The notes beneath the pieces were generated by a model, which saw nothing but the letters and a program-made list of their open reading frames with translations, was not told the DNA's origin and searched no databases. Below, in pieces: positions 1 through 64,000 of a stretch of 64,000 nt of DNA (position 1 is its first letter; the number at the start of each line of letters is the position of its first letter). The stretch is from an uncultured Clostridia bacterium. GTDB taxonomy: Bacteria > Bacillota > Clostridia > Oscillospirales > Oscillospiraceae. The position numbers and the translations under genes are program-made. The stretch is taken from positions 1 to 64,000 of the forward strand of contig CANAZG010000001.1 in assembly GCA_947365965.1 (NCBI GenBank), written 5' to 3'.

Positions 1-286
1 TCAGCCGCCCCCACCGATCCCGCTCCGCCTTGGACACCTTGGCGTAGCCGTAGCCCGGCAGGTCCACCAGATAGGCCGCGCCGTCCAGGCGGAAGTAGTT
101 GATCTGGCTGGTCTTCCCCGGCGAGGCGCCCACCCGGGCGAAGTTCTTCCGGTTCACCAGCCGGTTAATTACCGAGCTCTTGCCCACGTTGGACCGGCCC
201 GCAAAGGCCAGCTGGGGCAGCCCATCCCGCAGAAATCCCTCCCGGGACGCGGCGGAGAGCACAAATTCAACCTTGTTAAAATTCAC
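1..286 (-). CDS. ysxC: Ribosome biogenesis GTP-binding protein YsxC/EngB (3' end cut by window edge)
   Basis: Minus-strand translation from GTG at 286: (V/M)[67 protein letters not shown]...; G1 motif GRSNVGKS; immediately downstream of lon as is common. Confidence 0.9.
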
Positions 287-296
287 AGATGCCCTC

Positions 297-2711
297 CTAC
301 TGGCGCAGAGACCCGTCCTGCACCTTCTGCTCCACGGGGACAAAGGCCGTGATGATCTCCTCCCGCTGGCGCTCCGGCTCCTCCCGCCGCTCCGATGGAC
401 AGAGGGCCTGGGGCAGAACGTCGTCTATGGTCTCCGCTGTGATGAAGCGCAGGCTCTCCCGGACCACGGGATCGATCTCTGTCAGATCCCGCTGGTTTTC
501 CCGGGGAATGATGACCGTGTGGATACCGCTGCGCTTGGCGGCCATGGTCTTCTCCTTCAGCCCGCCGATAGCCAGCACCCGGCCCCGGAGGGTCACCTCC
601 CCGGTCATGGCAATATCGGAACGGACCTTCCTCCCCGTCAGGGCGGACACCACGGCCGTTGTAATGGCGATACCGGCGGAGGGGCCGTCCTTGGGTACCG
701 CGCCCTCGGGGAAGTGGATGTGGATGTCCCGGTTCTTGTAGAACTCCGGGTCCACCTCCAGCTGGGCGGACCGGCTGCGGATGCAGCTGACCGCGGCCTG
801 GGCGGACTCCTTCATCACATCCCCCAGGTTGCCGGTGAGCTCCAGCTTGCCGGTGCCCTCCATCACGTTGACCTCTACCTCCAAAAGCTCGCCGCCCACC
901 TCGGTCCAGGCCAGGCCGTTGACCACGCCCACCTGCTCCTTTGCGGCGGCCGGAGGCAGATAGCGGCGCACCCCCAGGTGCTCCTCCAGGTTTTCCTCTG
1001 TAATGGAAATGCGCTTTACATCACCTGTTACCAGACGCATGGCCGCCTTGCGGCACAGCTTTCCCATCATCCGCTCCAGGGAGCGGACGCCGGATTCCTT
1101 GGTGTAGCCGGTGATGATATCCCGGAGGGCCTCGTCACTGACCCGGAGGGCGGTCTTGGTCAGGCCGTGCTCCTTCATCTGCTTGGGCAGCAGGTAGCGC
1201 CGTGCAATTTGCAGCTTCTCCTCATCGGTATAGCTGGTCAGCTCGATGATCTCCATCCGGTCCAGCAGGGGCCGTGGAATGGTGGAGGTGGTGTTGGCGG
1301 TAGTGATGAACAGCACCCGGCTCAGATCCACGGGGATCTCCAGGAAGTGGTCCCGGAAGGCGTAGTTCTGCTCGCTGTCCAGCACCTCCAGCATGGCGGC
1401 GGAGGGGTCCCCCCGGTAGTCGCTGCCCATCTTGTCAATCTCATCCAGCAGCAACAGAGGATTCATGCTGCCGCTCTGGGAGATGGCGTTGACGATCCTG
1501 CCCGGCATGGCCCCTATGTAGGTCTTCCGGTGGCCGCGGATGTCCGCCTCGTCCCGTACGCCTCCCAGGCTCAGCCGGGCCAGCTTCCGGTTGAGGGCCT
1601 TGGCCACGGAGATGGCCACGGAGGTCTTGCCCACGCCCGGCGGGCCCACCAGACAGATGATCTGCCCCTTGGCCTCCGGGTTCATCTGCCGCACGGCGAT
1701 GAACTCCAAGATCCGCTCCTTCACCTTCTCCAGGCCGAAGTGGTCCCGGTCCAGGATCTTTCTGGCTGCGGACACGCTGGCCCGCTCCTTGGTCTCCTCC
1801 CCCCAGGGCATCTCCAGGCACACGTCCAGGTAGTTGCGGATCACGGAGGCCTCGGCGCTGGAGTAGGACTGCTTGGCCAGCCGGTCCACCTCCCTGAGCA
1901 GCTTCTGCTCCACCTCCTCGGCGAGCTGCCGGGTCATGATCTTGGCCCGGTAGTCGTTCAGCTCGGTGTCCTCATCCTCCCCCAGCTCCTGCTGGAGCAG
2001 TCGGATCTGCTCCCGGATGATGTGGTCCCGCTGGACCTCCCCCATTTCCCGGCGGATCTTGCCCTCCAGCTCGTGCTCGCAGGAGAGGACCTCCGTCTCC
2101 CGGGCCAGCAGCTCGTTGACCTTCCGCAGACGGGGCACGGGCCGGAGCTCCTCCAGCACCGCCTGCTTGTCCTGGTACCGGAGCATGATGTTCTGGGTGA
2201 TGAAGTCCGCCAGATGGCCAGGCTCCCGGTCATCCATGACCGCGGCCATGACCTCCCCGCCCAGCCGGGGGGCCAGAGAGGCATATCCGGCGAAATTGGT
2301 GTAGGTCTGGCGCAGCAGAGCCTCCAGCTGGGAGTTGGACAGGCGGGCCTTCCCCTCCGCCATGGGCTCCACGTTGCCCTGGAGGTAGGGCTCCGTCTGC
2401 CACAGCCGGCGCAGCTTTGCCCGGCTCCGGCCCTCCATCATCACCCGCACGGTGGAATCGCCGATGCGGAGGATCTGACGAATCATAGAAACGGTGCCCA
2501 CGCCGTACAGATCCCGCTCCCCAGGCTGGGGCTCCCCCAGCTCCCGCTGGGCCACCAGGAAGATAAGCTGCTCCTGCTCCATGGCCCGCTCCAGGGCGCG
2601 GATCGAGATGTCCCGCTCCACGTCAAAGCTGATGATGCAGCCTGGGAAGATGGTCAGTCCTCGCAAGGCTAGAACTGGTATATTCATGGTTGTATTTTCG
2701 ATCATATCCAT
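297..2711 (-). CDS. lon: ATP-dependent Lon protease
   Basis: [11 protein letters not shown] Walker A, N-terminal LON domain, catalytic region [14 protein letters not shown]; start trimmed from ORF track to [18 protein letters not shown]. Confidence 0.97.
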
Positions 2712-2735
2712 TCCGTTGGATCTCCTTAAAAAACA

Positions 2736-2889
2736 AGTATACATTCTTTTTCTTGAGAGGAAATGAATCAAAGAGCGCACGGAATCCCCCAGACTGCCGG
2801 CGGTCCAGCATCAGACCGCAGACAGCCCGGGAGGTTCAAAGCGTTCTTCTGATTCTGTCCTCTGTTCACAAAGAAAAGAATGTATACTC
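2736..2889. repeat. Intergenic element with inverted ends (family copy 1)
   Basis: AGTATACATTCTTTTTCTT at 2736 and AAGAAAAGAATGTATACT ending ~2887, between lon and clpX. Confidence 0.65.
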
Positions 2890-2891
2890 CT

Positions 2892-4172
2892 CTATGACGC
2901 CGTGCTTGCGGAGTGCTTTTCCAGCACCTGCTCCCGGCCGCTGGCCCGGACCAGGGTAGGACCGCACTCGCCCCGGACGCAGGCGGGGGTGATGACCACC
3001 TTCTCCACCGTGGGATCGGAGGGGATGTCGTACATGATATCTGTCAGCAGGCCCTCCATCACCGCCCGAAGCCCTCTGGCGCCGATGTTGCGCTCAATGG
3101 CCTTGTCGGCCACGGCATCCAGAGCTCCCTCATCAAAGGCCAGCTCCACCTTGTCGTACTCCAGCAGCTTCTGGTACTGCTTGACCAGAGCGTTTTTCGG
3201 CTCGGTGAGGATGCGCACCAGATCCTCGCGGTGCAGAGAGTCCAGAGGCGCGATGATGGGCAGGCGGCCCACCAGCTCCGGGATGATGCCGAACTTGAGC
3301 AGATCGTGGGGCTGGACCTCCTTGAGGATGGCCCCCACGTCCCGGTCCTTCTTGCTCTGGAGGGGGGAGTCAAAGCCCATGCTCCGCCGATCCGTGCGCC
3401 GCTCGATGATCTTGTCCAGGCCGTCGAAGGCGCCGCCGCAGATGAAAAGGATGTTTCTGGTGTTGATCTGGATGAACTCCTGGTGGGGGTGCTTGCGCCC
3501 GCCCTGGGGCGGAACATTGGCCACCGTGCCCTCCAGGATCTTCAGCAGGGCCTGCTGCACTCCCTCGCCGGACACGTCCCGGGTGATGGAGGTGTTCTCG
3601 CTCTTGCGGGCGATCTTGTCGATCTCATCCACATAGATGATCCCGTGCTCCGCCAGATCCACGTCATAGTCCGCCGCCTGGAGCAGACGCAGGAGGATGT
3701 TCTCCACATCGTCGCCCACGTAGCCGGCCTCGGTGAGGGTGGTGGCGTCGGCAATGGCGAAGGGCACCTGAAGGGTCCGGGCCAGGGTCTGGGCGATATG
3801 GGTCTTGCCGGATCCGGTGGGGCCGATCATAAGGATGTTGCTCTTCTGGAGCTCCACATCCTCTCCGCCGCCGAACTGGATGCGCTTGTAGTGGTTATAC
3901 ACCGCCACCGCCAGAGCCACCTTGGCGCTGTCCTGGCCGATGACATACTGATCCAGAGTTTCCCGGATCTCACGGGGGACGGGCAGCTTATCCGGCAAAT
4001 CAACCGGAGGAAAGCTGTCTTGTCCGCCCAGCTCCTCATCCAGTACGCTCATGCACAGATTCACGCACTGGTCGCAGATGCGGGCCCCGGGGCCCTGGAT
4101 CATCCGCCGCACCTCCTCCTCCCGCTTGCCGCAGAAGGAGCAGCGCAGAGACTTTTTCGTCTCGTCATTCAT
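2892..4172 (-). CDS. clpX: ATP-dependent Clp protease ATP-binding subunit ClpX
   Basis: Zn-finger [42 protein letters not shown], adjacent clpP. Confidence 0.98.
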
Positions 4173-4217
4173 GGACTAATTCCCTTCCTACCACTGATAG
4201 ATACTTCTGATATGGCG

Positions 4218-4799
4218 CTATCTGGAATAGATGACCTTGTCGATGATGCCGTACTCCTTGGCCTCCTCGGCGGTCATGAAGTTGTCCCGCTCACAGTCGG
4301 CGGTGACGGTCTCAATGCTCTGGCCGGTGTTGTCCGCCAGAATGCTGTTCATCCGCCGCTTGATGATCTCCAGCCGCCGCAGGTGGATGGCCATGTCGGT
4401 GATCTGGCCCTTGGTGCCGGCGGAGGGCTGGTGGATCATGATCTCCGCGTTGGGCAGAGCCAGACGCTTGCCCTTGGCGCCGGAGGAGAGCAGGAAAGCC
4501 GCCATGCTGGCCCCCATGCCCATGCAAATGGTGGACACGTCGCACTTGACGTACTGCATGGTGTCGTAGATGGCCATGCCGTCGGTGATGGAGCCGCCGG
4601 GGCTGTTGATATAGAGCTGGATATCCTTGTCAGGGTCCTGGGCCTCCAGATACAGGAGCTGGGCCACCACCAGCCCGGCGGTGGTGGCGTTGACCTCCTC
4701 GCCCAGGAAGATGATGCGGTCATTGAGCAGACGGGAAAAGATGTCGTAGGACCGCTCCCCCCGGTTGGTCTGCTCCACTACGTATGGGACTAAACTCAT
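4218..4799 (-). CDS. clpP: ATP-dependent Clp protease proteolytic subunit ClpP
   Basis: [25 protein letters not shown]...[11 protein letters not shown]...[11 protein letters not shown]...HQPSAG; canonical. Confidence 0.98.
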
Positions 4800-4925
4800 G
4801 ATAGAATTACCTCCTGAATGAATGGGGTCTCCCTCCCCTGCCCGGCAGGCGGACCCGCCGCCACACTATTCTAACCTCTTGGGGAAAATTTTAGTACACC
4901 CACAGCGGCCCCGCCGCTTTTGGGG

Positions 4926-6275
4926 TTACTCCGCGCTCTCCTCCGCGGGGGCCTCCTCATCCTTCTTGGACTTCCGCTTGGGCTTCTCCTCCTCGGCGGG
5001 CTTGACGGCCACAGCGCTGTCCGCCACCACGGCCACGGCCTTGCCCCGCAACACCTGCTCGCGGACCACCTCGACGTCCATGTACTTCTTCATGTTCTCC
5101 ACGTCGATGCCGTACTGGCCGGCCATCTTGGCCAGCTCAGCCTCCACTTCCTCATCGGAGGCCTCCAGATTCTCTGCCTCCACGATGGCGGCGATGGTCA
5201 GATCCATGCGCACCTGACCCATGGCGGGGGTGCGGGCCTCCTCCAGAAGCTTCTCCTCGTCCATGTTGGTCATCTTCATGTACTGGTCAAAGGGGATGCC
5301 CTGGGCCTGAACCTGACGGCGCAGGTTCTCCATATACCGGCGGGCCTGCTCCTCCACCATGGCGTCGGGCACATCCGCCTCCATGTTCTCGGCGGCCTTG
5401 CCCATGACGATGTCCTCAAAGGCCCGCTTGCCGGCCTCCTCGCGCTCCTGGACCAGCTTCGCCTTCACGTCCTTCTTCAGCTCCGCCAGGGTGTCGAACT
5501 CAGAGACGTCCTTGGCGAACTCGTCGTCCAGGGCGGGCACCTCCTTGACCTTGATGGCGTTGAGCTTGACGTGGAACACCACGCTCTTGCCCGCCAGATC
5601 GGCGTGATAGTCCTCGGGGAAGGTGATGTTCAGATCCTTCTCCTGGCCGATCTCCATACCGATGACCTGATCCTCAAAGCCGGGGACAAAGCTGCCGGAG
5701 CCGATCTCCAGATCGTGGCTGTCGCTCTTGCCTCCGTCAAAGGGCACGCCCTCCAGGAAGCCCTCGAAGTCGATGTTGGCGATGTCGCCCTTCTTCACAG
5801 CCCGGTCCTCCACGCTGACCATGCGGCTGTTGCGCTCGGCCATCTCCTTCAGGCGGGCATTGACGTCGGCGGCGACAACCTTCACCTCCGCCTTGGGGGC
5901 CTCCAGGCCCTTGTACTGGCCCAGCTTCACCTCGGGGTACACTGCCACCGTGGCCTTGAAGGAGAAGCCCTCCTTGCCCACGCTGATCAGCTCCACCTCG
6001 GGGTAGCCCACCACCTTCAGCTCCTGCTCCTTCACAGCGGTCCCATAGGCGTCGGGCAGGGCGATATTCACGGCCTCCTCGTAGAACACGCTGGCGCCGT
6101 ACATACTCTCGATCATCTTGCGGGGGGCCTTCCCGGGACGGAAGCCGGGCATACGGATGCTGCCGCGCTGCTTTTTATAGGCCTTTTCAACAGCAGCCTC
6201 AAAATCGGCCGCGCCCACCTCCACGGTCAGCGCAACCATGCTTTTTTCTAACTTTTCACAGCTTTTCACACTCAT
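4926..6275 (-). CDS. tig: Trigger factor
   Basis: RMPGFRPGKAPRKMIESMYG, FKBP-like domain, upstream of clpP-clpX-lon. Confidence 0.97.
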   Translation of the reverse strand: MSVKSCEKLEKSMVALTVEVGAADFEAAVEKAYKKQRGSIRMPGFRPGKAPRKMIESMYGASVFYEEAVNIALPDAYGTAVKEQELKVVGYPEVELISVGKEGFSFKATVAVYPEVKLGQYKGLEAPKAEVKVVAADVNARLKEMAERNSRMVSVEDRAVKKGDIANIDFEGFLEGVPFDGGKSDSHDLEIGSGSFVPGFEDQVIGMEIGQEKDLNITFPEDYHADLAGKSVVFHVKLNAIKVKEVPALDDEFAKDVSEFDTLAELKKDVKAKLVQEREEAGKRAFEDIVMGKAAENMEADVPDAMVEEQARRYMENLRRQVQAQGIPFDQYMKMTNMDEEKLLEEARTPAMGQVRMDLTIAAIVEAENLEASDEEVEAELAKMAGQYGIDVENMKKYMDVEVVREQVLRGKAVAVVADSAVAVKPAEEEKPKRKSKKDEEAPAEESAE

Positions 6276-6457
6276 TTTACTTTCCTCCGTTTACTGTCGG
6301 CCTCTCACAGTCAGCCAGCATTATATTGTATCACAGCAGGTTCGATATTTCCAGTAGTTTTTTCGTTTTTCTGATAAAAATTAACAATTTAGGGGAGGAT
6401 CCCGCCGTCAGACCGCCGGACAGACGCCTCCTGTCCGCCGCCGCGGCGGGAGGCGGT

Positions 6458-6712
6458 CTATTTTTCCTCCTTCATCGCCGCGGCCAGGGCCTTGGAGAGC
6501 TGGTCCGGACAGCTGGTGGGCTTCCAGCCGCACCGGATGCCCTGGAGCTTCTCAATGGCGTCCTGAGCGCCCATGCCCTCCACCAGACGGGAGATGCCCT
6601 GAAGGTTGCCGTTGCATCCGCCGGTGAAGCGCACGGACTGGATGATCCCGTCCTCCAGCTCCAGATCAATCATGGTGGAGCAGACGCCGCTGGGCCGATA
6701 AGAAAATGTCAT
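6458..6712 (-). CDS. TSCPD domain-containing small protein (TIGR03905-like)
   Basis: FTGGCNGNLQGISRLVEGM...GIRCGWKPTSCPDQLSKAL. Confidence 0.85.
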   Translation of the reverse strand: MTFSYRPSGVCSTMIDLELEDGIIQSVRFTGGCNGNLQGISRLVEGMGAQDAIEKLQGIRCGWKPTSCPDQLSKALAAAMKEEK

Positions 6713-6841
6713 GCTGATGTCTCCTTTACATGTATTCTGCCCTCTTCGGGCTAAAATCCGTTATAGGCATACGAGAGACAGTATAGCAGATATCTTTCCA
6801 GGCCGCAAGTCTATTTCCGTCAGAAAATCCTCCAGAGACCG

Positions 6842-6880
6842 AAAAAAGCCGCTCCGCCCTGCGGGCGAAGACGGCTTTCC
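6842..6880 (-). terminator. Rho-independent terminator at end of cobalamin operon
   Basis: Minus strand: GAAAGCCGTCTTCGCCCGCAGGGCGGAGCGGCTTTTTTC; GC-rich hairpin followed by T-run just after cbiP stop. Confidence 0.75.
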
Positions 6881-6888
6881 ATAGAAAA

Positions 6889-8364
6889 TCAGACTTTTCT
6901 TTCCAGGATTTGGTAGATGAGGTCCATGTCCAGGCTCCCCCTCACCCCGTCGGCCAGCAAATCGTACTGCCGCTCCTTATAGGCGGACGCGTCGAAGGCC
7001 CCCAGGGCGGCAAAGTCCACGCCCCTGCGCAGGCACAGGGCCCGCAGCACTCCGTCCGCCACCTCCGGTGTGTCGAAGATGCCGTGGATATAGGTGCCAT
7101 ACACGTTCCCGCCCCCCGCCAGCGCCGGCAGGGCCCCGGTCTCCCCGGACACGCTGCGGCCCATGTGGATCTCATAGCCCTCATAGGCGAGGCCGCCGAG
7201 GGGGGCCAGCGCCCCCTCCACCCTGCCCAGGGTCCCTCTGGTCTGGGTCTGCCGCTTGTCACTGGAGAACACGGTGTCCATCTCCAGCAATCCCAGTCCG
7301 GCCACCTCCCGCACGCCGGCGGCCTCCACCCCCTCCGGGTCCGCAATGGACCGGCCCAGCATCTGGTAGCCGCCGCACACGCCCAGGATCACCGTCCCCT
7401 TGGCCGCCGCCTTCTGCACCGATGCCTCCAGTCCGCTCTGCCGCAGCCAGAGGAGGTCTCCGATGGTGCTCTTGGTACCCGGAAGAAGGATGAGGTCCGG
7501 CTCCCCCAGGTCCCGCACCCGGTCCACGTACCGCAAGGATACGCCGTCATACCGCTCAAAAGGGCTGAAATCAGTGAAGTTGGAGATCCGGGGCAGGCGG
7601 ATGACCGCGATGTCGATGAGCCCCCGGGCCCGGCCGCCGTCAAAGCGGGAGGAGAGGCTGTCCTCGTCGTCGACATCCACGTGGAGGTAGGGCACCACCC
7701 CCGCCACCGGCACGCCGCACAGCCTCTCCAGGGTCTCCAGCCCCGGCTCCAGAATGGCCCGGTCCCCCCGGAACTTGTTGACCACGATCCCCTTGATCCG
7801 CGCCCGCTCATCCTCCTCCAGCAGGGCCACGGTGCCGTAGAGCTGGGCGAACACGCCCCCCCGGTCGATGTCCCCCACCAGCAGCACCGGCGCGTCCACC
7901 AGCCGGGCCAGACCCATGTTCACAAAGTCCTCCCGCTTGAGATTGATCTCCGCCGGACTCCCAGCCCCCTCGATGACAATGACATCAAAGTCCCGCGCCA
8001 GACTGCGGTAGGCCTCCAGCACTGCCGGAAGGAATTCCGCCTTCCGCCGGTAGTACTCCATGGCCCCCATGTTCCCCAGGGCCCGGCCGCCCACAATTAC
8101 CTGACTGCCCATATCCGTAGTGGGCTTGAGGAGGATTGGGTTCATCCGCACGTCCGGCGCGATTCCCGCCGCCTCCGCCTGAACCACCTGGGCCCGGCCC
8201 ATCTCCCCGCCCTCCCGGGTGATGAAGGAGTTGAGGGCCATGTTCTGGCTCTTAAAGGGCGCCACGCGGTATCCGTCCTGACGCAGCACCCGGCACAGCC
8301 CCGCCGCCAGCAGGCTCTTTCCCGCGTTGGACATAGTACCCTGGATCATGATGTTCTTTGCCAT
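6889..8364 (-). CDS. cbiP: Cobyric acid synthase
   Basis: MAKNIMIQGTMSNAGKSLLAAGLCRVLRQDGYRVAPFKSQNMALNSF...; GATase-like motif VCGGYQMLG. Confidence 0.96.
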   Translation of the reverse strand: MAKNIMIQGTMSNAGKSLLAAGLCRVLRQDGYRVAPFKSQNMALNSFITREGGEMGRAQVVQAEAAGIAPDVRMNPILLKPTTDMGSQVIVGGRALGNMGAMEYYRRKAEFLPAVLEAYRSLARDFDVIVIEGAGSPAEINLKREDFVNMGLARLVDAPVLLVGDIDRGGVFAQLYGTVALLEEDERARIKGIVVNKFRGDRAILEPGLETLERLCGVPVAGVVPYLHVDVDDEDSLSSRFDGGRARGLIDIAVIRLPRISNFTDFSPFERYDGVSLRYVDRVRDLGEPDLILLPGTKSTIGDLLWLRQSGLEASVQKAAAKGTVILGVCGGYQMLGRSIADPEGVEAAGVREVAGLGLLEMDTVFSSDKRQTQTRGTLGRVEGALAPLGGLAYEGYEIHMGRSVSGETGALPALAGGGNVYGTYIHGIFDTPEVADGVLRALCLRRGVDFAALGAFDASAYKERQYDLLADGVRGSLDMDLIYQILERKV

Positions 8365-8473
8365 GTGAGGCCGCTCCTTTTGTTTTGACGTTTAATGATT
8401 GTGTAGTCATTCTTTTTCTGTGAACAGACACGCCCTCAGCTGCCCACGAGAAAAGAACCGAAAAATTATGCAC

Positions 8474-9523
8474 CTATAAAATAGACGCCAGCGCCATCAG
8501 CAGCTCCTCGTTCTCCTCCGGCCCCCTCACCGCCGCCCGGTACCACCCGGGCCCCAGGCCGTGATAGTTCGCGCAGGAGCGGATGAGGATCCCCTGCTCC
8601 AGCAGGGGCCCGGCCAGCTCCACCGGGCTCTTCAGCAGCAGATAGTTGGCCTGGGAGGGACATACGGTGAGCCCCAGCGCTGTCAGGCCCGCCGCCAGCA
8701 GGGGCCGCTCCCGGCCGATGAGGGTCCGGGCCCGGGCCAGATACGCCCCCTCCTCCAGGGCCGCCAGACCGGCCGCCTGGGCGGGCACGGACACGTTCCA
8801 GGGCTGGGTCAGCCGCCCCATGGCCTCCAGCAGCGCCCCGTCTCCGCACAGGCAGTACCCCAGCCGCAGCCCCGCCATGGCGTAGCTCTTGGTGAAGGCC
8901 TTGAGCAGGAAAAGCCCCGGGAACCGCTCCAGCTGGTCCGCCAGGGAGGCGCTCCGTCCGCCGTCGCTCAGCTCCAGAAAGCACTCGTCCACAAAGAGCC
9001 GCAGCCCCCGCCGGAGGCAGATTTCGCAGGCCTCCGCCAGCAGTCCCGGGTCTGTCAGCCGCCCTGTGGGGTTGTTTGGGCTGCAAAGGAAAACCACTTC
9101 ACATTCCGTCTGCTCCAAGGTGTCCAAGAATTTCTCCGTCAAGGCGAACCCGATTTCCTCCTCCAGGGCGTACCGCTCCACCTGACAGCCAAAGGCCTCC
9201 AGGGCGGCGGCGTACTCGGAGAAGGTAGGGGCCAGCTCCAGGGCCTTTCCAGGCCGCAGGGCCCCGCAGTAGGAGAAGATCAGCTCCGCCGCGCCGCACC
9301 CGCACAGGATGAACCGCTCCGGCACCCCCTCGTAGGCGGCCAGGGCCCCCACCAGATCCCGGCAGCAGGGGTCCGGATATCGGTCCAGCAGTTGGGCGCT
9401 GGACTCCACTGCCCGGATCACGCCAGGGGGCGGACCCAGGGGGTTGGTGTTGACGGAAAAATCCAGCCGGACCGGCTGGCGGTAGATGTCCCCGCCGTGG
9501 GGGTTCTCTCTCTCATACAGCAT
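8474..9523 (-). CDS. PLP-dependent aminotransferase class I/II, probable threonine-phosphate decarboxylase (CobD-like)
   Basis: HGGDIYRQPVRLDFSVNTNPLGPP, FLCSPNNPTGRL, KAFTKSYAMAGLRLGY; located between cbiB and cbiP. Confidence 0.87.
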   Translation of the reverse strand: MLYERENPHGGDIYRQPVRLDFSVNTNPLGPPPGVIRAVESSAQLLDRYPDPCCRDLVGALAAYEGVPERFILCGCGAAELIFSYCGALRPGKALELAPTFSEYAAALEAFGCQVERYALEEEIGFALTEKFLDTLEQTECEVVFLCSPNNPTGRLTDPGLLAEACEICLRRGLRLFVDECFLELSDGGRSASLADQLERFPGLFLLKAFTKSYAMAGLRLGYCLCGDGALLEAMGRLTQPWNVSVPAQAAGLAALEEGAYLARARTLIGRERPLLAAGLTALGLTVCPSQANYLLLKSPVELAGPLLEQGILIRSCANYHGLGPGWYRAAVRGPEENEELLMALASIL

Positions 9524-9529
9524 CGCCTC

Positions 9530-10498
9530 TCACCCCCAAAGGCCCACTGCCAGCCATCTGGCCACCGCACACACAGCCAGCGCCAGAACCGCCGTCACCG
9601 CCATCAGCCGGCAGGCCCGGGGGATGTCCCCGGGACGGATGTCCTGGTCCGGGTCGCCGATGGTGGGCTTTTCGTGGAGCACACCGTGGTACCACGCGTC
9701 TCCAGCCAGGCGCAGGCCCAGAAGGCCTGCGCAGACGGACTCGGTCTGGGCGGAGTTGGGGCTGGCGTGGTTCCGGCGGTCCCGGCAAAAAATCCGGAAG
9801 CCCCGCCCCACGTTCATGCCCAGGAGCCCCCCTGCCCCCAGCATCAGCAGGGCCGAAAGCCGGGCAGGGAGAAAGTTCATCACATCGTCCGCCTTGGCCG
9901 GGAAGAAGCCGAAGTCCCGATAGGGCGGCTCCACATAGCCCAGCATGGAATCCATGGTGTTCACAGCCTTATAGAAGAACCCCAGGGGCGCGCCCCCCAG
10001 GGCCAGGAACACCAGGGGGGCCACCACACCGTCGGAGGTGTTCTCCGCCACGGTCTCTACCGCCGCCCGGGTCACCCCGTCCCGGTCCAGCCGGGCGGTA
10101 TCCCGGCCCACGATCATGCTCACCGCCCGGCGGGAGGCCTCAAGGTCCCCGGTCTCCAGGGCGGCGTACACCTTCATGCTCTCCGTGGCCAGGGACTTCA
10201 CCGCCAGAATCTGCCAGCACATCGCACTCTCCACCCCCAGCCGCAGCCATGGGCTGATCCGGGCACATACCCAGAGGATGAGGGCCGGCAGGGCCGTGGA
10301 CACAGCCGCCGTCAGCAGCCACAGCACGGCTCCCGCCCTGCGCTCCCCCTGGGGGGTGCGGGGAAAGATGGCGCGGAGGTAAGGCTCCAGGGCGGAGATC
10401 AGCCGCCCGATCCAGATGACCGGGTGGGGGATGCACTGGGGGTCCCCCAGAAGGAGGTCCATCCCAAAGCCGATGAGCATGGCGTAAAGTGAGATCAT
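9530..10498 (-). CDS. cbiB: Adenosylcobinamide-phosphate synthase CbiB
   Basis: GFGMDLLLGDPQCIPHPVIWIGRLIS, RDTARLDRDGVTRAAVETVAENTSDGVVAPL. Confidence 0.95.
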   Translation of the reverse strand: MISLYAMLIGFGMDLLLGDPQCIPHPVIWIGRLISALEPYLRAIFPRTPQGERRAGAVLWLLTAAVSTALPALILWVCARISPWLRLGVESAMCWQILAVKSLATESMKVYAALETGDLEASRRAVSMIVGRDTARLDRDGVTRAAVETVAENTSDGVVAPLVFLALGGAPLGFFYKAVNTMDSMLGYVEPPYRDFGFFPAKADDVMNFLPARLSALLMLGAGGLLGMNVGRGFRIFCRDRRNHASPNSAQTESVCAGLLGLRLAGDAWYHGVLHEKPTIGDPDQDIRPGDIPRACRLMAVTAVLALAVCAVARWLAVGLWG

Positions 10499-10502
10499 AG
10501 CA

Positions 10503-12473
10503 TCATCCCTTCTGCATGGTGAAAAGATACACCGGGTTCTGCCCGGTCATCAGGTGGTAGTTCCCTGCCGCCCGGCTTCGGGCCGCTGTCAGGCACAGCG
10601 CCTCGTGCTCCGCAAACTGGAAGTCCCGGACAATCCCTGTCAGTTCCGCCACCGACTCCAGGGTCACCGCCGCAGCCACGATCCGCACCGCCGGGTTCTT
10701 CTCCAGCAGCAGGGACACGATCTCCCGCAGATTGCCCGAACTCCCCCCGATAAAGGCGTGGGTGGGAGCCGGCAGATCCTGGCAGACCTGGGGTGCGGCG
10801 CCGGAAACCAGCTCCAGATTCCGCAGGTGAAACCTCTCCCGGTTCTCCCGGAGGAGCTCCAGAGCATCCTCCCGCTTCTCTATGGCATAAACCTTCCCCT
10901 GACGCGCCTGTAAAGCAATTTCGATTGACACTGATCCCGTGCCCGCGCCCACGTCCCAACACAGGGAATCCTCCCCCAGCCGCAGCCGGGAGATGGCCAG
11001 GGCCCGGATCTCGCTCTTGGTCATAGGCACCACCGGCCCCTCCCCTCCCCGCTGAAACAGGTCATCCGGCAGGCCGGGGGCGCAGGGGCGGGCCTGGGGG
11101 TTCTCGATGAGCACCGCGCTGAGGGGATCGAAGCTCTGCCCGGCCAGCTCCGCCGCCGTGCCGGTGGTGACGCGCTCCTGGGGATACCCCAGCCGTTCCC
11201 CCACGCTGACCTGGACCTGTCCCAGGCCTGCCTGGGTCAGGCTCCCGCACAGCCCGGACGCGTCGGTGCCGCCCCCCACCAGCACGAACAGACGGCGGAA
11301 TCGGTTCGCATCGGGGATAATGTCCCCCTCCCTGCCGTGGAGACTGACGCAGGTCACGTCCTCGTAGGAGGTCCCCAGCCGGGCGCACAGCACTTGCAGG
11401 GAGCTCAGCCCCGGCAGGATGTCCACCTGACAGTCCGCCAGAGCCGGCAGGAGCCGCTTCGCGCCGCTGAAAAAGCCCGTATCCCCGCTCAGCAGCACCG
11501 TAAACCGGCGGCAGTCCGGCCTCTCCCGGACGCACCGGGCAATATCCTGGGGGGACACCGCCTCCTGTCCGGGCTTCTGGGCCCAGGCGGCAGCCTCCAG
11601 CATCCGCCGGGCCCCGATGAGGCAGTCCGCCTTCCGGATCGCCCGCCGGACCTGGCCGGTCATAGCCTCACAGCTGCCCGGGCCGATGCCCGCCAGGGTC
11701 ACCCTGGGCCTCCAGCGGAGATGGAAGCGTCGGCGGAGCTCCTCCGCCGCACCGGCGAAGTTCACGCCCTGCCGCTGAGGCGGCCGGCCGATCACCACAA
11801 GGCCCGCTCCGGCCTCGGCGGCGGCCTCCGCCTTCTCCTGAAAGCCCCCGGCCGCGCCCCCCTCCTTGGTTACCAGCCAGGCGGCGGAGACGGCGCGGAG
11901 CATCGCCAGATTCATTTCCCTGGAAAAGGGCCCCTGCATGGCCAGGATGTGGGCGGGGCTGAGCCCCGCAGCCTCGCAGGCTCGCAGGGAGGCCTCCATA
12001 GGCAGCACCCGGGCGTAGGTCCTCTGGGCGAAGCCGGGGATGGAGGCAAAGTGGCCCAGCTCCTTGCTGCCCGTGGTCAGCAGGATGTTCCCCGGCCTGT
12101 CCGCCAAAAGGGCGGCCGCCCCCGCCGCATCCGGGGCCCACACCGAACCCGCCGGCAGGCCCTGCTCCTCCCGCAGAAGGCGCAGATAGTCTGTCCCCGC
12201 CGCCTGACAGGCCCCGGCGATGTGCTCCGTCACCTCCTTGGCGTAGGGGTGGGTGGCGTCCACCACCAGATCAAACCCCTCCCGGCGCAGCAGGGCCTCC
12301 ATCTCCTCACGGCGCAATCGGCCGGCGGAGATGGTGAGGTTCTCCCGGGCCGCCAGCAGGGTCTCGCCGTACTCCGTGGCCACGCAGGCGGTGACTGCCA
12401 CCGGCTGGTCCTCCAGCAGCTCCACCAGTTCCCGTCCCTCGGTGGTCCCGGCGAAGACGCACAATTTATACAT
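10503..12473 (-). CDS. Fused precorrin-6A/cobalt-precorrin-6A reductase (CobK/CbiJ) + cobalt-precorrin-7 methyltransferase (CbiE) + decarboxylating methyltransferase (CbiT)
   Basis: N-term CVFAGTTEGRELVELL...VDATHPYAKEVTEHI (CobK); middle VTLAGIGPGSCEAMTGQVRRAIRKADCLIGARR (CbiE); C-term ALAISRLRLGEDSLCWDVGAGTGSVSIEIAL (CbiT); one uninterrupted 656-aa ORF. Confidence 0.93.
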   Translation of the reverse strand: MYKLCVFAGTTEGRELVELLEDQPVAVTACVATEYGETLLAARENLTISAGRLRREEMEALLRREGFDLVVDATHPYAKEVTEHIAGACQAAGTDYLRLLREEQGLPAGSVWAPDAAGAAALLADRPGNILLTTGSKELGHFASIPGFAQRTYARVLPMEASLRACEAAGLSPAHILAMQGPFSREMNLAMLRAVSAAWLVTKEGGAAGGFQEKAEAAAEAGAGLVVIGRPPQRQGVNFAGAAEELRRRFHLRWRPRVTLAGIGPGSCEAMTGQVRRAIRKADCLIGARRMLEAAAWAQKPGQEAVSPQDIARCVRERPDCRRFTVLLSGDTGFFSGAKRLLPALADCQVDILPGLSSLQVLCARLGTSYEDVTCVSLHGREGDIIPDANRFRRLFVLVGGGTDASGLCGSLTQAGLGQVQVSVGERLGYPQERVTTGTAAELAGQSFDPLSAVLIENPQARPCAPGLPDDLFQRGGEGPVVPMTKSEIRALAISRLRLGEDSLCWDVGAGTGSVSIEIALQARQGKVYAIEKREDALELLRENRERFHLRNLELVSGAAPQVCQDLPAPTHAFIGGSSGNLREIVSLLLEKNPAVRIVAAAVTLESVAELTGIVRDFQFAEHEALCLTAARSRAAGNYHLMTGQNPVYLFTMQKG

Positions 12474-13197
12474 CCCGGTACCCCCTGGGGGTCACCAGCC
12501 TTCCGCCGATCACCCGGGTCTGGCTGTTGCCCACAAAGACGGTGCAGAACATGTCTGCGTCAAAGCGCTCCAGGGCCGACAGGTCCATGAGAGTGTACCC
12601 CTCCCCGGTCCGGCCGATGTTCCGGGCCACGCCGCAGGGCCGGTCCTTGGGCAGGACCCGCAGCAGGATGCCGCAGGCCCTTTTCAGGTAGTCCGGCCGG
12701 GCGCGGCTGGCGGGGTTGTAGAGCACCAGAGAGAGATCCGCCTCCGCCGCCGCAGTCAGCCGCCTCTCGATGGTCTCCCAGTCCGTCAGCCGGTCGCTGA
12801 GGCTGACCACGGCGAAGTCGTGGGTCAGGGGCGCTCCCAGCAGGGCCGCCCCGCTGCATGCGGCGGTGAGGCCGGGAACCACCTCGATCTCCGGATCCTC
12901 CGCCTCCCCCCGCAGCTGGTAGAGGAGGCCCGCCATGCCGTAGATCCCGCTGTCCCCGGAGCAGACCATGGCCACGGACGCGCCCTCCCGGGCCCGCTCC
13001 AGGGCCATGCGGCACCGATCCGTCTCCTTGGTCATGGGCGTGGTGAAAAACTCTTTGTCCCGATATCGCTCCCGCACCAGATCCACGTACACGCTGTACC
13101 CCACAATTACCTGACACGCCCGCAGGGCCTCGTCCGCCCGGACGGTCATATTTTCGTAGTTCCCGGGGCCGATGCCCACCACTGTCAGTTTACCCAA
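12466..13197 (-). CDS. cbiH: Precorrin-3B / cobalt-factor III C17-methyltransferase
   Basis: MGKLTVVGIGPGNYENMTVRADEALRACQVIVGYSVYVDLV...CSGDSGIYGMAGLL. Confidence 0.95.
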   Translation of the reverse strand: MGKLTVVGIGPGNYENMTVRADEALRACQVIVGYSVYVDLVRERYRDKEFFTTPMTKETDRCRMALERAREGASVAMVCSGDSGIYGMAGLLYQLRGEAEDPEIEVVPGLTAACSGAALLGAPLTHDFAVVSLSDRLTDWETIERRLTAAAEADLSLVLYNPASRARPDYLKRACGILLRVLPKDRPCGVARNIGRTGEGYTLMDLSALERFDADMFCTVFVGNSQTRVIGGRLVTPRGYRDV

Positions 13198-14242
13198 AGC
13201 GCACCTCCCAATGCTCCACCGCCGCAGCCACAGTCACTCCGTCCCGGGCGGTTTTTCTCACAATCAGCTTTTCGGCCCCCAGCAGGGCCGCCCTTTCACA
13301 CACGTTGTCCACCCCTGTGACGGCGCGGACAAAGTCCGAGTGGGTAAAGTCCCCCTCCACCGCCGCCAGCTCTCCGGCGGCGTAAAATTCGGCGGGCCAG
13401 CCCCGCTCACGACAGAAGTCCAGCAGGCCGGGCTCGTCCCGTTTGAGGTCGATGGAGCATACGCACTTCACCGCCTGCGGGCAGATGTCCCAGTCCTCCA
13501 GCACGCTGGAGACCGCCGCCTCGATGGCCTCCCGCCCGGTCCCCCGCCGGCACCCGATCCCCAGGCGCACCACTTTAGGCGACAGCGCCAGAGACACATC
13601 GAAGGGACCGCCCTGCCGCCAGGAGACGCAGATGCCCACCGGCCCTCTCTCCCCCGATATCACGCCCGGGGGCAGGTCCCCCACAATGGGGAAGTCGCTC
13701 CGCAGAGGCACCGGCCCCTCCAGGATGGCGGCGGAGACGGCCTTGGCGGCAACGCGGCTGCCCAGGTGGAGCCCCTGCTCCGCAGCCCAGGCATCCACGG
13801 CGAATCTGCCGTTCACATCTGTGGCCGTGGTGACCACCGGCAACGCCTCCAGGTGTGCCGCCAGCTCCGACGCCCAGCGGTTGGCCCCGCCGATGTGGCC
13901 TGAGAGCAGGGATACCACGAATCGGGCGGTCTCGTCGATTGCCACCACAGCAGGGTCTGCGGTCTTGTCACGGACGTGGGGGGCAATGGCCCGGACGGCG
14001 ATGCCGCAGGAGCTGACAAAGATCATCACCTCCGTCCACCGGAAGACAGGGCCCACAAAATCCGCCAGGGGCGGATGAATCGGCGCAAACTCCCCCTCCG
14101 CCATCCGGGTCGGGGCAAAGGCCCGCCACTGGGCCGGGGTCTCCATCACCTGCCGGGCCACGTCCATGCCCCGGCGGCTGAAGGCGAAGACCGCCGCCCG
14201 CACCGGCCTGCCATCCCCGGTCAGGGGCAGGGGCCCCGTCAC
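13190..14242 (-). CDS. cbiG: Cobalt-precorrin-5A hydrolase CbiG
   Basis: SCGIAVRAIAPHVRDKTADPAVVAIDE...SLLSGHIGGANRWASELA; LGIGCRRGT. Confidence 0.93.
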   Translation of the reverse strand: MTGPLPLTGDGRPVRAAVFAFSRRGMDVARQVMETPAQWRAFAPTRMAEGEFAPIHPPLADFVGPVFRWTEVMIFVSSCGIAVRAIAPHVRDKTADPAVVAIDETARFVVSLLSGHIGGANRWASELAAHLEALPVVTTATDVNGRFAVDAWAAEQGLHLGSRVAAKAVSAAILEGPVPLRSDFPIVGDLPPGVISGERGPVGICVSWRQGGPFDVSLALSPKVVRLGIGCRRGTGREAIEAAVSSVLEDWDICPQAVKCVCSIDLKRDEPGLLDFCRERGWPAEFYAAGELAAVEGDFTHSDFVRAVTGVDNVCERAALLGAEKLIVRKTARDGVTVAAAVEHWEVRFG

Positions 14243-14994
14243 TCTCCGCCCCTCCGAAATTCGGTGGTAAAGCCCGGGTCGTAGAGCTTGGACCGCTCAT
14301 AGTCCGCCCCCAGGCAGTTCCCCACGATGATGAGGGCGGTCTTGGTCAGCCCCGCCCCCTCCACGGTCTCCGCCAGGGTCCCCACGGTGCACCGGAAGAC
14401 TCTCTCCTCCGGCCACGTGGCCTTGTACACCACCGCCGCCGGGGTCTCCGGGGGGTAACCGCCGGAGAGAAGCTCCTCCTGGAGCTTTTGGGAGAGGCCT
14501 GTGCTGAGGAAGAGGACCATGGTGGCCCGGTGGACGGCCAGTGAGCGGATGGACTCCCGGTCCGGCACGGGGGTGCGGCCGGCGGCCCGGGTGATGATGA
14601 CCGTCTGGCTCACCTCCGGCAGGGTGTACTCCGCCCGCAGGGCGGCGGCGGCTCCGCAGAAGGAGCTGACGCCGGGACACACGTCGTAGGCAATTCCCAG
14701 CGCCTCCAGCTGGTCAAACTGCTCCCGCACCGCGCCGTAGATGCTGGAGTCCCCGGTGTGGAGCCGGACCGTGGTTTTACCCGCCGCCTCGGCGGACCGG
14801 ACCACGTCCAGCACCTGCTCCAGGGTCATCTGCGCACTGTTGTGGATCTCACAGCCCTCTCGGACATATTGCAGCAGCTCCGGGTTCACCAGACTGCCGG
14901 CGTAGATCACCACATCCGCCTCGCCCAGCAGCCGGGCTCCCCGGACGGTGATAAGGTCCGCCGCCCCGCTGCCCGCTCCTACAAAGTGAACCAT
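14239..14994 (-). CDS. cbiF: Precorrin-4/cobalt-precorrin-4 C11-methyltransferase
   Basis: MVHFVGAGSGAADLITVRGARLLGEADVVIYAGSLVNPELLQYV...HTGDSSIYGAVREQ. Confidence 0.95.
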   Translation of the reverse strand: MVHFVGAGSGAADLITVRGARLLGEADVVIYAGSLVNPELLQYVREGCEIHNSAQMTLEQVLDVVRSAEAAGKTTVRLHTGDSSIYGAVREQFDQLEALGIAYDVCPGVSSFCGAAAALRAEYTLPEVSQTVIITRAAGRTPVPDRESIRSLAVHRATMVLFLSTGLSQKLQEELLSGGYPPETPAAVVYKATWPEERVFRCTVGTLAETVEGAGLTKTALIIVGNCLGADYERSKLYDPGFTTEFRRGGE

Positions 14995-15121
14995 ACGATA
15001 GCGCCTCCTTTGATTTTTCGTGGACATTCTTTTCTTTTATAAAAGAAAAGAATCAAAAGAAAATTTTATAGATGTTCACAGAGCTGCTGGTCGCTCAGTT
15101 GGCAGCCCTGAAAAAGGCCTC

Positions 15122-16252
15122 TCAAGAACGTCTGATTTGTGCAAGCAGACTGTCGGCGTTGGGCGTACTGCCCAGGACGCCCCGAGTTTTGGAGAAGAGG
15201 ACCATCCCTGTCTCCAGGTCCTCCCCGGCCCGCCCGGCCAGGTGGAGGGCCGCCCGGGCTGTCACCCGCTCCAGGGTTCTCTCCGCCAGACCCGCTTCCT
15301 CCAGCACGTCCAGCGCCCCGTCGCAGGAGACGCAGGAGAGCGCCCGCTCCACCTCCTCCGGCCGCAGGCCGCAGGCCGCGGCGTGGGCGGCCAGGATCTC
15401 CATGCGGCAGTCCCCGTACTTGGAGTGGGTGTTCAGCATTCCCCCGGCCAGCTTCACCAGCTTGCCCACATGGCCAACCAGCAGTGCGCCGCGAAACCCC
15501 AGCTGGCGGCACAGATCCACGCCGTCGCCGATGAAGTTGGACACCTGCACCGCCCGGTCCGGATCCAGACCCAGGCCATCCCGGATAAAGTCCGCGCCGT
15601 AGTTCCCCGGGGTCAGCAGGGCGTAAGCCGCCCCCCGCTCCCGCCGCTGGCGCAGCTCCACCGCGATAGTATCCACCAGGGCCTTCTCACTCATGGGCTC
15701 CACGATGCCCGTGGTGCCCAGAATGGAGATGCCCCCCTGGATACCCAATCGGGGGTTGAAGGTCCGCCTGGCCAGGGTCTCCCCCTCCGGCGCGGAGATG
15801 ACCACCCGCAGTCCACCCCGGTGGTCCGCCAGGGCCTGGACCTCCTCCACGCACGCCCGGATCATCTGCCGGGGTACGCTGTTGATGGCCGCCGCGCCCA
15901 CCGGCTGGTCCAGGCCTGGGGCCGTCACCCGGCCCACCCCCCGGCCGCCGTCGATGTCCACGCCGCTGCCGTCCCAATGGGAGACCCGGGCAATGATGGG
16001 GGTCCCGTTGGTCACATCCGGATCATCCCCCGCGTCCTTCCTCACGGCGCACTCGGCCCAGTCCTTCCCGGCCCGGGCCTCCGCCACCGCCAGATCCAGA
16101 AGAACGCCGCCGGGGGTGCGCAGGGCTATTGTGTCCGGAGCGCGGCCTGTCAGCAGCAGGACTGCCGCCGCCTTGGCCGCCGCCGCCGCGCAGGAGCCGG
16201 TGGTGTACCCAAGGCGCAGCCGCTTCCCTTCCTTTATTACGTACTTCTCCAT
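15122..16252 (-). CDS. cbiD: Cobalt-precorrin-5B C1-methyltransferase CbiD
   Basis: LRLGYTTGSCAAAAAKAAAVLLLTG...GPGYGG-type family motifs; gene context. Confidence 0.95.
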   Translation of the reverse strand: MEKYVIKEGKRLRLGYTTGSCAAAAAKAAAVLLLTGRAPDTIALRTPGGVLLDLAVAEARAGKDWAECAVRKDAGDDPDVTNGTPIIARVSHWDGSGVDIDGGRGVGRVTAPGLDQPVGAAAINSVPRQMIRACVEEVQALADHRGGLRVVISAPEGETLARRTFNPRLGIQGGISILGTTGIVEPMSEKALVDTIAVELRQRRERGAAYALLTPGNYGADFIRDGLGLDPDRAVQVSNFIGDGVDLCRQLGFRGALLVGHVGKLVKLAGGMLNTHSKYGDCRMEILAAHAAACGLRPEEVERALSCVSCDGALDVLEEAGLAERTLERVTARAALHLAGRAGEDLETGMVLFSKTRGVLGSTPNADSLLAQIRRS

Positions 16253-17616
16253 CAGCCTCTCCTCTCCCGCCGCCGGCTGAGACAGGCCTCGTAGAACCGC
16301 CGGGCGCAGTTCAGGTTGGCGTAGAAGTGGAGGTGGGGAAAGCCGGCGTAGAGCCGGTCCGTGGCCACAACACAGTCCCAGCTCCGGCCGCTGGGCTTAA
16401 TGGCGGTAAAACCCTCCCCCGGCTGCCGGGCATCCCAGTGGTGGAACTCATGGGCCCGGATCTCCTCCCCTGCCCGGCAGAGGAGGTTATCCCCCTTCGA
16501 GCGCAGGGTCACGTAGCCAAACCGGGTGAGCCGCCCCCTGTCAAAGCAGTCCCCGGGCAGAGCGCCCACCATGGGTTCCCCCCCAATGGCCTCGGTGAGG
16601 TACATGAACCCGCCGCACTCGGCCACGCAGGGTATGCCCTCCTCCAGGGCCCGCCGGACGGACCGGCGCATGGGCTCGTTCTCCGCCAGCTGCCGGGCGT
16701 ACAGCTCCGGGTAACCGCCCCCCAGGTAGAGGCCGTCGATCCCCTCCGGCAGGGCCCCGTCCTCCAGGGGACTGAAGCGAACCAGCTCCGCCCCCAGCTC
16801 CTCCAGGACCCCCAGGCTGTCCTCGTAGTAGAAGCAGAAGGCCCGGTCCTGGGCCACGGCAATGCGCACCGGCTCATCGTACCGGCGCAGGTCCGCCGGC
16901 TGAACGTCCAGGGGCGGCGCGGTCCCTGCCAGCTCCAGCAGGCCCTCCAGGTCCACGGTCTCCTGGGCCTGCCGGGAGAGGACAGCCAGCTTCTCCCGCA
17001 GATCCGCCACCTCTCCGGCGGTGACAAGGCCCAGGTGCCGGCTCTCCAGGCGGCAGGACGGCAGCTCCGGCAGATATCCCAGGGGCTTGACCCTGCCGCC
17101 GAACCGGGCCTCCACTGCTGCGGCCAGGGCCGGGTAGGCCCCGCCGGAGCAGCGGTTGAAGAGGACAGCGCGGATGCGGCTGTCCTCCTGAAAATCCAGA
17201 AATCCCTGGATCACCGCCAGGGCGGACAGGGCCGCCCCCTTGGCGTCCACCACCAGCGCCGCCGGCGCGTCCACAGCCCGGGCCGTCTCCCAGGAGCTGG
17301 CGGCGGTGGAGGTGAGCCCGGCGCCGTCGTAGTAGCCCATGACGCCCTCGATGACGGAGATGTCCCGGTCCGCGCCGTTCTTGGCCAGCAGCAGGCGCAG
17401 GGTGTTCTCTGAGAAGAAGAAGCCGTCCAGGTTGGCGCTTCGGGCCCCGATGATCCGGCTGTGGAACATGGGGTCTATATAGTCCGGACCGCACTTGAAG
17501 GCCCCCACCCGCAGCCCCCGGTCCACCAGGGCCTGCAGCAGGGCGCAGGTCACGGTGGTCTTGCCGCAGCCGCTGCTGGTTCCGGCCAGCAGCACCCGGC
17601 GGACTGTTTGCTCCAA
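16252..17616 (-). CDS. cbiA: Cobyrinic acid a,c-diamide synthase
   Basis: VLLAGTSSGCGKTTVTCALLQAL, GLYLGGGYPELYARQLAEN, C-terminal HFHHWD-like GATase region. Confidence 0.95.
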   Translation of the reverse strand: MEQTVRRVLLAGTSSGCGKTTVTCALLQALVDRGLRVGAFKCGPDYIDPMFHSRIIGARSANLDGFFFSENTLRLLLAKNGADRDISVIEGVMGYYDGAGLTSTAASSWETARAVDAPAALVVDAKGAALSALAVIQGFLDFQEDSRIRAVLFNRCSGGAYPALAAAVEARFGGRVKPLGYLPELPSCRLESRHLGLVTAGEVADLREKLAVLSRQAQETVDLEGLLELAGTAPPLDVQPADLRRYDEPVRIAVAQDRAFCFYYEDSLGVLEELGAELVRFSPLEDGALPEGIDGLYLGGGYPELYARQLAENEPMRRSVRRALEEGIPCVAECGGFMYLTEAIGGEPMVGALPGDCFDRGRLTRFGYVTLRSKGDNLLCRAGEEIRAHEFHHWDARQPGEGFTAIKPSGRSWDCVVATDRLYAGFPHLHFYANLNCARRFYEACLSRRRERRG

Positions 17617-17661
17617 ATCCGCTCCCCCTCTCCTGTTTCTTTCTTACAAAATCCACCTGCT

Positions 17662-17690
17662 ATTCTAACGTCTGAGGCCCCCCTTGTCAA
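17662..17690 (-). promoter_or_regulatory. Sigma-A type promoter for the cobalamin operon
   Basis: Minus strand TTGACA (17690-17685), 17-bp spacer, TAGAAT (17667-17662). Confidence 0.7.
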
Positions 17691-17723
17691 CAAAACACTG
17701 ACAGATTTTTCACAAATAATCTT

Positions 17724-17752
17724 TTGACAAGGGCAGGCCCCCGTGGTAAGAT
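17724..17752 (+). promoter_or_regulatory. Sigma-A type promoter for queH
   Basis: TTGACA (17724-17729), 17-bp spacer, TAAGAT (17747-17752), ~36 bp before the queH ATG. Confidence 0.7.
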
Positions 17753-17787
17753 GAATGGGACTATTTTCGGGAAGAGAGGGCGATTCT

Positions 17788-18351
17788 ATGGAGCGTCTCC
17801 TGCTGCACACCTGCTGCGCCCCATGCAGCGTCTACTGCGTGGAAAGCCTGCGGACCGAGGGTCTGGAGCCCGTCAGCTTCTGGTTCAATCCCAACATCCA
17901 CCCCTATCAGGAGTACAAGGCCCGGCGGGATACCCTCATCGGCTACGCGGAGTCCATCGGCATGGCTCTGGTGGTCCGGGAGGACTACGGCCTGCGGGAG
18001 TTCGTCCGGGCGGTGGCCGGGGACATCGACGGCCGCTGCGCCCACTGCTACGCCTGCCGGCTGGAGGAGACCGCCCGGCACACCGCCCAGAACGGCTTCA
18101 CACACTTCACCACCACCCTGCTGGTGAGCCCCCACCAGGACCACGAGGCCATCTGCCGCACCGCCCAGACCATGGCGGACCGCTATGGCGTAACCTTCCT
18201 CTATCGGGACTTCCGGCCCGGGTTCCGCCAGGGGCAGAGCAGGGCCCGGGAGCTGGGGCTCTACATGCAGAAGTACTGCGGCTGTGTCTTCTCCGAGGAG
18301 GAACGCTACGAAAAGCAGATCCGCCGGGACCGGGAGCGGTTCCCCCTGTAA
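17788..18351 (+). CDS. queH: Epoxyqueuosine reductase QueH (DUF208 family)
   Basis: LLHTCCAPCSVYCVESLRTEG...FWFNPNIHPYQEYKARRDTL...RCAHCYACRLEETA. Confidence 0.93.
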   Translation: MERLLLHTCCAPCSVYCVESLRTEGLEPVSFWFNPNIHPYQEYKARRDTLIGYAESIGMALVVREDYGLREFVRAVAGDIDGRCAHCYACRLEETARHTAQNGFTHFTTTLLVSPHQDHEAICRTAQTMADRYGVTFLYRDFRPGFRQGQSRARELGLYMQKYCGCVFSEEERYEKQIRRDRERFPL

Positions 18352-18457
18352 TGGACCTATCCATGCCGCCCCGTGTCCCCGCCCAGGGCGGTTTCCTTCT
18401 GATGCCCCGCGCCGCGATTCTCTTGCCCGAAGCCCCCTCTCCCCTGCCTCCGGCTTA

Positions 18458-18677
18458 AGAGCCTGTTTAGCATCTCCCCGCGCCTGTCTTGGCGGCGTAT
18501 TTTCCGCCCTGACTTCGTTATGGATTCTGCAACGGCCCCATCGAGGGGCCGTGCAGAATAATCGTGCATGCCCCCTCGATGGGGTCATTGCACGATATGG
18601 ATGCCTGCGGATTTTTGCCTTGCAGGACAAAAAATCCTCTCGCCAATCCAAACACGTTGAGATGCTAAACAGGCTCT
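18458..18677. mobile_element. MITE-like non-coding element with ~19-bp terminal inverted repeats
   Basis: AGAGCCTGTTTAGCATCTC at 18458-18476 and its exact reverse complement GAGATGCTAAACAGGCTCT at 18659-18677; internal imperfect palindrome (GGCCCCATCGAGGGG / CCCCTCGATGGGG); no transposase ORF. Confidence 0.75.
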
Positions 18678-18841
18678 AAAAATTGGCCCGCCTGGACCCG
18701 CCCAGGCGGCGTTTGCCTCCCGCAGACTGAAAAAAACAGTCTCTTGATAGGAAAAAGGCTGGATTTCCCCTTGTATTGTCTGAAAAATTGGTATAAAATA
18801 GAAACATACCATTTCAAACATAAGGGAAAGGCGGGTGGAAT

Positions 18842-19336
18842 ATGTTTCGCATAGGGGACATGGTTGCCCATCCCATGCACGGGGCGGGCGTCATCGACAG
18901 CATTGTGACTGAGCGCATTGCAGGCTCTGAGCAGGACTACTATGTATTTCGGATGCCTGTGGGAGGACTTGTGCTGAAAATTCCAACCGCCTCCAGCGGT
19001 CTGGTGGGCCTCCGGAACATCCTGGACCCCGGGCGGGCGGCCCGGCTCCTCAGCGACATGGCCGCCCTGGAGGTGGACCGCTTCACCGGCAGCTGGAACC
19101 AGCGCTACCGGGAGAATATGCAGAAGCTGAAGAGCGGCGACCTCTACGAGGTGGCCCGGGTTATCAAGGGCCTGCTCCGGCGGGACAATGAGCGTGGCCT
19201 GTCCTCTGGGGAGCGGAAGATGCTGCACACGGCCAAGCAGATTCTCATCTCAGAGATGGTCCTCTCCATGGGGCAGGACTATCAGGCCATCGAAGATCTC
19301 ATCACCACGGCTATGACAGGAGGCATCGCTCTGTAA
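18842..19336 (+). CDS. CarD/CdnL-family RNA polymerase-binding transcriptional regulator
   Basis: MFRIGDMVAHPMHGAGVIDSIVTERIAGSEQDYYVFRMPVGGLVLKIPT; RYRENMQKLKSGDLYEVARVIKGLL. Confidence 0.9.
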   Translation: MFRIGDMVAHPMHGAGVIDSIVTERIAGSEQDYYVFRMPVGGLVLKIPTASSGLVGLRNILDPGRAARLLSDMAALEVDRFTGSWNQRYRENMQKLKSGDLYEVARVIKGLLRRDNERGLSSGERKMLHTAKQILISEMVLSMGQDYQAIEDLITTAMTGGIAL

Positions 19337-20076
19337 TGAAGCTGTTTTCCAAGCTGTTCGGCAAAAAAGAGATAAAGGCAGACCACCCCTTTTGCAGCGC
19401 CATAGTGGCCGCAGCAGGCTCCTCCCGGCGCATGGCGGGGGAGAACAAGCTGATGCTCCCCCTGGACGGCATCCCCGTGCTGGCCCGAACTCTGCTGGCC
19501 CTGGACGGGGCCAGATTCATCGACGAAATCGTGGTGGCCGTCCGGGAGGAGGACCTCCTCCCCACCGGAGATCTGTGCAAGCTTTACGGCGTGACCAAGC
19601 CGGTGAAGATCGTCCGGGGCGGAGAGAGCCGGCTGGAGTCCGTGCTGGCCGCCTCCCTGGAGTGCCGGGAGGACGCGGCCTTTCTGGCGGTCCACGACGG
19701 GGCCCGGCCTCTGGCGGATCCGGCGCTTATTGACCGGGTGGTGGCCCTGGCCCACCGCACCAACGCCGCCGCTCCAGCCGTGCCAGTGAAGGACACCATC
19801 AAAATCGTCCGGGACGGTCAGGTGGAGAGCACTCCGGACCGCTCTCTCCTCCGGGCCGTCCAGACCCCCCAGGTCTTTGACGCCCAGCTCCTCCGGGCTG
19901 CCCTCCAGTCCGCCCAGACCCTGGGCGCGGAGATCACCGATGACTGCTCCGCCGTGGAGCGGCTGGGCAAGGAGGTCTACCTCACCGAGGGCTCTTACGA
20001 GAACATCAAGATCACCACGCCGGAGGACATGCTTCTGGCCTGTGAGCTCCTGCGCCGAAGGGAGGCCCAGCCATGA
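19336..20076 (+). CDS. ispD: 2-C-methyl-D-erythritol 4-phosphate cytidylyltransferase
   Basis: [55 protein letters not shown]-like VQTPQVF. Confidence 0.96.
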
Positions 20077-20549
20077 GCGGGGCGCGGATCGGCCTGGGCT
20101 ACGACGTACACCGGCTGACGGAGGGCCGCCCCCTGATCCTGGGCGGCGTGACCATCCCCTATGAGAAGGGCCTTCTGGGTCACTCCGATGCGGACGTGCT
20201 CCTTCACGCCCTGATGGACGCCCTGCTGGGGGCGGCGGCCCTGGGGGATATCGGCCGCCTCTTCCCGGACAGCGATGAGCGCTACCGTGGGGCGGACAGC
20301 CGCGTCCTGCTGCGGGAGGTTGCGGACCTGCTGGAGCGCAGCGGATTCTCTGTTGGAAACGTGGACGTGACTCTAATTGCCCAGCGGCCCAAGATTGCCC
20401 CATATGTGCCCCATATGCGTGAGAACATCGCCGCGGACCTGAAGGTGCCCCTGGAGGCGGTCAGCGTCAAGGCCACCACGGAGGAGGGGCTGGGCTTCAC
20501 CGGCTCCGGCGAGGGCATGGCCGCTCAGGCCATTGCCATGCTCTGGTGA
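20073..20549 (+). CDS. ispF: 2-C-methyl-D-erythritol 2,4-cyclodiphosphate synthase
   Basis: [62 protein letters not shown]. Confidence 0.98.
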
Positions 20550-20567
20550 ACTAACGAAAAAACGCAA

Positions 20568-20601
20568 AAAGAAGCAGGCAGCAAGCTGCCTGCTTCTTCT
20601 A
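20568..20601. terminator. Convergent/bidirectional terminator between ispF and ispH-S1
   Basis: AAGAAGCAGGCAGCAAGCTGCCTGCTTCTTCT perfect hairpin between convergent genes. Confidence 0.8.
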
Positions 20602-20611
20602 TTCCTCAAAA

Positions 20612-22561
20612 TTACTCCTCGTCCTCGCCGGCGGGGGCGGGAGTGGGGGCCAGCAGGGCCCGGATGGACAGGGAGATCTTCTGCTTCTCCTCGTCCACGG
20701 CGGTGATCTTGGCGTCCACCACCTGGCCCTCAGACAGCACGTCGCCGGGCTTCTCGATGCGGTGGTCCGCAATCTGGGAGATGTGGATCAGACCGTCCAC
20801 GCCGGGAACCACCTCGGCAAAGGCGCCGAAGGTCATCAGCTTCACAACCCGCACAGAGGCCACGTCGCCGGCCTTGTAGGTGTCCATAAACACCTGCCAG
20901 GGGTTGGTGCTGCGGTCCTTCACGCCCAGGGAGATCTTCCGCTTCTCCGGATCGTAGGAGATGACGTACACCTCCAGGGTGTCGCCGATGGCCACGATCT
21001 CATTGGGGTGCTTGATGCGGCTCCAGCTCAGGTCGGTGATATGTACCATACCGTCCACACCGCCGATGTCCACAAACACGCCGTAGCTGGTCATGCTCTT
21101 CACCGTGCCGGTGTAGTGCTTGCCCACCTCAATGCTGCCCCACACCTCAGCGGCGGCGGCGGCACGGGCCTCCTGCTGCACAACCTTGATGGAACCCACC
21201 ACACGGCGGCGGGCACGGTTCACCTCGGTGACCCGCAGCTTCACGCGCTGCTTGACCAGCTCGGTCATGGCCGTATCACGGGGCAGGCCGGACTGGGAGG
21301 CGGGGACAAAGACCCGAACGCCCTTCACGGACACCACGACGCCGCCCTTGTTCTCCTCGGTTACGACGCCCTCCATGATCTCCTTGTTGGCACAGGCCTC
21401 CTCGATGTTCTCCCACACCTTGACGGCGTCCACCTTCTTCTTGGACAGGGTGGCGTATCCCTCCACATCGTTGACGCGGATGACGAACAGCTCCACCTGA
21501 TCGCCCACCTTCACCACGTCCTCCGGCTTCACGGAGGGATCATCCGTCAGCTGGTCCACAGGGATATAGCCGGCCTGCTTGCAGCCCAGATCCACATGGA
21601 CTTCCGTGGGGGTGATGGCAGTCACCACGCCGGTTACCTTCTCTCCTGTATTTAAAGTATTGGTATACTGCTCTACCAATTCGGCAAAATTTTCCATGCT
21701 CTCGCCCTGGATTTTTTCTTCGCTCATCGTCTTTTTGACCTCCTTTATGATGCTCGCAGGCGTGGAGGCCCCCGCCGTCAAACCAACCACGCGGCACCCG
21801 CACAGCCCCTCCCAGGGCAGCTCGTCCGCGTTTTCAATCTGGAAAACGCGGGAGCAATATAAGCGGCAGATCTCTGTCAGGTGCTTCGTGTTGGCGCTTT
21901 TGGGATCGCCAACCACCACCATAGCGTCCACCCTGGCGGCGAGGAGAGCCGCTTCCGATTGGCGCGTATGCGTAGCATTACATATTGTATCAAATATTTT
22001 CAGATTTGTACACTGTTTTTTTAGAATTTTTAAGGAACTTTCCCAAATTTCTCGCCGCAGGGTGGTCTGCGATACCACTGTGAGAGCCATTTCTCCCGTA
22101 TTTTCAGCGGTTTGCGCCCACTTCTCCACTTCCTCCGGGCCAGAAAATACCATGAGATTTCCGCACCAGCCCCCCACGCCCAGCACCTCCGGATGGCCCG
22201 GATCGCCGATCATCACTGGCTGGCGTCCCTCCGCCTCCGCCCCGCTGACCAGCTGCTGGACATAGGCCACCTTGGGACAGGTGGCGTCCACGATCTCGGC
22301 CCCCTGCGCCTCAAGGGTCTCATAGACCCCCCGGCCCACGCCGTGGGCCCGGAGCAGCACCGTGTCCCCGGCCCGGGCCTCCTCCGGTTTGCTGATGGCG
22401 GTCATCCCCTGCCGGGCCAGATCCTCCGTGACGCGCTGGTTGTGGATGACGCTTCCCAGCATTCTGGGGCTGGCGGCGGAGCTGGCCAGCTCCTGGGCGA
22501 TTTTCACCGCCCGGGCCACGCCGAAGCAGAATCCGGCGCTTTTGGCCTCGATCACTTCCAT
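20612..22561 (-). CDS. Bifunctional 4-hydroxy-3-methylbut-2-enyl diphosphate reductase (IspH) / S1 RNA-binding domain (ribosomal protein S1-like) fusion
   Basis: N-term SAGFCFGVARAVKIAQELA (IspH); C-term repeats with S1 motifs e.g. GVDGLIHISQIADHRIEKPGDVLSEGQVVDAKI. Confidence 0.95.
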   Translation of the reverse strand: MEVIEAKSAGFCFGVARAVKIAQELASSAASPRMLGSVIHNQRVTEDLARQGMTAISKPEEARAGDTVLLRAHGVGRGVYETLEAQGAEIVDATCPKVAYVQQLVSGAEAEGRQPVMIGDPGHPEVLGVGGWCGNLMVFSGPEEVEKWAQTAENTGEMALTVVSQTTLRREIWESSLKILKKQCTNLKIFDTICNATHTRQSEAALLAARVDAMVVVGDPKSANTKHLTEICRLYCSRVFQIENADELPWEGLCGCRVVGLTAGASTPASIIKEVKKTMSEEKIQGESMENFAELVEQYTNTLNTGEKVTGVVTAITPTEVHVDLGCKQAGYIPVDQLTDDPSVKPEDVVKVGDQVELFVIRVNDVEGYATLSKKKVDAVKVWENIEEACANKEIMEGVVTEENKGGVVVSVKGVRVFVPASQSGLPRDTAMTELVKQRVKLRVTEVNRARRRVVGSIKVVQQEARAAAAAEVWGSIEVGKHYTGTVKSMTSYGVFVDIGGVDGMVHITDLSWSRIKHPNEIVAIGDTLEVYVISYDPEKRKISLGVKDRSTNPWQVFMDTYKAGDVASVRVVKLMTFGAFAEVVPGVDGLIHISQIADHRIEKPGDVLSEGQVVDAKITAVDEEKQKISLSIRALLAPTPAPAGEDEE

Positions 22562-23151
22562 CCGTCCACCTCGCTCAGATCATAGATGCGGCGCAGAACC
22601 TCCTCCGCAATCTCCCGGTTCTCCTCCGCCGTGGGCCGCCGGCCGGCAATCACAGGCGTGTAGGGCTGGCCGAAGACCACGGTGGTCCGGCGCAGGAACT
22701 TCTTCCGTTTCCCGCAGTAGATGGGAACCATGGGGGTTCCGGTGCGGGTGGCCATGACGGCCACGCCGCCCTTGGCCGCGCCGCCCCCCTCTTCCTCCAC
22801 CCGGGTCCCCTCGGGGAACACCAGCAGCCGTCCCCCCTCGTTGAGGGCGCGGATGGCGGTCTTCATGGCGGTGAGATCGCTGCCTCCCCGCTTGACAGGG
22901 AACACCCCCGCGCTGCGTAGGAGCCACCCCACCACGGGGATATGGAATAACTGGTCTTTGGCCATCACCGTCAGCCGGGAGTCGATGGGCAGGGACACCG
23001 CGATGAGAAAAGGGTCCCACCCGCTGACGTGGTTGGCGCACAGCAGCGCCCCGCCCTCCGGCAGGTTCTCCAGCCCCACCACCCGGTGGGGAAAGAAGAG
23101 ACGGATAAAGGGCGCGATCATGGAATAGATAACGCGGTAAAAACGATTCAT
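22552..23151 (-). CDS. plsC: 1-acyl-sn-glycerol-3-phosphate acyltransferase
   Basis: CANHVSGWDPFLIA, VFPEGTR, GTPMVPIY. Confidence 0.93.
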   Translation of the reverse strand: MNRFYRVIYSMIAPFIRLFFPHRVVGLENLPEGGALLCANHVSGWDPFLIAVSLPIDSRLTVMAKDQLFHIPVVGWLLRSAGVFPVKRGGSDLTAMKTAIRALNEGGRLLVFPEGTRVEEEGGGAAKGGVAVMATRTGTPMVPIYCGKRKKFLRRTTVVFGQPYTPVIAGRRPTAEENREIAEEVLRRIYDLSEVDGWK

Positions 23152-23825
23152 AGCCCGACCCGTCCTCTGATGATATCCAGGAGCTGCTGCCGGCTCTGCT
23201 GGAAGGTGTTGCCGGTGGTGTCCAGCACCACTGCGTCCTCCGCCGGCCGCAGCGGCGCAGCGGCGCGGTGGGTGTCGTTGTAGTCCCGCTCCTTGATCTC
23301 CCGCAGAAGCTGCTCAAAGTCCTTGGCCGTGCCCCGCTGGCAAAGCTCCTGGTAGCGCCGCCGGGCCCGATCCTCCACGCTGGCAGTGAGGAAGATCTTC
23401 ACATCCGCATGGGGCAGCACCACGGTGCCGATGTCCCGGCCGTCCATGATGACGTTGTTTTTCTCCGCCAGGGACCGCTGCATGTCCAGCAGAAAGGAGC
23501 GCACCTCCGGCAGGGCGGAGATCCGGGAGGCGGCCATGGATACCTCCGGCAGACGGATCTTCTCGCTCACGTCCTCCCCATTCAGGTACATCCGCTGCTC
23601 CCCGTCCTCCCCATAGTCCATGGTGATCCGTATCTCGGGGAGCAGGGCCGCCACGGCGGCGGCGTCCTCCGCGCTGCGGCGCAGAGCCGCCCAGCCCACG
23701 GTGCGGTAGATGGCCCCGGTATCCACGTACACGAACCCGATCTCTCGGGCCACGCTGCGGGCCAGGGAGCTCTTTCCGGCCCCGCTGGGACCGTCGATGG
23801 CAATAGCGTATGGCTTTCTGTCCAT
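23148..23825 (-). CDS. cmk: (d)CMP kinase
   Basis: YAIAIDGPSGAGKSSLARSVAREIGFVYVDTGAIYRTVGWAAL; IMDGRDIGTVVLP. Confidence 0.97.
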   Translation of the reverse strand: MDRKPYAIAIDGPSGAGKSSLARSVAREIGFVYVDTGAIYRTVGWAALRRSAEDAAAVAALLPEIRITMDYGEDGEQRMYLNGEDVSEKIRLPEVSMAASRISALPEVRSFLLDMQRSLAEKNNVIMDGRDIGTVVLPHADVKIFLTASVEDRARRRYQELCQRGTAKDFEQLLREIKERDYNDTHRAAAPLRPAEDAVVLDTTGNTFQQSRQQLLDIIRGRVGL

Positions 23826-24046
23826 GATGTTCCTCTACTTATATATTAGTTGTATGAATCCCAAAAGGCAGGATAGAACACGCTCGAAGAGCCTCTAAAA
23901 TTCTTTTTGCTTCTTTTTCTTTCAAGAAAAAGAAGAGAAAAACTATGTATCTCGTTTGCAAATCCCCATATGTCAATAAGCAATTGTAAAATCCTTCTTG
24001 CATTCGCCAGGTACGCAAAATCGAATTGGGATAAAACGAGTGGGCC

Positions 24047-25276
24047 TCAATTGCCTGCGCAGGCCAGACCCGCAGCCCGGCCCGTGGACCATGCGATCTG
24101 CAAATTGAACCCGCCTGTATAGGCGTCCACGTCCAGCACCTCACCCGCGAAATAGAGCCCCGGCAGCAGCTTCGAGCCCATGGTGGAGGGGTCCACCTCC
24201 TTCACCGACACGCCTCCGGCGGTGACGATGGCCTCCGCCACAGGCCGGGGCCCGGTGATCTCCACCGGCAGGGCCTTCATCAGCTCCAGCACTCGCCGCC
24301 TCTGCTCCCGGGTGAGATCGTGGACCTTCTGCCGCAGGGGCACCCCTGTCAGTTCCGCGAAGGGCTCCGCCAACTTCCGGGGCAGCAGGTCCTCAAAGGC
24401 GTTGACAAAGTCGCTGTTGGCGTGCTTGGCAAAGTCTGACACCAGCCGCTTGTCCAGGGCCTGCTGGTCCAAGGCCGGCTTCAGGTCGATCTCCAGCCGG
24501 TAGCTCTTCTTCTCAAAGTGCCGTATGTGGGCGGAGGCGGAGAGAACCATAGGCCCGCTGACCCCGAAGTGGGTGAAGAGCATCTCCCCGAAGTCGCTGT
24601 AGATCATCTTCTTGTTCTCATAGACCCGCAGGGCCGCGTTGCGCAGGCTCAGGCCCTGGAGCCGGGGGCACAAATCCCCGGCGGCGCACAGGGGGACCAG
24701 AGACCCCCGGGGCTCCACCACCGTGTGGCCGGCCTGCCGGGCCAGCCGGTAGCCGTCCCCGGTACTGCCGGTCAGGGGATAGCTCACCCCGCCGGTGGCT
24801 ACCACCACGCTGCCGGTCAGGTAGTCCTCCCGCTGGCCCCGCACCCCCTCCAGCCTGCCCTCCCGGAGGAGCAGGGCCTCCGCCCTGTCCCGGATCACGC
24901 GGACATTCAGCTGCCGCAGCCGCCGCTCCAGGGCGGCGCTCACATCAAAGGCCCGGTCCGACACCGGGAATACCCGGTTCCCACGCTCTGTCTTCAGCGG
25001 AACGCCCAGGTCCTCCAAAAAGGCCATCATGGCGGCGCTGTCAAACTGGGCGTAGGCGCTGTAAAGGAATTTTCCGTTACGTGGAATGCTGCGCAGAAAT
25101 TGGTCCCTGTCGCAGTTGTTGGTCAGGTTGCACCGGCCCTTTCCGGTGATATTCAGCTTCTTCCCAAGCCGCTCATTGGGCTCCAGCAGGCACACCGTGA
25201 CCCCCTGCTCCCCGGCGGCAATGGCGGCCATCATCCCTGCGGGGCCGCCCCCCACTACCACCGCGTCAGCTCTCAT
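24047..25276 (-). CDS. Aminoacetone oxidase-like FAD-binding protein (HI0933/YhiN family)
   Basis: ADAVVVGGGPAGMMAAIAAGEQGVTVCLLEPNERLGKKLNITGKGRCNLTNNC; VVATGGVSYPLTGSTGDGY. Confidence 0.93.
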   Translation of the reverse strand: MRADAVVVGGGPAGMMAAIAAGEQGVTVCLLEPNERLGKKLNITGKGRCNLTNNCDRDQFLRSIPRNGKFLYSAYAQFDSAAMMAFLEDLGVPLKTERGNRVFPVSDRAFDVSAALERRLRQLNVRVIRDRAEALLLREGRLEGVRGQREDYLTGSVVVATGGVSYPLTGSTGDGYRLARQAGHTVVEPRGSLVPLCAAGDLCPRLQGLSLRNAALRVYENKKMIYSDFGEMLFTHFGVSGPMVLSASAHIRHFEKKSYRLEIDLKPALDQQALDKRLVSDFAKHANSDFVNAFEDLLPRKLAEPFAELTGVPLRQKVHDLTREQRRRVLELMKALPVEITGPRPVAEAIVTAGGVSVKEVDPSTMGSKLLPGLYFAGEVLDVDAYTGGFNLQIAWSTGRAAGLACAGN

Positions 25277-26132
25277 CGCTGTCACCAAACACGCCGTACT
25301 CGTCCCAGATGCCCTCCAGGCGGTTGAAGATCTGAGCGATGTCCGCATCCTTCCGGTGTCCGGCGGACACGATAATGGCGTTGAGCAGGCTGAAGGGGGC
25401 CACCAGGGAGTCCACGAAGGAGATCATGTCGCTGCGGGCCAGCAGGGCCGAGGAGGCCAGGGAGTACAGGGGGGACATGGGGCTGTCGGTAATGGCGATC
25501 ACCTCCGCCCCCCTGTCATGGGCGAACCGGACCCCCTTCACCGTGGACTGGGAGTACCGGGGGAAGCTGATGCCCACCAGCACGTCCCCGGGGGCGATGC
25601 GCAGGATGCTCTCCAGGATGTCCCCGGCGCTGTTGCTGGTCACCAGAGTGACGTTGTCAAAGATCAGGTGGAGGTAGAAGTGGAGGTATCCCGCCAGAAA
25701 GGAGCTGGACCGGACGCCCAATATGTAGATGTGCTTTGCCGCCATCAGCTTGTCCACCACGGCGGTAAAAGCGGTTCGGTCCACCTCCTCGATGGCGATG
25801 CGGATTTTTTCCATGTCCATTTGCAGCACCGAGGACACCACGTCGGAGCTGAAAAGCCGGTCGTTGGAGGTCTGTATGCGCTGGATGGAGGTGAGCTTGC
25901 TGCGCACAAGCTCCTGGAGGGCCCGCTGCATGGCGGGGTAGCCGTCGTAGCCCAGCATGGCGGCAAAGCGCACCACCGTGGACTCGCTGACTCCCACCAG
26001 CTTGCCCAGCTTGCTGGCAGTCATGAATGCGGCCTTGTCGTAGTCGGAGAGGATGTAGGCGGCAATCCGCTTCTGTCCCTTGGAAAAATGGGTCGTATTC
26101 TCCCGTATTGTATGCAGTACGTCCTTTTTCAT
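25266..26132 (-). CDS. MurR/RpiR family transcriptional regulator (HTH + SIS)
   Basis: FSKGQKRIAAYILSDYDKAAFMTASKLGKLVGVSESTVVRFAAMLGYDGYPAMQRALQEL; SIS domain GVRSSSFLAGYL. Confidence 0.93.
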   Translation of the reverse strand: MKKDVLHTIRENTTHFSKGQKRIAAYILSDYDKAAFMTASKLGKLVGVSESTVVRFAAMLGYDGYPAMQRALQELVRSKLTSIQRIQTSNDRLFSSDVVSSVLQMDMEKIRIAIEEVDRTAFTAVVDKLMAAKHIYILGVRSSSFLAGYLHFYLHLIFDNVTLVTSNSAGDILESILRIAPGDVLVGISFPRYSQSTVKGVRFAHDRGAEVIAITDSPMSPLYSLASSALLARSDMISFVDSLVAPFSLLNAIIVSAGHRKDADIAQIFNRLEGIWDEYGVFGDSDES

Positions 26133-26142
26133 TGTGACCTCC

Positions 26143-26847
26143 TCATGAGAACAGGCGAAGGCGCTCCGCCTCCGTCAGGGGCCTCCAGCGGCCCCGGGGC
26201 AGATCCCCCAGCCGCAGGGACCCCTCCCGCACCCGCACCAGCCGGACCACCTCCAGCCCCGCCAGTGCGCACATCCGGCGGACCTGCCGGTTGAGGCCCT
26301 GACAGATGGTTACCGACAACACCCACCGGCTCCCCCGCCGCTCCAGCAGCGCCACCCGGGCGGGGACAATGGGGCTGCCGTCCTCCAGAGTCGTGAGCCC
26401 CGCCAGCCGCTCCAGACACCCCACCAGCCGGCCGGAGACCGTCACCCGGTACTCCTTCTCCATGCCGTGGCTGGGGTGGGCCAGACGCTGGGCGAAGCCG
26501 CCGTCGTTGGTTAACAGCAGCAGGCCCTCGGAGTCCATGTCCAGCCGCCCCACCGGGTAGACCCGGCTCCCGCAGTCCGCCGTCAGCTCCGCCACCGTAG
26601 GCCGTCCCCGCTCGTCGGAGAGGGTGGTCACGTACCCTCGGGGCTTGTGGAGCATGAGGTACAGCCGCTCCCCCGCCGAGGCCACCGGACTGCCGTCCAG
26701 GCGGATGTCGTCCGTCAGCGGATCCGCCCGGTCCCCCAGGCCCGCCGGGCGGCCATTGACGCTCACCCGGCCCGCCCGCATCAGCTCCTCCGCCTGCCTG
26801 CGGGAGCACAATCCGGCGGAGGAGAGAATTTTCTGGATTCGTTCCAT
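26143..26847 (-). CDS. rRNA pseudouridine synthase (RsuA/RluB family)
   Basis: MERIQKILSSAGLCSRRQAEELMRAGRVSVNGRPA; PVGRLDMDSEGLLLLTNDG; CQGLNRQVRRMC. Confidence 0.95.
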   Translation of the reverse strand: MERIQKILSSAGLCSRRQAEELMRAGRVSVNGRPAGLGDRADPLTDDIRLDGSPVASAGERLYLMLHKPRGYVTTLSDERGRPTVAELTADCGSRVYPVGRLDMDSEGLLLLTNDGGFAQRLAHPSHGMEKEYRVTVSGRLVGCLERLAGLTTLEDGSPIVPARVALLERRGSRWVLSVTICQGLNRQVRRMCALAGLEVVRLVRVREGSLRLGDLPRGRWRPLTEAERLRLFS

Positions 26848-26891
26848 GTCGTCCTTTCTTCCCGCCCCCGTTGACTGCGGGGCAGCGCCAT

Positions 26892-28019
26892 CTAGTACGT
26901 CCGCTGGTCCGCCGCCGTGGACGGCGAGAACAGACGCTCCCACCACCGGCTGCCGCCGCTCTCCTCCGCCTCCCGACGGGCGGAGGGCGCGGCCGCCGCC
27001 ATGTCCACGCTGGCCACCAGCTCCCCGTCCAGGTAGGCGCACACCTCCCCGATCACCTGCCCCGGCACCACCGGCGCGGCCACGGACACCGGACAGCGGG
27101 CCACCACCTTCAGCTGCTCCCCTGGCGCCAGGGGATAGCGCAGATCCTCCGCCGCCATCAGGGGTACCGAGGCGGCTGTGCCGCCCCGCACCAGCACGGA
27201 GGAGAGGACCTGCCCCCCGGCTGCGGCGGTCTCCATATGGTAGCCGGCAAAGCCGTAGTCCAGCAGGGCCATGTGGTCGTTCCAGTCGTCGCCGTCCCGG
27301 AGGGTGACGCACACCAGGGTCATCCCATCCCGCTGAGCTGCGGACACCAGGGTCCTGCCCGCCGCCTTGGTGAACCCGGTCTTAACCCCGATGCACCCCT
27401 CGCACAGCCGCAGCAGCTTGTTGTGGTTGGCCAGATATCGATCCCCGATGGTGATGGAGGCCGTAGAGACAATGCGGCGGAAGTCCTGGTTCTCCAGGGC
27501 GTGGGCCGTCAGCGCCGCCATATCCCGGGCGCTGGCGTAATGTCCCTCCGCGTCCAGACCGTTGGGGTTGGCGAAGTGGGAGTGGGTCATCCCCAGCTCC
27601 TCCGCCTTCTGGTTCATCAGCGCCACAAAGGCCTCCGTCTCCCCGGCGACGCAGTGCGCCACCGCCAGGGCTGCGTCGTTGCCGCTGACCAGCATGAGTC
27701 CGTAGAGCAGCTCCTCCAGCCGCAGCACATCCCCGGGCTTGAGGTACATGGAGGAACCCTCCGCCATGTCCTGCGCTGTGACCGTATACTCCTGCTGCAT
27801 CCGGCCGTACTCCAGGGCCACCACGGCGGTCATGATCTTCGTGATGCTGGCAATGAGGCGCTCCTCGTCCCCGTTCTGCTCATACAGCACCCGCCCGCTC
27901 CTCTGCTCCATCAGCACGGCGGATGCGGCAGACGTACTGACAGCATTAGCCTGACAAGTAAAAAGGCTTGCCGTCGCCAGAAGGCATATGGCCCTCCTCC
28001 AAAAACTACGTCCGGACAT
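26892..28019 (-). CDS. D-alanyl-D-alanine carboxypeptidase (DacF-like, S11)
   Basis: IASITKIMTAVVALEYG (SxxK), VSGNDAAL, GVKTGFTKAAGRTLV; N-terminal signal peptide. Confidence 0.94.
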   Translation of the reverse strand: MSGRSFWRRAICLLATASLFTCQANAVSTSAASAVLMEQRSGRVLYEQNGDEERLIASITKIMTAVVALEYGRMQQEYTVTAQDMAEGSSMYLKPGDVLRLEELLYGLMLVSGNDAALAVAHCVAGETEAFVALMNQKAEELGMTHSHFANPNGLDAEGHYASARDMAALTAHALENQDFRRIVSTASITIGDRYLANHNKLLRLCEGCIGVKTGFTKAAGRTLVSAAQRDGMTLVCVTLRDGDDWNDHMALLDYGFAGYHMETAAAGGQVLSSVLVRGGTAASVPLMAAEDLRYPLAPGEQLKVVARCPVSVAAPVVPGQVIGEVCAYLDGELVASVDMAAAAPSARREAEESGGSRWWERLFSPSTAADQRTY

Positions 28020-28180
28020 ACAGGTCCACCTCCAAGATCAGTCGATGGACCTAGTATGTCTCTTGGAGGCGGTCTGAAACCACGAAAAAATCTTCCAAAC
28101 CGAAGCTTTTTCTTCACGAGAAGGGCGCGGCGTCCTACAGCGGACCTAGAACCTGTATTCACAATCGGGGGATACAGATT

Positions 28181-28612
28181 CTAAAAATCCTCCGCTGTCT
28201 CGGCTCCCTCTTCCTTTTTCTTCTGCCGGTCATTGATGAAGTTGGTCACCCGGTCCATGACCTCGGGCACCATCTCCACCACCCGGTCCACCGTGTTCAT
28301 GGCGGGCACAGCCACGGGCATAACCCGGGTAATGCCGTCCTTGATGATGAGGAAGGCCACCGGGTCCACCCGGACTCCTGCGGCAACGCCGGCCCCCAGG
28401 TTGGCGGGGTCCTCAACCGCCTTCTGCTTGCCGCCGAAAGCCGCGCCGCCGCCGCCAAAGCCGAAGCTCACCCGGGAAATGGGGATCAAGGTCACGCCGT
28501 CCGGGGTCTGGATGGGCTGGCCAACGATGGTGTTGGTGTCCGCCATCTCCCGCACCTTTGCCATGCTCTCCTGCATCATTTCGCTGAGAGGATTCTTCTT
28601 CTCCATGTCCAT
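28181..28612 (-). CDS. ytfJ: Sporulation protein YtfJ (GerW family)
   Basis: NTIVGQPIQTPDGVTLIPISRVSFGFGGGGAAF...GVAAGVRVDPVAFLII. Confidence 0.93.
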   Translation of the reverse strand: MDMEKKNPLSEMMQESMAKVREMADTNTIVGQPIQTPDGVTLIPISRVSFGFGGGGAAFGGKQKAVEDPANLGAGVAAGVRVDPVAFLIIKDGITRVMPVAVPAMNTVDRVVEMVPEVMDRVTNFINDRQKKKEEGAETAEDF

Positions 28613-28631
28613 ATGCTCCTTTCATGGCCAC

Positions 28632-29321
28632 TCAGGCGGCCTCACTCTCTCCTTCCGCCGGAGCGGTCTCCGCTGCCGGCGGCGGCGAGGCCAGCCTCCG
28701 GAAGCCCAAAAACCACTTCAGCCCGCTCCCACCGGCCCGCAGGACCGCCCATACCGGAATCCAGGGCCGCAGGGACACGCCCACGTCGGCAATGCAGTCC
28801 ATCCGTTCCCCCATAAAATCCGGGAACAGCCGGATGTCCTGGTCCTTGATCCGCACCGCCCGCTCCAAAAGGGGCAGTCCCGCAGACAGGGCGGCGCAGA
28901 GCCGTCCGTACAGCTGGGCTGTGTCCGCCGGGTCAGCGCAGGCGATGAGCAGGTGGACCTTCAGGGGCTCCACTCGGACGCCCCGCCCCGTCCGGCCCAG
29001 CAGACGCGCCAGAATGGGCGGCAGCGTCTCCAGGCTGTAGAGGATCTGGTCCAGGTTGATCTTTGCCCTGGGTTTGGGAGGTTTTTTCTCCCTTTTTTGC
29101 TTTTTCCTCTTTTTCTGTTTTTTGGGGGACGGATCCGCCGATTCCTCCTGGGAGGGCTTCTCCTTTGGCGGGAATATCTGGAGCCGGATCGGACCGTACC
29201 GAACCCACACCGCCAGCGCCCCCTGGTCATAGGAGAGCCGGACCCGGGCCGGTATGGTCAGCGCGATGACCAGCGCCGCAAGAAGCGCCAACAGGATACC
29301 CAGTATCACTCTGCCAACCAA
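28632..29321 (-). CDS. DUF2953-like membrane-anchored protein
   Basis: Between ytfJ and scpB; N-terminal TM, VRLSYDQGALAVWVRYGPIRLQIFPPK, basic KKQKKRKKQKREKKPPK linker. Confidence 0.75.
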   Translation of the reverse strand: MVGRVILGILLALLAALVIALTIPARVRLSYDQGALAVWVRYGPIRLQIFPPKEKPSQEESADPSPKKQKKRKKQKREKKPPKPRAKINLDQILYSLETLPPILARLLGRTGRGVRVEPLKVHLLIACADPADTAQLYGRLCAALSAGLPLLERAVRIKDQDIRLFPDFMGERMDCIADVGVSLRPWIPVWAVLRAGGSGLKWFLGFRRLASPPPAAETAPAEGESEAA

Positions 29322-29352
29322 GTCCCTCGCCCCCTCCTCGCATCTTCTCTGT

Positions 29353-29934
29353 TTATGTGGCGGCCCCGCCGGTCTCTTCGTCCGCCTCCTCTCCAGTCAT
29401 CCGCATCTGTCCCTCCTCATCGTCCACCCCCGGCAGGGGCGGCAGATCCTCCAGGGACCGCAGGTGGAAGGAGCGGAGAAAGGTCTGGGTGGTGCGATAG
29501 AGCCGGGGCCGGCCGGGCACCTGCAAGCGCCCGCACTCCTCGATCAGCTTCCGCTCAAGCAGCAGCCCCACGGTGTAGGCGCTGTCCACGCCCCGGATCT
29601 GGTCCACATAGGCCCGGGTGGTGGGCTGGTAGTAGGCGATGACGGCCAGCACCTCCAGGGCAGGCTGACTGAGTCTGGCCGGCCGCCGGATCTCAAAGGC
29701 CCTGCGGATGATGTCCGCGTACTCCGGCGCGGAGCACAGCTGCCAGCTGTCCTCCATGCACACCAGCCGCATCCCCCGGCGCTCAAAGGCGTAGTAGTCC
29801 ATCAGCCGCTGGAGCGCCTCCTCCGCCCGGGGCCGGTCCGTGCCCAGGGCCAGACAGATGCGGTCGATATGTACAGGTTCCCCCGCGGCAAAGAGCACCC
29901 CCTCCGCCGCGGTCTCCAATTCCTTGATTTCCAA
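29353..29934 (-). CDS. scpB: Segregation and condensation protein B
   Basis: AAEGVLFAAGEPVHIDRICLAL...LSQPALEVLAVIAYYQPTTRAYVDQIRGVDSAYTVGLLLERKLIEECGR. Confidence 0.96.
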   Translation of the reverse strand: MEIKELETAAEGVLFAAGEPVHIDRICLALGTDRPRAEEALQRLMDYYAFERRGMRLVCMEDSWQLCSAPEYADIIRRAFEIRRPARLSQPALEVLAVIAYYQPTTRAYVDQIRGVDSAYTVGLLLERKLIEECGRLQVPGRPRLYRTTQTFLRSFHLRSLEDLPPLPGVDDEEGQMRMTGEEADEETGGAAT

Positions 29935-29966
29935 TCCAGTTACCGCCTTTTTGATAAGTTATTCCC

Positions 29967-30743
29967 TCACAGAGGCAGCGCGTCCGCCGTCTCCCCGGTG
30001 GGGGTGACGGTGCACTCGCTCTCGCCGCCGGCTAAATGGATCACCCGGGCCCTGCACAGCTCCAGCACCGCCAGAAAGGTGGCCACCACCTCGCTGCGGC
30101 TGCGGCTGCCCCGGAAGAGGAGCCGGAAGCTGGTGATGCCCCGGCGCAGCCGGTCCATGATCTCCGCCGCCTTGCCCGCCACAGGGTAGGGCTCCTGGCG
30201 GACAATCTCGTCGAAATTGCTCAGGGGCGGCGGCAGCCGACGCTCCTCCCGGTCCGCGATCTCCCCCAGGGCCGCCAGGAGATCCGCCGGCCGGTGGCTG
30301 TACTCGTAGATCTTTCCCTGCTCCAGGGGCTCCGGGTCCCGGCACAGGATGTCCCGGCCGAACTCCCCCATAGGACCCAGGATGGCGGAGACCCACTTGA
30401 TCCGCTCGTAGTTCTCGCTGCTGCGCCGCTCCTCCAGGGAGCGAATCAGCTCCTCCATCTCGCTTTTGGCCTCCTCGTCCTCCAGGGACAGGAGCATTCT
30501 GGTCTTGATGAACATCAGCTGAGCGGCCATGGTGATAAACTCGCTGGCCACCTCCAGATCCATCTGCTGGCGCAGCTCCAGGTAGGCCAGATACTGCTCC
30601 AGAATGAGGGCGATGGGGATATCCTGTATCTCGATCTTGTTCTTGCCCAGCAGATAGAGGATCAGATCCAGCGGGCCCTCAAAGTCCTCCATGCCCTCCC
30701 TGCTGTGCACCACGCTCTCCAATTTATAGACAGGTATATCCAT
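29967..30743 (-). CDS. scpA: Segregation and condensation protein A
   Basis: VYKLESVVHSREGMEDFEGPLDLILYLLGKNKIEIQDIPIALILEQYLAYL. Confidence 0.96.
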   Translation of the reverse strand: MDIPVYKLESVVHSREGMEDFEGPLDLILYLLGKNKIEIQDIPIALILEQYLAYLELRQQMDLEVASEFITMAAQLMFIKTRMLLSLEDEEAKSEMEELIRSLEERRSSENYERIKWVSAILGPMGEFGRDILCRDPEPLEQGKIYEYSHRPADLLAALGEIADREERRLPPPLSNFDEIVRQEPYPVAGKAAEIMDRLRRGITSFRLLFRGSRSRSEVVATFLAVLELCRARVIHLAGGESECTVTPTGETADALPL

Positions 30744-30752
30744 CCAGTCACC

Positions 30753-31415
30753 TCAATGGGGGAAAAATAGGATCATCATCCAGTCAAAGACAGCGGCAAT
30801 GGCGCCGGAGAGGAAGCTCCCTCCCAGATCCAGCCAGATCAGCGCCAGCAAAACCACCATGCCATACCGCTCATAGCGCATAAGGACGTAGTAGGCCCGC
30901 TCCGGCAGCAGGGCGAAGAGCACCTTTGAACCGTCCAAGGGCGGGATGGGGATCAGGTTGAAGAGCCCCAGACCCACGCTCAGCATAGCCGTGGTCAGCA
31001 GGAAATAGAAAAGCCACGCCAGCGCCGGCCCCACCGCAGCCATCCGGAAGATCAGCGACGCCAGAAACAGCGACGCCAGGGCCAGCAGGAAGTTGGATGC
31101 CGGCCCAGCCAGGGCGGTGACGGCCATGCCAGCCTTGGGATTTCGAAAATAGCGCATGTCCACAGGCACCGGCTTGGCCCAGCCGAAGCCGCACAGGAGC
31201 ATGGAGGCCAACCCCAGCCAGTCGATGTGGTGGAGGGGGTTGATGCTCAGACGGCGCATCCGCTTGGCAGTGGGATCCCCCATGGCGTAGGCCGCCAGAC
31301 CATGGCATGTCTCGTGGACGCTCAGGCACAGCAGCACTCCCAGCACCCTTTGAAGCGCTGCCAGAAGACCCTGCCAGTCAAATTGCGCCCATATGTTCTG
31401 TAGATATCCCTGCAT
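30753..31415 (-). CDS. Site-2 protease family (M50) membrane metalloprotease
   Basis: LLCLSVHETCHGLAAYAMGDPTAKRMRRLSINPLHHID...NLIPIPPLDGSKVLFALL. Confidence 0.92.
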   Translation of the reverse strand: MQGYLQNIWAQFDWQGLLAALQRVLGVLLCLSVHETCHGLAAYAMGDPTAKRMRRLSINPLHHIDWLGLASMLLCGFGWAKPVPVDMRYFRNPKAGMAVTALAGPASNFLLALASLFLASLIFRMAAVGPALAWLFYFLLTTAMLSVGLGLFNLIPIPPLDGSKVLFALLPERAYYVLMRYERYGMVVLLALIWLDLGGSFLSGAIAAVFDWMMILFFPH

Positions 31416-31659
31416 GTTGTCTCCTTGCGGCCAAGTTTTCGCATTTTTGTTAGTATAGCAGATTTTCCCGCCGATTACAAGCGTCTGCGCGCCTCTTCCC
31501 GGAAATCTATTTACCCAAAGGTCCCGTCCGGTCCAACCGCAGCCCCCCTCCAGCGGCCCGGCGGCCGGTCTCCGCGCCTTACGCCCCAGCGACGAGAAGG
31601 GGCGCCGCTTCCAATATACGGGATATCCTGTCCGCAGCGTGTGTACAGCCGCCCGCGTC

Positions 31660-32034
31660 TCAACGCAGCGGCTCCATCCTTTTCCGGGCCCGCCGGACCC
31701 CCAGAAAGTATGCCAGCAGCTGCGCGGAAAGGGCAATAAGCGACACCGTCACCATAAAGCCAAGGGCGGAAAAGGGCTTGAAGTACCACATCCACTGCTC
31801 CGTTTCAAGCTGCGCCATCAGCAGACAGGAGGACAGAAAGCTCCACGCGTTTCCTATCAGCAGCGCCGCCGGCCGGCGATATCGCACAGCAGCCAGGCAC
31901 AGCAGCGTCATGCCGGCCAGCAGCGGGAGGTACAGCCACATGGTGCGCAGCTGGGCGTCCCCGTACATGGCCAGAAAGGCGTAGGGAACGGAGTACCCCA
32001 GCAGCATGAGAATGGCGGCAGCCCGCTTTTTCAC
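31660..32034 (-). CDS. Small integral membrane protein, unknown
   Basis: Four hydrophobic segments; ATG at 32034; overlaps downstream end of the DUF5714 gene by 4 bp. Confidence 0.55.
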   Translation of the reverse strand: MKKRAAAILMLLGYSVPYAFLAMYGDAQLRTMWLYLPLLAGMTLLCLAAVRYRRPAALLIGNAWSFLSSCLLMAQLETEQWMWYFKPFSALGFMVTVSLIALSAQLLAYFLGVRRARKRMEPLR

Positions 32035-32747
32035 TGGTTTGCCTCCGCCCTATCCTCTGCCCGTCCCGGGGAGAAGGGGCACCGCTTCCCGATGCACTGG
32101 TTGTTCTGCCCGCAGCGGGTGCATACCGGCGTCCGCCGGGTCATCTCCACGCCCCAGGTCTCCCGGGCAAAGTCGATGGCCTCCAGGATGGAGAGATAGG
32201 AGTCCCGCTTGCAGCACCGGGGCCCCCCGATCTCGCCGATCCGCGCCAGGGACCGGGCGGTCATCCGGTGGGAGACGCCCCAGGCCTCCCCGGCCAGGGG
32301 TGTGGACCCGGACACAATGGACGCGAACATGCCCGCGCTGAGCCCTGCGCCGCAGGCACCCCAGAATCCGCAGGCCCCGCCGGGCACGTTCCTGCCCCGG
32401 CTGAGCATCTCCGGCAGCGCCGTCTCCAGCTCCACCGTTCCCCCGGCATTGCGGAAGGCGGTGAGCAGGGCCGCGCCCACCATGACGTGGTGCTCCGGAC
32501 CGTGCATGTGGCAGAAGGGCTGGCTCATCAGCTTCTCCATGATCTCCAGGGGGGCCGCGCTCCTCTCCGCCAGACAGATGGACACGATCTGGTCCATGCC
32601 CTGGGTGTGGCAGTCGCTGCATACATAGTGGCCCGCCTCGCACCGGGTCCGGCTGTTCTCCGTCCGGCCGCACAGCCGGCACGTCATGGGCTCCTCTCGC
32701 TCCAGATAGGCCAGCTTGGCCCCGCAGATCAGACATTCCTCGTTCAT
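32031..32747 (-). CDS. DUF5714-like cysteine-rich protein
   Basis: MNEECLICGAKLAYLEREEPMTCRLCGRTENSRTRCEAGHYVCSDCH...HGPEHHVMVGAALLTAFRNAGG...GGPRCCKRDSYLSILEAIDF. Confidence 0.85.
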   Translation of the reverse strand: MNEECLICGAKLAYLEREEPMTCRLCGRTENSRTRCEAGHYVCSDCHTQGMDQIVSICLAERSAAPLEIMEKLMSQPFCHMHGPEHHVMVGAALLTAFRNAGGTVELETALPEMLSRGRNVPGGACGFWGACGAGLSAGMFASIVSGSTPLAGEAWGVSHRMTARSLARIGEIGGPRCCKRDSYLSILEAIDFARETWGVEMTRRTPVCTRCGQNNQCIGKRCPFSPGRAEDRAEANQ

Positions 32748-34900
32748 TTTCTTCTCTCTCCCTTTCTCTCATTTTTCCGCCGCCCCGTCAGGCCGCCCAG
32801 CAGCCGGCGGAACCCCTCCGGCCGGGCCGTCTGAGGCTCCGGGCGGTGGATGGAGGTCTCCATAAAGACCTCCTGGCTGTTGCAGGGGGCCAGGGTGTTC
32901 ACCTTCCGGCAGTAGGAGCCGTCAGGCAGCAGGGAGCTGGCCTTTACGTTGTCCTCCAGCTGGGTGTGGAGGATCCACAGCAGCTGCTCCCGCACCTGCC
33001 GGTCATAGACGGGACAGGCGATCTCCACCCGGTGATTCAGGTTGCGGGTCATGAGGTCCGCCGAGGCGATGTACACCACCGCGTCCCTCCCCCGGCCGAA
33101 GCAGTAGATCCGCCCGTGCTCCAGAAACCGGCCCACGATGCTGGTGACGTGGATGTTCTCCGTGCGGGCGGCGATGCCCGGGCGCAGGCAGCAGATGCCC
33201 CGGAGGATCAGCTGCACCTGCACCCCCGCCTGGGAGGCCTCCGCCAGCTTGTCCATCACCTCCCGCTCGGTCATGGAGTTGGCCTTGATGCGGATGCGCC
33301 CCTCCGGCCCCTTGGCGATCTCCCGGTCAATGAGCTCCAGGAGCCGGGGCTTGATGCCCGCAGGGGCCACCAGCAGGTGGCGGTAGGTCCCCTCCAGGTT
33401 CCCCACCAGCATGTTCTGGAAGAAGGCCGTGCCGTCCAGGCCGATCTGCTCGTCGGCGGTCATGAGGCTCAGGTCCGTGTACTGCTCGTTGGTGTGCTCG
33501 TTGTAGTTGCCCGTGCCGATCTGGGTGACATAGCTGAGCCTGTCCCCCCTGCGCAGGGTGATAAGACAGATCTTGCTGTGGCACTTGTACTCCTCCACCC
33601 CGTAGATCACCTTGCACCCCGACTCCTCCAGCAGCCGGGACCAGGAAATGTTGTTGGCCTCGTCAAACCGGGCCCGCAGCTCCATGAGCACCGTCACCTC
33701 CTTGCCGTTCTCCGCAGCCTTGCAGAGGATGTGGGCCACCCGGGAGGAGGAGGCCAGCCGGTAGATGGTGATCCGGATGGCCAGCACGTCCGGCCGCTCC
33801 GCGGCCTCGTCCAGCATCCGCAGGAAGGGGTCCACCCCGTCGAAGGGGAAGAAGAGCAGCCGGTCCCGGCGGCGGACCTGATCGATGACGCTGGCCTTGG
33901 GGTCCAGATCCGCAGGCCAGCGGGGACGGTAGGGCGGAAAGCTGAGGGCCGCCGCCCGCTCCGCCGGCAGGGTGCGGATGAGCTCAAAGACGTGCTTCAT
34001 CCCAAGGGGGCTCCGGTCCACGTAGATCTGGCGGCTCTCCACCCGGATGCGGCTCTTGAGCAGCTTCATGAACTCCCCGCCCATCTTCCTCGAGAGCTCC
34101 AGCCGCACCACCGACTGGCTGGCCCGCTTCTTGAGCAGCTTGCTCATGCGGCTGCGGATATCCTCACCCTCCAGCAGCTCCGCGTCCAGGCTCAGCTCCG
34201 CGCTGCGGGTGACGCACAGGACGCAGGCGCTCTCCACCTTGAACTCCCCGAACAGGGTGGGCGCGTAGTGGTGGAGCACCGTCTCCATGCGGATGGACCG
34301 CCCCGAATCCCCGGGCATGGAGAGAAAGGCGGGCAGACGCTCCGGCACCGGCAGAAGGCCCAGGGACGCGGCCCCCTTCTTCCCCCGCAGCAGGGCCGCC
34401 ACGTACAGCGCTTTATTGGCCAAATGGGGAAAGGGGTGGTGGGCGTCCACGATCTGGGGCGAGAGCACGGGGAGGATCTTGGTCTTGTAGCAGGCGGAGA
34501 CGAACTTCCGCTCCTCCCCTGTCAGCTCGTCCATGGTGAGATCGCAGATCCCCTCCCGCCGCAGAAGGGCCGACACATCGTCGTACAGACGGTTCTTGAT
34601 CTCAATGAGGCCCGGGATCACGCTGTAGATCTGCTCCAGCTGTCCCGACGGGGTCAGACCGGTTTTGTTGTCGATCTCCCTCGGCGACACCAGGGACAGG
34701 TCAAACAGGTTCCCCACCCGGACCATAAAAAATTCGTCCAGATTGCTGGTAAAGATGGCGATGAACTTCAGCCGCTCCAGCAGAGGCACTGTCTCGTCCC
34801 CCGCCTCCTCCAGCACCCGGCGGTTAAACCGCAGCCAGCTCAGCTCACGGTTCTGGGTATAGCTGTACCGTTCCGTTCCCGGCTCCTGACTTGTCATCAT
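32744..34900 (-). CDS. ppk1: Polyphosphate kinase 1
   Basis: ELSWLRFNRRVLEEAGDETVPLLERLKFIAIFTSNLDEFFMVRVGNL; GTGNYNEHTNEQYTDLSLMT. Confidence 0.97.
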   Translation of the reverse strand: MMTSQEPGTERYSYTQNRELSWLRFNRRVLEEAGDETVPLLERLKFIAIFTSNLDEFFMVRVGNLFDLSLVSPREIDNKTGLTPSGQLEQIYSVIPGLIEIKNRLYDDVSALLRREGICDLTMDELTGEERKFVSACYKTKILPVLSPQIVDAHHPFPHLANKALYVAALLRGKKGAASLGLLPVPERLPAFLSMPGDSGRSIRMETVLHHYAPTLFGEFKVESACVLCVTRSAELSLDAELLEGEDIRSRMSKLLKKRASQSVVRLELSRKMGGEFMKLLKSRIRVESRQIYVDRSPLGMKHVFELIRTLPAERAAALSFPPYRPRWPADLDPKASVIDQVRRRDRLLFFPFDGVDPFLRMLDEAAERPDVLAIRITIYRLASSSRVAHILCKAAENGKEVTVLMELRARFDEANNISWSRLLEESGCKVIYGVEEYKCHSKICLITLRRGDRLSYVTQIGTGNYNEHTNEQYTDLSLMTADEQIGLDGTAFFQNMLVGNLEGTYRHLLVAPAGIKPRLLELIDREIAKGPEGRIRIKANSMTEREVMDKLAEASQAGVQVQLILRGICCLRPGIAARTENIHVTSIVGRFLEHGRIYCFGRGRDAVVYIASADLMTRNLNHRVEIACPVYDRQVREQLLWILHTQLEDNVKASSLLPDGSYCRKVNTLAPCNSQEVFMETSIHRPEPQTARPEGFRRLLGGLTGRRKNERKGERRK

Positions 34901-34985
34901 CCTGCGCTCCCCCCACGGCCCGGCTCCCCCGCAGGGGCCGGGCCTTCCTTATTATATATAGTATATCGTATGGTCCGGCCGGGCT

Positions 34986-36467
34986 CTACTCCTCCGCCCA
35001 GCGGAAGGACCGCTCCACGGCCCTGCGCCAGCCCCTGAGCTTCTCCTCCCGCTCCTCGGGCGCGATGGCGGGGGTGAAGGTCCGGTCCACAGCCCAGTTG
35101 CGCTCCACGTCCTCCAGCCCGGACCAGAAGCCCACGGCCAGACCCGCCAGATAGGCGGCCCCCAGGGCCGTGGTCTCCACGCACACCGGGCGGTTGACGG
35201 CGGTTTGCAGGATGTCCGCCTGGAGCTGCATGAGCACGTTGTTGGCGCTGGCTCCGCCGTCCACCTTCAGGGAGGCGAGGGCGATGCCGGAGTCCGCCCG
35301 CATGGCGTCCAGAACGTCGCTGACCTGATAGGCGATGGACTCCAGGGTGGCCCGGATGATGTGGTCCTTGTTCACCCCCCGAGTCAGACCCACAATGGCC
35401 CCCCGGGCGTACTGGTCCCAGTGGGGCGCGCCCAGGCCGGTGAAAGCGGGGACCACGTAGCAGCCGGCGGTGTCCTTGACCTTGCCGGCGTGGTACTCAC
35501 TGTCCGCGGCGGAGTCGATGAGCCGCATCTCGTCCCGCAGCCACTGGATAGCCGCCCCGGCCACAAAGATGGACCCCTCCAGGGCGTACTGGACCGTTCC
35601 GTCCAGGCCCCAGGCTATGGTGGTCACCAGACCGTTGCGGGAGAACACCGGCTTCTCCCCGGTGTTCATCAGCAGGAAGCAGCCTGTGCCGTAGGTATTT
35701 TTTGCCTGCCCCGGCCGGAAGCAGGTCTGGCCGAAGAGAGCGGCCTGCTGGTCCCCCGCCGCCCCGGCAATGGGGATGGGGGCGCCAAAGAAGGAGGGGT
35801 CCGTCTCGCCGTAGACGCAGCTGGAGGGTTTTGCCTGGGGCAGCATGGACCGTGGGATATCCATGCGGTCCAGAATTTCCTGGTCCCAGTCCAGAGTGTT
35901 GATGTTAAAGAGCATGGTCCGGGAGGCGTTGGAGTAGTCCGTCACGTGGACCCGCCCCCCGGTGAGCTTCCAGATCAGCCACGTCTCCACGGTGCCGAAG
36001 AGGAGCTCCCCCGCCCGCGCCCGGGCCCCGGGCACGTTGTCCAGAATCCACTTGATCTTTGGCCCGGAGAAATAGGCGTCCGCCACCAGTCCGGTTCGCT
36101 GGCGCAGGTCCTCGGCGCTCTCCTTGAGCGTGTCGCAGTAGGCGCTGGTGCGCCGGCACTGCCACACAATGGCGTTGCACACCGGCTCCCCGGTGGCCCT
36201 GTCCCAGACGATGGTGGTCTCCCGCTGGTTGGTGATGCCGATGGCGGCCACGTCGGCGGCCGTGGCCCCGATCTTGCCCATGGCCTCCGCCGCCACCCCC
36301 AGCTGGGTGGCCCAGATCTCCCGGGCGTCGTGCTCCACCCAGCCCGGCCGGGGGAAAATCTGGGTGAACTCCTTCTGGGCCGAGGAGCAGATATTGCCCT
36401 GCCGGTCAAAGAGGATGCAGCGGTTGCTGGTGGTGCCTGCGTCAAAGGCCATGATGTACTTTGCCAT
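34986..36467 (-). CDS. glpK: Glycerol kinase
   Basis: [70 protein letters not shown]. Confidence 0.97.
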
Positions 36468-36485
36468 AGTCCCGTTCCTCCCGTC

Positions 36486-36824
36486 TTATTTCTTGAAGCG
36501 ATTGCCGGTATTACAGTAGATCACCACGAAAATCACAGAAATGACCACATAGAGCGTATATCCGATAGAGAGCCAGCTGAGCTTGAGGATTCCCCCGATG
36601 GCGATGGCCGGCGTCAGCAGGGCCACGCTCAGCAGATATCTGCCCATGAATTTACACAGGGCCTCCGCGTCGTACTTCTCCCGCTCCCTTTTGTCCATGG
36701 TGTTGAACCCGGCGATGAGCCACGCCCCCCTGCCCCGCAGCAGGGGGATGGACATGAGCAACATCAGCAGGGTGATGATCCCCACGATCACGCACGCCGC
36801 AACGTCATTTCCTGTCAGATGCAC
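36486..36824 (-). CDS. DUF3784-like small membrane protein
   Basis: GTG start at 36824; VHLTGNDVAACVIVGIITLLMLLMSIPLLRGRGAWLIAGFNTMDKREREKYDAEALCKFMG. Confidence 0.8.
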   Translation of the reverse strand: MHLTGNDVAACVIVGIITLLMLLMSIPLLRGRGAWLIAGFNTMDKREREKYDAEALCKFMGRYLLSVALLTPAIAIGGILKLSWLSIGYTLYVVISVIFVVIYCNTGNRFKK

Positions 36825-36835
36825 GCCGCGCCTCC

Positions 36836-37780
36836 CTACTGCTCCAGGTACAGGGGCAGGAACCGCGCCAGCCCCTCCGTCACATAGGCGATATTGTCCT
36901 CGTCCAGCGCCGTGTCCCGCCTGGTGCGCAGGTGGGGGATGTAGTACCCCAGACCCGCCAGATGGCGGCAGGCGCACACCACCACGTGGAACTTGAATTT
37001 CCGGTTGTCGGAGGGGTAGTAGTGGAGACCCTTTGTCCGCAGATGGGGCTCCATGGTCCCCCCCTGGGGGAAGGCCTCCTCCAGGGCCTCCAGCAGCCGG
37101 CTGTCCCAGCGGCTGTGCTTGGAGGGCAGCAGCAGCAGGTGCTCCCCGTCCCCCACGCAGTCTATGTCAATGAACAGGTTCCCCGCCGCCTTGTCAATGT
37201 GCCGCTTCCTGAAGGCCGAGGCCCCCAGCAGGTTCCGCTCATTGTTGTCCAGGAACACCAGACACACCCGCTTGTCGTATCCCACTGCCCGGGCGGCGGC
37301 CAGCAGGGCCACCACCCCGGAGGACCCGCCGTTGGCGTTGGACTGATTGGCGGGTCCGTAGGCGGCCAGCCACAGCCCCGCCACCGCCAGGATCAGAAAT
37401 AGGGGCAGCATCAGCTCCGGCTTGTTCAGCGGAAAGCTGACCGCCAGAGCCAGGGCGAAGGCTGCGGCCGCCAGCAGCAGGGCCGCCGTAAAATGGTAGG
37501 CCACGTGGGCCGCCACATTGGTGGGCGAGACGAAGTCCGGCAGCAGCATCCGGGAGGCGGTGTCGTAGTGGGTGCAGAGGAATACGTTGGCCCGGTCCGG
37601 ATCCCCGGCCACGATGTTGACGCTGCCGTTGAACTTGCCGTAGGTCTCCTCCCAGGGCCGCCAGCCGGCCCGCTTCAGCTCCCGCAGGATCCACTGGCGG
37701 CACTCCGCCTTCTGTCCGCTGGTCCTGCGCACCGGGTGGACCGTCAGCAGGTATTTCTTGATGTCCTGAATATCCTTCAT
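36836..37780 (-). CDS. M28-like metallopeptidase membrane protein
   Basis: VNIVAGDPDRANVFLCTHYDTASRM...NQSNANGGSSGVVALLAAARA...VCLVFLDNNERNLLGASAF. Confidence 0.82.
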   Translation of the reverse strand: MKDIQDIKKYLLTVHPVRRTSGQKAECRQWILRELKRAGWRPWEETYGKFNGSVNIVAGDPDRANVFLCTHYDTASRMLLPDFVSPTNVAAHVAYHFTAALLLAAAAFALALAVSFPLNKPELMLPLFLILAVAGLWLAAYGPANQSNANGGSSGVVALLAAARAVGYDKRVCLVFLDNNERNLLGASAFRKRHIDKAAGNLFIDIDCVGDGEHLLLLPSKHSRWDSRLLEALEEAFPQGGTMEPHLRTKGLHYYPSDNRKFKFHVVVCACRHLAGLGYYIPHLRTRRDTALDEDNIAYVTEGLARFLPLYLEQ

Positions 37781-37969
37781 ACTTTCATTCCTTATTTTTC
37801 TCTATACCTTTTTCTTGAAAGAAAAAGGTACCCAAAAAGAACTTTTAGACGCCCTGCGGGCACGCTCTGTTGCGCAATTCTGTGTTTCAGCACTGCGCTT
37901 CTCCATCCGGCAGGTCATAGCCTCTCGCGTTTTTTCTTCCTTTTCTTTTGTACACAAAAGAATACACGT

Positions 37970-39646
37970 CTACAGTCCCCGCTTGTACTCCTCCGCGCCG
38001 GAGATCAGCTCCTCCGCCCCGGCCAGCATGGCGGGGGTGATCTTCTCCCCGCCGGTGAGCCGGGCCAGCTCCATTTTCCGCTGTTCCCGGTCCAGGCGGG
38101 CCACCCGGGTGTAGGTCCTACCGTCCCGCTCCCTCTTCTCCACGGAGAAGTGGGTGTCCGCCATGGCCGCCAGCTGGGGCAGATGGGTGACGCACAGCAC
38201 CTGCTTGCGCCGGCTCACCTGGGCCAGCTTGGCCGCCACCTTCTGGGCCGCCCGGCCGCTGACCCCGGTGTCCACCTCGTCAAAGACCAGGGTGCCGATG
38301 AGCTCGTTTTCCGCCAGCACGTTTTTCAGCGCCAGCATGATCCGGGCCAGCTCGCCGCCGGAGGCCACCTTGTTGATGGGCCGCAGCTCCTCCCCCACGT
38401 TGGCGGACATGAGAAAACGCACCACATCCATGCCCGTGGGATCCGGCTCCTTCTCCGCAAAGCAGATGGCGAAGCGCACCTTGGGCATGTCCAGCTGCCG
38501 CAGCTCGTCCTGAATCCGCTCCTCCAGCTCCCGGGCCGCCGCCTTCCGGGCTTCGGAGAGCTGCCCGGCGGCCTTCACCGCCTGGGCCCGCTCCTTGGCC
38601 AGCTCCTTCTCCAGCCGGGCGGCGGTGTCGGCGGCAAAGGCGATCTGGTCCAGCTCCTGCCGGCACTGCTCCAGATAGTCCAGCATGTCCTCCACCGTGG
38701 GGCCGTACTTCTTTTTCAGCCGGTAGATCAGATCAGCCCGGCCCTCCAGCTCGTCCAGCTCCTGGGGGCTGAAATCAAAGCCGGACTCCAGATCCCGCAG
38801 CGTCTCCGCCACGTCGTAGCACTCCGAGTACAGCGCCTCCAGCCGCTGGTGGAGCTGGGCGAACTGCTCGTCCAGGCCCTTGGCCCCAGCCAGGGCGTTC
38901 CCCGCGTCTCGCAGCAGGGCCGCCGCGCCGCCCCCCTCGTCCCCGCCGCTGAGGCTCCACATGGCCCCCTGGACTGCGGACATGAATTTTTCGCTGTTGC
39001 GCAGGAGATTGCGCCGCTGGAGAAGGGCCTCCTCCTCCCCGGGCTTCAGATCCGCCCGCTCCAGCTCCCCAATCTGAAAGCGGAGGCTGTCCATCCGCCG
39101 CTCCTTCTCCGCCTCGTCCATCTGGAGGGCCTTCAGCTTCCGGCGGGTGGCCTCCATGGCCTCGTAGCGGGCAAGGTAGGCCGCCAGCTGGTCCCCCACC
39201 CGGCCGTAGCTGTCCAGATACGCGCCATGCTGCTCCTCGTCCAGCAGCTGCTGGCCGTCGTGCTGGCCGTGGATGTTCAGCAGCGCGCCGCCGATGCGCC
39301 GCAGCTGGGCCACGGTCACCGGCCGGCCGCACACCCGGCAGGCGTTCTTGCCGTCGGCGTAGATCTCCCGCTGGAGCAGCACCTCCCCCTCCCCGTCGGA
39401 GAGGCCGCACTCCTCCAGCGCCTCCAGGGGCGGCAGACCGGTGAAGATGGCGCTGACAAATGCCTTGACGGCCCCGGTCCGGATCAGATCCCGGCTGGTC
39501 CGCTGGCCCAGCACCGCACCCATGGCGTCAATGACGATGCTCTTGCCCGCGCCCGTCTCGCCGGTGAGGGCGTTGAACCCGCTGTCAAAGGCGATGTCCG
39601 CCTCCTCGATGACGGCGATATTCTCAATGTGCAGAAGCTGCAGCAT
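37970..39646 (-). CDS. recN: DNA repair protein RecN
   Basis: MLQLLHIENIAVIEEADIAFDSGFNALTGETGAGKSIVIDAMGAVLGQRTSRDLIR; ASGGELARIMLALKNVLA. Confidence 0.97.
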   Translation of the reverse strand: MLQLLHIENIAVIEEADIAFDSGFNALTGETGAGKSIVIDAMGAVLGQRTSRDLIRTGAVKAFVSAIFTGLPPLEALEECGLSDGEGEVLLQREIYADGKNACRVCGRPVTVAQLRRIGGALLNIHGQHDGQQLLDEEQHGAYLDSYGRVGDQLAAYLARYEAMEATRRKLKALQMDEAEKERRMDSLRFQIGELERADLKPGEEEALLQRRNLLRNSEKFMSAVQGAMWSLSGGDEGGGAAALLRDAGNALAGAKGLDEQFAQLHQRLEALYSECYDVAETLRDLESGFDFSPQELDELEGRADLIYRLKKKYGPTVEDMLDYLEQCRQELDQIAFAADTAARLEKELAKERAQAVKAAGQLSEARKAAARELEERIQDELRQLDMPKVRFAICFAEKEPDPTGMDVVRFLMSANVGEELRPINKVASGGELARIMLALKNVLAENELIGTLVFDEVDTGVSGRAAQKVAAKLAQVSRRKQVLCVTHLPQLAAMADTHFSVEKRERDGRTYTRVARLDREQRKMELARLTGGEKITPAMLAGAEELISGAEEYKRGL

Positions 39647-39658
39647 AGTCTGTCCCTC

Positions 39659-40111
39659 CTATCTCAGCATCTCGTGGATCTCCTCGCAGAAGGTCCTGGC
39701 GGACTCGGTGTCCCGCATCAGCAGGAACGCCGTGTCGTCCCCGGCCAGCGTCCCCACCATGTAGGGAACGTTCATTCCGTCCAGGGCGGCGGCCGCCGCG
39801 TTGGCCAGCCCGGCCATGGTCTTCACCACCACGATGTTCTGGGCGAAATCCACGCTGATGATGCTCTCCCGGAAGATGGTGCGCAGCTTGTCCGCCACAT
39901 TCAGCCGGTTGCGCTGGCTGGAGACCGTGTAGCGGTACCGCCCCTGGCCCACGGGCTCCTTGATGAGGTGGAGCTGCTTGATGTCCCGGGAAATGGTGGC
40001 CTGGGTGCAGCGCACCCCCTGCTCCTGGAGGCGCTGCTGGAGCTGCTCCTGGGTGTCCACGTCCTCTTTTTCAATGATCTCCAGGATCATGCTCTGCCGG
40101 TCAGTTTTCAT
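39659..40111 (-). CDS. argR: Arginine repressor ArgR
   Basis: ILEIIEKEDVDTQEQLQQRLQEQGVRCTQATISRDIKQLHLIK...VGTLAGDDTAFLLMRD. Confidence 0.96.
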   Translation of the reverse strand: MKTDRQSMILEIIEKEDVDTQEQLQQRLQEQGVRCTQATISRDIKQLHLIKEPVGQGRYRYTVSSQRNRLNVADKLRTIFRESIISVDFAQNIVVVKTMAGLANAAAAALDGMNVPYMVGTLAGDDTAFLLMRDTESARTFCEEIHEMLR

Positions 40112-40976
40112 GCCCGATTCCTCCTGTCATTTTTGTTCGTAATATCTCATAAATGCTCTTGTCCGTCAGCCGCAGCAGCGCCGTCTCGTACCGGGACCGG
40201 CAGATGCGCACCTTGTCCCCCTGCCGCAGGGCGAAGGCCTTGCCCCCGTCCACAGAGAGATAGACCTGCTTGCGGTTGAGCTCCGCCGGAGCCACGCTCA
40301 CCGTCCCCGCCGCCGAGAGCACAAAGGACTTTGAAAACACCGTGTGGGCACAGATGGGGCTGATGACGAAATTCTGGGCCGTGGGCTCCACAATGGGTCC
40401 CCCGGCGGACAGGGAGTAGCCCGTGCTGCCGGTAGGCGTGGCCACCACCACGCCGTCCCCGGAAAAGACCCCCAGCCGGTCCTCCCCGGCCGTGACCTGA
40501 AGGCGCACCACGCGAGCCATGGCCCCCTTGGTGATGACCGCGTCGTTGAGGGCGCCGCCGGCGTACACCGTCCGGCCCTCCCGCAGCACCGCCACGTCCA
40601 GCATCATCCGCTTCTCTGTCCGGTACCGGCCTGTGGCCAGATTTTTCAGCAGCTCCAGCTCCCCCACCTCCAGATCGGACATGAACCCCAGGCTCCCCAG
40701 ATTCACCCCCAGCACAGGGATGCCCCGCATGGAGGCCGTCCGGGCCAGATGCAGGATGGTGCCGTCCCCGCCAAAGGCCACGATGAGATCGCTCAGCCGC
40801 AGCTCCTGGTGCAGCGGACGGCAGGGGACGCCGTACTGTCCCTCCCCGCCCTCCGGCTTGAAGGGCAGGCAGAAAACCGTGCTCAGCCCAGCCCCCTCCA
40901 GGATCTCCGCGGCCCGCTTGGCCACAGTCAGGCCCTTGTCCCGGTACGGATTGGGGCACAATATCACCCGTTTCAT
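40101..40976 (-). CDS. nadK: NAD kinase
   Basis: VAFGGDGTILHLARTASMRGIPVLGVNLGSLGFMSDLEV; GSTGYSLSAGGPIVEP. Confidence 0.96.
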   Translation of the reverse strand: MKRVILCPNPYRDKGLTVAKRAAEILEGAGLSTVFCLPFKPEGGEGQYGVPCRPLHQELRLSDLIVAFGGDGTILHLARTASMRGIPVLGVNLGSLGFMSDLEVGELELLKNLATGRYRTEKRMMLDVAVLREGRTVYAGGALNDAVITKGAMARVVRLQVTAGEDRLGVFSGDGVVVATPTGSTGYSLSAGGPIVEPTAQNFVISPICAHTVFSKSFVLSAAGTVSVAPAELNRKQVYLSVDGGKAFALRQGDKVRICRSRYETALLRLTDKSIYEILRTKMTGGIGHEN

Positions 40977-41004
40977 GCCATTTCCTCCCTTACAGGATAC
41001 CTTT

Positions 41005-41085
41005 AGTATACATTCTTTTTCTCTGTGAACAAGCATCGCATTCGGCGAGCCTGGGCCGCAAGCGGCCTGCGGAAAAAGAATCAAA
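41005..41085. repeat. Intergenic repeat family copy, inverted relative to 44108-44178
   Basis: AGTATACATTCTTTTTCTCTGTGAACAAGCATCGCATTCGGCGAGCCTGGGCCGCAAGCGGCCTGCGGAAAAAGAATCAAA. Confidence 0.75.
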
Positions 41086-41120
41086 TAGAAAAACTTTTGG
41101 GCGCAAAACTGCGCTTTGCT

Positions 41121-41915
41121 TCACGCCAGCTCCCCGTGGGACGCCTCCACCAGCCCGGCCAGATCGAAGGTCTTCTCCTCCCAGGCCCCCTTCTCCAGCC
41201 AGCCCAGGTACTCAATGTTCCCCTCCGGGCCCCGGATGGGCGAAAAGCTCAGCTCCAGAACCTTGAAGCCACTCAGGTGCGCGTGGTCCAGGAAATGCTC
41301 CAGCACCTCCCGGTGGACCGCCGGGTCCCGGACCACCCCCTTCTTGCCCACCTTCTCCCGTCCGGCCTCAAACTGGGGCTTGACCAGGCACACCGCCTGT
41401 CCCCCCTCCCGCAGCAGGCCGGCCACGGCGGGCAGGATCAGCCGCAGGGAGATGAAGCTCACGTCCACGCTGGCGAACGCCGGCTCCTCCGGCACCTGCT
41501 CGTGGGTGAGATACCGGGCGTTGGTCCGCTCCAGGCTCACCACCCGCTCATCGCTGCGCAGGCTCCAGGCCAGCTGGCCGTAGCCCACGTCCACCGCGTA
41601 GACCTTCGCGGCCCCGTTTTGCAGCATACAGTCCGTGAATCCGCCGGTGGAGGCCCCGATGTCCATGCAGACCTTCCCCTCCAGGGTGATGGGCCACAGG
41701 CCCATGGCCTTCTCCAGCTTCAATCCCCCCCGGCTGACGTAGCGCAGGGCGCTGCCCCGGACCTCCACGGCCGCCCCCTCCGCCACCGGCGCGCCGGGCT
41801 TGTCCACCCGCCGGCCGTCCACGTACACCTGCCCGCTCATGACCACTGCCTGGGCCTTCTGGCGGCTGTCCAGGTAGCCGTGCTCCACCAGATAGACGTC
41901 CAGCCGCGTCCTCAT
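41121..41915 (-). CDS. tlyA: TlyA-family 16S/23S rRNA methyltransferase
   Basis: MRTRLDVYLVEHGYLDSRQKAQAVVMSGQVYVDGRRVDKPG; VCMDIGASTGGFTDCMLQNGAAKVYAVDVGYGQL. Confidence 0.95.
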   Translation of the reverse strand: MRTRLDVYLVEHGYLDSRQKAQAVVMSGQVYVDGRRVDKPGAPVAEGAAVEVRGSALRYVSRGGLKLEKAMGLWPITLEGKVCMDIGASTGGFTDCMLQNGAAKVYAVDVGYGQLAWSLRSDERVVSLERTNARYLTHEQVPEEPAFASVDVSFISLRLILPAVAGLLREGGQAVCLVKPQFEAGREKVGKKGVVRDPAVHREVLEHFLDHAHLSGFKVLELSFSPIRGPEGNIEYLGWLEKGAWEEKTFDLAGLVEASHGELA

Positions 41916-42544
41916 AGCGCCGCCGCCTCCGCCACAAACTGGTCCAAAGCCTCGTAGAACGCGGCGATGTGGGACCCGTCCACCAGAGCGTGGTTGCACA
42001 GCACGGACACCGGCAGCAGGATCTTCCCCTCCTGGACAAAGTACTTGCCCCAAGTGAGCCGGGGGTTGCTGTCCGCCGGGTGGGGCACCGGCTGGATCAG
42101 TGACGTGTAGGAGAACCAGGGGAGGGTGGAGATGAAAAATTTGTCCAGGGCCTCTGCCGGATCCTCCTCGATGCTCCTCCGCTCCTTCGCCTGGGCCTGC
42201 TCCGCTACGGTCAGATACACCCGCAGGGGCAGATCGTGCTCCAGGGTGCAGTAGCAGAAGGTCCCGTCCTCCAGGGCCACGGTGTGGGAGGTCCGGCACC
42301 GGTCAAACTCCACGATGCCATCGTCCACGATCCGCTGCCGGAACTCCGGTATGCTGTTGGCCGCCCGGGCCACACAGTGGCAGACCGTGAAGAAGAAGGG
42401 CAGGGACGTTCTCTTGATCCGGCCCACCAGGGCCGTGATGTCCACGTTAACCGTGGTCCCCACGTAGGGGTAGGCCAGGGACCGGAAGTAGTCAAAGTGG
42501 GCCCTTCTGGGATAGGCCGGCATGTCAATGGTCTTGTAGCTCAT
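41912..42544 (-). CDS. Chloramphenicol acetyltransferase-like (CatA family) protein
   Basis: FDYFRSLAYPYVGTTVNVDITALVGRIKRTSLPFFFTVCHCVARAANSIPEFRQRI; LPVSVLCNHALVDGSHIAAFYEALDQ (HxxxDG). Resistance activity not implied. Confidence 0.88.
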   Translation of the reverse strand: MSYKTIDMPAYPRRAHFDYFRSLAYPYVGTTVNVDITALVGRIKRTSLPFFFTVCHCVARAANSIPEFRQRIVDDGIVEFDRCRTSHTVALEDGTFCYCTLEHDLPLRVYLTVAEQAQAKERRSIEEDPAEALDKFFISTLPWFSYTSLIQPVPHPADSNPRLTWGKYFVQEGKILLPVSVLCNHALVDGSHIAAFYEALDQFVAEAAAL

Positions 42545-42565
42545 ACAGTTTCTCTCCTCCTCAAT

Positions 42566-43330
42566 TTACGCAATCTCCGCCGCCAGCTCCAGGGCCAGCT
42601 GGGCAATCTTATCCTTCTCCGTCAGGTCAAATTCGCTGCCCAGGCCCCGCCGGTCCCAGCGCTCTCCGTCCAGATTGTCCGCGCCGTGGAAGAACTGGAA
42701 CACCTCTTTCCCCCGGAATTGGGCCAGGGCCGCCACGGCGGAGCACTCCATGTCCACGCACACGCACCCCGCCGCCCGGCGGCGGGACGCCTTCTCCGCC
42801 GTCTCCCGGTAGAAGGCGTCCGTGGTCCACACCTTCCCCTCCGCCCAGGCGCAGCCGTGGCGGTCCAGAACTGCGGCAAATTTGTCACGGTACCTGGGGT
42901 TCACCTCGATCTCATCCCCCGCCGGGGCGTAGTGATAGCTGGTCCCCTCGTCCCGGAGGGCGGCGGTGGGGACGATGATCCCGCAGTTGGCCAGGGAGCT
43001 GTTCAGCACCCCGCAGGATCCGAACAGCACCAACTTCTCCACCCCCAGGGCAAACAGGCACTCTATCACACCCACGCACCCCGCCGCGCCCACATAGGCG
43101 TTGAAAAGGGCGATCTCCTTCCCCTGGTACCGCGCCCGATAGTACAAAACCTCCAGGTTTGCCATGCCGTTCGAGGCGAAGGGCTCCGCCCCCAGCCGCT
43201 CCGCCATCCGAGCAAAGGTGTGTCGCTCAAAGCAGGATACTGCCACCCTGGGACAGGCGAAAACACGGCTGTGGTTATCTGAGGGGTTGATGACCGCCCT
43301 GGGATTGGGGTCAAACTCGTGAAGCAGCAT
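42566..43330 (-). CDS. Nucleoside phosphorylase family protein
   Basis: NAYVGAAGCVGVIECLFALGVEKLVLFGSCGVLNSS...IIVPTAALRDEGTSYHY...CVDMECSAVAALAQFRG. Confidence 0.88.
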   Translation of the reverse strand: MLLHEFDPNPRAVINPSDNHSRVFACPRVAVSCFERHTFARMAERLGAEPFASNGMANLEVLYYRARYQGKEIALFNAYVGAAGCVGVIECLFALGVEKLVLFGSCGVLNSSLANCGIIVPTAALRDEGTSYHYAPAGDEIEVNPRYRDKFAAVLDRHGCAWAEGKVWTTDAFYRETAEKASRRRAAGCVCVDMECSAVAALAQFRGKEVFQFFHGADNLDGERWDRRGLGSEFDLTEKDKIAQLALELAAEIA

Positions 43331-43468
43331 AGGGCACTCGCCTCCTTTTATGCATATATACATAGTATACATCTTTTCCTGATTTTTCAACTGCTTTCCG
43401 CAGAAGTCTGTTTCCGCTGCTGGATTCTGTCATTGACGGAGTCCTGTAACAAAAATTGCTTTCCCTGC

Positions 43469-44089
43469 TCAATACCAGAACAAACCGTCCCCGGACGCCT
43501 GGATCACCGCGCCCCGGGGCGTCTGCCGCAGCACGAGCGCAATGTCCATATAGTCCGGCGCGGGCGAGAGCAGGCCCATGAAGGCCGGGACCACGCACAC
43601 CGTCATCAGCGGTCTCCACGCGGCCGGGCAGGCCAGGAACAGGGACAGAGACGCCAGCCCGGGGACTGCCGGGGCCAGGCTCATGGCGATAAACCGTGCC
43701 CTGGACAGGGGACAGGCGGAGACCGCGTAGGCCCGCAGCCGTCTCAGGCACACGCCAATATACACCTCTGCGCCGTCAGGATAGCACAGGCCGTGGAGCA
43801 GCTCATGGAGGGGCAGGGCCACGATGAATCCCACAAGAAATGCCAGCGGCGCGAAGCGCAGGTCAAAGGGGAACGCCCCCACTGCCCTGCTCTTCACAAA
43901 CACGGCCAGAAAGCAGGCCGCACAGGGCAATATCATATAGGACAGAGACGCATTGACAATATCGTCCGGCCGGTCCAGCCTTTTCGCGTTCTCCGGGACC
44001 GGCGCGTCCGGCGTATCCCGGTCCCCATCCCGGTTTCCCTCCCAGATGATGCGCGGCATATTCCACAGCTCCCTTCCCTCTGATCTCAT
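43469..44089 (-). CDS. DUF3267-like membrane protein (putative zinc protease-type motif)
   Basis: FIVALPLHELLHGLCYPDGAEVYIGVCLRRLRAYAVSACPLSRARFIAMSLAP. Confidence 0.8.
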   Translation of the reverse strand: MRSEGRELWNMPRIIWEGNRDGDRDTPDAPVPENAKRLDRPDDIVNASLSYMILPCAACFLAVFVKSRAVGAFPFDLRFAPLAFLVGFIVALPLHELLHGLCYPDGAEVYIGVCLRRLRAYAVSACPLSRARFIAMSLAPAVPGLASLSLFLACPAAWRPLMTVCVVPAFMGLLSPAPDYMDIALVLRQTPRGAVIQASGDGLFWY

Positions 44090-44107
44090 CCTCTAACGTT
44101 TATCTTT

Positions 44108-44178
44108 TTGATACTTTTTCCGCAGGCCGCTTGCGGCCCAGGCTCGCCGAAGGCGATGCCTGTTCACAAAGAAAACGC
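44108..44178. repeat. Intergenic repeat family copy, reverse complement of 41005-41085
   Basis: TTTGATACTTTTTCCGCAGGCCGCTTGCGGCCCAGGCTCGCCGAAGGCGATGCCTGTTCACAAAGAAAA. Confidence 0.75.
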
Positions 44179-45996
44179 ATGAACAACCGCCTCCGCGTCG
44201 ATCCCCATGAGCCGCCGCAGCTGAGCCACCGTGCCTTGGGGGGCGAAGGACTGCTTCAGGTTCAGCAGCAGCGTCTGCTCCGCCTTGACCCCGGCCTGGG
44301 CCAGGGCCGCCGCCAGCTGCTGTCCAATGGAGCCGTTCTCGTTGCAGTCCTCCAGCACCAGCAGCCGCCCCGTGCGCCGCACCGAATCCAGCACCGGCTC
44401 CGGGTCCAGAGGGGCGATGCGGTGGAGCTTGATGACCTCCGCCTCAAAGTCCCTCTCCGCCAGGGTCTCGGCGGCGGAGAGCAGCTCGTCGGTCATCACG
44501 CCGTAGGACACCAGGGTGGCGTCCCTCCCCTGCCGGAGGACGGACGCGCTCTCCCCGCGCCAGTCCGGATACTGCCGGCCCTCGGTCCCCCGGGGATACC
44601 GGACCGCCACCGGCCCGTCCATGGACAGGGCCGTGCGCAGCATCTCCCGCAGCTCCCCGTAGCAGGCCGGACACAGCACGGTCATGCCCGGGATCTGGGT
44701 CAGATAGCCCACGTCCTGACAGCCGTGGTGGGTGGGGCCGTCGGCCCCCACCAGTCCCGCCCGGTCCACCGCCAGCACCACATGGAGCCCCTGGAGGGCC
44801 ACGTCGTGGAGGAGCATGTCAAAGCCCCGCTGCAAGAAGGTGGAGTACACCGCGAACACCGGGGTCATCCCCTGCTTGGCCATGCCGGCGGCCATGGTCA
44901 CCGCATGGCCCTCCGCGATGCCCACGTCAAAAAACCGCTTGGGCCACGCGGCGGAGAACTCCTGGAGGCCCGTGCCCTCCCCCATGGCGGCAGTGACGGC
45001 GCAGATGCGCCTGTCCCGCCCAGCCAGCTCCACCAGTTCGTGGCCGAAAACATAGGAGAAGTCCACCTTCTGGGCGCTGACGAACCCCTTTTTCGGGTCA
45101 AAGGGCCCCACGCCGTGGCTCCGCTCCGGCTGACGCTCCGCCGGGGCGTAGCCCTTGCCCTTCTTGGTCTGCACGTGGAGCAGCACCGGGCATCCCAGCT
45201 CCCGGGCCCAGGCCAGTGTGGTGCACAGCTGCTCCACGTTGTGGCCGTCGATGGGGCCCAGGTAGGTGAAGCCCATGTCCTCAAACATGGAGCAGGGGTA
45301 GATGGACCGCTTGATGCTGCTCTTGACCCGGTGGTTGAACTGGTAGAGGGTTCGCCCGCCGGGCAGGCGGTTCATGACCGCGTGGTACCCCTTTTTAAAC
45401 TGGTAGTACCCCGGCCGCAGGCGCAGCCGGCTGAGGTGGTCCGCCACGCCACCCACGTTGGGGTCAATGGACATGCCGTTGTCGTTGAGGATCACCACCA
45501 TGGGCTCCCCGGACGCCCCCGCGTCGCTGAGGCCCTCATAGGCCAGTCCGCCGGTGAGGGCCCCGTCCCCGATGAGGGCGGCCACGCTGTAGTCCTGCCC
45601 GGAGAGGGTCCGGGCCCGGGCCATGCCCAGGGCCACGGACACGGAGTTGGAAGCGTGGCCGGCCACGAAGGCGTCGTGGACGCTCTCCTCCGGCTTGGGA
45701 AAGCCGGAAAGCCCTCCCAGCTGCCGCAGGGCGTCAAACATGCCCTGGCGGCCGGTCAGGGCCTTGTGGACATAGCACTGGTGCCCCACGTCGAATACCA
45801 GCCGGTCCCGGCTGGTGTCATAGGTCCGGTGGAGGGCCACGGTCAGCTCCACGGCCCCCAGGTTGGAGGCCAGATGGCCGCCGGTGCGGGCCACGCTCTC
45901 CACCAAAAACCGCCGCAGCTCCCTGCACAGCTCCTTGAGCTGGGGAACTGTCAGCTCCTTTACGTCCGCTGGGGACGCGATATGCTCCAAAATCAA
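44164..45996 (-). CDS. dxs: 1-deoxy-D-xylulose-5-phosphate synthase
   Basis: HLASNLGAVELTVALHRTYDTSRDRLVFDVGHQCYVHKALTGR; GDGALTGGLAYEGLSDAG. Confidence 0.98.
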   Translation of the reverse strand: MILEHIASPADVKELTVPQLKELCRELRRFLVESVARTGGHLASNLGAVELTVALHRTYDTSRDRLVFDVGHQCYVHKALTGRQGMFDALRQLGGLSGFPKPEESVHDAFVAGHASNSVSVALGMARARTLSGQDYSVAALIGDGALTGGLAYEGLSDAGASGEPMVVILNDNGMSIDPNVGGVADHLSRLRLRPGYYQFKKGYHAVMNRLPGGRTLYQFNHRVKSSIKRSIYPCSMFEDMGFTYLGPIDGHNVEQLCTTLAWARELGCPVLLHVQTKKGKGYAPAERQPERSHGVGPFDPKKGFVSAQKVDFSYVFGHELVELAGRDRRICAVTAAMGEGTGLQEFSAAWPKRFFDVGIAEGHAVTMAAGMAKQGMTPVFAVYSTFLQRGFDMLLHDVALQGLHVVLAVDRAGLVGADGPTHHGCQDVGYLTQIPGMTVLCPACYGELREMLRTALSMDGPVAVRYPRGTEGRQYPDWRGESASVLRQGRDATLVSYGVMTDELLSAAETLAERDFEAEVIKLHRIAPLDPEPVLDSVRRTGRLLVLEDCNENGSIGQQLAAALAQAGVKAEQTLLLNLKQSFAPQGTVAQLRRLMGIDAEAVVHAFSL

Positions 45997-46003
45997 GGGA
46001 GTT

Positions 46004-46579
46004 TCACCTCTTTTTATGGCTGGAAAACACGTGCAGAATCCGGCCCACCGTCTGGAGAACCGCCGTGCTCTTGTTGATGGCGAACATCTTTCCCACGGCC
46101 TTCCCGCCGATGGTCAGCCCGGAGACCAGGGCTGTCACGGCCAGGGAGATGACCACGGACCGGATGGACAGGGCCTGCTGCAAGCGGGTGACGATAATGG
46201 CCGCGGTGGAACCGGAGATAATGCCGCAGATATCCCCCACCACATCGTTGCAGAAGCTGGAGACCTTGTTGGCCTTCCGGATGAGGCCCAGGGCCTCCCG
46301 GGCTCCGGGTGTGCGGTGGGCGGCCATGGAGTGGAAGGGCCGCTCGTCCGCCGCCGTCACTGCCACGCCGATGATGTCAAATACGATGCCCAGCAGGATA
46401 AAGCAGGCCAGCACCACAAAGGCCAGCGCCATGCCCGCCCCGTCCAGGGCCTCCTCTGAGGCGAGGCTCAGCACCGCCGAGAGGACCACGGACAGGAAAA
46501 ACACCTGTATGGCCCAGCGGAACCGCCCCTCCCCTTTTCCTTTTTTCTCCTGCTTCTTTTTACTGTCGCCTGTGTCCAA
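46004..46579 (-). CDS. OapA-like membrane protein (OLE-associated protein candidate; related proteins often annotated as CorB-like/DUF21)
   Basis: TTG start at 46579 after GGAGAAGAG; multiple TMs; GIVFDIIGVAVTAADERPFHSMAAHRTPGAREALGLIRKANKVSSFCNDVVGDICGIISGSTAAIIV; directly upstream of dxs as in known OLE loci. Confidence 0.7.
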   Translation of the reverse strand: MDTGDSKKKQEKKGKGEGRFRWAIQVFFLSVVLSAVLSLASEEALDGAGMALAFVVLACFILLGIVFDIIGVAVTAADERPFHSMAAHRTPGAREALGLIRKANKVSSFCNDVVGDICGIISGSTAAIIVTRLQQALSIRSVVISLAVTALVSGLTIGGKAVGKMFAINKSTAVLQTVGRILHVFSSHKKR

Positions 46580-46635
46580 GCTCTCTTCTCCTGCCTTTCT
46601 TTTATGTTCTCTTAGTGTATGCGGATGAACTCCGC

Positions 46636-49275
46636 CTACTGCTGTTCTCCTACGTAGATGGCCGCCCGGCTCTGGATCAGGGCCGCCGCCTCGTCCAGGC
46701 TCTTGTCCCCGGCGAAGTATGCCTCCGCCGGCTCCCGGATGATCTGATAGAGGTCCCACGTGCTGTCGGTATATACATGGTCAATGGCGTTGTAGAGCTT
46801 CCAGAAGTTCTCCATCTGTGGCTCCGTGGGGGCCAGCGCAATGACCACCATGGCGGCTTTCATCTGCTCAGCAGGCCCCCCGTCCAAGGGATCGCGTACA
46901 ATCTGTCCCTCCACAGGCAGGGAAAACACGTCCTTGGGCTCCTGGATCCGCTGGCCGTCCTTGTCCAGAACGTACTCCCCGCTCTTGTTCACCAGCCACT
47001 GGGGGGCCATGTCCTGCTCAAAGTCCGCCCGGTTCACCGGGAAGCCCGGCGAGTAGGAGTGGTCTGTCACGCCCACGCCATCTCTGCGCAGGGAGCCTCC
47101 GGGCAGAAGGGACTGGCGGATATAGGCCCAGGCCCCCTCCTTATGCCGGCAGGCTGCGGACATGGACAGCGTGTCACAGAGGGTAAAGGAGCTGCCCGCG
47201 CCTCCTTGGGTAGGAAAGCCTACATAGGCGGCGTAACCGCCCCCCTCCAGGGTCCCTGTTGGCGCGCCGGCCCAATTATTACTCGGGCTCTGGCCGCTCC
47301 TGAAATACTCCAGCCACGACAGCGCATCACAGGTGACTGCATCCTTCTCCCGCCAGTTCCCGTTCTCGTCAATCAGGGTGCCATAGACATGGTTCTCGCT
47401 GAGATACGCCTCGTAGTCCGTCAGCGCCTCCGGCCCCGCGCACCTGGCCTCACAGGAGAGGAAGCTGTTCATATAAACCATTGTGGTATCCCACAGCAGC
47501 ATCCGCCGCTCCCGGAGGGACGCGCCGTCGCTGGTGGCAAAATCCGCCTCCTGGGGCAGACGGGCGCACAGCTCCAGCAGAGCCTTGAACGCCTCCGTAT
47601 CAAAGGCGCAGGTCCCGGCCTCCCAGTCCACATACCGGTCCAGGTCCTCGGCTATGAGCTTCTGGAGCAGGTCCCCGGAGGCCACGTAGCCGTTGAAAAG
47701 GCTGGCCCCCGGCTCCAGAGTCTCATAGGCCGCCAGCAGCTCCTCCAGGGTCCAGCTGTTCCTGTCCCCCACCACGCTGGAGAGACCGTAGGCCGTATTG
47801 ATGACAAAGGACCCGCAGACTGTGTACAGCGTGCCGTCTGTGGAGGCGCAGTCCAGCACGTGCTCCATCACCGCCTCCCGGCCCAGCGCCGGGTCCCCCT
47901 CAATCCAGGGCCACAGGTCCTCAAAGGCCCCCTCCCGGGCGTACTGGTCCAGGGGCAGGCTCTGGTCCCAGATATCCGGACCGTTTCCCGCGGCCACGTC
48001 CGCATAGAGCCGCTTTCTGGCGGCGGCCTCCTGCTCCTCGCTCAGCTGCCAGGGCAAAACGCCCTCGCAGTAGTCCCGGAGCTCAATATGGTACTCCTCG
48101 CTGCGCTGGTTGAACTGATTGATTCGGAACACCACGCCATCTCCGAGGCCCATTGCGCCGTAGACCAGCTGGATCTTGTCCGGCAGCTTGTCCGTGGGGG
48201 ACAGGAGCCGCAGCCGGAGGCGGCCCTCGTCGATATACGCTGTGCTGCTGTCCTCATAGGACATGGTCAAAGCGGCCAGCCGCCCCGCCTCCAGGGGGGC
48301 GAAGCACATGATGCCGCTGTCCAGCCTGCCGGCGGACAGCTCCAGCAGCTCCCGGCCCTCCAGCCCCTCCGGCTCCCAGGCCCACAGCGTATCACGGTCC
48401 TTGTAGTAGAACAGGAACCCTCCGCTGCCGGGGTAGATCTGCGTTACCCTGCCGGGCATCTCCCAGCGCTCCTTACCCCAGCCCTTGGCGGCGGGGTCCA
48501 GGGTCCGCACCTCACGCTTTCCGCCGGACTGGACGGTGAGAGCCGCCACGGTTCCGTCCGGCAGAAGAGCCAGGGACGTCCCGGCGGAGCCCATGACGCC
48601 GGCATAGGGCAGGGTGGCCTCCTGGGTGAAGAGGACCTGTCCCCTGCTGTCCAGGACGGTAACGCCGCTGTTGTCGGCCAGATAGATCCGCCCCTTCCCG
48701 TCCACCGCAAAGGCGGTGGACACATAGGGCTGCTGCTTCTCCAGCTCCTGGACAGCGGCGGAAAAGTCCACCACAGCCAGCTCCCTGCCGGTGGCGCTGT
48801 CCAGCTGCCGGACCTGGTAGAAGAGGTCCTGTCCTGTAAAGTATTTTCCCTTTGCTTCCCGCTCCTCGTCAAAGTCCTCCGGCAGATCGAAGTGGGATAT
48901 GCTCCAGGCCTCCCACAGCCACAGCGTCCCGTCCGAGCCCAGCACCGGGCCCAGGAAAGTATATCCGGAGCCCTCCGGCATGGCCGGGGACTGGTACTGC
49001 TCCAGGGGCTCCGCCGTCCCCTCCGACAGGGAAGCGCGGCACAGCTGGAAGTCCCGCGCCCCCTCTGCCCGCGTCTCGGTCAGGTAGTAGATGCTCTCCC
49101 CGTCGGTGCAGGAGCCGTTGAGGGCGCAGGTCTCCACAGGCAGGGCCACGTCCTCAGACAGATAGGCCGGGGCCGTCTGCCAGTTGATCTTGTGGACGGT
49201 TTTCTTTTCCCCGCAGGCTGCCAGACAGAGGCAAGCCAGCAGAGTGAGAAGCGTCAGCTTTCCCCATTTCTTCAT
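46636..49275 (-). CDS. Large lipoprotein with extracellular solute-binding-like C-terminal domain (paralog 1)
   Basis: Lipobox LLTLLACLCLAACGEKK; N-terminal repeats like a propeller (DGTLWLWEAW, GRIYLADNSGVTVLDSRGQ); C-terminal AYFAGDKSLDEAAALIQSRAAIYVGEQQ. Confidence 0.83.
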   Translation of the reverse strand: MKKWGKLTLLTLLACLCLAACGEKKTVHKINWQTAPAYLSEDVALPVETCALNGSCTDGESIYYLTETRAEGARDFQLCRASLSEGTAEPLEQYQSPAMPEGSGYTFLGPVLGSDGTLWLWEAWSISHFDLPEDFDEEREAKGKYFTGQDLFYQVRQLDSATGRELAVVDFSAAVQELEKQQPYVSTAFAVDGKGRIYLADNSGVTVLDSRGQVLFTQEATLPYAGVMGSAGTSLALLPDGTVAALTVQSGGKREVRTLDPAAKGWGKERWEMPGRVTQIYPGSGGFLFYYKDRDTLWAWEPEGLEGRELLELSAGRLDSGIMCFAPLEAGRLAALTMSYEDSSTAYIDEGRLRLRLLSPTDKLPDKIQLVYGAMGLGDGVVFRINQFNQRSEEYHIELRDYCEGVLPWQLSEEQEAAARKRLYADVAAGNGPDIWDQSLPLDQYAREGAFEDLWPWIEGDPALGREAVMEHVLDCASTDGTLYTVCGSFVINTAYGLSSVVGDRNSWTLEELLAAYETLEPGASLFNGYVASGDLLQKLIAEDLDRYVDWEAGTCAFDTEAFKALLELCARLPQEADFATSDGASLRERRMLLWDTTMVYMNSFLSCEARCAGPEALTDYEAYLSENHVYGTLIDENGNWREKDAVTCDALSWLEYFRSGQSPSNNWAGAPTGTLEGGGYAAYVGFPTQGGAGSSFTLCDTLSMSAACRHKEGAWAYIRQSLLPGGSLRRDGVGVTDHSYSPGFPVNRADFEQDMAPQWLVNKSGEYVLDKDGQRIQEPKDVFSLPVEGQIVRDPLDGGPAEQMKAAMVVIALAPTEPQMENFWKLYNAIDHVYTDSTWDLYQIIREPAEAYFAGDKSLDEAAALIQSRAAIYVGEQQ

Positions 49276-49351
49276 CCCAATACCTTCCTTTCCGCCGATG
49301 CTTGTTGACGCGACGTATATATATAGGGCGCAGAGCCCGCGCTCCCTCCTT

Positions 49352-51580
49352 CTACCTCTGCTCGTTGACGTATATCTCCCCGCGGCGCTGGATCAGCTCC
49401 GCCGCCTCGTCCAGGCTCTTGTCCCCGGCGAAGTAGGCTCCCGCCGCCGAGATCACGATCCCATTCAGGTCCCGATTCTCTCGGTAGGACAGATCAACGG
49501 CGTTGTAAAGGGCCATGATCTGATCGTACTCCGCCTGGGTGACTGCATAGCGCTTATAGCCCAGCTCCACGCCGTCCACCTCACCGAAGCTCTCGCCGCG
49601 GGTGGAGATCTCCCTGCCGCTGCTGTCCACCCGCTCCGGCGTCATGGCCGCCTCCGCTGTGCGCTGGAAGTCCGCCCTGTTGGTGGGGAAATAGGGGACA
49701 GATGGGGACACGTCCCCATCCCTCCGGGGCAGCAGCAGCTCCCGCAGGAAGGCCCAGGCCCCGTCCTTGTGGGCGCAGCCGCTGGACATGGCCAGACTGT
49801 TTGTCAAAAACAGGGCGCTGCCCACCTCCCCCCAGGGGTTTGGACAGCCCACAAAGGTCACTGGCCCGCCCAGAAGGTAGGACTTCTCCTGCACGTCGTA
49901 GAAATCGGTGATCTGCCACTCGCAGAGCATCTGACGGCCGCTGACCAGGGCCGCCGCGTCGCCGCCCTCCGGGCTCTGGTCCGGCAGGCCGGCGCAGAAG
50001 GCCAGCAGGTCCTTGAATTCCTGGCTCTCAAAGGCGCAGGTCCCGGCCTCCCAGTCCACAAAGCGCTCCCCGTACAGGCTGAGGAGCAGTCTGAGCATAT
50101 TTTCCTTGGAGCCGTAGATGGACAGGGGCACACAGCCCTCGGGCATGGACTCCAGGGCGGCCCACAGCTCCTCCCCGGTCCAGGTCATCTCTCCCCCCAC
50201 CACCTCCGCAGCCCCGGTGAAGGTCATGATGCGAAACTCGCTGCCGATCTGATAGAGCTTTCCGTCCCGCTCATAGGCCTGAAACACTCGCTCCATCAGA
50301 TCTCCCCGGTTGATCTCCGGGTCCGCGTCAATATAGGGCCACAGGTCCTCCAGCAGCCCGGCGGTCTCCCAGTAGTCCGCCCCCAGCTGGCCTATGTTGA
50401 CAATGTCCGGCCCCTTGCCCGCCAGCACCTCCGTCACCAGCCGGGTCCGGCCGGCAGCCCGGTCCTGGCCCTGGGCGTAGTCCGTTGCCTCTATATAGTA
50501 GTCCGGATTGGTCCGGTTAAACGCCAGAATAGCCGTGCGCTCGGAGCTCACCATGTCCATGGTTCCGTAGGTCAGCTTCTGCCGCTCCGGCAGGGCCCCG
50601 GCCTCCACAGGGGTGAGCAGAAAGAAGCCGGCCCCGGTCCCGCTGTGGACGCTCATGACCGCCGCCACGCGCCCGTCCGGCAGAACGGCGAGACTGCGCA
50701 CCTGGGTGCCGTCCACGCTGGCGGCCATCCAGTCCAGGACCTGCTCCTCCGCCCCCTGCCGATAGGCGTACAGGCTCTCGCCCTTCAGGTAGTAAAACAG
50801 CGCCTCCCCGCTCCCGTCGTACACGGAATCGCGGTGCGTGCGCGCAGGCAGGGGATAGGTCTCCCCCCAGTCCTGGGCCGCCTTGTCCACCACCTGCAGG
50901 CAGGGCCGGGCACCGCCGGACACGTCCCGGGTCTGGCCCAGGGCCCCCACCCGGCCGTCGCCCAGGCGGATGAGCTTGGTGTCGAACACATCCGTGTCCA
51001 GGGGCAGGGTGAAGCGGATCTCCCCCTCCCGGTCCAGCAGGGCAAAGCACCTGTCGGTGACAGCGCAGATATCCCCGTCATCGTCCTGGAGCATGTCATA
51101 GACAGAGGAGGCCTCCAGCTTCCTGGCCAGCCCCGGGGCAGAGAAGCGGAACAGCTCCGCCCCCTCCCCGTCCAGCCGGCGGAGCACATACGTGTCGATC
51201 ACTTCGGGCCCGGTCACATGCTCCACCACCCAGAGAGCGCCGTCCTCGCCGGCCCGGATGCTGCTCAGGAAGGTGGCGGCGGGCTGTTCGCCAGCCTCGG
51301 CCGGCGCGTAGGCGGGCAGGGCCTGGGCCTCGCCCCCCTCCAGGGGGAAGCGCAGGATGCTCCTCCCCCAGCTGTCCGCCACATAGACTCCGCCGCCGGA
51401 CACGCAGGAGTAGAAAAAGCCGTCCGTTTGTCCCGGGAAGGGGGTCCACGCCGCAGTGTAGGCCGCCGCGCCCAGGGGCGCCCCGGAGGGGGGCTCGCTC
51501 TCCTTTGGCGCGTTTCCGCAGGCCGCCGGACAAAGGCAGGCCAGCAGGACCAAAAGCGTCAGCATTCCTCGTTTTTTCAT
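49352..51580 (-). CDS. Large lipoprotein with extracellular solute-binding-like C-terminal domain (paralog 2)
   Basis: MKKRGMLTLLVLLACLCPAACGNAPKE lipobox; same architecture; C-terminal AYFAGDKSLDEAAELIQRRGEIYVNEQR. Confidence 0.83.
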   Translation of the reverse strand: MKKRGMLTLLVLLACLCPAACGNAPKESEPPSGAPLGAAAYTAAWTPFPGQTDGFFYSCVSGGGVYVADSWGRSILRFPLEGGEAQALPAYAPAEAGEQPAATFLSSIRAGEDGALWVVEHVTGPEVIDTYVLRRLDGEGAELFRFSAPGLARKLEASSVYDMLQDDDGDICAVTDRCFALLDREGEIRFTLPLDTDVFDTKLIRLGDGRVGALGQTRDVSGGARPCLQVVDKAAQDWGETYPLPARTHRDSVYDGSGEALFYYLKGESLYAYRQGAEEQVLDWMAASVDGTQVRSLAVLPDGRVAAVMSVHSGTGAGFFLLTPVEAGALPERQKLTYGTMDMVSSERTAILAFNRTNPDYYIEATDYAQGQDRAAGRTRLVTEVLAGKGPDIVNIGQLGADYWETAGLLEDLWPYIDADPEINRGDLMERVFQAYERDGKLYQIGSEFRIMTFTGAAEVVGGEMTWTGEELWAALESMPEGCVPLSIYGSKENMLRLLLSLYGERFVDWEAGTCAFESQEFKDLLAFCAGLPDQSPEGGDAAALVSGRQMLCEWQITDFYDVQEKSYLLGGPVTFVGCPNPWGEVGSALFLTNSLAMSSGCAHKDGAWAFLRELLLPRRDGDVSPSVPYFPTNRADFQRTAEAAMTPERVDSSGREISTRGESFGEVDGVELGYKRYAVTQAEYDQIMALYNAVDLSYRENRDLNGIVISAAGAYFAGDKSLDEAAELIQRRGEIYVNEQR

Positions 51581-51612
51581 GGCAAAGCCCTCCCTGAAAT
51601 CCCCCAAACATG

Positions 51613-51647
51613 CAAAATATCCGTCCCAATATTTCAGGGACGGATAT
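51613..51647 (-). terminator. Terminator hairpin downstream of ncRNA
   Basis: Minus strand ATATCCGTCCC-TGAAATATT-GGGACGGATAT-TTTG; 11-bp perfect stem (51617-51627 with 51637-51647). Confidence 0.75.
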
Positions 51648-51665
51648 TGGTCCGCTGCCGAAAAA

Positions 51666-52319
51666 GCTAAACGCCGGCAGCAGGCAGGGTAAATCTTACG
51701 GCTTAGGTACGGGTTGGATTTCCCCGGAACATACCTCTCGTTGCCGATCAGGCGGTTTCCCTTTCAATGCTCCGGCGCGGCGTTGCCCACCGCGCTACCC
51801 GACTGCCACTTAGTCCGCACTGCAATCCCCCGTCTGCCCAATGACGACAGCCTAGGTGTTTTCCACCGCAGTCAAACCGCTTCTTAGCCTCTTTTGCAGG
51901 CAGGGTTTCAAGGAGCAATCGCAGTCCTCTCCCTGGCCGGGGAGCAGACTGGGTGTTCTCCTATCCGCCATGCCCACGCAAGGCAGGCTACATCTGCACA
52001 CAGCGTTCACGGCTCCAGGCCGGGTAGCACCGCAATACAGGTTTCTACCCTGAGTCGTACACAGGTCGAGGTACCACAAAGGGAGTACGCCCATGCACAA
52101 AAACAGGTCTCCACGCCCGCAGGGTCGGCTTCCCCATGCCATTGGGGAACGCCCTACGGCCGCAAGCGCAGGGGAGTCCCGCGCTTTCCACCCAGCACCC
52201 ACCCCAAACTGGGCGTAAGAAGCAGGCACCAGGGGTTTCACAGCTATGCCCTTTGAAGGATTTTTAGGCCCTTCTTCGGAAGCGGCAGATCTGACTAGGA
52301 TACTGCGCCGTCGTTTAGC
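51666..52319 (-). ncRNA. Large structured ncRNA, candidate OLE (ornate, large, extremophilic) RNA
   Basis: No convincing CDS over ~650 nt; promoter TTGAAT-N17-TATACT places the TSS at ~52319; 5' end GCTAAACGACGGC (52319-52307) pairs with 3' end GCCGGCGTTTAGC (51678-51666), 12 of 13 bp, followed by TTTTT; many local inverted repeats; oapA-like gene and dxs downstream. Sequence match to Rfam RF01071 not checked. Confidence 0.75.
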
Positions 52320-52325
52320 GACTAC

Positions 52326-52354
52326 AGTATACCATATCTCTCCCGGATATTCAA
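52326..52354 (-). promoter_or_regulatory. Sigma-A promoter of the ncRNA
   Basis: Minus strand TTGAAT (52354-52349), 17-bp spacer, TATACT (52331-52326). Confidence 0.8.
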
Positions 52355-52433
52355 GGGAGTATGCAAAATTTTTTGCATATTGTACCTATAGGCGGATTTT
52401 TACTCAGAACCTGTCCCCGCCGTCTTCGTGGCC

Positions 52434-52859
52434 TCAGAAGTGCATCTCATACCAGTACCAGCTCTCCGTCAGCCGCTGGGTATAGGCCCAGTTGTCCCCC
52501 TCCGGCTCCTCCCAGCGCCAGCCGCTGCCGGAGGGCGTGTAGCGCATCTCCGCCGTCCCCATCAGGGGCAGGGGCACATCCTCCGGGGAGTAGTAGAATC
52601 CCCAGTAGCTGGTGGAGGACCCCAGGCCGGACGCGCCGGTCTCGAACTCCGCCATGCCCAGCTCCGGCCAATAGCTGACGGTCCAGCTGTTGTAGGTCCC
52701 GTCCGCCGTCAGCTCCGCCGCGAAGGCCTCCAGCGCCGCCCGGTTTCGCTGGATGTACCGGGCCGTGCGCTCCCTTCGGTCCCCCCGCGCCAGCAGCCCG
52801 GCGCACACAAGCAGCGCACACAGGAGCGCCGCCGCCCAGACCAGCTTTTTTCTTCTCAT
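52434..52859 (-). CDS. Hypothetical membrane-anchored protein
   Basis: MRRKKLVWAAALLCALLVCAGLLARGDRRERTARYIQRN...; 4-bp overlap with upstream gene. Confidence 0.65.
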   Translation of the reverse strand: MRRKKLVWAAALLCALLVCAGLLARGDRRERTARYIQRNRAALEAFAAELTADGTYNSWTVSYWPELGMAEFETGASGLGSSTSYWGFYYSPEDVPLPLMGTAEMRYTPSGSGWRWEEPEGDNWAYTQRLTESWYWYEMHF

Positions 52860-53416
52860 CGCTCCGCTCCTCCCGTGTACTCCGAGACCACCTCCAGGGC
52901 CGTACCGCCCCGGACCAGGGGGCCACGGTAGGGGTAGTAGGCCATGCAGTAGTCCATCCACCCCTCGTCCGCCGCCACCACCTGCTGTCCGTCCCGGACC
53001 GTCACCAGCTCCGGCCCGGCTGTGACGGCGGTCAGCCACCGGCCCAGGACCAGGGCCCCCAGCAGGACCGCGCAGAAAGCGGCGCAGGCGATTCCCCGCC
53101 AGCGCCGCCGGTCCTCCTCCGGCCACGGCAGCTCCGGCAGGGCCCGGACCGCGGAGAACATGGCCCCCGCGCCGCCCAGGAAGAGGAGGCCGTACAGGGC
53201 CCGGAGCGTCCGGGACCGCCACGCCAGATCCAGCGCCGCCAGCGCTCCGCTCCCCAGGATGAGCAGGGCCAGGGCCGTCAGGAATAGGGCGGTCCAGGCT
53301 CTGAGGGCCCGCCGTCTTCCGCATTGGATCAGGCCCGCCGCCCACAGCCAGGCCATGATCGGCGCGGCCGCCGTCCCCAAAGCCAAGGCGGCCAGGGAGA
53401 GAATGGTCCCCGTCAC
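52856..53416 (-). CDS. Hypothetical polytopic membrane protein
   Basis: GTG start; MTGTILSLAALALGTAAAPIMAWLWAAGL..., at least four TM segments. Confidence 0.65.
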   Translation of the reverse strand: MTGTILSLAALALGTAAAPIMAWLWAAGLIQCGRRRALRAWTALFLTALALLILGSGALAALDLAWRSRTLRALYGLLFLGGAGAMFSAVRALPELPWPEEDRRRWRGIACAAFCAVLLGALVLGRWLTAVTAGPELVTVRDGQQVVAADEGWMDYCMAYYPYRGPLVRGGTALEVVSEYTGGAER

Positions 53417-53628
53417 TGCTCCCCCTCCTCCACATATTCCAGGATATCCCCGGGCTGGCAATCCAGGGCCTTGCAGATGGCCTCCAGCGTGGAAAACCGC
53501 ACCGCCCGGGCCTTGTTTGTCTTCAGCACCGACAGGTTGGCAATGGTCACGTCAACCCGCTCGGAGAGCTGGCTGAGGCTCATCTTCCGCCTGGCCAGCA
53601 TCACGTCCAGATTCACCACAATGGGCAT
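53413..53628 (-). CDS. Cro/CI-type (XRE, YozG-like) HTH regulator
   Basis: MPIVVNLDVMLARRKMSLSQLSERVDVTIANLSVLKTNKARAVRFSTLEAICKALDCQPGDILEYVEE. Confidence 0.93.
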   Translation of the reverse strand: MPIVVNLDVMLARRKMSLSQLSERVDVTIANLSVLKTNKARAVRFSTLEAICKALDCQPGDILEYVEEGEQ

Positions 53629-53706
53629 TGTGCATCACCGCCCTTTCTTCTTTTTGGGTGAGCAGAGGAGCCGCCAAGACGCCTCCACCGGCTGCGAATA
53701 CAGATG

Positions 53707-54177
53707 CTAAATCGTCAGATCGTTCTCCGCCTTCATGTCCGCCGCCTTCAGCACCAGATGGCTCAGCAGGAACGAGGCCACGGCAATGGCCACCCCCACC
53801 ACGCACACAGCCATCCCCAGCACCCACAGGGAGGACCCCGCCAGCAGCTCGATGGTCACCGTGCCAACGGCACAGTACCCTGTGTCCACCATGGCGCAGA
53901 GGCCGATGCCCCCAAGCCATCGGGCGTTTTTGTGACAGAAGGAGTTATCCCGCCCGATCTCCGTGCAGATCCGCCAGAACAGCGCCAGGGCGATCACAAT
54001 CGGCACAGCGCTGAGGCTCACCGCCACAATGCCCGGCGCCACCATCCAGTCCATGCCGTACATTTTTCCCGCCATCCAGATCCTGTTGGGGAAGATCTCC
54101 AGGTAGCACACCGCCGCCATGGCCGCCATAAATATAATGGTTCCCTTCAGGGCACGCACCAGTCCAAGCCGCTTCAT
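53707..54177 (-). CDS. DUF2975-like membrane protein
   Basis: Four TM segments, CTEIGRDNSFCHKNARWLGGIGLCAMVDTG...ADMKAENDLTI; next to the small XRE regulator, a typical pairing. Confidence 0.85.
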   Translation of the reverse strand: MKRLGLVRALKGTIIFMAAMAAVCYLEIFPNRIWMAGKMYGMDWMVAPGIVAVSLSAVPIVIALALFWRICTEIGRDNSFCHKNARWLGGIGLCAMVDTGYCAVGTVTIELLAGSSLWVLGMAVCVVGVAIAVASFLLSHLVLKAADMKAENDLTI

Positions 54178-54331
54178 CTCCCGCGCCTCCTCTCGGTTTC
54201 TGAGAGTATCTTATCAGAGAAAAACCTGTTTGTCAATATATTTTTATTGTTTTTCGATAAAATCAAAAGTGAAAGCAGGCGGCCCGCCGGCTGGACGCCG
54301 GACAGACCGCCCCGAATGGATCTCCCTATGC

Positions 54332-55471
54332 TCACAGCGGATACCGCTGTCCCAGCTTTTCGCTGTACTCCTCCCGGAACGCCCCATAGACCCCCTGGTC
54401 CAGGGCCTCCCGGATCCGCTCCATGAGCGTATTGTAGAACCAGAGGTTGTGCATCACCGCCAGACGCATGGCCAGCATCTCCTCCGCCTTGAACAGGTGG
54501 CGCAGGTAGGCCCGGGAGAAGCTGCGGCACACAGGGCAGCCGCACCCGCTGTCAATAGGCCGGTCGTCCAGCTTATACCGCTCGTTTTTGATGTTCATAG
54601 CGCCCTGCCACGTGAACAGCTTGCCGTGGCGGGCATTTCGGGCGGGCATGACGCAGTCGAAGAAGTCCACCCCCCGCCACACCGCCTCGATGATGTTGGA
54701 GGGCGTGCCCACCCCCATGAGGTACCGGGGCTTGTCCTCCGGCGCGTGGGGCAGCACTACGTCCAGAATGCGGTACATCACCGCCGTCTCCTCCCCCACC
54801 GCCAGTCCGCCGATGCCGTAGCCGTCGCAGTCCACCTTGGCGCTCTCCTCCATGCTCCACACCCGCAGGTCCTCGTAGGTGCCCCCCTGGTTGATGCCGA
54901 AGAGCATCTGGCCCGGGTTGAGGCAGTCCGGCTTGGCGCACAGCCGGTCGTGCTCGGCCTTGCACCGCTTCAGCCACCGCAGGGTGCGCTCGCAGGACTG
55001 CTTCACGTAGTCGTAGGGGGCCGGGTTCTCCACGCACTCGTCAAAGGCCATGGCGATGTCGCTGCCCAGGTTGGACTGGATCCGCATGGACTCCTCGGGT
55101 CCCATGAAGATGCGCCTGCCATCGATGTGGGAGGCGAAGGTCACGCCCTCCTCGGTGATCTTCCGCAGCCCCGCCAGGGAGAACACCTGGAAACCGCCGG
55201 AGTCGGTGAGGATGGGGCCCTGCCAGTCCATCATCCTGTGCAGCCCACCCAGGGCCCGCACCACGTCGTCCCCGGGCCGGAGGTGGAGGTGGTAGGTGTT
55301 GGACAGCTCGATCTGACATTTGAGATCCTTTAGGTCGTGGGCGCTGACGGCCCCCTTGATGGCTCCCTGGGTGCCCACGTTCATAAAAACCGGGGTCTGC
55401 ACCGGGCCGCCGTGGGCACAGGAAAAGAGGCCGCGCCGGGCGCGGCCCTCCTGCTTGATTACCTGAAACAT
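54332..55471 (-). CDS. tgt: tRNA-guanine transglycosylase
   Basis: FMNVGTQGAIKGAVSAHDLKDLKCQIELSNTYHLHLRPG; DSGGFQVFSLAGLRKI; GCGCPVCRSFSRAYLRHLFKAEE. Confidence 0.97.
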   Translation of the reverse strand: MFQVIKQEGRARRGLFSCAHGGPVQTPVFMNVGTQGAIKGAVSAHDLKDLKCQIELSNTYHLHLRPGDDVVRALGGLHRMMDWQGPILTDSGGFQVFSLAGLRKITEEGVTFASHIDGRRIFMGPEESMRIQSNLGSDIAMAFDECVENPAPYDYVKQSCERTLRWLKRCKAEHDRLCAKPDCLNPGQMLFGINQGGTYEDLRVWSMEESAKVDCDGYGIGGLAVGEETAVMYRILDVVLPHAPEDKPRYLMGVGTPSNIIEAVWRGVDFFDCVMPARNARHGKLFTWQGAMNIKNERYKLDDRPIDSGCGCPVCRSFSRAYLRHLFKAEEMLAMRLAVMHNLWFYNTLMERIREALDQGVYGAFREEYSEKLGQRYPL

Positions 55472-55575
55472 AGATGTACTCCTCAGCTCTGTATTAAAAC
55501 CCGTATTCATAACCGGGGGTGGATATGCCTGCCGTCTCCAGATCTCCGGCCACCTTGGGGCCGATGTTGGGCAGG

Positions 55576-55797
55576 TCAGTCAGCTTTGTCATGGCTCTCC
55601 TCTCCGGCGCTAGACTGCCGGGGATCCTCCTCCAGCATACCGTCAAAGTATCCCTTGTTCTTGTCCTCACGCTGGTCCAGCCACTTGGCCAGCCGGGGCG
55701 TTACCCACAGCGCCCCGCCCACGATCACCAGGAACATCACCAGAAAAATCACCGGCGCGGCAGCATCGCTGACGCGGCCCTCCAGCATCGAGAGCAT
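55576..55797 (-). CDS. Small single-TM protein, unknown
   Basis: MLSMLEGRVSDAAAPVIFLVMFLVIVGGALWVTPRLAKWLDQREDKNKGYFDGMLEEDPRQSS. Confidence 0.55.
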   Translation of the reverse strand: MLSMLEGRVSDAAAPVIFLVMFLVIVGGALWVTPRLAKWLDQREDKNKGYFDGMLEEDPRQSSAGEESHDKAD

Positions 55798-56069
55798 TGA
55801 CAGGCCTCCTTTGTATATGGGGAATGGGGGTATTATAGCCCGGCGGGGACATAATTGCAAGGGTTCCGGGAAATTTTGCGGAAAAATCGGGCACAGATGC
55901 AGCAGTCCCCCGGAGTGGATCAAACCGCTCCAGGGGATATTTTATTCACCAGCTTTCGCGGTTCCGTCCACCCCGCCTGCGATGAACATCGCGTCCCCGT
56001 TCCTCACGCTAGGCGTGAAACAGCCGGTTTTTGCATATTCATTCATCCTTATTCATCCGCATTCTACAC

Positions 56070-56103
56070 GAAAAAGGCGTGGCAGTCAAGGCTACCACGC
56101 CTA
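56070..56103 (-). terminator. Terminator of toxin-antitoxin operon
   Basis: Minus strand AGGCGTGGTAGCCTTGACTGCCACGCCTTTTT hairpin + T-run just after the PIN toxin stop. Confidence 0.8.
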
Positions 56104-56110
56104 TATCCTC

Positions 56111-56542
56111 TTACTCAGACTCGGACTCGATTGCGCCGATCAGGTGCAGAATTTGCGCTGGTGTTCTGACCTGCACGGGGCTGTCTGCTTTTAGGAGTCC
56201 CTGGTCTCCAGTGGCGATGTAGTCCGCATCTTCCCTCGCTGCGCAGACGGCAAGTACGGCATCCTCATAGTCGCTCATGGGGGTATTCAAGGCCATCGAG
56301 CAGGCATCTCCATCTACCGGCGCCACATCAAACATAGACAGGACATCGAAAATGGCTTCTCTTGCAGCCTGGTTGCCAATACCCTTTCTGGCCAAGTAGT
56401 ACAGGTCCGTGATGCTGTTCGCTGAAACAACTCCCGTTATCTTCTCTTCGGACACCGCCAGCATAAGCCTGAGAGCATCCTCCCGGCCCGGCCGGTTTAG
56501 GATCGTGTCCAGCAGAACGTTCGTGTCAAAAGCAACCTTCAT
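56111..56542 (-). CDS. PIN-domain toxin (VapC-like)
   Basis: MKVAFDTNVLLDTILNRPGREDALRLMLAVSEEKI...MSDYEDAVLAVCAAREDADYIATGDQGLL; 4-bp overlap with antitoxin. Confidence 0.9.
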   Translation of the reverse strand: MKVAFDTNVLLDTILNRPGREDALRLMLAVSEEKITGVVSANSITDLYYLARKGIGNQAAREAIFDVLSMFDVAPVDGDACSMALNTPMSDYEDAVLAVCAAREDADYIATGDQGLLKADSPVQVRTPAQILHLIGAIESESE

Positions 56543-56760
56543 CTCAGCCGCTCCTCTCTGACTTGCTCGGGGTCAAGGTCAAGCCCCTTCTCCGGGAACA
56601 GGCCGAGAAAGTGCTTGAACGCCTCCTTCTTTGCTTCCTTAGCTGTCACCAGTTTGGCAACCGCCTTACCGTTCTCGGTAATTATGATGTCTTGGCCATC
56701 CGCCATCGCGACATATTTATCCAAATCCGTTTTCAGTTCGGACATCGAAATGCGGGTCAT
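56539..56760 (-). CDS. Type II antitoxin, Phd/YefM family
   Basis: MTRISMSELKTDLDKYVAMADGQDIIITENGKAVAKLVTAKEAK. Confidence 0.9.
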   Translation of the reverse strand: MTRISMSELKTDLDKYVAMADGQDIIITENGKAVAKLVTAKEAKKEAFKHFLGLFPEKGLDLDPEQVREERLR

Positions 56761-56914
56761 ACTAATCACTCCTTTTTTCACTTGGACTCTCGTGTCATTT
56801 GTACAGCAGGGCGAATCCCAACAGTGTCGAAGATCACCGCTTTGAGCAATTCAGCCCATTACCGAACATCCTTCCGGGGTGCAGCGGCCAAGCCGCCGCA
56901 CCTCAAAGTTTTGG

Positions 56915-57193
56915 TCAAAACAAGTCGCTGTGGGTTCCCGTTCGTATCAGTTTCAGAATGAGGGTGTCTCGGTACACCTTGTAGACCAGCAGCCAGTCTG
57001 GCTCAATATGGCACTCGCGCATATCCTTGTAATTCCTGGAGTTAGTCAGATCGTGGTCGCGATACTTCTCAGGCAGGGGCTTCTCAGCTTGCAGGATTCC
57101 TACTACCTCCTCCAGCTTTCGGGGATCACACCCCCGCTTGACCGCCAGCTTGTAGTCCCGCTTAAACTGGCTCGTATACTCAAGTTTAAGCAT
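56915..57193 (-). CDS. Type II toxin, YafQ/RelE family
   Basis: MLKLEYTSQFKRDYKLAVKRGCDPRKLEEVVGILQAEKPLPEKYRDHDLTNSRNYKDMRECHIEPDWLLVYKVYRDTLILKLIRTGTHSDLF. Confidence 0.95.
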   Translation of the reverse strand: MLKLEYTSQFKRDYKLAVKRGCDPRKLEEVVGILQAEKPLPEKYRDHDLTNSRNYKDMRECHIEPDWLLVYKVYRDTLILKLIRTGTHSDLF

Positions 57194-57449
57194 TGAGGGT
57201 CTCCATCATCTCTGCCACACTGTCAAATGGTCCGTGCATATGCTCCTCGTTTTCAGCGTTATCCATGGCCTTTAGTGTTGTTTCGTTTGGGAGTTCCCGC
57301 CGGATGGTGAACGGGATACTGCGCTCGTAGATAGACTGCTTCAAGAAAATATTGATGGCTGTAGATAGGTCCATCCCGAAATCTGCAAATAACTCTTGTG
57401 CTTTCGCCTTCACTTCGGAATCAATAGAAATGCTTGTCGAAACTTTTGC
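57186..57449 (-). CDS. Type II antitoxin, RelB/DinJ family
   Basis: MAKVSTSISIDSEVKAKAQELFADFGMDLSTAINIFLKQSIYERSIPFTIRRELPNETTLKAM; overlaps toxin start. Confidence 0.95.
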   Translation of the reverse strand, partial: AKVSTSISIDSEVKAKAQELFADFGMDLSTAINIFLKQSIYERSIPFTIRRELPNETTLKAMDNAENEEHMHGPFDSVAEMMETLNA

Positions 57450-57564
57450 CATATAGCTCACTCCTTCTTGTTGTTTATATAATTATAACACATTTTGCCT
57501 CAATGTCAATATAATATACACATATTATAACAAAATAGAGCCGGGTTTCCCCGGCTCCACTTGC

Positions 57565-57831
57565 TCAGTCTTCGGTTTTCAAGGTGCGCCGCCGCACATC
57601 GTTCACGGCGTAGATGGCATCCACAACGCGGCAGTCGCCGTCCAGCAGATCCAAGTGATTCGCCGCCCGGTCAACAGCCTCCTGGATGGCGTAGAAGGTG
57701 CTGACGGCCATGTCTGCCTGCTCCCGGCTCTCCGGCTCCACGTTCAGGTCCAGGAACGCCTTCTCGTAGGCAAACAGGAGGGACTTCGCCCTCTCAATGC
57801 TGGTCATCGCTTCAATCAGATTCTGGTTCAT
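57565..57831 (-). CDS. Small hypothetical protein, likely mobile-element associated
   Basis: MNQNLIEAMTSIERAKSLLFAYEKAFLDLNVEPESREQADMAVSTFYAIQEAVDRAANHLDLLDG... Confidence 0.6.
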   Translation of the reverse strand: MNQNLIEAMTSIERAKSLLFAYEKAFLDLNVEPESREQADMAVSTFYAIQEAVDRAANHLDLLDGDCRVVDAIYAVNDVRRRTLKTED

Positions 57832-58168
57832 AGCTCTTGCTCCTCTTCATGTATTTGCGCCCATCCACCGGATGTAAGAGCTTCAAAATCTGACCGATAT
57901 TGTGTGGGGAGCTTTACGGCCCAGTGTGAACGTCTGGGCATTCGCCCTTTAGCTTCCCGTCTTATTCTTCTGTTTGGGCCTCCATGAAGCGGGCCAGCGT
58001 CTCATCTGCCTCCTCAATCGTTCCCTCCAAGCAGTCCTCAAAGACATACGGGCTGTCCTTCGTTATCGAAAAAGGGCGCCCTGCATCCGATGCGCCCCTT
58101 TTCGTTATTGTATCACGTCATTCTGTTGTTGTGAAGTCCAGATATGCGCTAGAATCGCCGTACAGCGT

Positions 58169-58372
58169 TCAGAGCGTGTTCTCTTCACTTCCGGGTGTAG
58201 TTGGGTGGTCTTTGTGTTGACGGCCGTACACGGGCTCTATGGCGGCCGTACAGGGCCCGTCAAGTATAGCTTGTTCTGCCGGGGTAAAACGCAGGGTGGC
58301 CGAGAGATTTCCTTTCAGCCCGACAGATAGCTTGCCAACGCCCGGCCACTGGAATTTGAGCTGCTCATCCAT
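58169..58372 (-). CDS. Small phage-type hypothetical protein
   Basis: MDEQLKFQWPGVGKLSVGLKGNLSATLRFTPAEQAILDGPCTAAIEPVYGRQ...; overlaps the upstream ORF end. Confidence 0.45.
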   Translation of the reverse strand: MDEQLKFQWPGVGKLSVGLKGNLSATLRFTPAEQAILDGPCTAAIEPVYGRQHKDHPTTPGSEENTL

Positions 58373-58676
58373 TGCCAGCCTCCAGCAACTGTCCCAGGCT
58401 GCAAAAATCATCTGGCTGGACCGATGGCCAGTCCCCTTTATGGATTGAGCAAAACAGCCCCTTTCCGTTTGACCCGATGCAATCTTTGCTGTGGGCGCAT
58501 TCCTTGCAGTAACAGGCGCCGGCGGCATGAACCGGGTCGGCACTCGGCCACTCTTCTCGCAATGCTTTGGCAAGCCATTCCGTTCCACGCAAAAATTGTG
58601 TTATGTCCTCCCCAGGCTTAAATAGGTCTTCCGGCAGTCTGATTTCGTCTACCTCGTCAATATCAATCAGCTTCAT
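58365..58676 (-). CDS. Cysteine-containing phage-type hypothetical protein
   Basis: MKLIDIDEVDEIRLPEDLFKPGEDITQFLRGTEWLAKALREEWPSADPVHAAGACYCKECAHSKDCIGSNGKGLFCSIHKGDW. Confidence 0.55.
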   Translation of the reverse strand: MKLIDIDEVDEIRLPEDLFKPGEDITQFLRGTEWLAKALREEWPSADPVHAAGACYCKECAHSKDCIGSNGKGLFCSIHKGDWPSVQPDDFCSLGQLLEAGNG

Positions 58677-58699
58677 TTTCCGTACCCACATCTTCCGGC

Positions 58700-59137
58700 T
58701 TGGGGAACATCAGATCGCCGAGCGAGACACTCGGCGATTTGCGGGAAATCATATTGGGAAGCTATCTCAAGGGGAGTTCGATCCGGGACATCCAGAAGGC
58801 GATTCAGGAGACCTACAACACATCGAAGCGAAAAGCCCAGCTCCTGGCCCGCGACCAGGTGGCCACGCTGAACGCCCAGCTTACGAAGGCTCAGCAGACG
58901 GACGCCGGTTGCAAGAAATACAGGTGGTCGGATTCGCGTGACGGTCGCGTCAGGGATTGCCACAAGGCACTCGACGGGAAGGTTTTCAGTTGGGATGACC
59001 CGCCGGAGATGTGGTACGAGACAAAGCGAGGCCGAGTATACACTGGCCGCAGGTGCCACCCCGGAGAAGACTATTGCTGCCGGTGTGTGGCGATCCCGGT
59101 ATTTGACCTCGAAAGCATCGACGTTCCGATGAAGTAG
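58700..59137 (+). pseudogene. C-terminal fragment of phage minor head protein (Mu gpF-like)
   Basis: IRDIQKAIQETYNTSKRKAQLLARDQVATLNAQLTKAQQTDAGCKKYRWSDSRDGRVRDCHKALDGKVFSWDDPPEM...RCHPGEDYCCRCVAIPVF; N-terminal part absent, no ATG start. Confidence 0.82.
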
Positions 59138-59150
59138 GAGGTCGAGACCT

Positions 59151-59333
59151 GTGAAGAACAAGGAGCGAATCAAGGTTTTTGCCAAAATTGAGAACGGGCG
59201 AACGGTCTGCATCTGCAAGAGTGATAGGAAATGCTGCGGAAGGCAGGACTGTTCGCCCGAAATCGTTGAGAGAGACCGGTTCGCTGGATGGGAGGATACC
59301 TTCCGCCGTGACCGGTACGGAAAAAGCAGATAG
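59151..59333 (+). CDS. Small phage-type hypothetical protein
   Basis: MKNKERIKVFAKIENGRTVCICKSDRKCCGRQDCSPEIVERDRFAGWEDTFRRDRYGKSR; lies between head genes. Confidence 0.5.
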   Translation: MKNKERIKVFAKIENGRTVCICKSDRKCCGRQDCSPEIVERDRFAGWEDTFRRDRYGKSR

Positions 59334-59431
59334 GCGGTGAGCACTATGGATAGATGTGCATTCGCAAGGAGCCGAGATGCCCCGGACATTATACAACCGG
59401 CACCGATTTTCGAGGAAAGGGAGGATGAACC

Positions 59432-59761
59432 GTGAAGAACGCCTACGCGATCAGCAGCATTGCGAGACAGCTTGGCAAGGTGGCTGAGAAGATCGACAGC
59501 CTTGCGATGGGGGTGCAGGACACAGAGCGGGGCGCATCGGACGTGTCCGAGGTGTACCAAGGTCTTCTGCTCGATGAGGTCGAACACGCCCAGATCTTGA
59601 CGCTGGAGCTCACGAGGCTGACCACCGAAAGTACCGGCGAGGACGGATCGAGCAATGCTGACGGTGACGGCAGCGCCTTCGGCCCCGGTGAGCTGACCGC
59701 CGAAAAGACCGGCGAGAACGGTGACGGCGGCGACAACGGGCAGCCCGAGGAAGACAAGTGA
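59432..59761 (+). CDS. Phage head-region hypothetical protein, acidic C-terminus
   Basis: MKNAYAISSIARQLGKVAEKIDSLAMGVQDTERGASDVSEVYQGLLLDEVEHAQILTLELTRL..., followed by acidic low-complexity tail. Confidence 0.6.
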   Translation: MKNAYAISSIARQLGKVAEKIDSLAMGVQDTERGASDVSEVYQGLLLDEVEHAQILTLELTRLTTESTGEDGSSNADGDGSAFGPGELTAEKTGENGDGGDNGQPEEDK

Positions 59762-59801
59762 CCCCGGAAGCCTGGAATACTCCGAGAAGGGGGGCGGGTC
59801 T

Positions 59802-60839
59802 ATGGAGAAGGCCCCAAAATTAACCCGTGTGATTCGCCTGGACAGCCTGCCGCTTGGCCAGGCGTATTTCACGCCCGAAGGCTACCTGAAGGACAGGCCC
59901 ATCCTGACCAGTACGGGTATCTTCGAGTATAAAAAGCGTAACGATGGTGTCCTGTCTCCCGAGGAGCTCGCCAAGGCCATTGAGGAGTACAAGGCCCGCC
60001 GTGCCCAGCGCCTCTCCGCCAAGGCCGACGAGGGTGCGGCCGCCGCTGATCCCGCTCCTGCGGCCGATCCCGTTGAGCCTGCCGCTCAGGACGGGGAAGA
60101 TCCCGTCATCGCTCCCGCCGGCCAGGAGCCCGCTACCGTTGAGGAGAAGGTGGCTATGGTCAAGGACCGCCGCGACCGCCGCGATGAGGAGGGCGACCCC
60201 GCCAACCTTGAGGGGGCGAACGGCGTGATCGCAAAGCAGGATGGCGACATGGACATCCTGTTCGACATCATCGACACCCTGCTCGCACAGAAGGCATTCG
60301 ATGAGTGCGGCGGGGATCCTGCCGCAAAGGGCGATGGCGTTTGCCCCGAGTGCGGCCAGGACCCCTGCACCTGCCACAAGGGTGACGGCGACGGCGAGGG
60401 CGACCCCACTGAGCCCAAGACGGACGGCGACGACGATCCCATCCCGACTGCGACCCCGGCGGACGTTGTGCCCGGTGCGGTCATGAACGCTGACAGCGTT
60501 GATGCCATCGTGCGTCAGCGCGTCCAGGTCGGCGTGGTCGGCTCCATGCTGCACTTGGACGGTATTGAGGGCATGAACCTGCCCGCCGCCAAGGTAGCCA
60601 TTATCAAGGCGGTTCGGCCTGGGATTCGTCTTGACGGCAAGAGTGCCGCATATGTGAACGCCATGTTCGATTGTGCGGTTGCTGATGTCCAGACCCGGTC
60701 CCGTAAGGATACCGGCTACCAGAAGCAGCAGATGTTCAATCGCGATTCCGCCCGGGACACCGGCGATGGGGCGTCAGCCAGCGCTCGGCGGCAGGCCATG
60801 ATTGAGCGCCGCCAGAACAGAACGAAGGAGGATAAGTAA
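59802..60839 (+). CDS. DUF2213-like phage protein (putative prohead protease/scaffold)
   Basis: MEKAPKLTRVIRLDSLPLGQAYFTPEGYLKDRPILTSTGIFEYKKRNDGVLSPEELAKAIEEYKAR; position upstream of cement/capsid genes. Confidence 0.75.
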   Translation: MEKAPKLTRVIRLDSLPLGQAYFTPEGYLKDRPILTSTGIFEYKKRNDGVLSPEELAKAIEEYKARRAQRLSAKADEGAAAADPAPAADPVEPAAQDGEDPVIAPAGQEPATVEEKVAMVKDRRDRRDEEGDPANLEGANGVIAKQDGDMDILFDIIDTLLAQKAFDECGGDPAAKGDGVCPECGQDPCTCHKGDGDGEGDPTEPKTDGDDDPIPTATPADVVPGAVMNADSVDAIVRQRVQVGVVGSMLHLDGIEGMNLPAAKVAIIKAVRPGIRLDGKSAAYVNAMFDCAVADVQTRSRKDTGYQKQQMFNRDSARDTGDGASASARRQAMIERRQNRTKEDK

Positions 60840-60840
60840 G

Positions 60841-61335
60841 ATGAGTGCTCAGACCAGATACGGCTACTCTACCCCGATTGGTGTCGCCGGCGGTATCGTT
60901 GACTTGGCACCTCACGCCATCGACACGTTCCTGAACGAGGAAGATCCCGGTGTCCTCCGGTTCGGTGTGGGTGTTGTTCGGGGCAGCAAGCCCGGCATCA
61001 ACATCGCCCTGCCCGCCGAGGGTGCCACCCCCACCACGTTTGAGGGCATCACCACCAATAACCGCACCACCGAATACGACCTGGATGGTAAGCTGCACGT
61101 CCGCAATGGCGCTGCTGTCGGTGTCATGCGCTATGGCAAGATCTATGGCCGTGTCGCTGAGGGCATTGAGCCCTCCTATGGCGATGTTGTCCATCTGGTT
61201 ACTTCCGGCGATGAAGCTGGCTGCTTCACCACCGAGGCTGATGGTAACGTCGCCATCAAGGCCCGCTTCATCGGCGGCGTGGACAAGAGTGCCCAGATTG
61301 CGGCCATTGAGCTGTTCAACCAGGCGCAGCAGTAA
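60841..61335 (+). CDS. Phage structural cement protein (Gp24-like)
   Basis: MSAQTRYGYSTPIGVAGGIVDLAPHAIDTFLNEEDPGVLRFGVGVVRGSKPGINIALPAEGATPTTFEGITTNNRTTEYDLDGKLHVRNGAAVGVMRYGKIYGR. Confidence 0.83.
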   Translation: MSAQTRYGYSTPIGVAGGIVDLAPHAIDTFLNEEDPGVLRFGVGVVRGSKPGINIALPAEGATPTTFEGITTNNRTTEYDLDGKLHVRNGAAVGVMRYGKIYGRVAEGIEPSYGDVVHLVTSGDEAGCFTTEADGNVAIKARFIGGVDKSAQIAAIELFNQAQQ

Positions 61336-61353
61336 GAGAAGGAGGGATTGAAA

Positions 61354-62007
61354 ATGGCTAGAATCAAGCACCTGCACTATGATAGCGCCGAGATGCGAAC
61401 GCTGAAGCAGTCCTCCATCCCCGCCGCCATCATGGCATCCGAGGGCACCCACTTTGACAGTGCCGAGGATGCCTCTGTGTTTTTTGCCAGGGAACTCGAC
61501 CATGTCAAGGCTCAGTCCTACGATGTCGAGTACCCTGAGCTCACCGCCCTGCACCTGTTCCCGCAGACCTCCGAGGCTGACCCTGGCGCGGAGACCATCA
61601 CCTACTACACCTATGACAAGGAAGTTACGATGGCCCTCGGGTCCCACATCGTTTCTGGCTATGGTGACGACACGTTCGTCGTGATCGACCCAAACGGTGA
61701 CGGCATCACCAAGAGGGTCGGATGTGACGGCGAGATCGTCAGAAGCGTCAGCCCTGACGATACCTATGTCATCAAGATCACGGTCTTGCAGACCTCCGAC
61801 AGCAACAGCTTCCTTCAGAACAAGTTCAATCAGGACCAGAAGACCGGGGATGGTATGTTCCCGGTGCTCATCAAGGATCTGCGGGGTGGCATGGTATTCA
61901 GCTCCGACGCCGGGTGGGCCGTCAAACCTTCGTCCCGGCAGTTCAGCAAGGAGTCCCAGAACCGCGAGTGGGAGATCCACACCGGCTCTGGCATTCTGAA
62001 CGAGTAA
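61354..62007 (+). CDS. Chimeric ORF: N-terminal 89 codons of a DUF2184-like major capsid protein joined in frame to a DUF3277-like tail tube protein
   Basis: Residues 1-89 MARIKHLHYDSAEMRTLKQSSIPAAIMASEGTHFDSAEDASVFFARELDHVKAQSYDVEYPEL...ETITYYTYDK then EVT-MALGSHIVSGYGDDTFVVIDPNGDGITKRVGCDGEIVRSVSPDDTYVIKITVLQTSDSNSFL...FPVLIKDLRGGMVFSSDAGWAVKPSSRQFSKESQNREWEI. Confidence 0.8.
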   Translation: MARIKHLHYDSAEMRTLKQSSIPAAIMASEGTHFDSAEDASVFFARELDHVKAQSYDVEYPELTALHLFPQTSEADPGAETITYYTYDKEVTMALGSHIVSGYGDDTFVVIDPNGDGITKRVGCDGEIVRSVSPDDTYVIKITVLQTSDSNSFLQNKFNQDQKTGDGMFPVLIKDLRGGMVFSSDAGWAVKPSSRQFSKESQNREWEIHTGSGILNE

Positions 62008-62084
62008 ACCGGAAATTGAGGGGCCGCCTGTGGTAGGCGGCCCCTCCTGCATACTGCGTAATGAATACGAGGGGGCTATTTCGC

Positions 62085-62636
62085 ATGAAACGCATGGAAA
62101 CCATAGAGAAGGTCATTGGCGAAAACACGTTCTATATCAGACCATTTGCCGCATTTACGGCATCGAATGTCAGTTGCGAGGCAATCGCAGTTCTCTCCCC
62201 GATCATCGGCGGCCTTGCCCCACTGTTCGGGAACATGGAAAAAGAGGAGACCAGCAAGGCGGATAAGGGTGAGGGCTCTGATTCCGTGGACTGGATGGAT
62301 ATGGACATCGAGGCGGCGCTGCCTTCCATTACCGATGCGCTGAGCAACGTATCAGGTGACAAGGTTGAGCACCTGATGAAACGCCTGCTGGTTGATTACG
62401 GAAACATCAGCGTAGAAGGCCCGGACACCGACGGCAATGTCAAGAAGCTGGACCGCGATCTGGCTGACGAGGTGTTCTGCGGTGAGATCCAGGACATGGT
62501 CATCCTCTGCTATGAGGTTATCAAGCTGAATTTCAGGGGTTTTTTCAAGAAACTCGGAGCCCGATCTGGAAGCCTCACCGAACGGTTTCGGCGGACGGTA
62601 GCTCCGACATTAGTAAGTGGGGAGAGCTCGACGTAA
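62085..62636 (+). CDS. Phage tail assembly chaperone (XkdN-like), zero-frame product
   Basis: MKRMETIEKVIGENTFYIRPFAAFTASNVSCEAIAVLSPIIGGLAPLF...; located right after the tail tube gene, the usual place. Confidence 0.78.
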   Translation: MKRMETIEKVIGENTFYIRPFAAFTASNVSCEAIAVLSPIIGGLAPLFGNMEKEETSKADKGEGSDSVDWMDMDIEAALPSITDALSNVSGDKVEHLMKRLLVDYGNISVEGPDTDGNVKKLDRDLADEVFCGEIQDMVILCYEVIKLNFRGFFKKLGARSGSLTERFRRTVAPTLVSGESST

Positions 62637-62821
62637 CCCAGTTCTCAGAGCTGGAAATGAGGATGTACTCGCTCATCAAGTCTGGGTACGCCTCAAAGAC
62701 GGAGCTCGAAACCGTCTACACTCTTGACGAAGCCCTGAAGCTCTTTGCCCTGTACCAGATGGATCAGGACATTGAACGGGGCCAAGCCGCAGAGATGCGT
62801 CAAGAGATGCAGAAAAAATAG
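62085..62821 (+). CDS. Tail assembly chaperone, predicted -1 frameshift product
   Basis: Slippery heptamer T TTT TTC at 62540-62546; -1 frame continuously open to TAG at 62819-62821: ...NFRGFF-QETRSPIWKPHRTVSADGSSDISKWGELDVTQFSELEMRMYSLIKSGYASKTELETVYTLDEALKLFALYQMDQDIERGQAAEMRQEMQKK*. Confidence 0.72.
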
Positions 62822-62840
62822 AAAACTACAAGTTAAAGCA

Positions 62841-62881
62841 AAAGAGCCCACCCCTTGTCGCAAACATGGGGCGGGCTCTTT
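62841..62881. terminator. Terminator hairpin after tail chaperone gene
   Basis: AAAGAGCCCACCCC...GGGGCGGGCTCTTT. Confidence 0.75.
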
Positions 62882-62915
62882 GAAAACGACTATTCGCGTA
62901 TAGGAGGCTCCAGAA

Positions 62916-63221
62916 ATGTACGAACGCAGAACTGGAACAAAAGCTGTTCACGTCAGTCCTGGAATTTCGGGCAGATCAGATGGTGTGGAAGCTATTACAA
63001 GTTGCGTACTCACCAGATTTATGGTTGATCCTTACGGAAAGCCTATAAAACTGAAAGAGTTTCCGGAGCGTCACGAGTGCAAGTTGATGGCATCTCACTC
63101 GAACGGGACGGTGTCGCTGTCCATTCACGGGGTAGGGGAAATGGTCACTGTTCAACTCGAAGATCTGAAAAATCTGCTGAGAGCAGCAGATCGTGCGAGC
63201 TCCGCTGAATCACTGTGGTAG
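62916..63221 (+). CDS. Hypothetical protein
   Basis: ATG start, 101 aa: MYERRTGTKAVHVSPGISGRSDGVEAITSCVLTRFMVDPYGKPIKLKEFPERHECKLMASHSNG... Confidence 0.5.
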   Translation: MYERRTGTKAVHVSPGISGRSDGVEAITSCVLTRFMVDPYGKPIKLKEFPERHECKLMASHSNGTVSLSIHGVGEMVTVQLEDLKNLLRAADRASSAESLW

Positions 63222-64000
63222 CGGTTCACCCGCACCGAAAATAGCAGCGCATATTCGGGAAATAGAGTCCCTAAACGTGCTCATGTTTTTTTCGTTATCC
63301 AGGAGCTCCAGATCAATGTAAAGCATTTGAGGATGCTCTATAACCGCCCGCTGACCAACCGGAGAAATTTGAGATAGCAAACTTCGCAAATCAGACTCGC
63401 TCCATTCCGGTTTTAGGTGCGCCATAAGCGCCGGGATCCCGATTTCCACAACAACCCTAAAACCGCTTCTTTGGTTATCCCATGATACCACTTTGAAAAC
63501 GGTTGTATCGTCTTTTTTTGCGGCGAAAGCCGGATATTTTACACCACGCCCGAAAGAGCAGGAAAGCCCCATTCCAACAGCATAGTCTTGAAGATCGTTT
63601 GCAATAGCAAGAGCCCTATCACAGCTGCGGTCATGAAGATATTGAGAAAAGGAGTCTGAACTCCACTCGATATTGCGTGACGTATTTTGTAAACGCACTG
63701 TATTGCTTCCGATAATTGAAGAGGAAAGTATGGTCAAACCATCTGTAGCAAATTGGCGGATTTCTGCCCCGTAAACCTCGATGCCCGGCATATTCCTGTC
63801 CAAGAAGTCAATCAGCTTTTTCAGCGTGCTGGGTATTCTGTCCGCCGCGAACACTAAACGAAGGGTTTCGGATTGAAGATTGTTTGAAACCTGTGCCCAA
63901 AAATCGGCTGTGTCGTATCTTGATTTGGTGTCTTCCGTGTTGCTGGAGCGGAAGTATTCTCGAAGCACATCTACGTTCCACTCTGAGGCCCTTGAAGCAT
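63210..64000 (-). CDS. C-terminal part of a DUF91/PD-(D/E)XK-like protein (5' end beyond window)
   Basis: Frame is open to the window edge: ASRASEWNVDVLREYFRSSNTEDTKSRYDTADFWAQVSNNLQSETLRLVFAADRIPSTLKKLIDFLDRNMPGIEVYGAEIRQF; resembles the conserved region of DUF91-type nuclease-like proteins. Confidence 0.6.
   Translation of the reverse strand, partial: ASRASEWNVDVLREYFRSSNTEDTKSRYDTADFWAQVSNNLQSETLRLVFAADRIPSTLKKLIDFLDRNMPGIEVYGAEIRQFATDGLTILSSSIIGSNTVRLQNTSRNIEWSSDSFSQYLHDRSCDRALAIANDLQDYAVGMGLSCSFGRGVKYPAFAAKKDDTTVFKVVSWDNQRSGFRVVVEIGIPALMAHLKPEWSESDLRSLLSQISPVGQRAVIEHPQMLYIDLELLDNEKNMSTFRDSISRICAAIFGAGEPLPQ

Follow-up and report, generated by a model that had tools for sequence, protein, structure and literature searches.

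The stretch of DNA analysed here, which we call the window (64,000 nucleotides, positions 1 to 64,000 of contig CANAZG010000001.1 of an uncultured Clostridia bacterium), contains an open reading frame in which the start of a phage major capsid protein runs directly into a tail tube protein. It very probably arose when a contractile-tailed temperate phage residing at queA decayed, and a deletion of ~5.26 kb fused the stumps of the capsid and tube genes in frame. We refer below to three relatives: the viral contig IMGVR_UViG_3300035421_000062 (L006), the Oscillospiraceae MAG JAETOQ010000025.1 (L022), and AP018533.1, the complete genome of Clostridiales bacterium CCNA10 (L024). Features lying outside the window are given in coordinates of the contig (C1).

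A capsid start fused to a tail tube

The fusion consists of the following parts.

61354-62007, + strand: chimeric ORF of 217 residues, capsid start and tail tube in one frame
61354..61620, + strand: capsid part, major capsid residues 1-89 (phrog_264)
61618..61620, no strand: deletion joint with an AAG overlap; 5.26-5.27 kb missing relative to L022/L006, frame kept
61621..62007, + strand: tail tube part, tube residues 11-138, chimera residues 90-217 (phrog_280, PF11681)

In searches against PHROGs, residues 19-106 of the ORF match phrog_264, a major head protein (profile positions 10-89 of 321, E 3.7e-13), and residues 84-211 match phrog_280 (E 1.1e-33), with PF11681 also above the cut-off. These matches bear out the sequence-only reading as to the ORF, its coordinates, and its make-up of a capsid start and a tube. 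The intact capsid protein of L006 covers positions 10-320 of the phrog_264 profile, so the chimera is not a full-length capsid protein. Its capsid part is preceded by its own RBS-like AAGGAGG and shares 94-96% amino acid identity with residues 1-89 of the 347-aa capsid proteins of L022 and L006 (95.5% for L006). The tube domain, in contrast, is almost fully matched, its first 10 native residues being replaced by capsid sequence, and its identity to relatives is 95-96.9% for L006, 89% for L022, 75% for L024, and ~58% for Faecalibacterium phage FP_Brigit. The phrog_280/PF11681 part is a putative tail tube; this assignment is based on its position behind the sheath and on the annotation of the FP_Brigit homologue as a major tail protein. 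The AlphaFold model of the chimera has a pLDDT of 35, which is too poor for judging folding.

Intact relatives and the missing segment

In L006 and L022, capsid (347 aa) and tube (138 aa) are encoded by separate genes. The order of genes there is MuF, protease, cement, capsid, neck genes, sheath, tube, and chaperone, and the genes that remain in the window follow it. Whereas the two halves are directly fused in the window, they lie ~5.3 kb apart in L006, L022, and L024. Between them, L006 has a lysine-rich ORF without family match and a structural protein of phrog_302. Also encoded there are a protein for the neck or for tail completion, a head protein of phrog_939, a tail terminator, and the sheath. 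The colinear DNA alignment stops at 61620 on the capsid side and restarts at 61618 on the tube side with all three relatives alike. This confirms the switch right after codon 89 (DK) and places the joint at 61618-61620. The deletion took out the remainder of the capsid gene together with the tail sheath, tube residues 1-10, and five small ORFs, most of them for head and neck proteins. As had been proposed from the letters alone, the intervening genes, including the sheath, are indeed missing, both at the locus and in the rest of the genome assembly.

Two further claims of the sequence-only reading did not stand. It had described a complete tube protein beginning at MALGSHIV, but the intact tube has 138 aa and starts MGKIKTY[N/S]PKEVTMALG, and 10 of its native residues are lost. 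The native N-terminus in the intact relatives is MGKIKTYNPKEVTMALG, and the EVT of the chimera is thus already tube sequence. It had also suggested that the tube could be translated alone, from the RBS-like AAGGAAG and the ATG at 61630. This is not supported, as both fall on codons inside the tube gene, whose native start is deleted: AAGGAAG encodes K-E-V and is coding sequence in intact phages too. In the alignment of homologues, other tubes have Ile or Val where the chimera has the Met at 61630; this Met is hence not a conserved start, and we rejected it as an internal start codon. A hypothetical tube made from this Met would be short by 13 native residues.

Other rearrangements in the element

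The comparison with intact relatives mapped the deletion, which the sequence-only reading had seen, but this is just one of several rearrangements. The neighbouring genes are the following.

58718..59137, + strand: MuF-like head morphogenesis gene, 3' part, 5' part cut off (PF04233, phrog_324)
59432..59761, + strand: intact 109-aa ORF, colinear with relatives, 95% amino acid identity to L022
59802..60839, + strand: head maturation protease/scaffold, internally deleted, with an in-frame joint (phrog_530)
60841..61335, + strand: capsid cement protein, complete (PF22758, E 6.8e-21, profile positions 2-144 of 146)
62085..62636, + strand: tail assembly chaperone, complete (PF21822, phrog_1613)
62657..62821, + strand: 54-aa ORF 3' of the chaperone (phrog_31474), protein identical to those of L006 and L022
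62822..64000, on to C1 64428, no strand: inserted cargo of 1.6 kb, between the 54-aa ORF and the tape measure start
C1 64429-64480, outside the window: tape measure remnant, first ~15 codons

The protease carries the second internal deletion. Its N-terminal ~45 residues are joined to the C-terminal ~300 at 59934-59935, with AA common to both sides and the frame kept, and 474 bp of its core are lost in L006 coordinates (blastn break 2543|3016 in L006). Its best match to phrog_530 covers profile positions 274-382 only, against 16-255 for the N-terminal half of the L006 protein.

The MuF part was aligned by blastn to L006 1326-2543, and also to L022 and L037. The gene is cut at one point, and 49 bp that belong immediately upstream of the cut are found inverted 5.8 kb away (C1 64479-64527), where they touch the tape measure start. 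This layout would best be accounted for if the cluster was inverted with respect to its neighbours and the remainder was lost at the same time or afterwards. To the left of the MuF break, at a distance of 26 bases, a minus-strand ORF of 108 aa (58365-58691) begins, and the structural cluster thus lacks its native upstream region.

The cargo comprises a 101-aa ORF and a 367-aa protein encoded on the minus strand (L031 9211-10314, minus strand), the latter with weak matches to the candidate defence families PDC-S11 and PDC-S18. L006 has a different sequence at the same place, which suggests that there may be a cargo hot spot here.

Integration site and borders

The borders of the element are marked by the end of a host gene.

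55971..55998, - strand: left copy of the queA 3' end (codons GDAMFIAGG), att-like left border, from the reading of L031 and the queA 3' ends of relatives
C1 70152-70178, outside the window: right copy of the queA 3' end, at the end of intact queA
~C1 66965-68692: serine recombinase

In four relatives (L043, L045, L050, and L055) the site is empty and queA adjoins a small membrane-protein gene; the same gene lies here to the left of the element. Together with the duplicated queA end, this gives an element of ~14.2 kb at queA, with a serine recombinase. Its left end holds two toxin-antitoxin-like pairs (56111-57461), a PIN protein with a Phd/YefM-type antitoxin and YafQ with RelB. Just before the recombinase, ~100 bp of a late phage gene occur in minus orientation (C1 66836-66941, L031 12837-12942); this is another stray fragment of the same phage type.

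Incomplete or cryptic prophages have lost structural and lysis genes and kept integrases (PMC7744054). The element resembles such defective prophages (PMC7744054), which bear an integrase and in which the lytic and structural genes are for the most part deleted, truncated, or rearranged. It has host-gene borders and a recombinase, namely the duplicated queA 3' end, the serine recombinase, and the site empty in relatives, and it has lost virion genes (upstream of MuF, most of the capsid, neck, sheath, and most of the tape measure), none of which the assembly contains elsewhere. Unlike typical cryptic prophages, however, the remnant is unusually tidy, with all remaining structural ORFs open and two in-frame joints, one of them producing the capsid-tube chimera.

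Selection and expression

Over ~1,211 codons, dN/dS is 0.105 between the window and L006, 0.108 between the window and L022, and 0.109 between L006 and L022, with a synonymous divergence of ~0.5. By this measure, no relaxed selection was seen on the window branch. Since the window has the same dN/dS as intact phages, the decay would be too recent to show in substitutions, and at such a synonymous divergence a recent deletion would give the same dN/dS as none. Judging from these comparisons, the decay is probably recent. Promoter-like sites occur at chance level. With the late operon upstream and the 5' end of MuF lost, we infer little or no transcription of the chimera, which probably has no role.

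Origin of the chimera

An origin by in-frame deletion in a prophage, as first proposed, is well supported by the separate genes of the intact relatives and by the lack of the fusion in every collection searched. One may ask instead if the fusion is ancestral, i.e., if it represents a genuine family of two-domain phage proteins. The ORF is continuous, as noted above, and conservation of such a protein across phages was what the sequence-only reading had named as evidence against itself. However, our searches, of which the pattern-based ones can miss distant cases, found the fusion in no other source among 199 relatives, viral contigs, species genomes, and 50,697 phage records. No phage record reached 80% query coverage at one place, and every relative found matches a single half per place. 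The two-domain family is refuted at the sensitivity of these searches, and we regard it as virtually untenable. It is also highly improbable that the chimera is expressed and kept, in a reduced mobile element or domesticated prophage, as a decoy created by deletion, with the capsid-arm/tube fusion poisoning the heads or tails of related infecting phages during assembly. The in-frame joints, the retained RBS of the capsid start, the strong constraint across all remaining codons, and the presence of a recombinase and att-like repeats are in line with such a use. Yet this constraint equals that of intact phages and can predate the deletion, the upstream operon is lost with no promoter above chance, and viral contigs, species genomes, and phage records hold no second example.

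Another explanation is that the chromosome has an intact prophage and that the joints were made in library preparation or assembly. The source assembly is fragmented and incomplete (230 contigs, 77% complete), the joints are read from this assembly, and several joints with tiny overlaps, one of them inverted, fall within one element whose remaining codons show no decay. Nevertheless, the 2-3 bases common to both sides are far below the length at which assemblers collapse repeats, which excludes this cause while amplification chimeras stay compatible. Moreover, neither the deleted segments, including that between capsid and tube, nor the region upstream of MuF is present elsewhere in the assembly, and on its 166-kb contig the element is cleanly flanked by queA and the next host gene. 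We thus consider an artefact unlikely.

Prophage decay is therefore our preferred reading. The phage would have entered the chromosome at the 3' end of queA and decayed afterwards, with joining at 2-3 common bases removing pieces of the prophage. The deletion of ~5.26 kb would have joined the major capsid gene, after its codon 89, to the tail tube gene from codon 11 onwards, giving the 217-aa chimera. The likely mechanism is microhomology-mediated joining. What counts against decay is that all remaining ORFs are open and that both internal deletions are in frame (chance ~1 in 9); some retained use would account for this as well. A literature search for capsid chimeras produced by in-frame deletions in defective prophages found none.

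Under prophage decay, the chimera is a chance in-frame fusion in an ordinary early stage of that process and not a new kind of protein. It calls for caution, as a recent deletion can leave behind an open two-domain ORF whose constraint statistics are strong, and false fusion families or misannotated capsid genes can grow out of such chimeras. The remnant in the window represents a clean case of prophage decay at an early stage, its joints having 2-3 bases common to both sides.
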